Assembly: GCA_903833215.1 (NCBI GenBank)
Contig: CAILEM010000042.1
Location: 1 to 44,069, forward strand
Direction of reading: 5' to 3'
Source of the DNA: an uncultured Armatimonadota bacterium
GTDB taxonomy: Bacteria; Armatimonadota; Fimbriimonadia; Fimbriimonadales; Fimbriimonadaceae
DNA: 44,069 nucleotides
A program made the position numbers and the translations under genes. Below, in pieces: positions 1-44,069 of the stretch (position 1 is its first letter; each line of letters begins with the position of its first letter). The notes beneath the pieces were generated by a model. The model worked only from the letters and a program-made list of their open reading frames with translations, searched no databases and was not told the origin of the DNA.

Positions 1-57
1 GACGTCGGTACGATCACCGCCGACTACGGTGGCTGCGGATATTCGTGGTTGAGGTGA
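1..57 (+). CDS. C-terminal end of an unidentified protein (partial)
   Basis: Frame 1 is open from the window edge to TGA at 55-57 and encodes 18 residues ending GTITADYGGCGYSWLR. The codons are rich in G/C at third positions, like coding DNA here. The GTITADYG stretch is encoded again near the right edge of the window (43901-43927 on the minus strand, and with one residue changed at 43998-44024 on the plus strand), so it belongs to a repeated sequence. Nothing can be said about function; the rest of the gene lies outside the window. Confidence 0.4.
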   Translation, partial: DVGTITADYGGCGYSWLR

Positions 58-63
58 CATCCA

Positions 64-747
64 TCAACCTGGAAACCACTGCAAGATAAGTTTTGTGACT
101 TCGTCATGCCCTTTCCGGTTGGGGTGATTGACTTGGGCCATGTACGGATCCATCGGCTTGCCTGCGGTCAGTAGCTCACAGAAGCGAGCGTAGGAATCCA
201 CGAGGCCGACTTGCTCGTCCGAGGCGATCTGGCGAATTTGGGCAGCCTGTTTGCTTAGTGGATCGGAAGCATCAAGCATCTTCGCCGATAGGTCTGGCGT
301 CGGAGTGAAGAGGAGAACCTTGATGCCTTCGGCTTTAGCTGCCTTCACCATGGAAACCCATGCCGCCTTCGATTGATCGAGTGGTACACCCCGGTCATTC
401 AGCCCATAATCGATGCACAACAGGTCCGGGTGAAGGGGCAAGACGTCATGTTTGAAACGCTTCTCACCTGCCACCGAGTTCTCGCCCCCGATCGCGGTGA
501 CGATCACATTGATGACGGCAAACGGGAATCGGTCTTTCAATCCCACATGTGTCAGATGCGGATAGGCGTTGAAGGTGTCCACATGCGGTGTCGCCGCATA
601 CCCCGCCGGCACGCTGTGCCCGTGAAACACGATGTTCACCGCCCGATTGGTCGGCCACTGCTTCTGCATTTCAGTCACAAGCGGCTTAAGGTAAGTCGCA
701 GGGTCAGCGATGGCGAGAGATAGAGAAAGTGCGAGGGCGGTCAGCAT
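64..747 (-). CDS. Secreted SGNH/GDSL-type hydrolase
   Basis: The 227-residue protein has a short hydrophobic leader (MLTALALSLSLAIA), so it is probably exported. The SGNH blocks are visible: block I is FHGHSVPAG, with the Gly-His-Ser form of GDS and serine as nucleophile; block II has the glycine of AIGGEN; block III is YGLNDRG (GxND); block V ends in NHPNRKGH, giving the catalytic histidine. Members are esterases or lipases that act on acyl or acetyl esters, often on polysaccharides; the substrate here cannot be read from sequence. The length is normal for a single-domain member. It stands alone, convergent with the gene fragment at 1-57. The family call is firm, the substrate unknown. Confidence 0.85.
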   Translation of the reverse strand: MLTALALSLSLAIADPATYLKPLVTEMQKQWPTNRAVNIVFHGHSVPAGYAATPHVDTFNAYPHLTHVGLKDRFPFAVINVIVTAIGGENSVAGEKRFKHDVLPLHPDLLCIDYGLNDRGVPLDQSKAAWVSMVKAAKAEGIKVLLFTPTPDLSAKMLDASDPLSKQAAQIRQIASDEQVGLVDSYARFCELLTAGKPMDPYMAQVNHPNRKGHDEVTKLILQWFPG

Positions 748-772
748 GGTTTGTTCTCTAGAGAGATTCGCT

Positions 773-1015
773 CTAGATTACTAGTTCAAGCCCGAATATC
801 TGGCGGGCATGGTTTTGCTCCCAGTGAATTACCGCCTCTGCTTGCTCTCGTGTCACATCGGGCCAACTTTCCAGGAATTCTTCAATCCCATCGCCATCGT
901 CAAGTGTGTCGATAAGGGCTTGAACCGGAATTCGAGTTCCTGCGAATCGAACACTGCCTCCTAGCGTGTCGACGCTACTCGCTAGCACAGCTTCAAGCTC
1001 CTTTGGAATTGTCAT
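773..1015 (-). CDS. DUF433 family antitoxin (orphan)
   Basis: From the ATG at 1015 this is an 80-residue protein, the usual DUF433 size. It has the family core LGGSVRFAGTRIPVQALID followed by a helical segment with EEFLESWPDVT and EQAEAVIHW. The frame is open further upstream to a GTG at 1123, but that longer start would overlap the divergent nucleotidyltransferase gene, so the short form is preferred. DUF433 proteins are typically antitoxins of VapBC-like pairs whose toxin is a PIN-fold DUF5615 protein encoded directly downstream. Here only 25 bp separate it from the SGNH gene and no PIN gene exists, so it is an orphan. It could be a relic or could neutralise a toxin elsewhere. Confidence 0.8.
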   Translation of the reverse strand: MTIPKELEAVLASSVDTLGGSVRFAGTRIPVQALIDTLDDGDGIEEFLESWPDVTREQAEAVIHWEQNHARQIFGLELVI

Positions 1016-1097
1016 AGGCATGTTCTGGCGATTTGTCATCCATTTGGAGCGCTTCATAAGCAACCAAGCTTTGTCCGAGACGCCGTTGAGACTACGA

Positions 1098-1112
1098 TAC
1101 AATGAATACATG
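1098..1112 (+). promoter_or_regulatory. Leaderless-type -10 box for mntA-like gene
   Basis: TACAAT lies at 1098-1103 and the ATG starts at 1110, leaving six bases between them. There is no Shine-Dalgarno sequence. This fits transcription starting at or next to the start codon. Confidence 0.45.
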
Positions 1113-1430
1113 TCGGCTGTCACTGAGGTTCTTGATCCAAAGCGGGAATCCCTTGAGGAGCTCTGCCGTAACTATGATGTTCAGCAGTTGAGCCTCTTCG
1201 GGTCGGCCGTCCGTCCGGACTTCGATTTTCAAAACAGTGATCTGGACTTTCTCGTTGTTTTAGGCGAACCGCGCCAAGGCATGAGGCTCGTAACTCAGTT
1301 CTTTGGATTCCTAGACGAACTAGAAAAGCTCTTCGGGCGCCACATTGACCTTTTGGAAGAATCCGCGATCGAGAATAACCACCTTCGTCGAAGCGCCCTT
1401 TCCTCAGCGGTGACCATTTATGCCGCGTGA
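1110..1430 (+). CDS. MntA-like minimal nucleotidyltransferase antitoxin
   Basis: This 106-residue protein belongs to the pol-beta fold MNT family. The active-site signature is LFGSAVRPDFDFQNSDLDF: GS, then the SDLD pair of metal-binding aspartates. A third acidic residue lies in RHIDLLE. In type VII toxin-antitoxin pairs, MntA silences a HEPN ribonuclease (HepT) by adding AMP to it. A HepT reading frame does begin inside the last codons of this gene (ATG at 1420), which is the standard MntA-HepT arrangement, but it is broken. The start at 1110 is chosen because the conserved domain begins soon after it and a -10 box sits just upstream; an earlier in-frame ATG at 966 would add 48 residues unlike the family. 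Confidence 0.8.
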   Translation: MSAVTEVLDPKRESLEELCRNYDVQQLSLFGSAVRPDFDFQNSDLDFLVVLGEPRQGMRLVTQFFGFLDELEKLFGRHIDLLEESAIENNHLRRSALSSAVTIYAA

Positions 1431-1488
1431 GGCTGGTAAGTGGCTTGAGGACCTTCTCAACGTCGCAGGGATGTATGCATGCATTTGA
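1420..1488 (+). pseudogene. Truncated HepT-like HEPN toxin remnant
   Basis: An ATG overlapping the end of the nucleotidyltransferase gene opens a frame of only 22 residues, MPREAGKWLEDLLNVAGM followed by YACI and a stop. The MPR...LEDLL opening resembles the first helix of HEPN/DUF86 toxins, which are normally about 110-140 residues and carry an RxxxxH active site; that part is absent. The stop follows a tandem ATGC at about 1475-1482; removing one four-base unit would reopen the frame for a further dozen codons (through FEVSLDKCLAIC) before another stop. I read this as a decayed toxin gene. The assignment rests on position and a short N-terminal match. Confidence 0.5.
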
Positions 1489-1616
1489 GGTTTCGCTAGA
1501 CAAATGTCTAGCTATATGTTAAAATGGTCACTAGTCTGGTGGTCGTCATAATCCGATCTCACAGAGCAATTGAAGTGTAGTGTCCTGAAGAATGTTTCGA
1601 AATCTCCTTCACTCAG

Positions 1617-2966
1617 GTGAAGTGCAGTGGAAAGCGTATGCACACATTGACCAACATCGACCGGTCCCAATGGGATATCAGTAGCCCCCTCCATAACAAG
1701 CTGACCGAGTGCGATCGGCCAATCCATGCTTGGTACAGGTTTGTCTTAAGTTTTCCACCGCATCTAGTCCGCACGTATCTTTCGAAATTCGGAATTTCGG
1801 CGGGGGACACGGTTCTTGACCCATTTTGTGGCACTGGAACGACCATCGTGGAGTGCAAGAAATTTGGCATTAGTGCAGTTGGCTTCGAGGCCAACCCAAT
1901 GGCTGCCTTAGCAAGCAGAGTTAAATCAAATTGGTCAATCTGGCCCTCTGAGTTGCAGAGAGTTGCTCGTTGGGCTGCCCAAAAGGCCCAAGACGAAATT
2001 GATGAAGTATTGGACAGGACTCAGCAAACAGTTTTGTCTGGTTCACGTGAGCAACTTACGATATATGGTTGGAGAACACTTGACGTCGATGCTCACAAAC
2101 TGATCCTAACGGACTCCATTAGTCCCAGGCCGTTGCACCGAGCGCTAGTCTTGCACCGTTGGATTTCTGCAGCACCCTCAGAACTTCTCGAACCACTGCA
2201 GCTAGCATTGGCTTGGACGCTAGTCGTCCACGCAGGGAATATTCGATTTGGACCAGAAGTGGGAATTACAAAGCCGAAGGAGGATTGTGATGTCGTTGGT
2301 CTTTGGCTACAGCAATGTGAACGAATGGCATCAGATTTGGAGGTCTTTTCGGATCGTCAAAATATCCCGACGCAGTTAATACAGGCCGACTCCCGGGATG
2401 TATCTCAACTACCGGATAGATCAATTTCGGCAGTATTCACTTCTCCGCCTTATCCAAACGAGAAGGACTACACGCGAACAACACGTCTGGAATCTGTCGT
2501 CCTTGGTCTCATCAAGAACAAGAAAGATCTACGCGCGCTTAAGGAAGGTTTGCTCCGCTCGAACACGAGAAATGTTTATGTGGCAGATCGAGATGATCAA
2601 TTTGTTGCCGATATTCCGGAGATCCAGCGGATCGCAGCTGAAATTGAGGCAAAGCGCATTTTTATGGGTAAGGACTCTGGATTTGAAAAACTCTACCATC
2701 GGGTAACCCGATTGTATTTTGGTGGCATGGCACGACATCTTGAGAGCCTTAAACCAAAGCTTGTGCCTGGAGCCATGCTGGGATATGTCGTTGGCGACCA
2801 GGCATCTTATCTCCAAATAATGATTCGTACTGGACAGCTTCTCGCGGAGATCGCGGACCGCCAAGGGTACGAAGTTGTTGGAATCGACTTGTTTCGGACA
2901 AGGATTGCCACCGCGACTAGGCAGCAACTTAGAGAAGAGGTAGTCTTGTTGCGCTGGCGCGGGTAA
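1617..2966 (+). CDS. DNA methyltransferase of a type II restriction-modification system
   Basis: The 449-residue protein has the S-adenosylmethionine-binding motif VLDPFCGTGTT at residues 66-76 and the catalytic motif TSPPYP at 275-280. SPPY is typical of amino-methyltransferases making N4-methylcytosine or N6-methyladenine. Motif I precedes motif IV, and the roughly 200 residues between them probably contain target recognition. The next gene, 3 bp downstream, encodes a PD-(D/E)xK protein, which makes this a restriction-modification pair. The start is uncertain: GTG at 1617, or the in-frame ATG at 1638. The region looks more A/T-rich than its neighbours, which suggests horizontal acquisition. 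The target sequence cannot be predicted by eye. Confidence 0.85.
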   Translation: MKCSGKRMHTLTNIDRSQWDISSPLHNKLTECDRPIHAWYRFVLSFPPHLVRTYLSKFGISAGDTVLDPFCGTGTTIVECKKFGISAVGFEANPMAALASRVKSNWSIWPSELQRVARWAAQKAQDEIDEVLDRTQQTVLSGSREQLTIYGWRTLDVDAHKLILTDSISPRPLHRALVLHRWISAAPSELLEPLQLALAWTLVVHAGNIRFGPEVGITKPKEDCDVVGLWLQQCERMASDLEVFSDRQNIPTQLIQADSRDVSQLPDRSISAVFTSPPYPNEKDYTRTTRLESVVLGLIKNKKDLRALKEGLLRSNTRNVYVADRDDQFVADIPEIQRIAAEIEAKRIFMGKDSGFEKLYHRVTRLYFGGMARHLESLKPKLVPGAMLGYVVGDQASYLQIMIRTGQLLAEIADRQGYEVVGIDLFRTRIATATRQQLREEVVLLRWRG

Positions 2967-2969
2967 GAA

Positions 2970-3854
2970 ATGGCATCGTCAAAGACCGAAATTATCGAGG
3001 AAATTTTCCGTGCTCGCTACGCTGAGGATACAAAGCAACTAGAAAACTCTATCGTAACGCTTCAGGACGTTTCGACTGCGATTTCAGCGTTTAACGCGAG
3101 CAGTCCTCCTAAAGAAATGAGTACGAGGAATCCTGCAAATTTCTTTAAAGATTTCATTCGCAATCGCAAGAATGCTAACACCAACTGGCCCACATATGTG
3201 ATGTCGGCTGGTTTTACTGGCAGACAGGTAACGCTGTCGAATGCTTGCTTTGAGTTCATCCCTTTGTTGCCGGGACAATTGGAGCCATTTCCTGAACTCA
3301 ACTTCGCGAGTCCGACGGCTGAAACCCCCCGGTACCTAATTGAGAGTGTTAGCCTGCCGCTAGCTTCCAGACGTCTTGGCCGCAATGATGAACCGTGGTT
3401 GATCCAGGTGATTACTCGATTGCGCATTGTAGAATCTCACTTTTCGATGGCGTCAACGAGAAAGGTTAGGCAACTGGATTTGCTGCAAATGAACGTAAAG
3501 CTTGCTGGCACAGAGATTGATGCGCTCTATTTAGCCCAAGAGGAGTTGGAAGGTGGGCTGCTAGAGGAAGTAATCGTAACTTGCGAAGCAAAAGGTGGAA
3601 GAGATGACATCTTGGAGGACCAGATAATTCGACAAGCCAAGGCACCATTTTCGATGAGGCAGATCAATCAAGATGTGGTCATTCCAATCGCCGTCAAATG
3701 TGTTGGACCGTCGATGGTTCATGTCATTGAATTTGCTCCGCTAAATCGAAGCGACTTCTCCATCGTGAATTCGCTAACAATTGCTAGCGACTCGCTCTTC
3801 GAAATCAGGCCACCGGTTCCCGGAATCTCGATTAGCAAAAAGCACAGCAAATAG
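2970..3854 (+). CDS. Putative type II restriction endonuclease, PD-(D/E)xK fold
   Basis: The 294-residue protein begins 3 bp after the methyltransferase stop, so the two are co-transcribed. I do not recognise a named restriction family, but residues 182-208 hold a plausible nuclease core: the acidic residue in TEIDALYLAQ (D184), then a hydrophobic strand ending TCEAKGG with E206 and K208, the D...ExK arrangement of PD-(D/E)xK nucleases. A following helix, DDILEDQIIRQA, fits the fold. The N-terminal half has no recognisable motif and may recognise DNA. The endonuclease role is inferred from motif plus position. A DNA-binding partner without nuclease activity is the alternative. Confidence 0.7.
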   Translation: MASSKTEIIEEIFRARYAEDTKQLENSIVTLQDVSTAISAFNASSPPKEMSTRNPANFFKDFIRNRKNANTNWPTYVMSAGFTGRQVTLSNACFEFIPLLPGQLEPFPELNFASPTAETPRYLIESVSLPLASRRLGRNDEPWLIQVITRLRIVESHFSMASTRKVRQLDLLQMNVKLAGTEIDALYLAQEELEGGLLEEVIVTCEAKGGRDDILEDQIIRQAKAPFSMRQINQDVVIPIAVKCVGPSMVHVIEFAPLNRSDFSIVNSLTIASDSLFEIRPPVPGISISKKHSK

Positions 3855-3923
3855 CCCGAAGCTGCTACCTTGGCGATTCAATAGAAGTCGCCTACAAAGC
3901 GTGCTCGCAATCTGACTACCCGG

Positions 3924-3939
3924 TAGTATCCAGACGATG
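3924..3939 (+). promoter_or_regulatory. Leaderless-type -10 box for VOC gene
   Basis: TAGTAT at 3924-3929 is followed by exactly seven bases and then ATG at 3937, with no ribosome binding site. It matches the spacing seen at several other genes in the window. Confidence 0.5.
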
Positions 3940-4257
3940 GAAGCTACGAAGTATGTTGCTTTTGGAGTGCCAGATGTTGACGAAGCGGCGGGGTTCTATC
4001 GAGACTCGCTCGGGTTCAAGGAAATAGGGCGACCCGAGGGGTGTGTTGCCCTGACAAGTGGTCCTCTTACCCTGATGATCTGCCTCGACGACGGAAACTC
4101 GCCATGTTTCAATCTGTCCGTGGATGACATCGAAGCGGCCGAAAAGACATTTGTCACTCATGGTGGCGAAGTCTATCTTCGGATTCGAAAGGAAGTGTTC
4201 GTCAAAGATCAGTACGGCCACTGTTGGTGCCTGACACCTAAGAAAGTGTTCAAATGA
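3937..4257 (+). CDS. VOC (glyoxalase/bleomycin-resistance) family protein
   Basis: The 106-residue protein shows the VOC pattern: YVAFGVPDVDEAAGFYRDSL at the start, the strand FNLSVDDIEAAEKTF in the middle, and FVKDQYGHCWCL near the end, corresponding to the usual D.dGn.w.l strand. It is one betaalphabetabetabeta pair, so it probably works as a dimer. VOC proteins cover glyoxalases, dioxygenases and antibiotic-binding proteins; the function of this one cannot be assigned. Its stop codon overlaps the ATG of the metallopeptidase gene (ATGA at 4254-4257), implying translational coupling. Transcription seems to start at its own ATG. Confidence 0.8.
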   Translation: MEATKYVAFGVPDVDEAAGFYRDSLGFKEIGRPEGCVALTSGPLTLMICLDDGNSPCFNLSVDDIEAAEKTFVTHGGEVYLRIRKEVFVKDQYGHCWCLTPKKVFK

Positions 4258-5681
4258 AACCACTGTTGATGGTTGCTTTTGCCAGTCTTGCAGTCATCTC
4301 CCAAGCGCAAACGGTGAGATGTATTACTGACATCTCACACGAATTCAGCTTCTATTTCGACGGCCGATTCGCCTCAAATTATCTTGGCCCCATCGGAGGC
4401 AGTGACGTGCGCAACTGGGCGACGGTGAGCAAGATCAATCTGGATGGCGCGAACCTGTTTGTGACGGCGCAAGGAAGAACTCCATGCCCCTGGACCGACG
4501 CCGACATCGCAAAACTCAAATCTTTCGTTCGTGGCGGTGGTGGACTACTAATGATCGGTTCCTACCAAGTTTTTCCTGGCGAAAAGGATTACAAGCTGAA
4601 TGCACTCGCCGGAGCGTTCGGAACAAGCGTCACTCCGACGATGGCTGTCGAGCCACTGTCGCTGGACGCCTCCATCAAGGGTAGTAAGCTCACGAACTAC
4701 CCAACCCAAGTCTTGTCTGTGGAGAGTCCACGTGCCTGGACCGCGCTTGTGAAAGACAAAGTCGGCGCACCCGTCATGGTCAGCCGACGCATTGGCAAAG
4801 GGAAAGTCATTCTCGCATCCGGAAGCCTGTTCGGACATAACCCAGACGCCAGTGACCCGATCAATAACGATTGGATTCCTCGGGTCCTCCAATGGCTCGC
4901 ATCCGGAAAAGACGTGACGCATGAGGTGCCTCCCCAATCGACACAACCCGAAAATGCGTTCAACGATCGTGGTTTGAAGGTCCAATACAACGACTACACC
5001 GCCCCTGCTGCCAGGGCTATAGCGGCGTATTTCTTCAAGTGTCTTCCCGAGGTGCGAGCCTTCACCGGGGTGGAACCCAGCCAAGGGATGCTGCTTAATC
5101 TGCAGATGCTCGCCACCGATGGTGGAGGATTTTCAAGTGGAGCAACCATCGGCCTCGGTGCCTACTGGGGCGACTTTCCCACCCACCAATACGGGATGGT
5201 CGAGTTGATCGGTCACGAAATGACGCACTCCTGGGTGAAGCCATTCGACGAGCCAATGTGGAATGAGGGCCTCGCGACGTACGTGGGGATTCACATCGCC
5301 AAGCGCTTAGGTTTCACCCAAGAAGCGGACGAAACCCTCGCCAAATTCCTGAACTACTCCCGAGCCAACGATCCCACCGGAAAGCTAAATCTCAATGGCG
5401 ATAGCATGGATTGGTGGGTTCGAATGGGCAAACCAATGGCGATCTTCGAAGAACTGCGCAAGAAATTCGGCGACGGCATCATCGCCAAGTATTTCTCCAC
5501 CAAGAGAAAGCTGATTCAGGCTGGTCGGCGAGGATATTCAGCCAGCGATGCTGTCGCTATCTTTTCGAGATCGGTAGGTATGGACGTATTTCCGCGGTTC
5601 AAGGAGTTTGGAACCAACGTTGATTGGTCGCAAACCGACATCTCGCGGAGCGGCCTGAAAGCTTGGGATGGAAAGCCCTGA
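4254..5681 (+). CDS. Secreted zinc metallopeptidase-like protein with N-terminal GATase-like domain
   Basis: The 475-residue protein starts with a signal peptide (MKPLLMVAFASLAVISQAQ). Residues about 50-215 resemble a class I glutamine-amidotransferase/DUF4350-like fold, with FVRGGGGLLMIGS and RIGKGKVILASGSLFG but no obvious catalytic cysteine. The C-terminal half carries GHEMTHSW (zinc ligands H321 and H325) and, 12 residues on, NEGLATYVG (E338), a gluzincin arrangement as in M1-like and enhancin-like peptidases. It is probably an exported protease or a carbohydrate- or glycoprotein-directed peptidase. It is translationally coupled to the VOC gene by a 4-bp overlap. The next gene encodes another HExxH protein. 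Confidence 0.75.
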   Translation: MKPLLMVAFASLAVISQAQTVRCITDISHEFSFYFDGRFASNYLGPIGGSDVRNWATVSKINLDGANLFVTAQGRTPCPWTDADIAKLKSFVRGGGGLLMIGSYQVFPGEKDYKLNALAGAFGTSVTPTMAVEPLSLDASIKGSKLTNYPTQVLSVESPRAWTALVKDKVGAPVMVSRRIGKGKVILASGSLFGHNPDASDPINNDWIPRVLQWLASGKDVTHEVPPQSTQPENAFNDRGLKVQYNDYTAPAARAIAAYFFKCLPEVRAFTGVEPSQGMLLNLQMLATDGGGFSSGATIGLGAYWGDFPTHQYGMVELIGHEMTHSWVKPFDEPMWNEGLATYVGIHIAKRLGFTQEADETLAKFLNYSRANDPTGKLNLNGDSMDWWVRMGKPMAIFEELRKKFGDGIIAKYFSTKRKLIQAGRRGYSASDAVAIFSRSVGMDVFPRFKEFGTNVDWSQTDISRSGLKAWDGKP

Positions 5682-5720
5682 ATCTCGCTGATCCTAGTGC
5701 GTAACGAACCCAAATCCCAA

Positions 5721-5736
5721 TAGACTGTTGCGCATG
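5721..5736 (+). promoter_or_regulatory. Leaderless-type -10 box for metallopeptidase gene
   Basis: TAGACT at 5721-5726, seven bases, then ATG at 5734. The same hexamer with the same spacing occurs at 22058-22071. It supports ATG 5734 rather than the in-frame TTG at 5728. Confidence 0.5.
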
Positions 5737-6426
5737 TTCGTCGCGCTCACCGTGCTCGTTTTCCTCCAGCCTCAATCGGCCGATTTCACAGACCTCAATA
5801 TTGAAGGGTGGACGGTTCATGTTCAGAAGGCGATCATGGCTACCCGACCCAAACTTTGGGAAGCCGCGAAGAACGAACTAACCTGTCAACTCATGCGCAT
5901 TGAGCGAGTGGTGCCCGATGAACCGCTCAAGAAGATCAAAACCATTCCGTTCTGGCTTCACCTGAAGGACCCGAATGTCATCGGCGCCGCCTACCATCCC
6001 GACGCCGGCTGGCTGAGGGCGCACAAGATGGACCCCAAAATGGCACGAGGAATCGAGGTGGGCAACCTCGCGAACTTTGTTGGTTGGAGCTATCAACAAC
6101 CATGGATGCTGATGCACGAATTAAGCCACGGCTATCACGATCAGTTTGTGAAAGACGGTTGGAAGAACGCGGAGGTCCTCTCTGCATTCAACGAAGCGGT
6201 TGCGTCGCACAAGTACGATGACGCGCTCCTTTACAACGGGACGAAACACAAAGCCTATGCGATGACAAACGAGATGGAGTACTTCGCCGAGACGACCGAG
6301 TCGTATTTCGGAGTGAACGACTTCTTTCCGTTCATCCGTGCCGAACTTCAAATTCTCGATCCCACCGGATACGCAATGATGAGAAAGCTGTGGGGAGACC
6401 CTGCCGAAAAAGTGCCAGGGGGTTGA
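5734..6426 (+). CDS. Secreted HExxH metallopeptidase-like protein
   Basis: The 230-residue product has a signal peptide (MFVALTVLVFLQPQSA). It contains MLMHELSHGYHD (H128, E129, H132), and about 50 residues later NEMEYFAETTESYFG, which supplies acidic residues for zinc binding; NDFFPF follows. This pattern resembles small secreted zincins related to the anthrax lethal-factor (M34-like) fold, common in Planctomycetes and Armatimonadota. The substrate is unknown. It has its own promoter and begins 52 bp after the preceding metallopeptidase gene. A 6-bp GC hairpin (6445-6460) after the stop may help end transcription but lacks a T-tract. Confidence 0.75.
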   Translation: MFVALTVLVFLQPQSADFTDLNIEGWTVHVQKAIMATRPKLWEAAKNELTCQLMRIERVVPDEPLKKIKTIPFWLHLKDPNVIGAAYHPDAGWLRAHKMDPKMARGIEVGNLANFVGWSYQQPWMLMHELSHGYHDQFVKDGWKNAEVLSAFNEAVASHKYDDALLYNGTKHKAYAMTNEMEYFAETTESYFGVNDFFPFIRAELQILDPTGYAMMRKLWGDPAEKVPGG

Positions 6427-6600
6427 GCAACCTGAACCTGAGAGTGGGCCCATCGGCCCATACAGCGGGGAGGTTCCGCGTGCCTACTGAACACCAGCAG
6501 ACGACCTTCGTTTACACCCAACAGGAAAGGACGAAGGCCGACCTCGCTCAGAAGAACGATCTCGACTCAAGGGATTCCAAATCACATTCGGAGAACAGAA

Positions 6601-6966
6601 ATGAAGAATCAACTGATCAAAATCATGACCCTGGGAGTTTTCGCTGCCGCAATCGCTGCTCCTGCCTTGGCATCGGCTGACGGCTATCGAGACCACGAAC
6701 ACCGTGAAGAAGTCCGCAGCACCTGGAAAGGACTGACGGTTGGATCAGCGCTAATTGGATTGGCTGGATTGGCATCGGGAGACCGGGACGTCGCGATTGC
6801 GGGCGCAATCGGAACGGCGTACTCCGCCTATCGATTGAATGCCGACGGATGTGATCACGAAAGGCACTATGTCGAGTTCGATCGAGTCAGATACGAGCGA
6901 ACACCGGTTCGCTACCGATACAGCTTCCATGAGCGTGAGCACTCACGCTATGGGCGTCACCGCTAG
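6601..6966 (+). CDS. Small exported His/Arg-rich protein of unknown function
   Basis: The 121-residue protein has a clear signal peptide ending APALASA. It is followed by a charged segment (DGYRDHEHREE), a hydrophobic glycine/alanine stretch (LTVGSALIGLAGLASG and AIAGAIGTAYSAYRL), and a tail rich in His, Arg and Tyr (ERTPVRYRYSFHEREHSRYGRHR). I recognise no family. The His-rich tail could bind metal or nucleic acid. Translation is supported by GGAG seven bases before the ATG, and a strong terminator follows 16 bp after the stop, so this is a real single-gene unit. The upstream region 6427-6600 holds no other gene. Confidence 0.75.
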   Translation: MKNQLIKIMTLGVFAAAIAAPALASADGYRDHEHREEVRSTWKGLTVGSALIGLAGLASGDRDVAIAGAIGTAYSAYRLNADGCDHERHYVEFDRVRYERTPVRYRYSFHEREHSRYGRHR

Positions 6967-6982
6967 ACCCGTTGACGGAAGA

Positions 6983-7006
6983 GGCTCCCTTAACTGGGAG
7001 CCTTTT
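6983..7006 (+). terminator. Rho-independent terminator
   Basis: The perfect 7-bp stem GGCTCCC/GGGAGCC (6983-6989 and 6996-7002) has a six-base loop and is followed by TTTT. It ends the small exported protein gene and also separates it from the convergent GH2 gene. Confidence 0.85.
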
Positions 7007-7017
7007 CGCATTCATTG

Positions 7018-9867
7018 CTATTCAACTAACGCAGATCGAACTTGGCTTTTTGCCAGGATAAGGCTTGGATTAAAGGCTGCCGACGCAGCATATTGGAGGA
7101 CAGCGGCTCGGAACTGACGCGATACCGGATCGGTGGCAATGACCTCATCGAGATCGATGCTGCTTATCAGCAATTTGCCTTTGCCAACACGAGCCTCAAT
7201 GAGGAGACCCAATTTGTGAGCGGTCGTCCAATCATCGACAACGCGAATGATTGGCTGCAAAGCTTTTGGCCAACGATCGAGAATCATTGGCGTCGCATGT
7301 CGGATGAGGTACCACCACTGCCAGTTCGTGTGATCTTCTGTGGGGAAGCCGCTGAAAAGCGGATGCACCGAATCGACAAGCAATCCCATCGTCGTCGGAG
7401 CCTGGCGATTTGTCCAAGCTGTATTCCAAAAAATGGTTGAAAACCCGAATATCACAGGCTTGGAAGGATCGTTCTTGACCTGGCTTTGCTTGAGGGAAAG
7501 GACTACCGTTTCTCCGTGATGAGCCGCATCCAAGGCGGCGTCGATATCGCCCCAAAGGGTGACGTTTGCGGGGAGACGAGTGCTAATCAAGTGCGGATAG
7601 ACCCAAACATCCCAATCGTTTTCAATCGTAGTACCGACAATCCCAGCCACCAGCCGGTAATGGGCAGGCGATGCGATGCCGTGCAGGTCAACCGCCAATC
7701 TTCCCACTCGCGAAAGTTTGCCCGTAGGCAGATTGGCAATCTCGAACTCCCCGGATTTCGCAACCAAACCATCGTCACCCACCAACTTCCACGCCAACTT
7801 GGTGTGTGATATCTTGCGATCCCCAAAGTGCGAGACTTCGATGTCAGCCGATAGCATCTGCTCGTTGGTGAAGACCCGTGAATCGAGGCGCGCTAGCACG
7901 ACAGTCGGACCACAGAATCGATGCATCTCGTGATCATTGACGTACCCTTTCGACTCCCAGAAAGGATTCAACATCCCGACAAGGGCAGTGCCTTGACCCG
8001 GAAAGTCGTGAAGGTCCAAGAGCTGGAATCCGCCCATCCCAGGAGTTCGCAGCGCTGACTCGATTTCTTCCTTATAAAGCAAAGTCTGAAGTCGTCCCGA
8101 CACATGCAGAAATGCAGGAGCAAGATGGCTCATTCCATGGGCGGCAAGAGTGTCACGGAAGATCTCGAAGTTTCGAGCTTTGAGATATCCGGTGTACTTG
8201 GGGATCTCCGAGAAATCCGGGTAGGCACACCACTGTCCGATCTCATGACTGACAACAGGCACGCTGCGAGCCTGGATGTAGTCTCGATAGTCCGTTCGAG
8301 TTTCAGGTGGCTTTGCATTCACGCGAGACTGCAAACCAGCTCCCCAACTTTGAATTCTGGGATCGGGTGTGACGTGGTAGTCGTTCTCTTTGAGCTGCGG
8401 CCAACCAGAACCCGATGTGTAGAGTCTCCGTGAGTCGGATTTCTTGTAATGCGAAACCCACTTGGCGAGGTACTCATTGTCATGCTGCCCAAGAGGTTCA
8501 TTGCCATAGGGCATGAGCATGAACGAAGGGTGGTTCCCGTAGCGTTTGAGCATCCGATCCGCTTCGGCGTAGATCCACTTCCCGAGTTCTGCATTGTCGC
8601 CGGGGGCACCCCAGCTAGAAACCTCCACTTGGTAGAAAAACCCAATCTCATCTGCAGCAGCGAATGCCGCTTCCGGTGGACACCATGAGTGGAAGCGAAG
8701 GTGATTGAGTCCATAGGACTTAGCGATCTCTAGAATTCGCCGCCAAGAATCGACATCGGTTGGAGGATGTCCTGTTTTGGGGAAGATGGCGCACTCAAGG
8801 GTTCCACGGAGGAAAATCGGATGGCCATTGACCTCAAAATGCGTACCGTTTTTCGAAATCTGCCGCATCCCGAATCGAATCAACTTGGTGTCGCCACTTG
8901 CTAGGCGTGCAGATAGGTGATACAGGTTAGGGTGGAATTCATCCCACAGCTTCGCATCCGCACCGAGAGGCAGGTCGTACTCAAACGTTTGTGATTTGCC
9001 TTCGATCTTTGCGGGTGCTTCGTGATGGACGACAGTGTGGCCGTGTTCGTCCGTTACCAATAACTGAACGATCTCGGACTTCGCACCGAGTTCGGAGCCC
9101 GCTATATTCGCTTTTACTACAACCGTCCGTGTCGTGACGTTTGGATAGATCTGGAGATCCTCAATCCACGTCAGGGGACGCGGAATAAGATCGATCCGGC
9201 CAACAATTCCATTCCAATTCCCCTGGGTGTGGTCGGTTACGCTGTGCGAGTTTGACCCCACATCCACAATCATTCGGTTGTCGACGCGTATCGCGAGCAA
9301 ATGTGGCTTTGCTGGCAGAACACCCAAATCATATTCGTGCGGCGTGCCGAGCGAGTCTTGCGATCCGATGGCCTTGCCATCTAACCAAACCTGGGTTTGC
9401 CAGTGAGGACGCTCTAGACTGAGTACAACTCGATGGTTGGCCCAGCCTGCAGGAATGTGAATTTCCTTTTGGTACCAAGCGGCTCCTACGTAATATGTTT
9501 CAGGTTGAAGCCAGAAGGGAACTTTGATGTTTCCTGGCTGTCGGTAGGGCTTGAACTCGGGGGCTGTGAACCAAGATTGGTCAACGATCTGGCCGGTCCA
9601 CTTTGTATCGACAGTGATGGGATCCCCGAACCCTTGCTCGGGCATTGAACCGGGCAGACGGATGACGCCATCAAGAGAATGAGTCGACCAGTCTTTTGCA
9701 ATGCCACGATCGTCTCGATCAATCTGAAAGCTCCAGTCACCAGCAAGGCTGATGGGCTGTGGCGTGCTAATAGAAGGAAGAACGTTTGTCGGCGGAAAGA
9801 AAATCATCGGCGAATCCCAAATGAGCCTCGCATATTTTCCGCCGTCGTCAGTGAACAGAGACCGCAT
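7018..9867 (-). CDS. Glycoside hydrolase family 2 protein (beta-galactosidase/mannosidase-like)
   Basis: About 949 residues. In order (numbered from an upstream in-frame GTG at 9885): an N-terminal jelly-roll sugar-binding domain (LAGDWSFQID, near residue 48, to about 235), an immunoglobulin-like domain, the GH2 TIM barrel starting FLRGTLECAIF, and a C-terminal GATase-like region. The acid/base is E463 in MPYGNEPLG and the likely nucleophile is E548 in VVSHEIGQW. The final region (VGKGKLLISSIDLDE) resembles a trimerisation or amidotransferase-like domain. No signal peptide is obvious. It removes terminal beta-linked sugars; the exact sugar is not readable. The ATG at 9867 follows a TAnnnT-like box by eight bases; an ATG 57 bases inside (MIFFPPTNV) is an alternative. 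It is divergent from gntR across 66 bp. Confidence 0.85.
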   Translation of the reverse strand: MRSLFTDDGGKYARLIWDSPMIFFPPTNVLPSISTPQPISLAGDWSFQIDRDDRGIAKDWSTHSLDGVIRLPGSMPEQGFGDPITVDTKWTGQIVDQSWFTAPEFKPYRQPGNIKVPFWLQPETYYVGAAWYQKEIHIPAGWANHRVVLSLERPHWQTQVWLDGKAIGSQDSLGTPHEYDLGVLPAKPHLLAIRVDNRMIVDVGSNSHSVTDHTQGNWNGIVGRIDLIPRPLTWIEDLQIYPNVTTRTVVVKANIAGSELGAKSEIVQLLVTDEHGHTVVHHEAPAKIEGKSQTFEYDLPLGADAKLWDEFHPNLYHLSARLASGDTKLIRFGMRQISKNGTHFEVNGHPIFLRGTLECAIFPKTGHPPTDVDSWRRILEIAKSYGLNHLRFHSWCPPEAAFAAADEIGFFYQVEVSSWGAPGDNAELGKWIYAEADRMLKRYGNHPSFMLMPYGNEPLGQHDNEYLAKWVSHYKKSDSRRLYTSGSGWPQLKENDYHVTPDPRIQSWGAGLQSRVNAKPPETRTDYRDYIQARSVPVVSHEIGQWCAYPDFSEIPKYTGYLKARNFEIFRDTLAAHGMSHLAPAFLHVSGRLQTLLYKEEIESALRTPGMGGFQLLDLHDFPGQGTALVGMLNPFWESKGYVNDHEMHRFCGPTVVLARLDSRVFTNEQMLSADIEVSHFGDRKISHTKLAWKLVGDDGLVAKSGEFEIANLPTGKLSRVGRLAVDLHGIASPAHYRLVAGIVGTTIENDWDVWVYPHLISTRLPANVTLWGDIDAALDAAHHGETVVLSLKQSQVKNDPSKPVIFGFSTIFWNTAWTNRQAPTTMGLLVDSVHPLFSGFPTEDHTNWQWWYLIRHATPMILDRWPKALQPIIRVVDDWTTAHKLGLLIEARVGKGKLLISSIDLDEVIATDPVSRQFRAAVLQYAASAAFNPSLILAKSQVRSALVE

Positions 9868-9909
9868 ACTCCAAAAAACTAGCACTTATAGGTCTTTTGG
9901 CCATCAATT

Positions 9910-9937
9910 CCATTGTATGATTGATTCGATACAATGG
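9910..9937. promoter_or_regulatory. 28-bp palindromic operator over the gntR start codon
   Basis: CCATTGTAT (9910-9918) and ATACAATGG (9929-9937) are perfect inverted 9-bp arms with a 10-bp spacer. The gntR ATG at 9934 lies inside the right arm. Size and symmetry fit the operator of a GntR dimer, so I infer autorepression; the divergent GH2 promoter is close enough to be affected too. Confidence 0.65.
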
Positions 9938-10359
9938 ATCAACAAGAATTCTCTCCAGCAGTGCTGAAACTGCGGGTCGTGCAGAACGGTGGGATGCCTC
10001 TCTACTTGCAGCTCATCAATCAGTTGAAGTACCTCATGGCATCCGGGCGCCTGCGCCCCGGCGAAGAGCTTCCACCGATTCGGGTGCTTGCAGAGAAGTT
10101 GATCATCAACCCAAGCACAGTCGCAAGGGCGTATCGAGAACTCGAAATCGAGCGCCTCGTAGAGAAACGAAGTACGAACGGGACGTTCGTTGCAGAAGGG
10201 AAGTCGCCGTTTGCGGAATCGGAACAACGCCGGATTCTGGTCGATCGGGTCGACGCATTGTTGGTGGAGGCAAAGCAGTTTCGAGTCGCCACATCGGAGG
10301 TGATCACCCTTATTCAAGAGCGAGACGCGGTTCTCACCGAAGGGGAGTGGGTCAAATGA
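9934..10359 (+). CDS. GntR family transcriptional regulator, YtrA type
   Basis: The 141-residue protein has an N-terminal winged helix (PLYLQLINQLKYLMASGRLRPGEELPPIRVLAEKL, written here for its features: amphipathic helix 1 and the RPGEELPP turn), with recognition helix NPSTVARAYRELE and wing LVEKRSTNGTFVA. The C-terminal tail is only about 60 residues, too short for FadR or HutC ligand domains and typical of the YtrA subgroup, whose genes usually precede ABC transporter genes. The next gene is an ABC ATPase that overlaps it by 4 bp (ATGA at 10356-10359). A perfect palindrome over its start codon suggests autorepression. The inducer is unknown; YtrA relatives often respond to cell-wall antibiotics. 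Confidence 0.9.
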   Translation: MDQQEFSPAVLKLRVVQNGGMPLYLQLINQLKYLMASGRLRPGEELPPIRVLAEKLIINPSTVARAYRELEIERLVEKRSTNGTFVAEGKSPFAESEQRRILVDRVDALLVEAKQFRVATSEVITLIQERDAVLTEGEWVK

Positions 10360-11249
10360 CAGACATCGTCAGCGTCCAGAACGTCACCCGCAAGTTCGGC
10401 AGCAAAGTCGCCCTACACGATGTTTCGTTGACTCTCAAGAAAGGGAAAGTGCTCGGATTGATTGGCGAAAACGGAGCTGGCAAGACGACCCTTATCAAAC
10501 ACATCCTAGGCTTACTGAAGGCACAGCAGGGAACCGTTCGGATCTTTGGTTTGGATCCGATTGATGACCCCGTGGGTGTCCTTGCGAATATCGGCTACCT
10601 CGCTGAGGAAGACGGTTTACCTAGTTGGATGCGGGTTTACGAACTACAGCGGTACTACCAAGGATTCTACGAGAGGTGGGACCAGCCCTATGCGGAGGAA
10701 CTCAGGAGTCGGTTCAAAATTGACCGAAAGGCAAGAATCGGAGAACTCTCGAAAGGGCAGCGAGCAAGAGTTGGCCTAATGGCTGCGCTTGCCTACCGGC
10801 CCGAACTCTTGCTCCTTGACGAACCCTCGTCTGGCCTTGACCCCATCGTCCGGCGTGAGATCCTTACTTCTATTGTGAGAGCCGTAGCGAGTGAAGATCG
10901 GACCGTGCTGTTCTCTTCACACCTCCTCAGCGAAATCGAAATGGTCGCCGATGAAGTGGCGATGATCCGCGATGGAAAGATCCTCTTCTGCGACGAACTC
11001 GACGCGGTAAAGCAGTCTCACCTTCGCGTTACCCTGGTATTCGAGAATGTCCGAGCTACGCCACCGGAGATCCCAGATACATTTGGCTGGGAAGGATGTG
11101 GCAGTGAATGGACGTGCCTATTCAGTGGCAAGGCACCGACTCTCGATGCTGCTGCGGCCTTAGCGGGTGGGAAGGTCGTCGAACAGGATTGGTTGAGTTT
11201 GGACGAGATTTTTATCGCGAGATCAGGGGTGGAGGCAAGTCATCCCTAA
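10356..11249 (+). CDS. ABC transporter ATP-binding protein
   Basis: The 297-residue ATPase has Walker A GENGAGKTT, signature LSKGQRARV and Walker B LLLLDEPSSGLDP followed by an H-loop in SSHLLSEIE, so it should hydrolyse ATP. The roughly 80-residue C-terminal extension is typical of the CcmA/YtrB drug-exporter and antibiotic-sensing ABC class. The start at 10356 is set by overlap with the gntR stop. It pairs with the membrane protein encoded 7 bp downstream. It is a cytoplasmic subunit attached to the membrane. Export of, or resistance to, a small molecule is likely; the substrate is not inferable. Confidence 0.92.
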   Translation: MTDIVSVQNVTRKFGSKVALHDVSLTLKKGKVLGLIGENGAGKTTLIKHILGLLKAQQGTVRIFGLDPIDDPVGVLANIGYLAEEDGLPSWMRVYELQRYYQGFYERWDQPYAEELRSRFKIDRKARIGELSKGQRARVGLMAALAYRPELLLLDEPSSGLDPIVRREILTSIVRAVASEDRTVLFSSHLLSEIEMVADEVAMIRDGKILFCDELDAVKQSHLRVTLVFENVRATPPEIPDTFGWEGCGSEWTCLFSGKAPTLDAAAALAGGKVVEQDWLSLDEIFIARSGVEASHP

Positions 11250-11256
11250 TCTCAGC

Positions 11257-12849
11257 ATGTACCTTCCATTCAGTCGGCTATTACTGACCAAGAGTTGGCG
11301 TCAGTGGCTTTGTACCGTTGCCGCGATTAGCGTTGGCGGAGTCATCGCGAATCATTCCGAGCGAGGTGCTGCCCTCTCGGCTTGCATGCTGATCATGGTG
11401 ATCCTGTCCCTGTTTTCCGCACTCGCATTGCCTGAGCCGCAGCAGCAACGCGTCTCTGGGTTTCCCAACTACATGTTCCTGTTGCCCCTCACCAATTTTG
11501 AGTTGGTTGCGGTTCCCATGTTGATCGCAGGCTTGCTACTGGGAGTAACGGGAGGATTGATTGCGATCGTGATCCTTGGAACGATCGCGCCGATTCAAAG
11601 CACGTGGTGGATTTCGGCGTATCTCGCCGGAAATTGTTGCTTGGTTCAAGCGGTGTCCTGGGTTCCACTCAAGAGACCGGAAATTCGGGTGACATTCATG
11701 TTCGTGACGGTCGCTGCGATCGTCGCCGGACCCGCAGCGTTCGGTCTCGGATGGATAGGGGCGCCACTGCTTGCGATGGCATACCTTGGAGTCATGGCAG
11801 CTTCTATAGCGGCTGCAGTCAGTGGAGTCGGGAGTGCGAGGCATGGATTGACAGCTTTGCAGTCTTCAAACGACTCATCGTCTCTGCTGTCAGATCTACC
11901 TCCTTTCCGATCCAAAGTGTGCACTCAGCAGTGGCTTGAGGAGAAGCGAAATGGATTGATCATGCGGGTACTTACGGGAATGTTTCTCGTCATTTTCGCT
12001 GTGATCGCGGTTGCTGCTGTGCCTTTCGATTCCATGTTTTTGGAGTTACGTGGAGTTCGCATATCGGGAACCGCACTTGGTTTGGTTGCACTAACCCTTG
12101 GATTGCCTCCTTACATCGGTTATGGCGGTTGTTGCGGAAGTGAGCAAGACAACATCACCAAGGATCGAAGTATCGTCCCATTTTTGGCACTTCGGCCGCT
12201 TACGACTCTTCAAATTATCGAATCGAAATTTCGAGCGACCATTCGCCAAGCCCTTATCCTAACGATTCCGAGCCTCGCGCTAGCTTTGATCATCCTGCTA
12301 TTACCCACAACGAGAGATGGGCACTATCAACCTACAATCGTGGCGCTAGGCCAAATCCTCACCGTTCCCCAGGGATTGGGACTCGTGTTGGCTTACGCTT
12401 TGGTCGTACTGGGAGGCATCAAGACATCCGTTTCTGGAATCTGGTGTGCCCTTGGACGATTTCCAATTTGGGCCACGGTTGTTGTTTCATTTATGCCCCT
12501 GGTCATCGTGTTTGGCGTTCTGTCGCGCCTTGTGATGCATCCCGAATTCATTCCGGACTTCCTTGTTTTCCTTCCTAAGGTCGTCTGGATATTTGCGGGT
12601 GTGAAGCTGCTGGCCCTCGGTATTGCCTTGGCGAAGTTGCGCGAGCTCAGGCTCGTGCCGGATGCGGTGATCATCAAGTGGTTGTCTGGGTGCGCTGCTT
12701 TTGGATTGGTGATCTACGGGATTTCTAGCTCCGCAATACCAAGTGATGCATATAGCAGATGGGCAATCGCCGCCCAAGTGTTCTGTATCTTGCCTCTTGT
12801 CCGTGTCGCTCTTGCTCCCGTATTTGTCTATCGTGGAAGGCACGGGTGA
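11257..12849 (+). CDS. ABC transporter permease subunit
   Basis: The 530-residue protein is strongly hydrophobic, with about 11-12 membrane segments in two groups (roughly residues 15-195 and 230-520) separated by a soluble stretch that includes SNDSSSLLSDLPPF. It starts 7 bp after the ATPase stop without a ribosome binding site, implying coupled translation. It is the only membrane subunit in the operon, and its length suits a full half-channel that works as a homodimer with the ATPase. I recognise no specific permease family. Transcription is probably controlled by the GntR protein encoded first in the operon. Confidence 0.85.
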   Translation: MYLPFSRLLLTKSWRQWLCTVAAISVGGVIANHSERGAALSACMLIMVILSLFSALALPEPQQQRVSGFPNYMFLLPLTNFELVAVPMLIAGLLLGVTGGLIAIVILGTIAPIQSTWWISAYLAGNCCLVQAVSWVPLKRPEIRVTFMFVTVAAIVAGPAAFGLGWIGAPLLAMAYLGVMAASIAAAVSGVGSARHGLTALQSSNDSSSLLSDLPPFRSKVCTQQWLEEKRNGLIMRVLTGMFLVIFAVIAVAAVPFDSMFLELRGVRISGTALGLVALTLGLPPYIGYGGCCGSEQDNITKDRSIVPFLALRPLTTLQIIESKFRATIRQALILTIPSLALALIILLLPTTRDGHYQPTIVALGQILTVPQGLGLVLAYALVVLGGIKTSVSGIWCALGRFPIWATVVVSFMPLVIVFGVLSRLVMHPEFIPDFLVFLPKVVWIFAGVKLLALGIALAKLRELRLVPDAVIIKWLSGCAAFGLVIYGISSSAIPSDAYSRWAIAAQVFCILPLVRVALAPVFVYRGRHG

Positions 12850-12910
12850 CGTGAATCTCAGCAAATCAATCTTAACGAAAAAGTGATTGTCGGGTTTGGG
12901 ATTTCAGTGT

Positions 12911-12927
12911 TATCATCCCTCCTTATG
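12911..12927 (+). promoter_or_regulatory. Promoter for DUF1579-like gene (leaderless type)
   Basis: TATCAT at 12911-12916 lies eight bases before ATG 12925; TTGTCG at 12887-12892, 18 bp upstream, is a reasonable -35. It sets the start at 12925 rather than the in-frame GTG at 12883. Confidence 0.5.
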
Positions 12928-13389
12928 GCGATACCGAAATCGATCCTCGACGCGAAGGGGCTTTGGCATGGCAAGTCGTTATTGAATTTGTCATGGTTAC
13001 CTCCCGACAAACGGGTAACCGAGTCTGCTTCGCGGTTTCATGTCGACACCGATGCAAATCATGCCTTTGCCACCATAACCTACGATTGGCACCACGAAGG
13101 GAAGCGCCACGAAGGCACGATCCTCATCTGTAAGGCCAACAAATCCAAGGTCGTTGAGATGGGTTGGGTCGACTCATGGCACCAAAACGGAGGTGTTTTG
13201 CACCTTGTCGGAGAGGAATCGGAGTCGGGCGTTGTCAAAGCTAAAGGAACCTACGAAGCGGAAAAGCAAACTTGGGGTTGGACGATTGCATTCGAACGAA
13301 CCAGCGACCAGTTAGTCATGACCATGGAGAATGTGACTCCGAAAGGTGAAGCTGAGTGGGCGGTAAAGGCAACTTACAAGCACGGCTAG
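12925..13389 (+). CDS. DUF1579-like hypothetical protein
   Basis: From ATG 12925 this is a 154-residue soluble protein with alternating strands, beginning AIPKSILDAKGLWHGKSLL and ending MTMENVTPKGEAEWAVKATY. The pattern (a 'G.W.G' start, strands with FATITYDWHHEGKRHEG, and an E.VTP...W close) resembles DUF1579/lipocalin-like proteins; the match is by eye and modest. No signal peptide remains once the start is placed here. It follows the ABC operon but seems to have its own promoter. Function unknown. Confidence 0.65.
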   Translation: MAIPKSILDAKGLWHGKSLLNLSWLPPDKRVTESASRFHVDTDANHAFATITYDWHHEGKRHEGTILICKANKSKVVEMGWVDSWHQNGGVLHLVGEESESGVVKAKGTYEAEKQTWGWTIAFERTSDQLVMTMENVTPKGEAEWAVKATYKHG

Positions 13390-13399
13390 GAACTTCCGT

Positions 13400-13417
13400 T
13401 ATACTTGCCACAGAGTG
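13400..13417 (+). promoter_or_regulatory. Leaderless-type -10 box for small membrane protein
   Basis: TATACT at 13400-13405, nine bases, then GTG at 13415. No Shine-Dalgarno sequence is present. Confidence 0.4.
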
Positions 13418-13747
13418 GATAAATTGGTAAAGAGAGGATGGTCATGCGGCGTCTTTGCCATCGCTATGGTCCTCTTTGAAATCGGAGTATACGTTTTCTT
13501 AAAAGCAAGCTTTGGTCAGGCGAGTGACAATAGCTCGCCTGGGGCAGGAATGGGGATGATCGAAGGCTTGCTCATATTGGGAGTTGGCTTCATCTTTGGG
13601 CTCGGCATCGTTGGCACGTACGCTGAAAAAATCCTTGATCGGAATTATTCCAAGATCCCCGGGGGACTCCGCATCTATGGCCTCTTGGGATATTTGCTAC
13701 TCCCCGTCCCGTTCCTCCCAATCGTTTGGCTCGGTGTTCAGAAGTAG
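13415..13747 (+). CDS. Small membrane protein of unknown function
   Basis: The 110-residue protein has three likely membrane segments: GVFAIAMVLFEIGVYVFL, MIEGLLILGVGFIFGLGIVG and IYGLLGYLLLPVPFLPIVWL. A short polar loop (GQASDNSSPGAG) follows the first. I know no matching family. It starts with GTG 25 bp after the DUF1579-like gene, with a TATACT box just upstream, and ends 36 bp before a convergent membrane-protein gene. Confidence 0.6.
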   Translation: MDKLVKRGWSCGVFAIAMVLFEIGVYVFLKASFGQASDNSSPGAGMGMIEGLLILGVGFIFGLGIVGTYAEKILDRNYSKIPGGLRIYGLLGYLLLPVPFLPIVWLGVQK

Positions 13748-13783
13748 CGCATCAATTGTAAATATTCGTAAGGCAGGCGCAAC

Positions 13784-14056
13784 CTACCTTCGAGAGATGT
13801 ACTTCAAGCCGATCCCAATGGCTAGCAGCGACATAGCAAAGGCATCTACCCAAAATGATCCGAGCAGGGCCGGTGCCGACCACCCGTATACTCGGACAAG
13901 CATCGGGTGACCATCCGCCGCTGACCACTGCAAGCCACAGATAAGGGTCCAAGCACCACTAACAACAAGGATGGAGGCTCCAGTCGCTAGCCAACATCCT
14001 GCCCTCTTAGATTTGGGTTGATTCACACTCTTGAATGCAGTGTAAACCCAGTTCAC
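13784..14056 (-). CDS. Small membrane protein of unknown function
   Basis: The 90-residue protein has two membrane segments, ATGASILVVSGAWTLICGL and LLGSFWVDAFAMSLLAIGIG, with a basic end (YISRR). The apparent start is GTG at 14056; no strong ribosome binding site supports it, so the start is uncertain. It follows the gene at 14081-14347 by 24 bp in the same direction and may share its mRNA. No family recognised. Confidence 0.5.
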   Translation of the reverse strand: MNWVYTAFKSVNQPKSKRAGCWLATGASILVVSGAWTLICGLQWSAADGHPMLVRVYGWSAPALLGSFWVDAFAMSLLAIGIGLKYISRR

Positions 14057-14080
14057 CCAGAACGCTGACCCTGAACGCGT

Positions 14081-14347
14081 TTAGGTGTTGTGCAGCGAAT
14101 CTTGGTCGGCACGATTTCGACGAAAAACTCGATTCCACCGTTCACTGAGGTCCTCGCGCCGATCCTGAATGTCCGACTTGGCCTTGGTAAGTGTTCGTCG
14201 GACATCACCCTTGAATTCGGCCCAAGTACCTTCACAAGGTTGGTACACCTCAGGTGCGTCAAGGCGCTTGACGTCGCCAGGATAGGCAACATATCGTTCG
14301 ACATGGACGAGTCCGCCTGAAATCGGTTCTTGTGTTGATTCGTGCAT
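14081..14347 (-). CDS. Small charged cytoplasmic protein of unknown function
   Basis: The 88-residue hydrophilic protein ends in a long basic/acidic helix (TWAEFKGDVRRTLTKAKSD followed by IQDRREDLSERWNRVFRR). The WAEFKGDV...KAK segment is faintly like CsbD-type stress proteins (W..fKGkvk...gk), but too weak to assign. The N-terminal half (GGLVHVERYVAYPGDVKRL) is unlike CsbD. A good ribosome binding site, GGAGAAGG five bases before the ATG, supports the gene. The 223 bp upstream, up to the lipoprotein gene at 14571, contain no other gene. Confidence 0.6.
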   Translation of the reverse strand: MHESTQEPISGGLVHVERYVAYPGDVKRLDAPEVYQPCEGTWAEFKGDVRRTLTKAKSDIQDRREDLSERWNRVFRRNRADQDSLHNT

Positions 14348-14557
14348 GGTTTCCCTTCTCCAGTAGTTGGTTAGGCTGAGATCTTCAGCGTTCTGTGGCC
14401 TTGATTTTTGTGACGACAGATCTCTCCTTAGGAGCGAAGGAAGATTCAGGGAAGCAGACTTAGGGCCCGATTTATTGAGTAGCCCGATCGTGCCCGTCTC
14501 TATTGCGATGTTTGGATAGAGGTCCTACTTCTGACAAAGTTATGAACTTTTGACTGG

Positions 14558-14573
14558 TATACTCGCGCGAATG
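14558..14573 (+). promoter_or_regulatory. Leaderless-type -10 box for HAF-repeat lipoprotein
   Basis: TATACT at 14558-14563, exactly seven bases, then ATG at 14571. It favours this start over the in-frame ATG-like start at 14550. Confidence 0.5.
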
Positions 14574-16226
14574 AGTACGCGCAGTCTCTTAGCTACTAAG
14601 TTGTGGGGTCGGTTCCAGAGTTTTTCCGGTTGCAACGTCGCAATCGCAGTTATTGCCGCTGGCTTTGCTCTTGTGGCTTCGGGCTGTGGTGGCGGTGGTG
14701 GAGGAGCTGGTGGTTGCGGAGGTGTCTTGAAAGGGGCATCGGTGAAGGTGGATTATCCCGGGCGGAGTCTTCCCGCCAGCATCAACAATTCTCTCAGCAG
14801 CGCACTTTCAGGAACGGTCACGATCAAAAATGCGAATCCTGGCGGCGGCGACTTGGTGATTAACTTCAACCGAAATGCCACTGCGGCAGCTCACACCGAA
14901 ACCTACAACATGCCGGATATCAACACCGGCACGTTCAACGCCAGCGTCACACTGTACGCGGGCGCAAATCAAGCAGGTGCTGTCGTTGGGACGGCAACCG
15001 CCCAAGATGTTGTCGACTGCGTCGGCCAGTCTCTGAAGTCCGTTTCTTTGACGGCCAACGTTAAATCCGTCGTTGTCACCCCAATCACTGTCACGGTAGG
15101 CGGTGGGACGGCGCAGTTGGTCTTTACGGCTAAAGATTCACTCAACAACCCTATCGTCATTTCACCCGGCTCGGCCATCTTCAAGGGAGTAGGAGTTGCG
15201 GCAACGGTCACCCCAGACGGAATCGTCACGCCAGTATCAGGTGGCACTATTCAAGTTACGGCAACTGTCGATGGCGTTACAAGCGCGAATGCCACGGTAA
15301 CGGTGCAGAACGCTGCGGTCCTTCCGCACTACCACCTCTACGCCATCAAGCCGAATACGGGCTATACAAACTCCATTCAAATCGCTGGAATGAACTCAAG
15401 TGGCCTTGTTGTGGGTGCTGAAAAGACGAGTAGTACGTCTGCACTAGGCTTTGTTTGGTCGAAGACTGCAGCTGCCAACTTCGTTGGCAGCTACTGTATC
15501 AGCGTTGACGATGCGAACGGCGTCCTTGCTCAGAACGTGGATGCATACGGAAACATAACGGCAACTTACTACTATCCGAATGCGGGGACGAGTGCTGGGC
15601 TGAAGTACCCGGACGGAGGAGTCGGATACACGCCCTGGTTCGTATTCGGTAACGGCTCTGCAGTGGGTGGCAACCAATACTGGCCAGACCCATCGTCCGC
15701 GTCGTCGACACTAGTCGGTCCAGCGGGCTCAACTGGGATCCTTCCAGCTGCTGCAAATAGCTCCGGCATTATCGTTGGATCCGGGCATGATGCGACAAAT
15801 TCATATGGTGTCTATTGGCCCACACCGACATCAACTGGGGTCCAAATGCAAGGGACACAAGGATTCCCATTGGCTGTTAGCTCGGACGGACGAATGGTCG
15901 GAACCAAGGGTGGTGCTCAGGACATGTACTATTGGGCGTCTGGTTCTGCGGCACCCACGATGATTACGGTCAACAACGTGACGCTGATTCCCTCGGGAGT
16001 CAATAACAAGGGCCTATATGTTGGTTCCGCGCAAGACAGTGCAAACGGTTATCCGTTTGTCGGAAATTTGGCCTCGGGACCCGTAAACCTAACGACGCTC
16101 TGCGATTCTTCGGTAACCGGTTGGACGCTCTATCGTGCCTACGGAATCAACGATTCTGGCTGGATTGTTGGCGACGCACTCGATCCTCAGGGACGATCTT
16201 CTGGCTTCTTGGCGATTCCGCTGTAG
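14571..16226 (+). CDS. Lipoprotein with Big-type Ig domain and HAF-like repeats
   Basis: The 551-residue protein begins with a basic/hydrophobic leader ending LVASGC, a lipobox, followed by a glycine-rich spacer (GGGGGGAGGCGG). Next is a beta-rich segment, then a bacterial Ig-like (Big) domain (VVVTPITVTVGGGTAQLVF ... VSGGTIQVTATVDGVTS). The C-terminal half has repeats of the form 'Gmn.sG.vvG......g.f.w' (AGMNSSGLVVGAEKT, AANSSGIIVGSGHD, AVSSDGRMVGTKGG, GVNNKGLYVGSAQD, GINDSGWIVGDALD), the HAF-repeat pattern of predicted extracellular beta-propellers. It is likely surface-anchored. Function unknown. A terminator follows at 16272-16308. Confidence 0.75.
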   Translation: MSTRSLLATKLWGRFQSFSGCNVAIAVIAAGFALVASGCGGGGGGAGGCGGVLKGASVKVDYPGRSLPASINNSLSSALSGTVTIKNANPGGGDLVINFNRNATAAAHTETYNMPDINTGTFNASVTLYAGANQAGAVVGTATAQDVVDCVGQSLKSVSLTANVKSVVVTPITVTVGGGTAQLVFTAKDSLNNPIVISPGSAIFKGVGVAATVTPDGIVTPVSGGTIQVTATVDGVTSANATVTVQNAAVLPHYHLYAIKPNTGYTNSIQIAGMNSSGLVVGAEKTSSTSALGFVWSKTAAANFVGSYCISVDDANGVLAQNVDAYGNITATYYYPNAGTSAGLKYPDGGVGYTPWFVFGNGSAVGGNQYWPDPSSASSTLVGPAGSTGILPAAANSSGIIVGSGHDATNSYGVYWPTPTSTGVQMQGTQGFPLAVSSDGRMVGTKGGAQDMYYWASGSAAPTMITVNNVTLIPSGVNNKGLYVGSAQDSANGYPFVGNLASGPVNLTTLCDSSVTGWTLYRAYGINDSGWIVGDALDPQGRSSGFLAIPL

Positions 16227-16271
16227 TCGGGGAATCTGTCGGATGTCTGAAGCTGGCATCCCTGACGCTGC

Positions 16272-16308
16272 AATCATGGCTCAACGGGTAACGTTGGGCC
16301 ATGATTTT
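16272..16308 (+). terminator. Terminator hairpin overlapping the fucosidase start codon
   Basis: A 15-bp stem (16272-16286 with 16292-16306, one G.T pair) has a five-base loop and continues into TTTT at 16305-16308. It follows the lipoprotein gene by 45 bp. The right arm contains the ATG (16301) of the next gene. Confidence 0.7.
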
Positions 16309-17605
16309 GTCTGGTCTGCTTGCCCTCGCCATGGGTAGTTCCCATTTGGTGAACGATGATCATCGGATGCAATGGTGGACAGATGCCAGATTTGGCATGT
16401 TCATCCACTGGGACATGTCGAGTCTTGCCGGTACAGAAATCAGCTGGTCACGTAAGGGGTCCAAGCCGCTCGATATCTTCGGCGATCCCGCTGGAGTCGT
16501 CGAAGATCCTGCCTACGATCACCTCTATCAACGCTTCAATCCGTCACAATTTGACGCAGAATCGTGGGCGAAACTTGCACAAGATTCTGGAATGAAGTAC
16601 GTCGTGTTTACGGCCAAGCATCACGGCGGCTTTGCGATGTTTGATACTGCTTTATCGAACTATGGAATCACCCACACCGCATTCAAGCGCGATGTCCTTG
16701 GTGAGTTGATTGGTGCTTGCCGACGTCACCACCTAAAAGTCGGCATTTATTACTCCCAACGGGACTGGCATCACCCAGATTACGGTGTGAAAGATAACGC
16801 CAAATACCACGCGTATCTGACTGGGCAACTTACCGAACTATTAACCCATTACGGAAAGATTGACGTTATGTGGTTCGATAGCTTTGGTCACGGGAATTCG
16901 ATCAATTACTGGAAAGCCGACCAGGTGCTTGATCTCGTCAAACGGTTACAACCGGGAATCATCGTCAATAATCGCACTGGATCCTTTGCCGAATCGGTCG
17001 CCGCACTGGAGGGCGATTTCGATACCCCAGAGCAGCGCCTTGGCTCATTCCAGAATAATCGCGCCTGGGAGAGTTGCATGACCGTTGTAACCGTTCCAGA
17101 TGGTGGCGGATGGAGTTACCGATCCGATGGAAAGGTCAAGCCGTATGAAGAGTGCGTAAAAGCACTCGTATCTTGTGCCACCGGTGATGGGAACCTCTTG
17201 CTGGATGTCGGACCGGATTCCACAGGCATCATCCCCAACGATCAAGCCATGAGGTTGAGAGAGGTCGGGAAATGGATCGCGAAATATGGAAAGTCGATCT
17301 ACAAGACTCGAGGCGGTCCGTATCGCAACGGTAGTAATGGCGGCTCAACCTATCGTGACCGCAGCATCTTCCTGCACGTCTTTTCCTGGCCCAAATCAGG
17401 ACTTCGTCTTGCCGCGCTTAAATCGAAAATACAAAGCGTCAAGGTCCTAACGGGTGGTAGGGCAACCTGGCACCAGACGCCAGATGGCATCGATCTCTCT
17501 TTGTCCGAAGCCTATCGAGACAAACTCGACACAGTCATTGAAATCAAGCTGGATGACTTGGCAGCAAGTGAGATGCCGGACCATGTCCCTTTGCCAACAT
17601 TCTAG
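16301..17605 (+). CDS. Alpha-L-fucosidase, glycoside hydrolase family 29
   Basis: The 434-residue protein has a short hydrophobic leader (MILSGLLALAMGSSHL). The GH29 barrel shows RFGMFIHWDMSS, KYVVFTAKHHGGFAMFD (the KHHDGF-like motif of the family), GIYYSQRDWHHPDY and the nucleophile D193 in DVMWFDSFG. The acid/base is not fixed in this family and I cannot place it with certainty. It removes terminal alpha-L-fucose, probably outside the cytoplasm. A short C-terminal beta region is present (SIFLHVFSWPKSGLRL). The start codon lies in a terminator stem and may be read from a leaderless transcript (TAACGT at 16289-16294, six bases before ATG). Confidence 0.9.
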   Translation: MILSGLLALAMGSSHLVNDDHRMQWWTDARFGMFIHWDMSSLAGTEISWSRKGSKPLDIFGDPAGVVEDPAYDHLYQRFNPSQFDAESWAKLAQDSGMKYVVFTAKHHGGFAMFDTALSNYGITHTAFKRDVLGELIGACRRHHLKVGIYYSQRDWHHPDYGVKDNAKYHAYLTGQLTELLTHYGKIDVMWFDSFGHGNSINYWKADQVLDLVKRLQPGIIVNNRTGSFAESVAALEGDFDTPEQRLGSFQNNRAWESCMTVVTVPDGGGWSYRSDGKVKPYEECVKALVSCATGDGNLLLDVGPDSTGIIPNDQAMRLREVGKWIAKYGKSIYKTRGGPYRNGSNGGSTYRDRSIFLHVFSWPKSGLRLAALKSKIQSVKVLTGGRATWHQTPDGIDLSLSEAYRDKLDTVIEIKLDDLAASEMPDHVPLPTF

Positions 17606-17632
17606 GACACTCGTTTGGATTGCTCCAGCCAG

Positions 17633-17809
17633 CTAGTCTTTCTTTGACATTTTCGCGTGTCGAAGTGCCTGCTTAAGAGAGTCGTCGATCGGAGCGGCCT
17701 TTGCTGCCTGGCTCTGAGCACCTTTGTCGGCGTTTTCGACGGGTTTTTCCCTACCACCACAGCCGCACAGAATGGCGGCAATTCCGATGCTGAGAACAAG
17801 TGTTTTCAT
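17633..17809 (-). CDS. Small lipoprotein (58 residues), coupled to GDPD gene
   Basis: A short frame easily missed: ATG at 17809, stop TAG at 17635-17633. The leader MKTLVLSIGIAAILCGCGG has a lipobox (ILCGC), followed by a hydrophilic tail (EKPVENADKGAQSQAAKAAP, then IDDSLKQALRHAKMSKKD). The ATG overlaps the GDPD stop codon (ATGA at 17806-17809), a typical coupling arrangement. It is probably a membrane-anchored small protein. No family recognised. Confidence 0.7.
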   Translation of the reverse strand: MKTLVLSIGIAAILCGCGGREKPVENADKGAQSQAAKAAPIDDSLKQALRHAKMSKKD

Positions 17810-18609
17810 CGAATTCCTCGTTGTTTCAAAAACTCAATCAAGGCTTTGGGATGGTCTGTCTGAAGTCCGTCAACACCCATGTCGATCAGGGGTTGCCATT
17901 TTGCCGCAGATTCGTCTGATCCTTGGATGTCTGGCACCACGCAGACGCCCAAGGAGTGCCATTTTGTAACGAACTCTGAGGTGTACTCGCTATAAGAACC
18001 ATCCGTAATATCGAACTTATGGGCGGTCCAATCTCGTTCAATTTGGTCATTGCCCTTCATGGATGCTAGATCCGTGATGATAGGAATTCCAGGAGCATCA
18101 CGCCGCCACTCCTCAACTTGGAACGGCGAATAAACGTAGGCGATGACTTTCTTGGTCATCCTGTGCTTCTTTAGGATAGGCAGGACATCCTTGGCGTGCA
18201 CGGCTTTGATGTCCATGTAGATGTTCAGTCGCCCTTTCAGATCATCGAGAAGTTCATCAAATGTAGGTACGACCTCTTTTGGTCGTTGCGCATTCTTGAA
18301 GTGCAAAGCGCGAATTTCAGCTAAAGTTAGGTCACTCACTTTCCCGTGACCATCGGTCGTGCGATCTACGGTTGCATCGTGCATCAGCACCATCTTGCCG
18401 TCCTTTGTCATTCGAAGATCGATCTCACCGAAATCAGCGTCGTCCGCGACCGCACGTTCGTAGGCATCAAGGCTGTTTTCAGGAGCGACCAGGTGATCCC
18501 CCCGATGTGCGCAGACAATAAAGTGATGCCCCGATCGGAGATAAGGCTTAGCCAAGTCATTCGGTGACCACGGCATTGTTAAGCAGATAAGTGCGAGGAC
18601 GTTTATCAA
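17806..18609 (-). CDS. Glycerophosphodiester phosphodiesterase
   Basis: The 267-residue protein has the GDPD catalytic signature: HRGD (H35, R36), APENS (E44), GEIDLR (E62, D64) and MLMHD (H77), with ITD and DGLQTDHP near the end. It hydrolyses glycerophosphodiesters to glycerol-3-phosphate and an alcohol. The leader (INVLALICLTMPW) is short and hydrophobic, so export is possible; the frame opens with TTG at 18609, and an ATG at 18576 is the alternative start. It is coupled to a small lipoprotein gene by a 4-bp overlap. Such enzymes belong to phosphate-starvation regulons in many bacteria, which fits the neighbouring phosphatase genes. Confidence 0.9.
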   Translation of the reverse strand: MINVLALICLTMPWSPNDLAKPYLRSGHHFIVCAHRGDHLVAPENSLDAYERAVADDADFGEIDLRMTKDGKMVLMHDATVDRTTDGHGKVSDLTLAEIRALHFKNAQRPKEVVPTFDELLDDLKGRLNIYMDIKAVHAKDVLPILKKHRMTKKVIAYVYSPFQVEEWRRDAPGIPIITDLASMKGNDQIERDWTAHKFDITDGSYSEYTSEFVTKWHSLGVCVVPDIQGSDESAAKWQPLIDMGVDGLQTDHPKALIEFLKQRGIR

Positions 18610-18636
18610 TGGACTGTCTCTAGAAATCTAAGGATT

Positions 18637-18663
18637 TGCTCGGGATGTCTGACATCCCGAGCA
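18637..18663. terminator. Perfect 12-bp hairpin between pseudopilin-like and GDPD genes
   Basis: TGCTCGGGATGT and its exact complement ACATCCCGAGCA are separated by three bases. It lies just after the stop of the minus-strand gene at 18675. There is no long T-tract on the minus side (AATCCTT), so termination may be partial and allow read-through into GDPD. Confidence 0.6.
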
Positions 18664-18674
18664 TGGCTATCTGT

Positions 18675-19562
18675 TTAGTTGGCAGGAACGAATGTGCTGA
18701 GGTCATAGACAAGGTCGACGCCCTGCTTGCATGTCATCGTTGTCCCTAAGTTGTTGCTCAGTTTCTGGTCTACTGCGTCGGGATTTGCACAGTACCAGTA
18801 GCCTTGCTTTCTGTCTTGTGGTAACCCGATCGTGTTGCCCAGACCGAATGAAGAGCCGCCGTTCTGGCTGACCTGGGGATTGATGGCAGCATTGAAGTTG
18901 ACCAGCTTGGCATGACCGTCAACGAAGCCGAAGTTGAACCGACCACCGTGTCGCAGATCGCTCTTCTTTCGGATGTCGTAATACTGGGTCAGATAGTCGA
19001 CATCGACTGTGATTCGCGAACTGTCGCCCGAGTCGCCAAAAGCGTACATCTCCGCAGTGCTCGAAATGGTTGAAGCGGAAATACCTGGATCTACCTTCCA
19101 CTGGCTGGTGTTAACACGTCCGCCAGTCAGGCCGGATCCCATGAACGAGGCGAATGCCCAGTTGTAACCGTAGCCAGGGCATTTACCGGTAGTGTTGAAG
19201 GCACCTCCGCCATTGTCATCGCTACAACTATCACCGTTGTAGAACTGCCACTCAGTGCGATCCGGGCAGAAGAACATCTGGAAAGACTTCACGTAAGGTG
19301 AGAGCTGAACGTACCAGTCGATCTCATAGGACTTATTACCACCGCGTGCACCCATGATGGTTGGGGTTACATCGTCGGCATCGCCCATGTACATCTGCAT
19401 CGCCAAACCGACTTGCTTTGCATTAGAGAGACAGGTAGTCCGCTTGGCAGCCTCCTTAGCTTGTGCAAATACTGGAAAGAGGATGGCGGCGAGAATGGCA
19501 ATGATCGCAATAACGACTAACAGTTCAATAAGGGTAAATGCTTGGGCTCTATTTTGGCGCAT
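18675..19562 (-). CDS. Prepilin-type leader protein with H-x9-DG motif (DUF1559-like)
   Basis: The 295-residue protein has a class III signal: a polar leader, then [19 protein letters not shown] with the invariant Glu at +5, followed by [20 protein letters not shown]. The C-terminal part has the H-x9-DG motif ([16 protein letters not shown]). Such proteins are processed by prepilin peptidase and assemble as, or resemble, type II secretion or pilus pseudopilins; they are greatly expanded in Planctomycetes and Armatimonadota. The start at 19562 is chosen because GGAG lies six bases upstream; an ATG four codons earlier is possible. Upstream is an 11-bp-period repeat and a -10 box. Confidence 0.9.
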
Positions 19563-19619
19563 GTTGTTCTCCATGAATACGAAATATGAGAGTTTATTTG
19601 TTAGTTTAAGTGCGCATTA

Positions 19620-19658
19620 AGTATAACAATAAACACATAAACCTTAACAGAACCTTAA
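19620..19658 (-). promoter_or_regulatory. PHO-box-like direct repeat and -10 box
   Basis: On the minus strand, TTAAGGTT occurs twice (19658-19651 and 19647-19640) with a 3-bp gap, an 11-bp period. Fourteen bases downstream is TATACT (19625-19620), and no -35 is visible. PhoB-class activators bind 11-bp-spaced direct repeats in place of a -35, and the cyanobacterial SphR box is a tandem CTTAACCT-like 8-mer with 3-bp gaps. The regulator assignment is inference. Confidence 0.5.
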
Positions 19659-19677
19659 GGCCATGTCCTCGTCATTC

Positions 19678-20931
19678 CTAGGGGTCAAGAGGATCGATTG
19701 GATCAATCGTGAGTGAATTCAAGGCAGGCTTATACTCGAGATCAAAGTTCGAGACCTTGTTGTAGTCGGTCGCGGGTAGGTAGCCAAACACACTCATGCA
19801 ACGCTTGGCAAAGGAGGGTGCGGCAATATCAGCCAACTGGTAGGAATTGGTGACGATCAAGGCTTTCTTCTGAAAAGGCATCCCATACCGATAGATTAAG
19901 CGGGCAGCATTTCGTAAGTTCGTCGTTGTGTGCCGTGCATGTGGGTCTACGATGATGGCTTCCGAGGGCACGCCGAATTCATCGATCAGGCATCTTCGCA
20001 TCTCAATGGCTTCGCTATATGGAGTCATGTTCGGGTGAACATAACCGCCACTCACGATAATGAAGGGTGCTTTGCCCGCACGATATCTTCTCACCGCGAG
20101 CTCGAGTTCTAGGTGTCCAATAGGTGACATCCGAACATTAGCTTCCTCGGGTCCAAAACCAGGGACCAATATGCAGGAATACGGGTATTTGGCAAAGTCG
20201 ACCCGGTGGGCTCTCTTATAGGCTGGAGCATTCAAACCCGATTCCATGGGCTCGTGTCGTGCCGCCTCATCTCGAAGTTGAACTTGGAGCAGCTCTGTTG
20301 CCGCCTTCAAGCTCGGAACGAAGAAGGCAACATCGTCAGGTGTTGATTCTGCGACGACTCCAGCCAAGGTCTTGAGCATCCCACCATACAGGGTGTTCTT
20401 AACCGTATAAAGTGGTGAATCAATGGCGGCGGATCGAGCAGCTACTTTTTGAATGCCGTAAACGTCGATGACACGGTTGACTCCTTCACATGCGCTTCGC
20501 CAAGCAGATATTAAGAACTTTTCATCGGATAGCTCGGTGAATTGTTGGGAGGCACCGGAAGCCCTTAAACGGCTCACAAAGCTTTTTACTGAGTCATGGG
20601 TGGTTTGAGCCCGAAGCAATCCACTCAGACGACTTTCAACAATCGCAACTTCTGTTGGGGTGAATTTGAGGTCACCAAGCGCTTCCACATGACTGAAATC
20701 AAGCTTTCCAAACAATCCGGCCAGGCAAGCTCGTTTCGTGTTCGCGATGGCTTTGAGGGCGAGATCTTGCTCTATGATGTTCCGCAATTTTGCGTCACGT
20801 TCTATCAGAGACAGGAAATAGAAATTCTTGTCCTGAAGTGGCTTCGATAGCTCAAGGGGGATTGGAGTCGGGGAAATCTGGGCAGCGCTGCGAGCGGTTA
20901 GTAGTGTCGTAAATGCGAGAATTGGAAGCAT
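19678..20931 (-). CDS. Exported DUF218 (YdcF/SanA-like) protein
   Basis: From ATG 20931 this is a 417-residue protein with signal peptide MLPILAFTTLLTARSAAQ. The C-terminal 170 residues match DUF218: SCILVPGFGP, then FIIVSGGYVHP, EAIIVDPHARHTTTNLRNA and KALIVTNSYQLAD. DUF218 proteins (YdcF, SanA) act in envelope maintenance and have a nucleotide- or SAM-binding Rossmann-like fold. The N-terminal 200 residues are helical with no recognised domain. An in-frame start at 20961 would place the terminator of the upstream gene inside this gene, so 20931 is preferred. Expression may rely on read-through. Confidence 0.75.
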   Translation of the reverse strand: MLPILAFTTLLTARSAAQISPTPIPLELSKPLQDKNFYFLSLIERDAKLRNIIEQDLALKAIANTKRACLAGLFGKLDFSHVEALGDLKFTPTEVAIVESRLSGLLRAQTTHDSVKSFVSRLRASGASQQFTELSDEKFLISAWRSACEGVNRVIDVYGIQKVAARSAAIDSPLYTVKNTLYGGMLKTLAGVVAESTPDDVAFFVPSLKAATELLQVQLRDEAARHEPMESGLNAPAYKRAHRVDFAKYPYSCILVPGFGPEEANVRMSPIGHLELELAVRRYRAGKAPFIIVSGGYVHPNMTPYSEAIEMRRCLIDEFGVPSEAIIVDPHARHTTTNLRNAARLIYRYGMPFQKKALIVTNSYQLADIAAPSFAKRCMSVFGYLPATDYNKVSNFDLEYKPALNSLTIDPIDPLDP

Positions 20932-20940
20932 AGTGAGTTC

Positions 20941-20975
20941 AAAAGGGCGTAGGACCAACATTTGCTCCTACGCCC
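20941..20975 (-). terminator. Rho-independent terminator of pseudopilin-like gene
   Basis: On the minus strand GGGCGTAGGA and TCCTACGCCC (20975-20966 and 20954-20945) form a perfect 10-bp stem followed by TTTT (20944-20941). It lies 22 bp after the stop of the gene at 20998-21858. Confidence 0.8.
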
Positions 20976-20997
20976 AAGGTGTTCGGTCGAGATCTGG

Positions 20998-21858
20998 CTA
21001 AGGAGAAACGACTGTGGTCGATTTTTGAAGCTTGAACATGTCGAAGTCGTTCTTTCGAATCTGGCCCCAAGTCAGGCGCTTTGCATGTCCGTCAGCCATC
21101 GCGTAATTGCTTGCATTATTGTGCCCAGGCGAAGGTGTGTTTGTTTCGAGGTGGTAGTACGAACTGCAAACGCCGGGGAGAAGCTGGGATGGATCGGTTG
21201 ACCCAACGGTGCGTCCTGCCAATTTCCAAGTGTCGCAGAGTACAAAAGCGGCTGAGGAGCCTGAACCCACATAAGACGAGTCGGATCCCTTCATACTTGG
21301 ACCCCAGACTTCAACCAAGGCGATGGTGTCTGCAGTCGCTTGAACTTCGCTTGCGTTATGTCCGATAGGCGAGGATGTGAGGGGGAATGGATAAGTGCTC
21401 AATCCGGTATTTGGATCGATGCCGTAAGGTGCTGGACCCGACTTGGTCACGATATTTCCGACGAATTGATACGATCGCCAGAGCGCCTGACTTTGATAGG
21501 CAACGTCCCAGAACGAGACAGAAGTTGCTGGGCTCCGGTTTGATCCCGCATCGGATGGGCAGTTGAAGATCTTCGTGTTTTTGACGTACGGCATGATGAG
21601 CAGATCGTACGGAATGCGTGGATCGGCTGCGGAAGTGTTCGTTGACGCAGGTTCAAACTGGTCGTTTCCGGGGTAATAGTCGTCGCTATCAGCGAGGTAC
21701 ATGATCATTCCGATGCCGATCTGGCGGATATTACTTACACAGCTCGATTGCTTCGCGGCAGCCTTTGCCTGAGCAAATACTGGGAAGAGAATGGCAGCGA
21801 GTATGGCGATGATGGCGATGACAACGAGAAGTTCTATAAGGGTAAATGCTTTTCTCAT
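20998..21858 (-). CDS. Prepilin-type leader protein with H-x9-DG motif (DUF1559-like)
   Basis: The 286-residue protein starts [20 protein letters not shown], a class III signal, followed by [20 protein letters not shown] almost as in the paralogue at 18675-19562. The H-x9-DG motif is [16 protein letters not shown] near the C-terminus. The middle differs strongly from the paralogue, as usual for these proteins, where it probably sets the partner or cargo. A good ribosome binding site, AAGGAG seven bases before the ATG, fixes the start. A strong terminator follows. The neighbouring exported phosphoesterase genes make a secretion-related role attractive but unproven. Confidence 0.9.
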
Positions 21859-21921
21859 CCGATTGCTCCTTGAGCGACGAAGCTAGTTATGCTCCCGGAC
21901 ACAGAGATTGAAGCGCGGGAG

Positions 21922-21997
21922 ATTAACCGGAAGTTAAGTAAGTTAAGTTCAGATAAACAATTGAAATCGTTAACAACAATCCGCGACAATTGTTAAC
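21922..21997. promoter_or_regulatory. TTAA-rich repeats and palindrome in a divergent intergenic region
   Basis: Between the divergent genes starting at 21858 and 22071, TTAA cores occur at 21923, 21934 and 21943 (11- and 9-bp steps). A palindrome follows: GTTAACAA (21969-21976) and TTGTTAAC (21990-21997). They look like regulator sites, but spacing to the promoters is not diagnostic. The rest of 21859-22070 holds no gene. Confidence 0.35.
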
Positions 21998-22057
21998 TCT
22001 TTTAGAAGAGAACAAGTTAAGACATTGGCCTTTACCGATTGATAACAAACCATCAGC

Positions 22058-22073
22058 TAGACTGGCAGCGATG
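22058..22073 (+). promoter_or_regulatory. Leaderless-type -10 box for PqaA-like gene
   Basis: TAGACT at 22058-22063, exactly seven bases, then ATG at 22071. It sets the start of the signal-peptide-bearing protein and argues against the in-frame TTG at 21990. Confidence 0.55.
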
Positions 22074-23366
22074 CTTGCTTTTGCCTGGCTCCTAGGTCTT
22101 TCCTTAACCGCAAACCGAGGTTCGATTGAGTCTCAGAATGAGTTCCGTTCTTACTTGACCAAACCGGATACAACTTACAGTTACTCGATTACAAGGTCCT
22201 CGATGGAGGACACGATTGATCTCACAAGTCAAACATGGCAAGGCAAGCCTTGGACTCACAAGCTAATTGTTAGGGAGTCCAAATCACCGATCAAAAAGGG
22301 TTTGTGCGTGCTGCTTATCACGGGAAATGGCCCGCGTCCAGGTGACAGACTACTGATGGACGCGGTAGCTGGCGCCGTTAACCTGCCAACTTCTTTTCTA
22401 TTCTCGATTCCCAATCAGCCGCTATATGGTTTTTCAGAAGATAACTTGATTGCCTATACATTTGACAAATATCTTGAAACGAAAGATCCCAGTTGGCCCT
22501 TGCTCTTTCCGATGACGAAGAGCGTTCTTCGTGCAATGGATGCCATCCAGGACGCCACCAAGAATTCAGATAATCCGATCAAGCAGTTCATCATCACTGG
22601 AGCAAGCAAGCGAGGCTGGACGACTTGGTTAACCGGGGCAGCCGGGGATTCACGAGTTAAGGCGATTGCGCCGATGGTCATCGACAACTTGAATTTGGGC
22701 AAACAGATGAAGCACCAACTCGAACTGTGGGGCAAGTACTCAGAGCAAATCATTGCCTACACGAATCGTGGCCTTCAGGCAAAGTTCGTGAGTCCCGAGG
22801 GGAGACACCTTGGTGACATCGTCGACCCCTACACCTATCGTTCGTCAATCAGAGTTCCAACTCTGATCATTACAGGTGCCAACGATCCCTACTGGGCTGC
22901 TGATGCCTGTCGTCAGTATTACGACGACTTGAAGCAGCCAAAGTGGTTAGTCACCGTTCCCAATGTTGGGCACAACCTGGGCGGTGGTGCAGAAGCAATT
23001 GAAACGCTCGGCGCGTTTTGTCATTCGGTTGCGGGCGCTTATCCTATGCCGAAAGAGTCCTGGGACGTTCGCCTAGTCAACAAAGACACGGTTCGAATCT
23101 CGCTGAACTTTGGGCGAGGGAAGTTGCTGAAACTGACGGCATGGTCGGCAGTTCGAGAAGACTTCGACTTTAAGCAGGCCCGCTATGAAAATGTTGCTGC
23201 TGCGGAGCCGACCAATCCAAATTCCGGTCGTGTCGAGGTCTATGTAAAGCTCCCTACATCGGGAAACCTGTCGGTCTTCGGCGAGGCAACGTACATGGGA
23301 ACCAAGAGCTTCCGCCTCTGCTGCCCTACGACGATTTTTCGACACCAGACGCCCGCTTCACAGTAA
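22071..23366 (+). CDS. PhoPQ-activated pathogenicity-related (PqaA-like) exported hydrolase
   Basis: From ATG 22071 this is a 431-residue protein with signal peptide MLAFAWLLGLSLTA. It matches the PhoPQ_related family: ITGASKRGWTTWLTGAAGD holds the nucleophile-elbow-like Ser, and it is followed by VKAIAPMVIDNLNLGKQ, TLIITGANDPYW (acid position) and VTVPNVGHNLGG (catalytic His). The fold is an alpha/beta hydrolase; the family is linked to resistance to antimicrobial peptides in Salmonella, but the reaction is not established. It starts a two-gene plus-strand unit with the phosphoesterase 22 bp downstream. Confidence 0.85.
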   Translation: MLAFAWLLGLSLTANRGSIESQNEFRSYLTKPDTTYSYSITRSSMEDTIDLTSQTWQGKPWTHKLIVRESKSPIKKGLCVLLITGNGPRPGDRLLMDAVAGAVNLPTSFLFSIPNQPLYGFSEDNLIAYTFDKYLETKDPSWPLLFPMTKSVLRAMDAIQDATKNSDNPIKQFIITGASKRGWTTWLTGAAGDSRVKAIAPMVIDNLNLGKQMKHQLELWGKYSEQIIAYTNRGLQAKFVSPEGRHLGDIVDPYTYRSSIRVPTLIITGANDPYWAADACRQYYDDLKQPKWLVTVPNVGHNLGGGAEAIETLGAFCHSVAGAYPMPKESWDVRLVNKDTVRISLNFGRGKLLKLTAWSAVREDFDFKQARYENVAAAEPTNPNSGRVEVYVKLPTSGNLSVFGEATYMGTKSFRLCCPTTIFRHQTPASQ

Positions 23367-23388
23367 CCTTTTGGTCTAGGCAAAATTC

Positions 23389-25764
23389 ATGAAAGCAATC
23401 CGATCAGTCGTCGCCGTTTCAGTGATCTCCAGCATGGCCTTGGGGGCGTCCATCTATTATCTGGCCGGACAAGATTGGCCGGGTGCTCAGTCGAAGAACG
23501 GAAGTATTCGGCTGCCCAACGGTGAGCGAATCAAGCCGGTAGGCCGAGTACACATTCCTTTAAGAGGCGATATGCCGCTATCGATGGCGTCATCCGCGGA
23601 TGGCTCGCAGTGCTTTGTTGTCACGGGTGGTTACCACGATCACGGCGTAGCCGTATTGAATCTCTCCGATGAGACTACGGATAGCTTTGTGGGGACGACG
23701 AAGTGTACGGGTGGAATAACTCAATTGCCGGATGGGACGATGTACGTGGCGTCGGGTGATCTTGGTGTTCGACGAATTGTTCCGAGCAGCAGTAAAGATA
23801 CATTTTTCTCAACGGGCTTTAAGCTGCCGAATCACGCATGGATTCAGGGCCTTGCGGCTCTTCCCGACGGTTCTATCCTCGCAACAGATATCAACAATGA
23901 CCAACTGCTCTGCTACCGTCCAAAGGAATCTGAACCTATTTGGACGCTCGCGACGGGGCACAAACCAAATCGAATAGCCATCGACTTAACGACGAGAAGA
24001 ATTGCCATTACCAATTGGGGTGGTTCAAGCGTTGATTTGGTGGACTTCAGCGGAAAACTGATCAAGCGTCTTGGCGTCGGAATTCAGCCGAGTGACCTGG
24101 TCTTCAAGAAGGATGGAACACTGTTTGTCTCAAACGCGGGTTCAAATACCGTGTCGGTCGTTCAGGCTGATGCTGTCATTTCCACGTTTTTTACGAGCCT
24201 AACGGCGAAGGACCTTATTGGCTCAACACCGAGTGGCTTGGCTTTGTCTCCTGACGAAAAGCACCTCTATGTTGCGAACTCGGGAAGCAACAACGTCGCT
24301 CAAATTGACGTCTCAGATCCAGTTCATCCAGGTGTAGAAGGCTTCATTCCGACGGGGTGGTATCCAACAACTGTATTTGCTCCTAAAGGTGGCAAGACCT
24401 TGCTGATTGGTACTGCCAAGGGTTTGGCAACGAAGGGCAACTTCCCAGGAGCCCGGGTTGAACAAACGGTCACCGATGACCTCAGGAACCACTACGATTA
24501 CCTTCCCAACACGCTCCAAGGAGATGTGATGGTGCTTGATGTTCCAAACAAAAAGGAACTGTCGGAATATACGGCGACCTGCAAGGCCAATGCCCAGCGC
24601 GAAATGTCGGCCAAGTTGCTTGCGGAAGAGAAAGCCCTTGTTCCCACTCTCCAGAGGATCAAACACGTTATTTACGTGATCCGAGAGAACCGATCGTTCG
24701 ACCAGGTCCTGGGCGACTTACCCGGAACGAATGCCGAACCCAGGCTTTGCATGTATGGAGAGAACATCACACCGAATGGCCACAAGATTGCTCGTGAGTT
24801 CAAAACCTTTGACAATCTTTATTGTGATGGTGAAGTTAGCCAAGATGGTCACCAATGGTGCTGCTCATCCTACTGCACGGACTTTACAGAGAAGATTTGG
24901 CCAACGGGCTATGCCGATCGTGGCACTCCCGATGAGGATGAGAGCGTGGCAAGTTCTCCTGCCGGATATCTATGGGACAACTGTAGAACCCACGGATTGA
25001 CCTACCGAAGCTACGGCGAGTTCGCTTCTTTCAAAGCCAACAAGAATACGGCTCCCAAGTACGAAGGGGTCAGCGGTTTGGAAGGGCATGCATGCGAGAA
25101 GTGGTCACTTTCCGACGCTCGCGATAAAGACAAAGTGGATGTTTTTACCGATGAAATGAAGTCGGCAGAGAAGACTGGTCAGTGGTGGAATTTCATGGTC
25201 ATGTCCCTGGGTGAAGACCACACCGCGGGCAGGTCGCCGGGCGACTTCACACCCTTCTCAAAGGTTGCCAGCAACGATTTAGGGCTTGGCAAACTTGTGG
25301 AAGCCGTCTCCCATAGCAAGTTGTGGGCAGACACCGCTATCTTTGTTATTGAAGACGATGCTCAGGACGGTCCCGATCACGTTGATGGTCATAGGACTGT
25401 CGGATACGTCATCTCGCCCTATATCAAGCGGGGCGGTGTGGATCATCACCTCTACAGCACGGCATCCATGATTCGGACGATGGAGTTGATGCTCGGCTTG
25501 CCGCCCATGTCGCAGCACGATCGACATGCAACCTCGATGGTTGCTTCATTTTCGCGAATCCCTAATACGAGCCCGTTTACTCATGAAGACGTTCGAATTG
25601 ATCTGTCAAAGCGGAATCCCAAGCAAGGTGCATTGGCGCTAGAGTCCTCAAAACTGGACTTCTCGGCTTACGACCGGGCTGATCCGCAACTGCTGAACCG
25701 GATTCTTTGGGCAGATGCCAAGCCAGGAATTCCATTCCCTGTGATTTCGCACCTCTCAAGATAA
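23389..25764 (+). CDS. YncE-like beta-propeller / phosphoesterase fusion
   Basis: The 791-residue protein has an N-terminal membrane anchor or signal (VVAVSVISSMALGASIYYL). Residues about 55-375 are a YncE-like propeller with repeated units (PNRIAIDLTTRRIAITNWGG, SDLVFKKDGTLFVSNAGSN, SGLALSPDEKHLYVANSGSN). Residues about 424-760 are a phosphoesterase of the phospholipase C/AcpA family: VIYVIRENRSFDQVLGDLPG holds the ENRSFD metal-site motif, and FVIEDDAQDGPDHVDGHR supplies further metal ligands. It probably cleaves phosphate esters outside the cytoplasm. This fusion is known in several phyla. It is probably co-transcribed with the PqaA-like gene. Confidence 0.88.
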   Translation: MKAIRSVVAVSVISSMALGASIYYLAGQDWPGAQSKNGSIRLPNGERIKPVGRVHIPLRGDMPLSMASSADGSQCFVVTGGYHDHGVAVLNLSDETTDSFVGTTKCTGGITQLPDGTMYVASGDLGVRRIVPSSSKDTFFSTGFKLPNHAWIQGLAALPDGSILATDINNDQLLCYRPKESEPIWTLATGHKPNRIAIDLTTRRIAITNWGGSSVDLVDFSGKLIKRLGVGIQPSDLVFKKDGTLFVSNAGSNTVSVVQADAVISTFFTSLTAKDLIGSTPSGLALSPDEKHLYVANSGSNNVAQIDVSDPVHPGVEGFIPTGWYPTTVFAPKGGKTLLIGTAKGLATKGNFPGARVEQTVTDDLRNHYDYLPNTLQGDVMVLDVPNKKELSEYTATCKANAQREMSAKLLAEEKALVPTLQRIKHVIYVIRENRSFDQVLGDLPGTNAEPRLCMYGENITPNGHKIAREFKTFDNLYCDGEVSQDGHQWCCSSYCTDFTEKIWPTGYADRGTPDEDESVASSPAGYLWDNCRTHGLTYRSYGEFASFKANKNTAPKYEGVSGLEGHACEKWSLSDARDKDKVDVFTDEMKSAEKTGQWWNFMVMSLGEDHTAGRSPGDFTPFSKVASNDLGLGKLVEAVSHSKLWADTAIFVIEDDAQDGPDHVDGHRTVGYVISPYIKRGGVDHHLYSTASMIRTMELMLGLPPMSQHDRHATSMVASFSRIPNTSPFTHEDVRIDLSKRNPKQGALALESSKLDFSAYDRADPQLLNRILWADAKPGIPFPVISHLSR

Positions 25765-25820
25765 ATGCCAAAAGATGGCCGAATTGACAAAAAGTGACGT
25801 GCAAACGGTCTGGGTCCTCG

Positions 25821-25836
25821 TAAAATAGCTCCGATG
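25821..25836 (+). promoter_or_regulatory. Leaderless-type -10 box for oxidoreductase gene
   Basis: TAAAAT at 25821-25826, exactly seven bases, then ATG at 25834; no Shine-Dalgarno sequence. Confidence 0.5.
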
Positions 25837-26916
25837 TCAGTGACGATTTCTCGACGAACGGCTTTGATTGGGTTGGCGGCAGCTGCGGTGGATCCGTTTG
25901 CGTTTGCACGTACGCAGAAGGACAAACCAGTGGGATGGGCGATCCTTGGCCTTGGTGGGTATGCAACCAACCAGATCATGCCTGCTTTTGCGGCTGCACA
26001 GAACTCCAAGCTCGTGGCTCTGATCAGTGGTCATCCCGAAAAACTCACTCGCTTTGGTGCCAAGTACGGAATTCCAGAATCTCACCGCTACACTTACGAT
26101 TCAATGGATGCCATTGCGTCCAACCCTGACATCGATGTCGTCTACATCATCACGCCTCCAGCAACTCACCCTGAATTCACATTACGGGTGGCCAAACTTG
26201 GCAAGCATGTTTGCAGTGAAAAGCCGATGGCTCCGACGCCAGCTGATTGCCAGAAGATGATTGACGCATGCAAGAAAGCGGGCAAACTCCTACAGATCGG
26301 ATACCGCAGTCATTACGAAGCTCATAACCTGCGCGCCATCCAAGCCTGTCGCTCAGGTGAGTTGGGCAAGATCCAGAGCATCCGCTCAGACCATGGTTTC
26401 AACATCGGGCCCGGACAATGGCGAACACAGAAAGCTCTTGCAGGTGGTGGGTCCATGATGGATATCGGCATCTACTCCCTCAATGCCCTTCGGTATTTGT
26501 CGGGCGAAGAGCCGATTGAAGTATCAGCAACGATCACAAATCCGCCAAACGACTCTCGTTTTGTTGATTGCGAAGACACCGTTGATTTCACCTTGAAGTT
26601 CCCAAGTGGGTTGATAGGCCATGGTACAAGTGGTTACTCATGGAATCCCGGCAAGAACCGATATGAAGTCGTCGGATCTAAGTCGAAACTGGTCGCAGAA
26701 CTCGCTACGGGCTACTACGGAAACCACCTCACTGTGGATGGGAAGGATCTTCCGGTCGTTGAAAACAATCAATGGGCAGCCCAAATGGATCACTTCTCTG
26801 ATCGTATCCGTCACGGAGGAAAGGTCAAAACCTCCGGGCAAGAAGGACTCCGAGATATCCGCATCATTCACGCGATTTATGAATCGGCGCGCCTAGGCAA
26901 GCCGGTGAGAGTGTAG
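25834..26916 (+). CDS. Gfo/Idh/MocA family oxidoreductase with Tat signal
   Basis: The 360-residue protein opens with a twin-arginine type leader (ISRRTALIGLAAAAVDPFAFA), so it is likely exported folded with its cofactor. The Rossmann motif GWAILGLGGYATNQIMPAF binds NAD(P), and the family motif CSEKPMAPT carries the catalytic Lys. The C-terminal domain has LAGGGSMMDIGIYSLNALRYL, with D and H/Y residues typical of glucose-fructose oxidoreductase-like members. The enzyme probably oxidises or reduces a sugar in the periplasm, with bound cofactor. It has its own leaderless-type promoter and ends 11 bp from the convergent AAA-WD40 gene. Confidence 0.9.
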   Translation: MSVTISRRTALIGLAAAAVDPFAFARTQKDKPVGWAILGLGGYATNQIMPAFAAAQNSKLVALISGHPEKLTRFGAKYGIPESHRYTYDSMDAIASNPDIDVVYIITPPATHPEFTLRVAKLGKHVCSEKPMAPTPADCQKMIDACKKAGKLLQIGYRSHYEAHNLRAIQACRSGELGKIQSIRSDHGFNIGPGQWRTQKALAGGGSMMDIGIYSLNALRYLSGEEPIEVSATITNPPNDSRFVDCEDTVDFTLKFPSGLIGHGTSGYSWNPGKNRYEVVGSKSKLVAELATGYYGNHLTVDGKDLPVVENNQWAAQMDHFSDRIRHGGKVKTSGQEGLRDIRIIHAIYESARLGKPVRV

Positions 26917-26927
26917 GAGGACAGCAG

Positions 26928-29900
26928 CTACCGCTGCTCAGTTCGCCAGATACGGATCTTTCCATCGCCGCAGTCGGTGAGGATCGATTTGCCATCTGGA
27001 GTCATGATTGCGTCGAAGACGATGTCCTGATGACCACTTAATTTCATCAGTTCAAAACCATCTCGGGGATCACAGATGCGGGCAAAATTATCAGCAGATG
27101 CCGTGATGATTCGCTTCCCATCCGGTGACCATTGGGATGAAGAAACCCATGATCCGTGTTGAACTGCAAACACTTGGGTCCCCGAGTCAACGTCCCAGAC
27201 ACGCGCTGTGTTGTCGTACGAGTTGCTGACCAGGCGTTTGCTATCTGGCGAGAAATGCACACCCCAAACTCTTCCCCTATGCCCCTCCAGAATACGTTTA
27301 GTTGTGGAATCATCAACGGCGAGGAGAGTCACAAGGAATCCGTGTGATGAGCATGCTAGCCACCGGCCATCAGGGGAAAACTCAGCGTCTGAAAGCGCTC
27401 CTTTCTCCTGGTGAACAACCTTGCCGGTCAGACTCGCAAGATCCAGCAGCAAGAGTGAACCCGCTTTCGTCGCAAGCGCTGCCTTGTTGCTGTCAGGTGA
27501 GATTCCGATAGTTGTAATGACAAAGTTCGGAAGAATGACGGCGCTTGGTGTGGATGCAAGGCTTGGCATTTGTATCAAGCCGCCATCTTTCAACCCGAAC
27601 AACACTTGACCTCGGCTGGTGAGTGTCACGCAGGTGGGATGAAGTCCTGCGAGTTGCAGACTCCTCACAACCTTTCCGCTCATGGTATCCACGATGACAA
27701 CCGAGCCATTCGTGGTAACAAGCACCAACCACTTACTTTCTGCCGAGTACGCCATTGGATGCACCGCGACATTCGCACCGAGGTCATATCTTCCAAGCTG
27801 GCGCCCTGTTTGTGCATCAAAGAGAACGGATACCCCCCCGATGGCGCTTGTGACGCACGTTGACCCGTCTGGAGACATCTTCATCGCGGTGATTTTCCCG
27901 CAGTGTAGATCGATGGTCTCGGTGAAAGGTTGAGAGTCAACTCTCCACTCAAGGACGCCAGAATCAAGGGTCATCGCGATTAACTTTGTCTCATCCTCAT
28001 TGAGGTCGACTGTTGTAACATCCGCGGTGGCACCCATAAAGGTCCGCTCCAAGGAGCCATCAAGTGCATTCCAAAGCTTGGCAGTGCCATCAGAACTACC
28101 TGTAACGATTCGGGTGTTATCTCGAAACCAATGTGCATCCACGATTGGTCCCGACGTTCCTTTGAGTCGAGATGCTAGGGAGCCATCGACCGTCTTGAGT
28201 ACAGTCGCGTCGGGTGACACTTGCATCAAGACAATGAATTCGTCATTGGGGCTAAATACCGGTCGGGCCACTTGGGATAACTTTTGCCTCCATTGCCATC
28301 GCTTGGCTGCGATGTTATACATGTTGGTTTTGTTATCGATACTTGCAGCCACGACGAATCGCCCGTTGTGGCTGAAATAGCACCCAACCGGTGGAAATCC
28401 GGTTTCAATGTGAGTGGGGGTGCCTGTTGCGTGATCAATGAGGTCGAAGCCGTTCTGCTTGGGATCCCAACTCACCGAAACGCTGCCGTCTTCACTCATG
28501 TTGAAGTGTTGGCCATCAATCGCTAAGAATCGTTTATTGGCAGCATCAATCCGATTACGTAAATTTGACTTTCCCGAGGTTGCTCGAAGCCATTCGATGG
28601 CGACTCCCGAGTTCAATACTCCTATCTTCTCGTCGCCCTGAAAGACTTGCGGTCCAACGAGTGTAACGAGCTTTCCGCCTTCGTACCATGCACGAAACGC
28701 TTGATGCAGCTTCTTTGGATCTAAGTCGGGAGGGCGAATCACCTTTGCCTCACCAAATCGAGTCGACCAGAAGCGCCATTCCCACCCCCGGTCTGGGGCG
28801 TTCGTTTGGCTTTTAACGAGTTCAAAGGCCTTGATAAAGTTAGCGTCTTCCACACGCTCGGATGCCAAGGCAATGGAGGCTTGATACGCGATTCGACGGT
28901 TCTCAGTATTGAGTTGCCTTGCTCGGACCAGAGCTTGATCGCGCTGTCCCGTGAGAATGAGGAGGTAGCTGACAATCGCTATCAGTAGAGACACTGCCAG
29001 GATGGCTACTCGTCCAATTCTCCAGGCTGACTGGATTGCCGCCGAACGTTGCCTTTGTTCTTCAAGTATGGGGAGGTTATTTCGGCACCATGCTTCATCG
29101 AAAGCCTTCTCATAGATTCGATTTCGAATCCGTAAGGAACGTCCTTGTTCCGTCACGACTCCTGAGAGGAGGAGTGTGTCGATAATGGCTGGATCATGGT
29201 TCGTCGTCACGACGTTGCCACGCAGTAATAAGCGATAGAGCTCAAGGACTCTACTCCGAGCCTCGTCGGGTGACGACTCGAATCCCTTAACCTCAAGCAG
29301 TCTGCGCTCGGCATCGCTGATGTTGGTGTCGTTCTGTCTCGCATCGGGATCAAGCAGAATTCGCTTCACAACTCCATCCACGTCCCAGGGATGTTTTGTG
29401 ACTGGGTCCATAGCGCATGCCGCGGCCAATACTTGAGTTAGGTAGGGATGCCCATTTGTCCACCAATAGATCCGACTCAAGATATCAACGCCGCTCCGGC
29501 CCGGAGCTTCCAAGCGTTGGATATATGGCTTGAGATCCTCAAGACTGAAATCAGACAGGTCGACGCGTCTGCCGATATTGAATGGCGTGACATCTTGATT
29601 TCGAATCAACTGGCTTGGAGTCGCAACCCCGGCTAGACAAAATGTCAGGCGGCGGAGATTTGGAGAAGTGGATCGCCTGTTGTAGGTTCCGCGAATTCCC
29701 GCAAAGAACTCATCCGTTGGAAAGGTCAAGGACATCAAGAAGTCAACTTCATCGATGAAGATGACGACTGGAGACTCGATTTCCTCAAGAACGACAGCCT
29801 CAATGCATCGAAACCAGCGGATCATTGGCCCCTCTGCCAAATGGGACTTCCAATAGGCAAAGAGCTTCTCGGTAAGCCCTAAGTCCTGTCCGATGGAGTG

Positions 29901-30173
29901 CAGTAATCCGGCGTACCATTGCTCGCAGTTGACATTTGAACCGATGCGCTGAAGGTCCAGGTTCAGGGTAGTCACTCCATTGACTTTCAGCCTTTCCAGA
30001 GTACGCACGATTAGGGAAGATTTGCCCTTCTGGCGTGAATCGAGAACATAGCAGAGTTCACCGGCAAGCAAAAGCTGCCCCAACAAGCGGTCAGCATCTC
30101 GCTCCAAGTAGCTTGGATCGTCCGGTCTCAATGTTCCGCCGACGGCGAAGTAGGGGGTCTGCTCAGAGCGCAT
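26928..30173 (-). CDS. AAA-like ATPase (AAA_35 type) with transmembrane segment and WD40 repeats
   Basis: From ATG 30173 this is a 1081-residue protein. Its N-terminal 300 residues match AAA_35-like P-loop domains: YFAVGGTLRPDDPSYLERDAD at the start, a P-loop LDSRQKGKSSLI, Walker B VVIFIDEVDFL and an arginine-rich sensor area (RRLTFCLAGVATPSQLI). A helical linker leads to one membrane helix (VAILAVSLLIAIVSYLLIL), a coiled segment, and about ten WD40-like blades to the C-terminus (SSDGTAKLWNA, SYDNTARVWDV, CGDGKIRIW). STAND-like ATPases with WD40 sensors act in signalling or defence. No effector domain is fused or adjacent. A longer in-frame TTG start at 30227 would run through the GTGAC repeats, so the ATG is preferred. 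Confidence 0.85.
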   Translation of the reverse strand: MRSEQTPYFAVGGTLRPDDPSYLERDADRLLGQLLLAGELCYVLDSRQKGKSSLIVRTLERLKVNGVTTLNLDLQRIGSNVNCEQWYAGLLHSIGQDLGLTEKLFAYWKSHLAEGPMIRWFRCIEAVVLEEIESPVVIFIDEVDFLMSLTFPTDEFFAGIRGTYNRRSTSPNLRRLTFCLAGVATPSQLIRNQDVTPFNIGRRVDLSDFSLEDLKPYIQRLEAPGRSGVDILSRIYWWTNGHPYLTQVLAAACAMDPVTKHPWDVDGVVKRILLDPDARQNDTNISDAERRLLEVKGFESSPDEARSRVLELYRLLLRGNVVTTNHDPAIIDTLLLSGVVTEQGRSLRIRNRIYEKAFDEAWCRNNLPILEEQRQRSAAIQSAWRIGRVAILAVSLLIAIVSYLLILTGQRDQALVRARQLNTENRRIAYQASIALASERVEDANFIKAFELVKSQTNAPDRGWEWRFWSTRFGEAKVIRPPDLDPKKLHQAFRAWYEGGKLVTLVGPQVFQGDEKIGVLNSGVAIEWLRATSGKSNLRNRIDAANKRFLAIDGQHFNMSEDGSVSVSWDPKQNGFDLIDHATGTPTHIETGFPPVGCYFSHNGRFVVAASIDNKTNMYNIAAKRWQWRQKLSQVARPVFSPNDEFIVLMQVSPDATVLKTVDGSLASRLKGTSGPIVDAHWFRDNTRIVTGSSDGTAKLWNALDGSLERTFMGATADVTTVDLNEDETKLIAMTLDSGVLEWRVDSQPFTETIDLHCGKITAMKMSPDGSTCVTSAIGGVSVLFDAQTGRQLGRYDLGANVAVHPMAYSAESKWLVLVTTNGSVVIVDTMSGKVVRSLQLAGLHPTCVTLTSRGQVLFGLKDGGLIQMPSLASTPSAVILPNFVITTIGISPDSNKAALATKAGSLLLLDLASLTGKVVHQEKGALSDAEFSPDGRWLACSSHGFLVTLLAVDDSTTKRILEGHRGRVWGVHFSPDSKRLVSNSYDNTARVWDVDSGTQVFAVQHGSWVSSSQWSPDGKRIITASADNFARICDPRDGFELMKLSGHQDIVFDAIMTPDGKSILTDCGDGKIRIWRTEQR

Positions 30174-30180
30174 CTTTTCT

Positions 30181-30255
30181 GTCACTTCGATACTGGCCTT
30201 TGGTGAGTGACGGAATTGTGACGCCAAGCGGCCCAGTCCGTCACAGTTTGGTCAC
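30181..30255. promoter_or_regulatory. Cluster of GTGAC half-sites upstream of AAA-WD40 gene
   Basis: Two 17-bp arms (30207-30223 and 30239-30255) are inverted copies matching at 14 of 17 bases. Each arm contains two GTGAC units 11 bp apart. A fifth GTCAC lies at 30181-30185. One helical turn between units suggests cooperative binding of a regulator; none is encoded next door. Confidence 0.5.
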
Positions 30256-30342
30256 ACCTGACGATGTTAACTACCTTCGAGGACGAGGATGACCGATCCA
30301 AGTTCAAACATTTGAATCGAGAAGGGAAAAGGAACAACGCTT

Positions 30343-32283
30343 ATGTCAGTTATCTTAATAGCGGCACTCATTTCGTCGGGACTACATCACCCACCGGCAC
30401 AGGATGGGGTTCGGTACGGTGGCAAATCGAACCTCTCTGTCGAGAGCAAGGGGCAGCCACAGGCATCCTCGCAAGAGCTTGCTCAGGCAAAGTCTCAGGG
30501 AATCTTGGCGGAAGAACTACCCACTTGGCTCAAGTGGTTCAGAAGTTCACCAGACGAGCGCAATCGGAAGATTGATGCGAGTAAGGCTCTCTTCAGTGAC
30601 AAACAGCTACAGCAATTCAAGTCGATGGGGGCAAAGAATGGTCAGCCGTTGTGCGTTAACGGCGACTTTGAACTTGGTGATTTCACAAGTTGGACAACGT
30701 GGACGAGCCCTTTCGTTCCGGGGTCTTTTACTTGGACCCAGGTAATCACACCCCCCGCACCTGCTTACGGCAACCAGTTGACTAGCAGACATACGATTCT
30801 GCCCGCGGCTCCTTGGACACCGTTTATCCCCAAGGTTGGATACTCAGGATCGAGTTCTCCACCGGATTGGAACGGACCCTATGACCCGATTGTCAACAAC
30901 GCAGGCGGGACGAGTGCTCACGATATTCCGATCCCAATGCCAGGTGGTGGACTACATACACTGAGATTGGGCAATCCAACGAACGGGGCTCAAGCGGAGG
31001 CTGCCGTGACAGTGTTCCACGTGCCGCCGACGATGACGTATTTCACGTTTCAGTACGCGATGGTCGCTGAAGATCCTGGACACGTCACAAGTCACCAGCC
31101 GCGGTTTATCTACCAGCTATACGACTTGGGTGGTTCCGGGGTAGTGGACTCGGTAGAGCGTGTTTCATCCAGCACGGATCCGTTCTTTAAGTCGGCGACA
31201 ATTAACGGGCGGAAGATCGTCTGGCGTCGGGTCTCCTGCTACCGGAAAGATATTTCTTCGCTCGTTGGACACGATTTGATGGCTGTGTTCATCAACACTG
31301 ACTGCAGCGAAGGTGGCCATTTCGGATACACGTATGTAGATTCCCTTTGCGATCAGAACGTTGGCAACCCGATCCTGAGCGTCCCTGACAAGATATGTAT
31401 CAAAGACCACTTGATCGCGGATGGAACGCAAAGCTTGGGCGTGACGACCTACGGCTGGACGGTGGTTCGCTGTGATGCAAATGGAAATAACGAGGTCGCA
31501 TCGACAAAATTCACCTCCACTGGCACGGGTGCGATCACCACAACCACGGATATCACGAACCTCGCGACTCAAAGGCAACGGCCACTTAAATGCGGTTTCT
31601 ACTACAAAGTCAGTTTGACGGTTGCCACGGAATGCTCTCCAGAGACAATGGTCTCCAAAGTCGTATATGTCGATTGCTGCAACACGACGGACACCTGCTG
31701 CAAAGATATCAAGATCGGCGACGCGGGTGAGCTGCGTCTCACTCACTCCGTCGGAACCTACGGCTTTAGCCAGCAGCTGGTCGGTGTTCCCACGAGTACT
31801 CGAAGCATCGACTTCGATATCGTAAGCGCATCCGTCGCAAATGTCGGCGATAAGTGTCCACCGGCAGGTCCGGTCTACGGGTATGTGTCGAATGCTGCGG
31901 CGATTTCAGTGCAAAACTTCAGCGCTCCGCAGTTTCCAGCGAATCCATACAGTCATGTCGTCACGTGGTCTTCACCAGGCACGACAGCTGTCTGCAATCC
32001 GACCCTACCAACAACGCTAACCTTCCCTATGCCCGCAGATCCGCCGTGCATCAGCTACCTTCGGTTCTGTCTTCGGATTACCGTCAAAACCAAAGACTGT
32101 AAGTCATGCGAACTCCTTCAGTGGTACTACTTCAAGCGCGTTTATCAGGGCGAAGGGCAGGAGACGGTTACCACGATCAACCCATCTCAGTGGCCCGGTC
32201 CGGGTTCAGGGCCGGCTGGCAATCCCGCGACCAAGTCGAAATCAAACTCCTACCGAAATCGAGGAGGAGCGGGTAACCGATGA
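30343..32283 (+). CDS. Secreted Cys-rich protein of unknown function
   Basis: The 646-residue protein has a short signal (SVILIAALISSGLHH). After a charged linker, a beta-rich domain opens with CVNGDFELGDFTSWTTW, a carbohydrate-binding or 'nonsense' jelly-roll-like start seen in secreted proteins. Further on are a PKD-like stretch (SLGVTTYGWTVVRCDANG) and a dense cysteine region (CCNTTDTCCKDIKIGD, later DPPCISYLRFCLRIT and KDCKSCELLQWY). At least 20 cysteines suggest many disulfides, so it acts outside the cytoplasm. The Ser/Asn/Gly-rich tail ends in a 4-bp overlap with the redoxin gene. AAAGGA lies nine bases before the ATG. No family recognised. Confidence 0.75.
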   Translation: MSVILIAALISSGLHHPPAQDGVRYGGKSNLSVESKGQPQASSQELAQAKSQGILAEELPTWLKWFRSSPDERNRKIDASKALFSDKQLQQFKSMGAKNGQPLCVNGDFELGDFTSWTTWTSPFVPGSFTWTQVITPPAPAYGNQLTSRHTILPAAPWTPFIPKVGYSGSSSPPDWNGPYDPIVNNAGGTSAHDIPIPMPGGGLHTLRLGNPTNGAQAEAAVTVFHVPPTMTYFTFQYAMVAEDPGHVTSHQPRFIYQLYDLGGSGVVDSVERVSSSTDPFFKSATINGRKIVWRRVSCYRKDISSLVGHDLMAVFINTDCSEGGHFGYTYVDSLCDQNVGNPILSVPDKICIKDHLIADGTQSLGVTTYGWTVVRCDANGNNEVASTKFTSTGTGAITTTTDITNLATQRQRPLKCGFYYKVSLTVATECSPETMVSKVVYVDCCNTTDTCCKDIKIGDAGELRLTHSVGTYGFSQQLVGVPTSTRSIDFDIVSASVANVGDKCPPAGPVYGYVSNAAAISVQNFSAPQFPANPYSHVVTWSSPGTTAVCNPTLPTTLTFPMPADPPCISYLRFCLRITVKTKDCKSCELLQWYYFKRVYQGEGQETVTTINPSQWPGPGSGPAGNPATKSKSNSYRNRGGAGNR

Positions 32284-33206
32284 TTGCCAGTCTCATCGTC
32301 TCATTTGTTCTCTGGGGGCTGAAAAGCCCCCAGGCTGGCAATCCAGTGGTTCCGATGGCACCCAGCTTCTCGGTCGTGGATCTCAATCAGGTCAAAGTTA
32401 CCGAATCCCAATTCAAGGGCAAGGTGACCGTCCTCTTTGCCTTTTGTGGTTGTCGCGAATGCCGATTGGTTGCCGAGCGATGGGCCCAAATGGAATCGCA
32501 GGCAAAAGTCGGCGGAACTGCGTTGCAAGTGTTTGCTTGCTACTCCGGAAATGCCTTCGAGGTGAAATCTTTCGCCAAAGCTTGGCCGGGAGATAAGAGC
32601 AAAACTCGATTTCTCATTGATCCCAAACTGAGCATCGCGACCGCATTTCAGGCTCTACCGTGTCCAGCGGCATTTGTCATTGATGCTCAAGGTCGACTCA
32701 GATATTCCAGTAAATTATCGGCAGGCGAACTTGAAACGGATGCGGAAGTCATCCTTAACCAGGTTTTTGACACCTTTGCCGACATCAAATCGGGACGTAC
32801 GGTGTTGTCAGCACCGAAGGCTCCCGAGGGATCGAGTCCGTTGGTCGTCGTCGAAACAACGGTTAACCGAAGGTTGAATGATTCCACCTTTCAGCACCTC
32901 ATCACTGCTGCCCGGTCCAAGCAGGAACAGATGATTGAGAGGCGATTTGAATTCAGGAATCCTACAAAGAAGCCAGTTCACATTGACAGTGTTGTTAGTT
33001 CATGCGGCTGCAATGATGCCGGCTTTCTGGTCAAAGGTGAACTGATGCAAGCCACAACGATCACACCTGGCAGCAAAGCCCTGGTTCGGGTCCGGCTCAA
33101 AGTGGCACCCAATTTCGAAGGTCAAAAGTCGGTTCAGGTTTGGCTTATGCTGAAGGGTGCCCCGGTGCCCTATGGCTGTATACAACTCGAGGTGCATGGA
33201 GCTTGA
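32280..33206 (+). CDS. Redoxin (TlpA/peroxiredoxin-like) fused to DUF1573 domain
   Basis: The 308-residue protein has an N-terminal signal or anchor, then a thioredoxin-fold domain (PSFSVVDLNQVKVTESQFKG, VLFAFCGCRECRLVAERW, FLIDPKLSIATAF, AAFVIDAQGRLRYS). The FCGCREC motif replaces the usual CxxC. Residues about 200-308 are DUF1573 (FEFRNPTKKPVHIDSVVSSC, GCN, then ITPGSKALVRVRLKV), which also has a conserved Cys pair. The gene starts inside the stop of the Cys-rich secreted protein gene (ATGA, 32280-32283), implying coupled synthesis; this enzyme might reduce or shuffle its disulfides. A hairpin with a GAAA loop lies in the signal-peptide codons. Confidence 0.8.
   Translation: MIASLIVSFVLWGLKSPQAGNPVVPMAPSFSVVDLNQVKVTESQFKGKVTVLFAFCGCRECRLVAERWAQMESQAKVGGTALQVFACYSGNAFEVKSFAKAWPGDKSKTRFLIDPKLSIATAFQALPCPAAFVIDAQGRLRYSSKLSAGELETDAEVILNQVFDTFADIKSGRTVLSAPKAPEGSSPLVVVETTVNRRLNDSTFQHLITAARSKQEQMIERRFEFRNPTKKPVHIDSVVSSCGCNDAGFLVKGELMQATTITPGSKALVRVRLKVAPNFEGQKSVQVWLMLKGAPVPYGCIQLEVHGA
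32312..32333 (+). other. Intragenic hairpin with GNRA tetraloop
   Basis: CTGGGGGCT (32312-32320), loop GAAA, AGCCCCCAG (32325-32333): a perfect 9-bp stem inside the codons for the signal peptide of the redoxin gene, about 30 bases after its start. No T-tract follows, so it is not a standard terminator. Confidence 0.5.
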
Positions 33207-33216
33207 GTCGGGCGAG

Positions 33217-33621
33217 CTACACCCCGACGCGCTCTAGGTCCAAGAGTCTTTGCTGCTCCAACACGCCTCCCGGCAAGTAAGGGCTCAGCTTGCCATCTTT
33301 CAAGACGCGCCAATAGGGGACTGAACCGAAGACAGGATCCGACGGATCTTCCGCTGCTGCCCCCGCAACCCACTTCCAGTACTTGGTGGTTGCGGACGGA
33401 CATGTAATGTCAGCGTGATTCTGAATTGCGAGATGTCTGCGAATGTCCAGAAGTGTCCGGGTTTCTCCGCGCGGGATCTCCAAGATCGCGATGCGAATAT
33501 CCTCGGGCGATGGGATGTACATGGTAGCCGCACCCATCCTCTTGGCTTTGGCGGGATCAAGCACATGAAACGATCCCGCCGGAGCCATGGCGATTTTCGA
33601 TCGAAAACTCAGGTCTGCCAT
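33217..33621 (-). CDS. MGMT-like (alkyltransferase-like) protein lacking the PCHR cysteine
   Basis: The 134-residue protein resembles the DNA-binding domain of O6-methylguanine-DNA methyltransferase: IPRGETRTLLDIRRHLA (helix with the 'P.G.v.tY..iA' pattern), then VPYWRVLKDGKLSPYLPGG and EQQRLLDLERVGV. Where active enzymes have PCHRV, this has PYWRV, so the acceptor cysteine is missing; a cysteine is present instead in DITCPSATTKYWKW. It may act like alkyltransferase-like proteins, which flag damaged bases for excision, or have another DNA-binding role. Start uncertain: M at 33621 or the downstream MAPAGSF. It lies 10 bp from the convergent redoxin gene. Confidence 0.7.
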   Translation of the reverse strand: MADLSFRSKIAMAPAGSFHVLDPAKAKRMGAATMYIPSPEDIRIAILEIPRGETRTLLDIRRHLAIQNHADITCPSATTKYWKWVAGAAAEDPSDPVFGSVPYWRVLKDGKLSPYLPGGVLEQQRLLDLERVGV

Positions 33622-33672
33622 GGCCCTATTCTACGCGAGCACCGCACTGTGCGATGGTGAAGAACTAAAGGA

Positions 33673-34677
33673 CTAGCTCGGAACGTTCAGTTGTGCCTTT
33701 TCCGCCGGCATACCGGCGATGCCAGACATTTCTGTTCCGTTCGCATCGAGCCACTTCAACAGTTTCTTGATGCTGCCGACGGCCATACACACGCATGTGT
33801 CGGCTGCCCCGTAATACATGTGAATCGTGTCGCCATCTGGCAATACCGTTGTGCCACAAGGGAAGACGGCGTAGGCGACATCGCCTACCGTCTCGTAGGG
33901 CACTTCGGGCCCAAACATCCAGCTTTGGCTGCGAAGCAGGCATATCTCGGGATTGTCCTTGTCCATCAGTGCCAAGCCAAGTCGATAGATTGAGCCAGAG
34001 GCATGGTGCCGGACACCGTGATAGATGATCAGCCAACCTCGCTCCGTTTCGATTGGAGGAGGCGAAAGGCCGATCTTGTTGGCGTCCCACCACCCTCCCC
34101 GCCGGGCAGGTAGGAGCACTTTGTGATTTCCCCAGTTCACCAAGTCGGGTGAGTAGGATATCCACATATTTGAACCAGCATCCGTCGTCGGTCGGTGGAT
34201 CAGCAAATAGCTTCCGTTGAATTTCTTAGGGAAGAACGCAGCGTCTTTGTCGTCAGCTTGCATGGCAAGACCGTACCGCTTAAATTCTTTGAAGTCGGTT
34301 GTCGATGCAATAGCTACGCCAGGACCGGACTTTCCAAAAGCGGTATAGGCGATCAGATAAAAACCATCCTCTTCCGAATAGGTAATCCGAGGATCTTCAA
34401 CTCCCCAGAGTTCGTCAGGATAGTTCTCTGGATCTGCCATAAAGGTCGGCTTGCTGTCAATCACCCAACCATCGATGCCGTTGTTCGATCTCGCTGCGCA
34501 TAGATGCGACATCCCGCGTCGATCCTCGACGCGGCAAAGCAGCAGTGTCGTGCCATCTTTGAGCAACGTTGCTGCTGGATTAAACACGGTGTGGACCGGG
34601 TAGGGCCACTCATGGGCGTTCAGGATCGGATTTGAGTCGTCACGATCGAACAGGATTTCATATGAAGCATGTCTCAA
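33673..34677 (-). CDS. Glycoside hydrolase family 130 beta-mannoside phosphorylase-like enzyme
   Basis: The 334-residue protein has the five-bladed propeller signatures of GH130: NPILNAHEWPYPVHTVFNPA, LLLCRVEDRRGMSHLC, LWGVEDPRITYSEEDGFYLI (with the catalytic Asp in EDPR) and GWLIIYHGVRHHASGSIYRLG. Members use phosphate to break or form beta-mannosides, for example mannosyl-glucose or beta-1,2-mannan, and some hydrolyse them. The only start available is TTG at 34677, overlapping the stop of the glycosyltransferase gene (TTGA). Pairing with a GT4 gene suggests a jointly acting synthesis and turnover route for a mannose-containing glycan. Confidence 0.88.
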   Translation of the reverse strand: MRHASYEILFDRDDSNPILNAHEWPYPVHTVFNPAATLLKDGTTLLLCRVEDRRGMSHLCAARSNNGIDGWVIDSKPTFMADPENYPDELWGVEDPRITYSEEDGFYLIAYTAFGKSGPGVAIASTTDFKEFKRYGLAMQADDKDAAFFPKKFNGSYLLIHRPTTDAGSNMWISYSPDLVNWGNHKVLLPARRGGWWDANKIGLSPPPIETERGWLIIYHGVRHHASGSIYRLGLALMDKDNPEICLLRSQSWMFGPEVPYETVGDVAYAVFPCGTTVLPDGDTIHMYYGAADTCVCMAVGSIKKLLKWLDANGTEMSGIAGMPAEKAQLNVPS

Positions 34678-36812
34678 TAGAGGTTTCCTAACTTACTAGC
34701 CAATGGAGTCGGCCTAAGTGCTGAATGGATTTCAGCGAGAGAGCAGAGAAAAGAGAGGGTGGACTCCGCACCCTGATTTTCGTTGACTCGATCTGGATGG
34801 AGCCCATCACGGCACCCGCCGGTGGTTTCGTCGTAGAGTGAAAGCGACAGAGCATTGTCACCAAGGAACCAACGAAAAATTCTTTCAGCCTTTGTCTTCC
34901 ATTCGCCGTTACCGGTAGCGCGACTGGCACTGATACATGCGGAGATGGATGCCCAGGCCTCTAGCGGTTGTTGGTCAAATTCCGCTCGCTGTTGCCCGCG
35001 TCGACTGAAGCCATTGGATCCGATAGGCCTGAATTGACCGGCTTCACCGGTTTGGTGCCGCATTAGCCAAGTCAAGGACTCAATTCCAGCGGCAAGCATC
35101 TCGTGATTTCCTAGCCATTGGCCGCTTACGATCAGCGCTTGGCTCAGTCGTGCGTTTGCATAGCTCACCACGCTCTCAAACCAATGCCAATCTTCGCTTC
35201 TGCTGATCTTGTACTCGTTCCAAAGACGGAAGGCCATCTTTGATCGCAAATCATGGGCGACGACGTCGGTTGGATATCCGCGAAGAAATTCGTCAGACGC
35301 GAGAATGGAATAAGCCCATGCTCTTGGGCTGTTCAAGTTAAGGACAGCGGGAACCCCCAAGCGAAACAATTCCGCGGCAACGGCGCGATGCCCTGATGAC
35401 TTCGCTCTGCTCGCGGTTGCCGCAAGTGACCAAAGTGTTCGCGCATGGGAATCATCCGAACCTTCGTCTTCGAGCCAAACACGGTTGTAGCTCATGAAAT
35501 TTCTAAAGCGCCCATTCTCCGGATTGAAGCTGTCATGGACGAAGCTGAGATAACAGCTTTGAGCTTCGGAGATCGCGTTGGAGCCGTCCGAGCTAGATTC
35601 CAAGTAAGCAGTCAGAAGAAGCGCGCGAGCATTGTCATCGACACAGTATCCGTGAGACCGGTTTGGTACGTTGAACACGGCATGCTGAAACATCCCGGTG
35701 TCGTCTGTCATCGCAGAAAGGTGCTGCAAGGTCATCGCCGGCAACCCCACTTGATCTCGATGAGGGGAAATGAGCTTGCGTAAGCGATCTGTATTGTCGA
35801 TGATCGCCTTGGAAAACGTCTCACAATACTGGGCACCTATTTGCGGCCATTGCATCTGGTGGCAATACTCTGAGGCACGACGTCCCATCTCTATGAGTTC
35901 GGTCGTCCCCAAATTGAGTTCGAGGATCCCTTTCGCGATGGCATGCGCGTCTCGGAAAGGAACGAGAATCCCCCGGCCGTCGGCAAGTAGCTCGTTGGCG
36001 TAAAGGTACGGCGTTGAGATCACGGCCTTACCTGCTCCGAGCGCGTAGGTTAGGGTTCCCGAAGTGATTTGCTGTGGATTGAGATAGGGAGTGATGTAGA
36101 TGTCGGCGGATTGAAGGTAATTGGTAAGTTCTAGTTGGCTAACGAACTGGTCGATAAAGAGGACACTCTCGGTAATCCCAAGTTTCTGGGTGAGTTTAAT
36201 GAGGCTATCCCGATAGACTTCTCCTTTTTCAAGCTTTATATTTGGATGGGTCTCTCCCAGAACAACATACACAGAGTCGGGGGCGCTGCTTAAGACCTCA
36301 GGCATGGCTTGTATCGCATATTCAATGCCTTTATCGGGTGACAATAACCCAAAGGTGAGAATCATCTGCCCCGAGATTCCCAAACTCTTCTTCACGTCCG
36401 TCGATGGGCTGCCCGTGAAATCGGGAATGCCGTGTGGGATGAGATCGATACTCATCGGGGACACCGCATACTCGTTGATGAGAATTTGAACCGCTCCGGC
36501 GCTCATCACAATAATCCTCTCGGAGAGCTGAAGAAGTTCGGCGGTAACGGCACGTTGGGCAGCGTCGGGTTGCCGCAATACGGTGTGCATGGTGGTGATC
36601 ACAGGGATATTGATTTCCCTAAGCAACGCTAGAAGGTAGTGCCCAGCGGGGCCACCAAAAATCCCGTATTCATGCTGCACGGAGAGCGCATCGTAGCCGC
36701 TCTGATTTATGAACGCTGCGGCAAGAAGATAGGCTTCGTAATCGGACGCGGAGATTTCACGCTTGACGATGTCGGGGTAACTGTAAGTTCCGTGATCGCT
36801 CATGGCGATCAC
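34674..36812 (-). CDS. GT4-family glycosyltransferase with C-terminal alpha/alpha-barrel-like domain
   Basis: The 712-residue frame from ATG 36812 covers most of a GT4 (GT-B fold) domain: VQHEYGIFGG and VITTMHTVLR in the acceptor half, then LTFGLLSPDKGIEYAIQAMP, TPYLNPQQITSGTLTYALGAGKAVIST for the nucleotide-sugar half. Residues about 370-700 are helical (GYCVDDNARALLLTAYLE, HARTLWSLAATASRA), like (alpha/alpha)6-barrel domains. The conserved GT4 N-terminus, with NFPPRRCGIATFTADL, is encoded upstream in the same frame (down to 36917) but with no usual start codon, so the true gene is longer or frameshifted. It is coupled to GH130. Confidence 0.85.
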   Translation of the reverse strand: MIAMSDHGTYSYPDIVKREISASDYEAYLLAAAFINQSGYDALSVQHEYGIFGGPAGHYLLALLREINIPVITTMHTVLRQPDAAQRAVTAELLQLSERIIVMSAGAVQILINEYAVSPMSIDLIPHGIPDFTGSPSTDVKKSLGISGQMILTFGLLSPDKGIEYAIQAMPEVLSSAPDSVYVVLGETHPNIKLEKGEVYRDSLIKLTQKLGITESVLFIDQFVSQLELTNYLQSADIYITPYLNPQQITSGTLTYALGAGKAVISTPYLYANELLADGRGILVPFRDAHAIAKGILELNLGTTELIEMGRRASEYCHQMQWPQIGAQYCETFSKAIIDNTDRLRKLISPHRDQVGLPAMTLQHLSAMTDDTGMFQHAVFNVPNRSHGYCVDDNARALLLTAYLESSSDGSNAISEAQSCYLSFVHDSFNPENGRFRNFMSYNRVWLEDEGSDDSHARTLWSLAATASRAKSSGHRAVAAELFRLGVPAVLNLNSPRAWAYSILASDEFLRGYPTDVVAHDLRSKMAFRLWNEYKISRSEDWHWFESVVSYANARLSQALIVSGQWLGNHEMLAAGIESLTWLMRHQTGEAGQFRPIGSNGFSRRGQQRAEFDQQPLEAWASISACISASRATGNGEWKTKAERIFRWFLGDNALSLSLYDETTGGCRDGLHPDRVNENQGAESTLSFLCSLAEIHSALRPTPLASKLGNLY

Positions 36813-36970
36813 ATCGACGACAAGATCCGGTCGGGCGATAGAAAGGGCATCGCATAGGTCAGCCGTAAAGGTCGCGATGCCACACCGTCGGGGAGGGAAG
36901 TTACCAAGGATGGCTACATTTCGGAGTCGTCTTTTTGGAGAATTTTTAATAGATCACTTTGCCCTGCCAT
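36813..36970 (-). other. In-frame N-terminal extension of GT4 gene without a standard start
   Basis: Read in the GT4 frame, 36953-36813 encodes RRLRNVAILGNFPPRRCGIA, then TFTADLCDALSIARPDLVVDV, the expected GT4 start. The frame opens after TGA (36956-36954) with no ATG, GTG or TTG; only ATT at 36950 is available. In the neighbouring frame an ATG at 36970 gives MAGQSDLLKILQKDDSEM. A one-base shift at the AAAAA run (about 36932-36936) would join that start to the GT4 frame. Either a real frameshift, a sequence error in the homopolymer, or a rare start codon. Confidence 0.65.
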
Positions 36971-37313
36971 CGAAATGCTTGGGCACGATAAGTACTGCCT
37001 CTGAGTCGTAAAGCTTGGCCCCTAGCGGTTCAAGGATCGAGCTGGGTTATGATGGAGGAAGCGGAGTTGCCCTTTTAAGCAAGTGCAGTCGGAGGTCCTG
37101 CAATGGCAGATGCGAGCGCCCCGCTATGTTCTGCGACTCTTCGCAGAAGTGCGATATCCTGGTACCCAATGGCTACTTGGGGGCCGCCAGCATGAACTCT
37201 GCAAAAGGGCGCATAGCATGTTAGGAGGTGACTCGTATCCTCAAGCAATGTTCCATCTTTCGAAGTAATCCCTAACCCAAAGAACGACGCCCCCTGTGTC
37301 ACTGGGATTTGGA
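36971..37313 (-). other. Stretch without a convincing gene; possible gene remnant
   Basis: On the minus strand a GTG at 37302 opens a 75-residue frame to 37075 (ending AEHSGALASAIAGPPTALA) with no ribosome binding site, 11 bp after the 2H gene. Separately, the frame upstream of the GT4 extension reads LGAKLYDSEAVLIVPKHF, then DGRAK, and a stop at 36954. Neither matches a family I know. They may be pieces of a decayed gene in the operon. Confidence 0.3.
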
Positions 37314-37832
37314 CTATCCGCTAAAAGCCACGTCGGCATGTTTAGCAAAGTGGCTATCTTCTTCAGTCCAGATGCTTATAGAATTGAATCGAATGGCCCA
37401 TGGGAGCAAGTGCGAAAACTTTTCCTTGAATTCTTGCTCGGCAGCCATGATTCCTTCATGCCCGCCACCGAGAGCGATGGTGGCGTGAAACGTCGGATAT
37501 TTCCATTGACGCTCATAGTTGTACGTTTCGGCGAGTACGTCGAACAAGTCTTCAAGTTCCCCGACGGGATTGGGCGCGAGCCAAAGCACTGATGAACTCG
37601 GAAAAGCACATGTACACACCAAGTCGAGTTCTATCGGCTTGATACGAGTACAAAGCGATTGAAGCAGATTGATTTCCCGTGTCGGAGGCTCTGAAGCAGC
37701 AGCCGAGAGTCCTCCGATGGAGATGTGAAGGGGAATCACCTTCCCAGGGTGATTGATATGCGCGACACGAAAGTCTGTAACTTCCTGGGAAATGTTTGGG
37801 ACATCCAGACTGAGAAAGTAAGATATTGGCAT
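37314..37832 (-). CDS. 2H phosphoesterase (2'-5' RNA ligase-like) family protein
   Basis: The 172-residue protein has the two histidine signatures of the 2H superfamily: PLHISIGG (H36) and FHATIALG (H116), in two similar lobes of about 80 residues. Members include LigT/ThpR 2'-5' RNA ligases and cyclic nucleotide phosphodiesterases, e.g. those opening 2',3'-cyclic ends. Size fits (170-200 residues). The substrate is unknown. It sits between the MFS gene (42 bp upstream) and the glycosyltransferase on the same strand, so it is probably co-transcribed. Confidence 0.8.
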   Translation of the reverse strand: MPISYFLSLDVPNISQEVTDFRVAHINHPGKVIPLHISIGGLSAAASEPPTREINLLQSLCTRIKPIELDLVCTCAFPSSSVLWLAPNPVGELEDLFDVLAETYNYERQWKYPTFHATIALGGGHEGIMAAEQEFKEKFSHLLPWAIRFNSISIWTEEDSHFAKHADVAFSG

Positions 37833-37874
37833 TCTTGTATTATAAGAAATCGATGTTTTTGGGGTTCGTGTGGC

Positions 37875-39194
37875 CTAACTGGTGGCCGCAATCTCACGCA
37901 AGACTTCTGATTCAAGCTCTAGGCTGGCTTCGCCATCCTTTGTGGAGATTAAGTTCTTTGGAACAATAAGAAGGAGCGGAAGAATTAGTGCATAAACCAC
38001 CGTCGTTGCGATGACGCAGTACAGAAAGCCGTTCACCTTGCTCATATCGTAAATGAAAGTTCCGAGTCGGTCACCACCGCGCGCCGACAACACTAGTAAT
38101 CCATCAACAAGCATCATCATCGTCCCCTGTAAACCTGGGGGGCATGACCTAATGGAGAGGTCGAAAAAGGCAGCTGAGGCCACCCCACCCATCAGGCCAA
38201 TTGGAATTGCCATAAGTTCGGCAGCCAACGCAGAATGAACGAACAGCAGAGGAATCATTTGAGGAATGCCGATGATCGTTCCCCAAAGAAGTAGTTTTGA
38301 CTGAGGGACCCGTTTGCATAGAAACCCATACAGGATAAAAGTCGGGATGAATGACCCTGCAAAGATTGCATTGTAATTGGCGTATGCAGAGTCTGGAAGA
38401 TGCAGCTGGTTTGTTAAGTAGAATTGCAGTGGAGTATTCGCTCCAGGGGCGAAATTCCATAGGAAATTAATAAGCATTGCGCCGTAAATGGCTTTATGTC
38501 TGACCAGTCGTTTCAGGTCGTTAATCAAGTCAGAGCCTTGTGCTCTTGGCCTACTGTAGACTCCCTTAAACACGGCAGAGGACTTCCAAATACCAAAAAC
38601 ACCGATCGCAAAGCAGAGACCTCCCATCAGTAGGAAGATCTGAAAGGGTTTCAGATGTTCGGTGACCCACCCTGACGTGTAGGCTGCGAGGAGAGTCGGT
38701 ATCGAAAGCCCGATATTCCAGAGCGTTGAGATCCGACCGGAAAGCAATTTTTCCTGAGCTACCAGAGACATAAGCCCCTGATAGGCCGACATCGTGAATC
38801 GAAACATCGCCATGGCCGCGATGATGCCGATAGTGAGACTGGAAAGTTGGAGTTTGCTGAACGCCAGCCACACAAATACAGCGCCGGTGAGAGGAGCAAA
38901 AAGCAGAAAATATCCTCTGTCCCGGAGACCAAAGGGATTCCATTGGTCTCGAACCATGCCGAAAATGAAAGCGACAAACACAGGAACTGCCGAAATGAGT
39001 CGGAAGTTGGAGACTTGATCTGCGGTTGCGTGAAGCTGGTTCTTCAGCATGAACGAGGTGGCAATGTCCACCAAGTACCCGGATGGGTTAGCAAAATAGA
39101 TCAGGAGTGTAAGCGCACCGAAGTATGTGAAGATCTGGGTTTCATGCCCACCGGAATTAACTTCGCGAAGTGTGCCTGTCGGAGAGCCTTGCAT
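37875..39194 (-). CDS. Major facilitator superfamily transporter
   Basis: The 439-residue protein has about 12 membrane segments. The first begins IFTYFGALTLLIYFANPSGY; a loop FGMVRDQWNPFGLRDRGYF follows, in the place of the MFS motif A; the second half restarts near KAIYGAMLINFLWNFAPG, and further helices follow (LLVDGLLVLSARGGDRLGTFIYD). The pattern recalls the PUCC/folate-biopterin branch. The substrate is unknown. Being first in the minus-strand operon with GT4 and GH130 genes, it may carry a sugar or glycan. The promoter is clear (39204-39232). Confidence 0.85.
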   Translation of the reverse strand: MQGSPTGTLREVNSGGHETQIFTYFGALTLLIYFANPSGYLVDIATSFMLKNQLHATADQVSNFRLISAVPVFVAFIFGMVRDQWNPFGLRDRGYFLLFAPLTGAVFVWLAFSKLQLSSLTIGIIAAMAMFRFTMSAYQGLMSLVAQEKLLSGRISTLWNIGLSIPTLLAAYTSGWVTEHLKPFQIFLLMGGLCFAIGVFGIWKSSAVFKGVYSRPRAQGSDLINDLKRLVRHKAIYGAMLINFLWNFAPGANTPLQFYLTNQLHLPDSAYANYNAIFAGSFIPTFILYGFLCKRVPQSKLLLWGTIIGIPQMIPLLFVHSALAAELMAIPIGLMGGVASAAFFDLSIRSCPPGLQGTMMMLVDGLLVLSARGGDRLGTFIYDMSKVNGFLYCVIATTVVYALILPLLLIVPKNLISTKDGEASLELESEVLREIAATS

Positions 39195-39203
39195 TAAGCA
39201 GGA

Positions 39204-39232
39204 ATCATACGATCAGTTCTCAAATTTCCCAA
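39204..39232 (-). promoter_or_regulatory. Sigma-70-type promoter of the MFS operon
   Basis: On the minus strand TTGGGA (39232-39227), a 17-bp spacer and TATGAT (39209-39204); the ATG at 39194 is nine bases beyond the -10. It is the clearest full promoter in the window and implies a very short or absent leader. Confidence 0.65.
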
Positions 39233-39347
39233 GGTGATTTTCCAGTCCAGGCAAGAAAATGCAAAGCAAATCGTCGTGCTAATCACCCGATGGATGTTGA
39301 GCACGACGAATGACGGATCTATTTGTTATGTGTTGGAAATAGGTGGG

Positions 39348-41756
39348 CTAACCTCCGTGCCCCTTTTGCTGATTCTTTCCACCGCCGTTGCTTCGCTGGG
39401 CGGGCGGTCGCGATTGTTGTGGTCTGGGCGCCGAACGTTGCTGTGCTGGGCGTGCTTGCGCCCTTTGCTGGGGCTGCCGCGCTGGCTGGTTACGACGTTG
39501 CACAGGTTGACGAGACTGTTGCTGCCTTGGTGCCGATCGCTGCTGCGTCGGTCGAGATTGGGTCCTTTGTTGCGCCTGCCTGGCCGGTTGCTGGCGTGCG
39601 CCCCCATTGTTTCGTGCGTTTGTTTGACGTGGGGAACGCTGCCGTGGTGCAGCAGTCTGGGCCCGTGTCTTTACCGGTGCCGTTCGATTACCGTTACCGA
39701 CGTTCGAACTTGATGACTTTCTCGGTTGGCTCTGACGTGCCGTGGGAGATTTTTGGTTCGCCGTCCGAGGTTGGCTTTGTCGGCGATTTTGGGCAGATTG
39801 TCGATTCGCCGTGTTGCCTAGTGACTGTTTGGATTTGGTTGCAACCTGATTTGGTCTTGTCCGCTGAGAATTGACCCGATTCCCAGCAATCTGCTGCGAC
39901 TTGCTGATCGCTCCAGGTTGTGTCGTCCGAAGTCCTTTCCCAATATTGGCCGGCTGGCGGCCGCCAGGGTTTCGGGTGCTTCCAGCCGGCATTCTCATAC
40001 CGGATTTCAAATTGCTCGGGCGACCACCTGTATTCCTCGTATTTCCGAGAGGAGTTCTATTACGTGGGTTGATCGACATTGGCCTACCACCGGGGTTCAT
40101 TTGGCTTTGCCCGGTACCTGATCGTAGCTGCTGTCCCCTATTCTGAATAGGACCACGTGTTACTGTCGCTTGTCGATTTGACGAAGCGAACGACTGTCGC
40201 ATGGTTCCGCTACGGGTCGCGATGACGTTGGGAACGCCTCGCCGAACGACGGACCGCTGCAACATGCTTTGAGTCGGCCCAGCCCCCTTAGCAAAGGTTC
40301 GGCTGTGCGTAAAGGACGATGCGTTTGGACGAATTCCTGGAGGTCCAAACACCTGAGAGCGTGATGGTGCGCCACTGAAGCTGCGACCGTTACGAAATGC
40401 CATACCACGGGAATCTGCGCGAGGGGCTTGATATCCCCGTCCGCCAAGGAACGCGCTGTGCGTTGCCATGGTCATGCCCGCATAAACCGAGCCATTTTGA
40501 GGAATGAATCGACTATTTCGAACAAATACGCCGCCAGAGCTTTGACCGTAGCCGTTGTAAATGTTCGTGACACTGGTGCCACCGTAGATGTTGATTTGGC
40601 CGTTCGCATAGGAGTTATCCCATGGTCTGGCAACGCAATACGCAGAGCTCGAAGGGTAGTAGGCTGCGGCACCGCCGATGGAGAAGCTTAGTGACCAATC
40701 CCCGGATCGGAATCCAATACCAATCGATGCAGGGTAAACGACCTCGCTAGGTCCCAGGGGGGCCCAACCAATGGAAGATCCATTGTCGACATAGGCGACA
40801 ACGCCCGGTGACCAGTATTGGACCCTTGGCCCAGGAGACCATGCCCAACCATAGCTCGCATGGAGCCACGTTCCGTAGTGATAAGGTGCGTATCCCCAAT
40901 CCTCGTCACCCACCCACGTCCAACCCCAAGGGCTGACCCACACCCAGCGTCCGTTGCGATACGGTCGCCAGTTAGATTCGTGAACTCGAGGTGCCCACAC
41001 GTAGCCGTGTCGGGGGTCGTTGTGCCACGTACCGTAGTTGTCGAGGTTTCCCGAAACCATACCGATGTTGTCCGGTACGTGCTGGTTATGGTGTGCGAAA
41101 ACTAAGTTGCGACTATCGTTAAATCGGTCCCACTGATCGGGGTCCGGAACGCTCGCAAGCGTGTAGGGAGCGGTCTGATCTCGTACCTGGATACGCTCTC
41201 TCGGGTGAATCGTCGTTCGTCCTTGTCGACCCGATAACTCCGCAGTTCCGCCAGTGCAGGAAACCTCGAGCGATGCACCAACGCCAAGCCGGATTTCAGC
41301 GGGGCCACTGGCTTTCACAGAAGACAATGGAGTGTCGATCTGATATTCCGACTGCTTGATCCTGAGGTGGAAAGTCGCGAGACCTTCGTTGAGCTTAATC
41401 TCGGTAAATTCGCCCTGGTCATCGCTGAACATGGTTTGCAGAATGGCGACGGCCCCTCCGCCGAGTCTCATGGTGCTTCCATCATCAAACTGCAATTCTG
41501 CCCGACTGCTGTTCTTAACCCAAATCTGAGCGCCCTGCCTGAAAGGCAAATTCATACTTGCGCTGGACCACTGGGTCGAATCGTTCGGTCGCCATGTTAC
41601 GGGTCCGGTCATGTACGAAATTCGTGCGAGTCGCACTGGCCCTGTATTTGCGGTTGCTGCGTTCTCACCAATTGCATACCCGGTTTGGGCGGATGCAGTA
41701 TTGGTGCCGATGGCTGCTGTCAACAACCCAATCAATAAGACAGTTATGTCCCTCAT
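39348..41756 (-). CDS. Exported FecR-domain / DUF6600-like protein with Arg/Gln-rich tail
   Basis: About 802 residues, starting MRDITVLLIGLLTAAIGTNT, a signal peptide; AAGGA seven bases upstream sets this start, and the in-frame starts further up lack a site. A FecR-type domain follows (GAQIWVKNSSRAELQFDDGS, TFHLRIKQSEYQIDTPLSSV). Next is a Trp/Tyr-rich DUF6600-like region with repeats such as RNGRWVWVSPWGWTWVG and YAPYHYGTWLHASYGWAW. The last 300 residues are low complexity, rich in Arg, Gln, Ser, Pro and Asn, and end in two 34-residue tandem repeats and GGGKNQQKGHGG. Probably surface or cell-wall associated; the basic tail could bind polyanions. The 39195-39347 gap holds the MFS promoter only. 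Confidence 0.8.
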   Translation of the reverse strand: MRDITVLLIGLLTAAIGTNTASAQTGYAIGENAATANTGPVRLARISYMTGPVTWRPNDSTQWSSASMNLPFRQGAQIWVKNSSRAELQFDDGSTMRLGGGAVAILQTMFSDDQGEFTEIKLNEGLATFHLRIKQSEYQIDTPLSSVKASGPAEIRLGVGASLEVSCTGGTAELSGRQGRTTIHPRERIQVRDQTAPYTLASVPDPDQWDRFNDSRNLVFAHHNQHVPDNIGMVSGNLDNYGTWHNDPRHGYVWAPRVHESNWRPYRNGRWVWVSPWGWTWVGDEDWGYAPYHYGTWLHASYGWAWSPGPRVQYWSPGVVAYVDNGSSIGWAPLGPSEVVYPASIGIGFRSGDWSLSFSIGGAAAYYPSSSAYCVARPWDNSYANGQINIYGGTSVTNIYNGYGQSSGGVFVRNSRFIPQNGSVYAGMTMATHSAFLGGRGYQAPRADSRGMAFRNGRSFSGAPSRSQVFGPPGIRPNASSFTHSRTFAKGAGPTQSMLQRSVVRRGVPNVIATRSGTMRQSFASSNRQATVTRGPIQNRGQQLRSGTGQSQMNPGGRPMSINPRNRTPLGNTRNTGGRPSNLKSGMRMPAGSTRNPGGRQPANIGKGLRTTQPGAISKSQQIAGNRVNSQRTRPNQVATKSKQSLGNTANRQSAQNRRQSQPRTANQKSPTARQSQPRKSSSSNVGNGNRTAPVKTRAQTAAPRQRSPRQTNARNNGGARQQPARQAQQRTQSRPTQQRSAPRQQQSRQPVQRRNQPARQPQQRAQARPAQQRSAPRPQQSRPPAQRSNGGGKNQQKGHGG
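39387..39590 (-). repeat. Two 102-bp tandem repeats in the FecR-like gene
   Basis: Copy 1 (39489-39590) and copy 2 (39387-39488) each encode 34 residues; both begin QPARQ, contain QQRSAPR and SR.P.QR, and end in N. They differ at about seven positions, so the duplication is not very recent. Confidence 0.75.
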
Positions 41757-42006
41757 CTTCATTTCCTTATCATTGGGCTGGTCAAGCAGGACAGGTCGTC
41801 CTAAACATCGAGCCCGATGCCTACTGAGCCCCATAGTGGTTGGAATATAGGTTTGAGGACCAGTCGGCCTATAGATGTACGACTTTGCACTGACAGCGAA
41901 CGACTAGACGGTTGAATGCTGATGTTCAATAGAATTGAGTAAAACTTGAACATATCCAGGCCCTTCGTCGTCATTGGCTCCGCTGTCTTTTCAGCAATGG
42001 ACGAAC

Positions 42007-42429
42007 ATGACAAACAAAACTAGAACTTGGATTCTTGCATCCGGCGTGGCATTTTTGACCCTGACAGGTTGTACACAAGAAGCTCAGAAGGACTATGGCA
42101 ATGCTGGATCGCACGCTGCTTCGGCGGCGAAGGCGACTGGCAAAGCAATCAGTGCCGATGCGAGCGCCGTAGGCCATTCTGTGAAAGATGCTGTTGTCAA
42201 CGCGCAAGATGCCAACAGCAGGGTTTCGGGTCGAGTGAAGCAAGCAATTTTGGATACTCCCACCATCATTACAAGTGATCTGAGCGTTGGCACATCTGGA
42301 AGAACGGTGACTCTGCATGGGTGGGTCCATTCCGAGGATCAAAATCAAACAGCCCAGAAGGTTGCTCGGAAAGTTGCCGGTCCTTTCTACACAGTGGACG
42401 ACCAGCTGAAGGTCAAAAAAGGTGGCTAG
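42007..42429 (+). CDS. BON-domain lipoprotein
   Basis: From ATG 42007 this is a 140-residue protein with leader TRTWILASGVAFLTLTGC, a lipobox. A Ala/Asp-rich helical region follows (AGSHAASAAKATGKAISADA), then a BON domain (RVKQAILDTPTIITSDLSV, RTVTLHGWVHSEDQNQTAQK, VDDQLKV). BON domains bind phospholipid or membranes, and OsmY-type proteins respond to envelope or osmotic stress. The longer frame from 41974 has no support because it would delay the signal peptide. It overlaps the next gene by 8 bp. The 41757-42006 region holds the divergent promoters and no gene. Confidence 0.82.
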   Translation: MTNKTRTWILASGVAFLTLTGCTQEAQKDYGNAGSHAASAAKATGKAISADASAVGHSVKDAVVNAQDANSRVSGRVKQAILDTPTIITSDLSVGTSGRTVTLHGWVHSEDQNQTAQKVARKVAGPFYTVDDQLKVKKGG

Positions 42430-42739
42430 TCCAGAAGCCGCTCGGAAGGAGATCACACCGCAAGTTCCAATTGGAGCCGCAGAACTTGAGGCAAGTCCCG
42501 ATGAACTTGTGGATGCCATCCATCGCTTGACGATAGTGATGCAACTTCAAATCGCCAATCAACGCAGCTGGCGACTGGCCCTCCGAAACGGTCTTCTTGC
42601 CGGCCTTGGCGGCTTTCTCGGAGCCACTTTGGTAGTAAGTCTTGTGATCGCGATCATGCAACCATTCAAGCGGCTCGAAGCAGTTGGACCGATGATCGAT
42701 CGTCTGGAATTTGCATTGCGCCAACCTGTAAAGCGCTGA
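42422..42739 (+). CDS. Small single-span membrane protein of unknown function
   Basis: The 105-residue protein starts with GTG at 42422, overlapping the BON gene by 8 bp, so they are coupled. An N-terminal polar part (ELEASPDELVDAIHRLTIVM) leads into one membrane helix (LLAGLGGFLGATLVVSLVIAI) and an amphipathic tail (FKRLEAVGPMIDRLEFALRQ). This layout resembles DUF5665-like proteins, but I only note the similarity. Coupling to a BON lipoprotein suggests an envelope role. Confidence 0.65.
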   Translation: MASPEAARKEITPQVPIGAAELEASPDELVDAIHRLTIVMQLQIANQRSWRLALRNGLLAGLGGFLGATLVVSLVIAIMQPFKRLEAVGPMIDRLEFALRQPVKR

Positions 42740-42820
42740 TCGGGAATAGGCGGAACACCACATTGTTTTGCCTTGTCCTAGCTGGACTTCGAGCAGATGA
42801 CTCGAAGAGGAGTTCGTCTC

Positions 42821-42967
42821 ATGCTAGAAGCCATTGTCATAGTTCTCGTCGTCTGTTGGCTCTTCGGAGTTGGGCTCCATATTGGCGGTGGACTCGTTCA
42901 CATCCTGCTCGTCATCGCCTTGATCGTCATTGTCTTGCGCCTGGTGCGTGGAAAGTCGATTCTGTAG
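42821..42967 (+). CDS. lmo0937-family small membrane protein (48 residues)
   Basis: A short frame with ATG 42821 and TAG 42965-42967. The sequence MLEAIVIVLVVCWLFGVGLH, then IGGGLVHILLVIALIVIVLR and LVRGKSIL, matches the lmo0937 family: two hydrophobic helices around a glycine-rich turn and a basic C-terminus. GAGGAG eight bases before the ATG supports translation. Members are widespread, often stress-induced, with unknown function. It follows the BON and single-span membrane protein genes on the same strand, 81 bp downstream. Confidence 0.85.
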   Translation: MLEAIVIVLVVCWLFGVGLHIGGGLVHILLVIALIVIVLRLVRGKSIL

Positions 42968-43155
42968 TGTGTCCCTGTGCTGCCGCTTTCCAGCGGCCAG
43001 TGGGGCAAAAAGCAGAATCCCCAGATGCATCGTGTACCAAAAAGGACCGTCTGTTGGTTCATGTCCATGAATGGCTAGACACCAAAGCGACGACTGTCAC
43101 AGTTTAGATTCTTGTTCCATTCTGACTATCAGAAGTTACAGAAGGGGAGCATGAG

Positions 43156-43773
43156 ATGAACGAAATTAGAGCAGAAGATTGGACAACGATAGGACGATTT
43201 CAAGAAGGCGATCAGGCGGCATTTGACGAACTGATGCGTAGGCATTGGCAACGGGCAAACAGCTATGCCTGTAAACTCACCAAGGACCGCGACGAAGCCG
43301 CAGATGTCGTCGCAGACACCTTCTACCGCGTCTTCCGCTCACTGAATCGATTTCGAGGCGAGAGTTCGTTCACGAGTTGGCTGTATCGAATCGAACTGAA
43401 CTGCTTCCTAGACATTCGGAAAAAGCTGCAGTCCAGAATGAGTTTGAGCCTGGACGAACTCCTCTGTGGACGCGATGGCCAAGCGACCCTTCAGGTCGTT
43501 GACGGTCAGGACAGTGCACAAGAGCGACTTGAGCGAAGGGAGAGAATCACCGCGATTGAGAAGGCAATGAAGAACCTTTCGCCCAATCAAAGCCAAGCAT
43601 TCATGATGTTCCATGGCGACGCCATGTGTTACGAGGATATCTCCAAAGCACTTTCAGTTCCGATCGGAACCGTGAAGAGTCGACTCAACCGAGCCCGTCT
43701 TCAGGTTCGCAAAACGATTCGCACACAAAGACTGCAGGCACTGGAAGCGACCAAGATCTACGCAACCTCCTGA
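43156..43773 (+). CDS. ECF-type RNA polymerase sigma factor
   Basis: The 205-residue protein has sigma region 2 (DELMRRHWQRANSYACKL, DVVADTFYRVFRSLNRFRG, FTSWLYRIELNCFLDIRKK) and region 4 (NLSPNQSQAFMMFHGDAM, SVPIGTVKSRLNRARLQVRK), with no region 1.1 or 3, so it is an ECF sigma factor. It would direct transcription of a stress or envelope regulon. No anti-sigma gene follows; a terminator comes 20 bp after the stop. The upstream small envelope proteins (BON, lmo0937) may be among its targets, but I see no shared promoter motif. GGGGAG lies upstream of the ATG. The 42968-43155 gap has a short GC hairpin (GCCGCT/AGCGGC) and no gene. Confidence 0.9.
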   Translation: MNEIRAEDWTTIGRFQEGDQAAFDELMRRHWQRANSYACKLTKDRDEAADVVADTFYRVFRSLNRFRGESSFTSWLYRIELNCFLDIRKKLQSRMSLSLDELLCGRDGQATLQVVDGQDSAQERLERRERITAIEKAMKNLSPNQSQAFMMFHGDAMCYEDISKALSVPIGTVKSRLNRARLQVRKTIRTQRLQALEATKIYATS

Positions 43774-43792
43774 ATCTATTCAGCACCACCCT

Positions 43793-43832
43793 GCCTCCTC
43801 ATCCGCCATCTGGCAAGATGAGGAGGCGTTTT
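43793..43832 (+). terminator. Terminator hairpin containing an AGGAGG site
   Basis: GCCTCCTCATC (43793-43803) and GATGAGGAGGC (43817-43827) form a perfect 11-bp stem, followed by GTTTT. It ends the sigma factor gene. Its right arm contains AGGAGG seven bases before the ATG at 43834. Confidence 0.75.
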
Positions 43833-43833
43833 C

Positions 43834-44058
43834 ATGTGCCATTTGGATGACTGGAACCACAATCTCTGCTGCACACCTCTCCCCCAATCACCAAGAGCCC
43901 CCGTAGTCGGCGGTGATCGTACCGACGCAGCAGCAGATGGCATTTATCGGCCCCGTGAATTGATGCACCAACACGAGGTGTGTTTCACCGTTCCGGACGA
44001 CGGTACGATCACCGTCGACTACGGGGTGGGATGTTGTTGGGGTGGCGCAAAAGCGTGA
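43834..44058 (+). CDS. Possible small Cys-rich protein overlapping repeated DNA (doubtful)
   Basis: A 74-residue frame preceded by AGGAGG at seven bases. It ends CFTVPDDGTITVDYGVGCCW, then GGAKA. The GTITVDYG part matches the partial gene at the window start (GTITADYG). However, the opposite strand over 43890-44069 is also open, reading toward CVGTITADYGGSW and a stop at 43888-43890, and the two frames cannot both be normal genes. Which strand is coding, or whether the DNA is a noncoding repeat, is undecided. Confidence 0.3.
   Translation: MCHLDDWNHNLCCTPLPQSPRAPVVGGDRTDAAADGIYRPRELMHQHEVCFTVPDDGTITVDYGVGCCWGGAKA
43901..44024. repeat. Inverted pair of a 27-bp repeat also found at position 3-29
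   Basis: The sequence at 43901-43927 is the exact reverse complement of 3-29. The copy at 43998-44024 is in the same orientation as 3-29 and matches 25 of 27 bases. The shared core is GGTACGATCACC. The last two copies face each other across 70 bp. Confidence 0.7.
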
Positions 44059-44069
44059 CCCTGGATAGA

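Follow-up and report, generated by a model that had tools for sequence, protein, structure and literature searches.

The locus and its repeats

The stretch of DNA analysed here (the window, 44,069 bp) is the complete contig C42, hence it is the contig itself that begins and ends in copies of one short repeat, as a sequence-only reading of the window had remarked. At the left end, a single copy occupies 3..29 on the minus strand, where sequence and pattern place its GTAG foot; it lies downstream of a GDSL-lipase-like gene (64-747, minus strand; PF13472), at 34 bp from that gene's 3' end. At the right end, two inverted copies with GTAG outside occupy 43901..44024, 127 bp downstream of a gene for an ECF-type sigma factor (43156-43773; sigma-70 families). 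The left copy of this pair (43901..43927, plus strand) carries GTAG at 43903-43906 and, according to both its sequence and the copy profile described below, a G.A mismatch in the stem; in the right copy (43998..44024, minus strand) an A-T pair takes the place of that mismatch. The 70-bp spacer between them (43928..43997) starts with CAGCAGCA, an A-type tail, and ends with TCCGGA, a B-type tail. Following the sigma factor gene, at 43793-43827, we also noticed a hairpin (GCCTCCTCATC / GATGAGGAGGC) followed by GTTTTC that looks terminator-like by eye; it is absent from the output of our terminator scan, the loop limit of which is 8. Other genes on the minus strand of the window encode a DUF433 protein (773-1123; PF04255), a family linked to antitoxins, a 1099-aa protein (26928-30227) in which WD40 repeats accompany an AAA-like domain at the N-terminus (PF14516), and an 828-aa protein (39348-41834) that combines FecR and DUF6600 domains.

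The sequence-only reading had described the repeat as a 27-mer present at these three places, each copy encoding GTIT(A/V)DYG close to a stop codon, and had proposed either the conserved tail of a family of small Cys/Gly/Trp-rich proteins or a short mobile repeat. Its observations are accurate: the 27-mer CGTCGGTACGATCACCGCCGACTACGG matches at 27/27 positions at 3-29 (+), at 27/27 at 43901-43927 (reverse complement), and at 25/27 at 43998-44024 (+), GTIT(A/V)DYG is readable in every window copy with a stop soon after, and the two copies said to face each other at the right end form an inverted pair, i.e., a REPIN. A degenerate pattern of the 27-mer recovered exactly 3 sites in the window and 0 in 100 shuffles. 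We searched the whole assembly (6,222,879 bases in 168 contigs) and found the core 174 times at up to 3 mismatches, 93 forward and 81 reverse, 62/100 among the matches listed being exact with one free position aside; a reversed-letter control of the core pattern gave 0 matches genome-wide at the same limit. Viral contigs contained 0 exact matches to the 25-mer.

Anatomy of the repeat

Read on the strand opposite to the GTIT frame, the repeat is a GTAG-footed imperfect palindrome, that is, a REP. The copy profile comprises 143 copies within 5 mismatches of CCGTAGTCGGCGGTGATCGTACCGACG, drawn from 60 stretches around listed copies together with the window (~205 kb); these contain 99 of the first 100 listed places (the C32 place was left out), and the remaining 74 of the 174 copies were counted only where they fall inside them. 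The G, T, A, and G of the foot are retained in 139, 139, 137, and 140 of the 143 copies, respectively, and the variable positions inside the hairpin part are 7, 10, and 25. Six Watson-Crick pairs flanking one G.A mismatch make up the stem. Specifically, the facing positions 10 and 25 hold G.A in 103/143 copies, a Watson-Crick pair (C-G, A-T, T-A, or G-C) in 27/143, and another combination in 13/143. Hairpins of single REPs do not stand clearly above shuffles (z -0.61, -1.12, and -2.37), but the inverted pair in the window does: the DNA fold of 43896-44030 reaches -42.4 kcal/mol, with z -7.26 against shuffles.

Among the 110 copies without a REP within 100 bp upstream, 88 have a C eleven bases 5' of GTAG, and the base after that C is A in 45 and C in 32. 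This recalls the CT, CA, and engineered CC cleavage sites described for E. coli TnpA-REP (PMC8266576), making the C a candidate cut site, which we offer only as a lead.

Pairs, tails, and arrays

Copies are often paired head-to-head with GTAG outside, as REPINs, which typically measure ~125 bp in all. Neighbouring copies within 400 bp of each other gave 71 pairs, of which 39 are head-to-head, 27 head-tail, and 5 tail-to-tail, and 28 of the 74 clusters into which the copies fall are lone copies. The head-to-head spacers measure 65-78 bp in 23 pairs, 53-61 bp in 9, and 108-145 bp in 7. Directly behind the REP, the tail is A-like (CAGCAGCC), B-like (TCCGGA), or neither. Sorted by tail, the 39 head-to-head pairs include 28 A+B, no A+A, and 1 B+B, with a partner of neither class in the other 10. 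Among the head-tail pairs, 17 have gaps of 42-49 bp, and in 13 of these 17 an A tail follows an A tail. With A+B so frequent in head-to-head pairs and A-A in tandem pairs, the REPIN would seem to be directional, and its A end can be reiterated in steps of ~73 bp.

The REPINs of Pseudomonas fluorescens SBW25 have likewise been described as two inverted REPs around a spacer that is less conserved but steady in length, and tandem arrays at even spacing, as well as arrays in which two groups of REPs are mixed, also occur there (PMC3116915). However, the SBW25 REPIN is described in that source as symmetrical, whereas the two ends differ here, with tails A and B.

We noticed that the likeness of the window end (43868-44067) to REPIN sites on C83, C110, and C43 extends ~20-40 bp past the REPs on one or both sides, so that the unit being copied may reach beyond the REPIN. 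In a comparison of a 970-bp window end with same-genus genomes, which are too distant for this purpose, matches outside the present genome covered the gene part only, and neither an empty site nor excision or polymorphism of a REPIN came to light.

Genomic placement

Only 2 of the 143 profile copies lie inside called genes, though 69% of that DNA was called coding by a purpose-written codon-usage script. By cluster (n = 74), 22 lie at convergent, 20 at co-directional, and 7 at divergent junctions (i.e., 49 with both neighbours called), 1 lies within a called gene, and 24 have no called neighbour on one side. Of the 26 gene junctions in the window, 4 are convergent.

These properties can be set beside those reported for the GTAG superfamily of REPs (PMC3733652). 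The GTAG foot, the imperfect palindrome, and the many intergenic copies are shared, as are the head-to-head dimers, with spacers of 20-100 bp there, and the convergent or co-directional junctions. The head-tail pairs (27/71 here) are a difference from the repeats as that source describes them. Armatimonadota is not among the host groups that it names for GTAG repeats, namely Proteobacteria, Cyanobacteria, Chloroflexi, and the PVC group. The comparison with its families is one by description, and a figure in that source gives 24 family consensuses.

A cognate transposase gene

Seven Y1_Tnp matches were found in the genome. One of them, on contig C99, is an intact gene for a 169-aa HUH/Y1 transposase (L013:1342-1851, minus strand), which lies between REPs of the same family at 1284-1312 (-) and 1893-1919 (+). 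More copies follow on both sides, as a tandem array with one inverted copy on one side and in both orientations on the other. The protein passed the Y1_Tnp model (34.4 bits, cut-off 23) and scored 78.5 bits (E 4.5e-22) against the NCBIfam model for REP-associated tyrosine transposases, NF047646, which is below the cut-off of 80, a model threshold and not a biological feature. Its HLH at 74-76, Y133, NPVRAG at 137-142, and T31 can be read against the motifs reported for RAYTs, i.e., HUH, the catalytic tyrosine, NP(L/V)(R/K)xG, and an N-terminal threonine (PMC2817692). Its nearest named relatives are from Armatimonadota, which led us to drop a planctomycete origin, at first suggested by the look of the genes. 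Loci of two same-genus genomes agree, being contained whole in known Armatimonadota sequences: every one of the 3450 40-mers of L104 occurs in L077 (Fimbriimonas sp. MAG_BO249), as do all 3447 of L105 in L076 and all 3441 of L126 in L078 (Armatimonadetes Umea_bin-06016). The host is accordingly a Fimbriimonas-like bacterium of this phylum.

A sequence search of the PDB with this RAYT returned no chain at E 0.001. For its AlphaFold model, computed from nine aligned sequences with a mean pLDDT of 90.4, the best solved fold match is 4er8_A, in which the RAYT of E. coli holds a REP hairpin (Foldseek E 5.7e-9; VIA-align Z 15.8, rmsd 2.6 over 144 residues), followed by an IS608 transposase at Z 11.8. 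With E. coli RAYT/TnpA-REP (4er8; PMC8266576) the C99 RAYT has in common the HUH motif with a single tyrosine, the predicted fold, and an irregular REP stem, as in the bulged REP group described there, although the two proteins are only 19% identical.

Origin and spread of the repeat

We consider it very probable (roughly 0.9) that the repeat is a GTAG-type REP, that the unit which spreads is most likely the REPIN, and that this unit is non-autonomous and served in trans by the C99 RAYT. Our data establish what the copies look like, how many there are, that they lie between genes, how they pair, and that a cognate RAYT gene is linked to them, as well as the motifs and the predicted fold of this RAYT; binding, cleavage, and mobilisation of the REPs by the RAYT are what we infer by analogy. 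The suggestion of a short mobile repeat is supported as to the kind of element, REPs and REPINs accompanied by their cognate RAYT gene, and is presumptive about its movement.

The mechanism that we propose is modelled on E. coli TnpA-REP as described in PMC8266576. On single-stranded DNA, for instance at a replication fork, each REP would fold as a small mismatched hairpin, which the RAYT would recognise by its GTAG foot, mismatch, and loop. Using its HUH motif and Tyr133, the RAYT would then cut near the REP, at a nearby dinucleotide, and rejoin the strand, by which REPINs could reach new sites. Insertions between genes would be those that persist. Excision of REPINs has been seen in SBW25 (PMC3116915).

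GTAG REPs, REPINs, and RAYTs are already well described (PMC3733652, PMC3116915, PMC6006769), and the element is thus of a known kind, here in a little-studied bacterial group. Among the openly licensed papers listed (25 of 76), none dealt with Fimbriimonas or Armatimonadetes together with REPs, RAYTs, or REPINs, the full RAYT name combined with Armatimonad gave 0 papers, and the available text of the F. ginsengisoli genome paper mentions only 12 transposase genes. Our results point to a GTAG REP/REPIN/RAYT system in Armatimonadota, explain the repeat together with many contig breaks, and remove a false small-protein family.

Among other explanations, the one that survives best, although we think it rather improbable, is that the repeats are now immobile and retained mainly as host elements at gene ends, serving transcript termination, mRNA protection, or supercoiling, roles of a kind discussed for REPs in PMC3733652. 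The junction counts are in its favour, with 22 convergent clusters among the 49 that have both neighbours called, compared with 4/26 convergent junctions in the window. On the other hand, a scan of the window REPIN returned a single weak match to a terminator and nothing resembling a promoter, and the hairpin at 43793-43827, which is more like a terminator, already precedes it. The cognate RAYT gene is present and intact, and exact copies are numerous among the matches listed, both of which argue against immobile remnants. It should be noted that a role at gene ends is compatible with the mobile REPIN reading.

Much less credible is that we are looking at the terminal repeats of another type of element, be it a DDE-transposase MITE, an integron attC, or a CRISPR array. 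Inverted pairs do resemble terminal repeats, and the gaps of the 17 tandem pairs are regular. However, the spacers of these arrays are themselves repeated (in 13/17 both copies carry an identical A tail), unlike CRISPR spacers, the gene found flanked by the repeats encodes a RAYT-type transposase, and no Rfam family matched the window at 43700-44069.

We give even less credence to the coding tail that the sequence-only reading had put forward. The reading frame and nearby stop in each window copy agree with it, as does an in-frame upstream start codon in 85/128 copies. Nevertheless, mean entropy at codon positions 1, 2, and 3 is 0.18, 0.37, and 0.15 bits, highest at the second position with the third nearly invariant, and the GTIT frame is no more open than its neighbours, with a median stop-to-stop distance of 58 codons against 58 and 60 in the other frames of the same strand. 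The GTIT strand is more open overall than the opposite one (medians 27, 51, and 34), on which the REP's own TAG lies. Additionally, the resulting ORFs vary in length between 15 and 162 codons (median 50), and the copies face each other and share a common non-coding GTAG anatomy. Codon-position entropy and frame openness thus both speak against a protein family.

Lastly, that the repeat is an assembly artefact at contig ends and absent elsewhere is hardly conceivable with 174 copies genome-wide. In its favour, 20/100 among the matches listed are found no more than 300 bp from a contig end (at 13 different ends; 1.6 expected), but the other 80/100 lie further inside contigs. The repeats cause the contig breaks and not the reverse, and the window likely begins and ends in the repeat because contigs often end in these repeats.

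Sister transposases and related REP families

In a 15-row tree, the C99 RAYT and a second RAYT of the same genome, on contig C109, are sisters (support 98/96; 76% identical), and the nearest RAYT outside the genome, that of G012, shares 65% identity with each of them. Stem and loop set the C109 REP apart from the C99 REP, with which it shares foot and tails: among 25 copies examined, the continuation is TCCGG in 12 and CAGCAGC in 4. In the stretches chosen for the C99 REP, 17 of 18 C109-type copies have a C99-type copy no more than 90 bp away, a fraction biased by that choice; at the 3-mismatch limit 14 of the 18 remain, and 13 of these are that close, which amounts to at least 13 of the 46 C109-type copies in the genome.

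The C99/C109 pair reads as a RAYT duplication followed by a split of REP specificity, judging from the sequences. We tentatively suggest, at somewhat under even odds, that the sister RAYTs split their target specificity within the lineage, whereby the foot, the two tails, and a spacing of ~46 bp were kept, the stem-loop core changed, and mixed arrays arose, and that the REPIN has a polarity, its A and B ends being distinct. Alternatively, a close relative may have contributed one of the two RAYTs by transfer. The presence in one genome of sister RAYTs whose REPs are related without being alike represents a natural experiment on the co-divergence of a domesticated HUH transposase and its hairpin targets. 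If the suggested split is true, it has been caught at a stage where few residues and bases would need swapping to map it.

How far each REP type is confined to its genome varies. Besides its 174 copies here, the C99 REP has one 3-mismatch match in each of 2/40 relatives. The other types were likewise counted at up to 3 mismatches, in the present genome (G000) and in G012, G019, G007, G023, and G010; six REP types were searched in all, leaving out the REPs of C59 in G000 and C14 in G019. Across these six genomes, the C109 REP occurs 46 times in G000 and 7 times in G010, and the G010 REP 22 times in G010 only. The G012 REP occurs 41 times in G012 and once in G000, a single match that we regard as noise because its reversed control itself gave 2 matches, 1 in G007 and 1 in G023. 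The G019-C118 REP has hardly spread, with 4 copies in G019 only, 3 of them beside the gene. Thus, 4 of the 6 types (C99, G012, G019-C118, and G010) are private or nearly private. Speaking against a simple rule of one REP per RAYT genome are the C109 REP in G010 and the G019-C7 REP, which is found in five genomes (20 copies in G000, 11 in G012, 11 in G019, 10 in G007, 8 in G010, and 0 in G023).

The G012 RAYT goes with a perfect palindrome, GTAG CCGCTGCC TCCGT GGCAGCG, so that one close clade includes both mismatched and perfect REPs. A scripted scan beside many weaker RAYT-like matches (mostly <=30% identity) found no repeated GTAG element, the automatic hairpin score of that scan being low for several REPs. 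Within the present genome, the further RAYT-like genes L014 (on C59) and L015 (on C109) are each flanked by their own GTAG palindrome family. Stronger Y1_Tnp matches (75-83 bits) are L009 (on C25), L010 (on C122), and L012 (on C50), which have other palindromic repeats alongside. The L010 protein scores above the cut-off of the NCBI model for IS200/IS605 transposases, yet its repeats form REP-like clusters.
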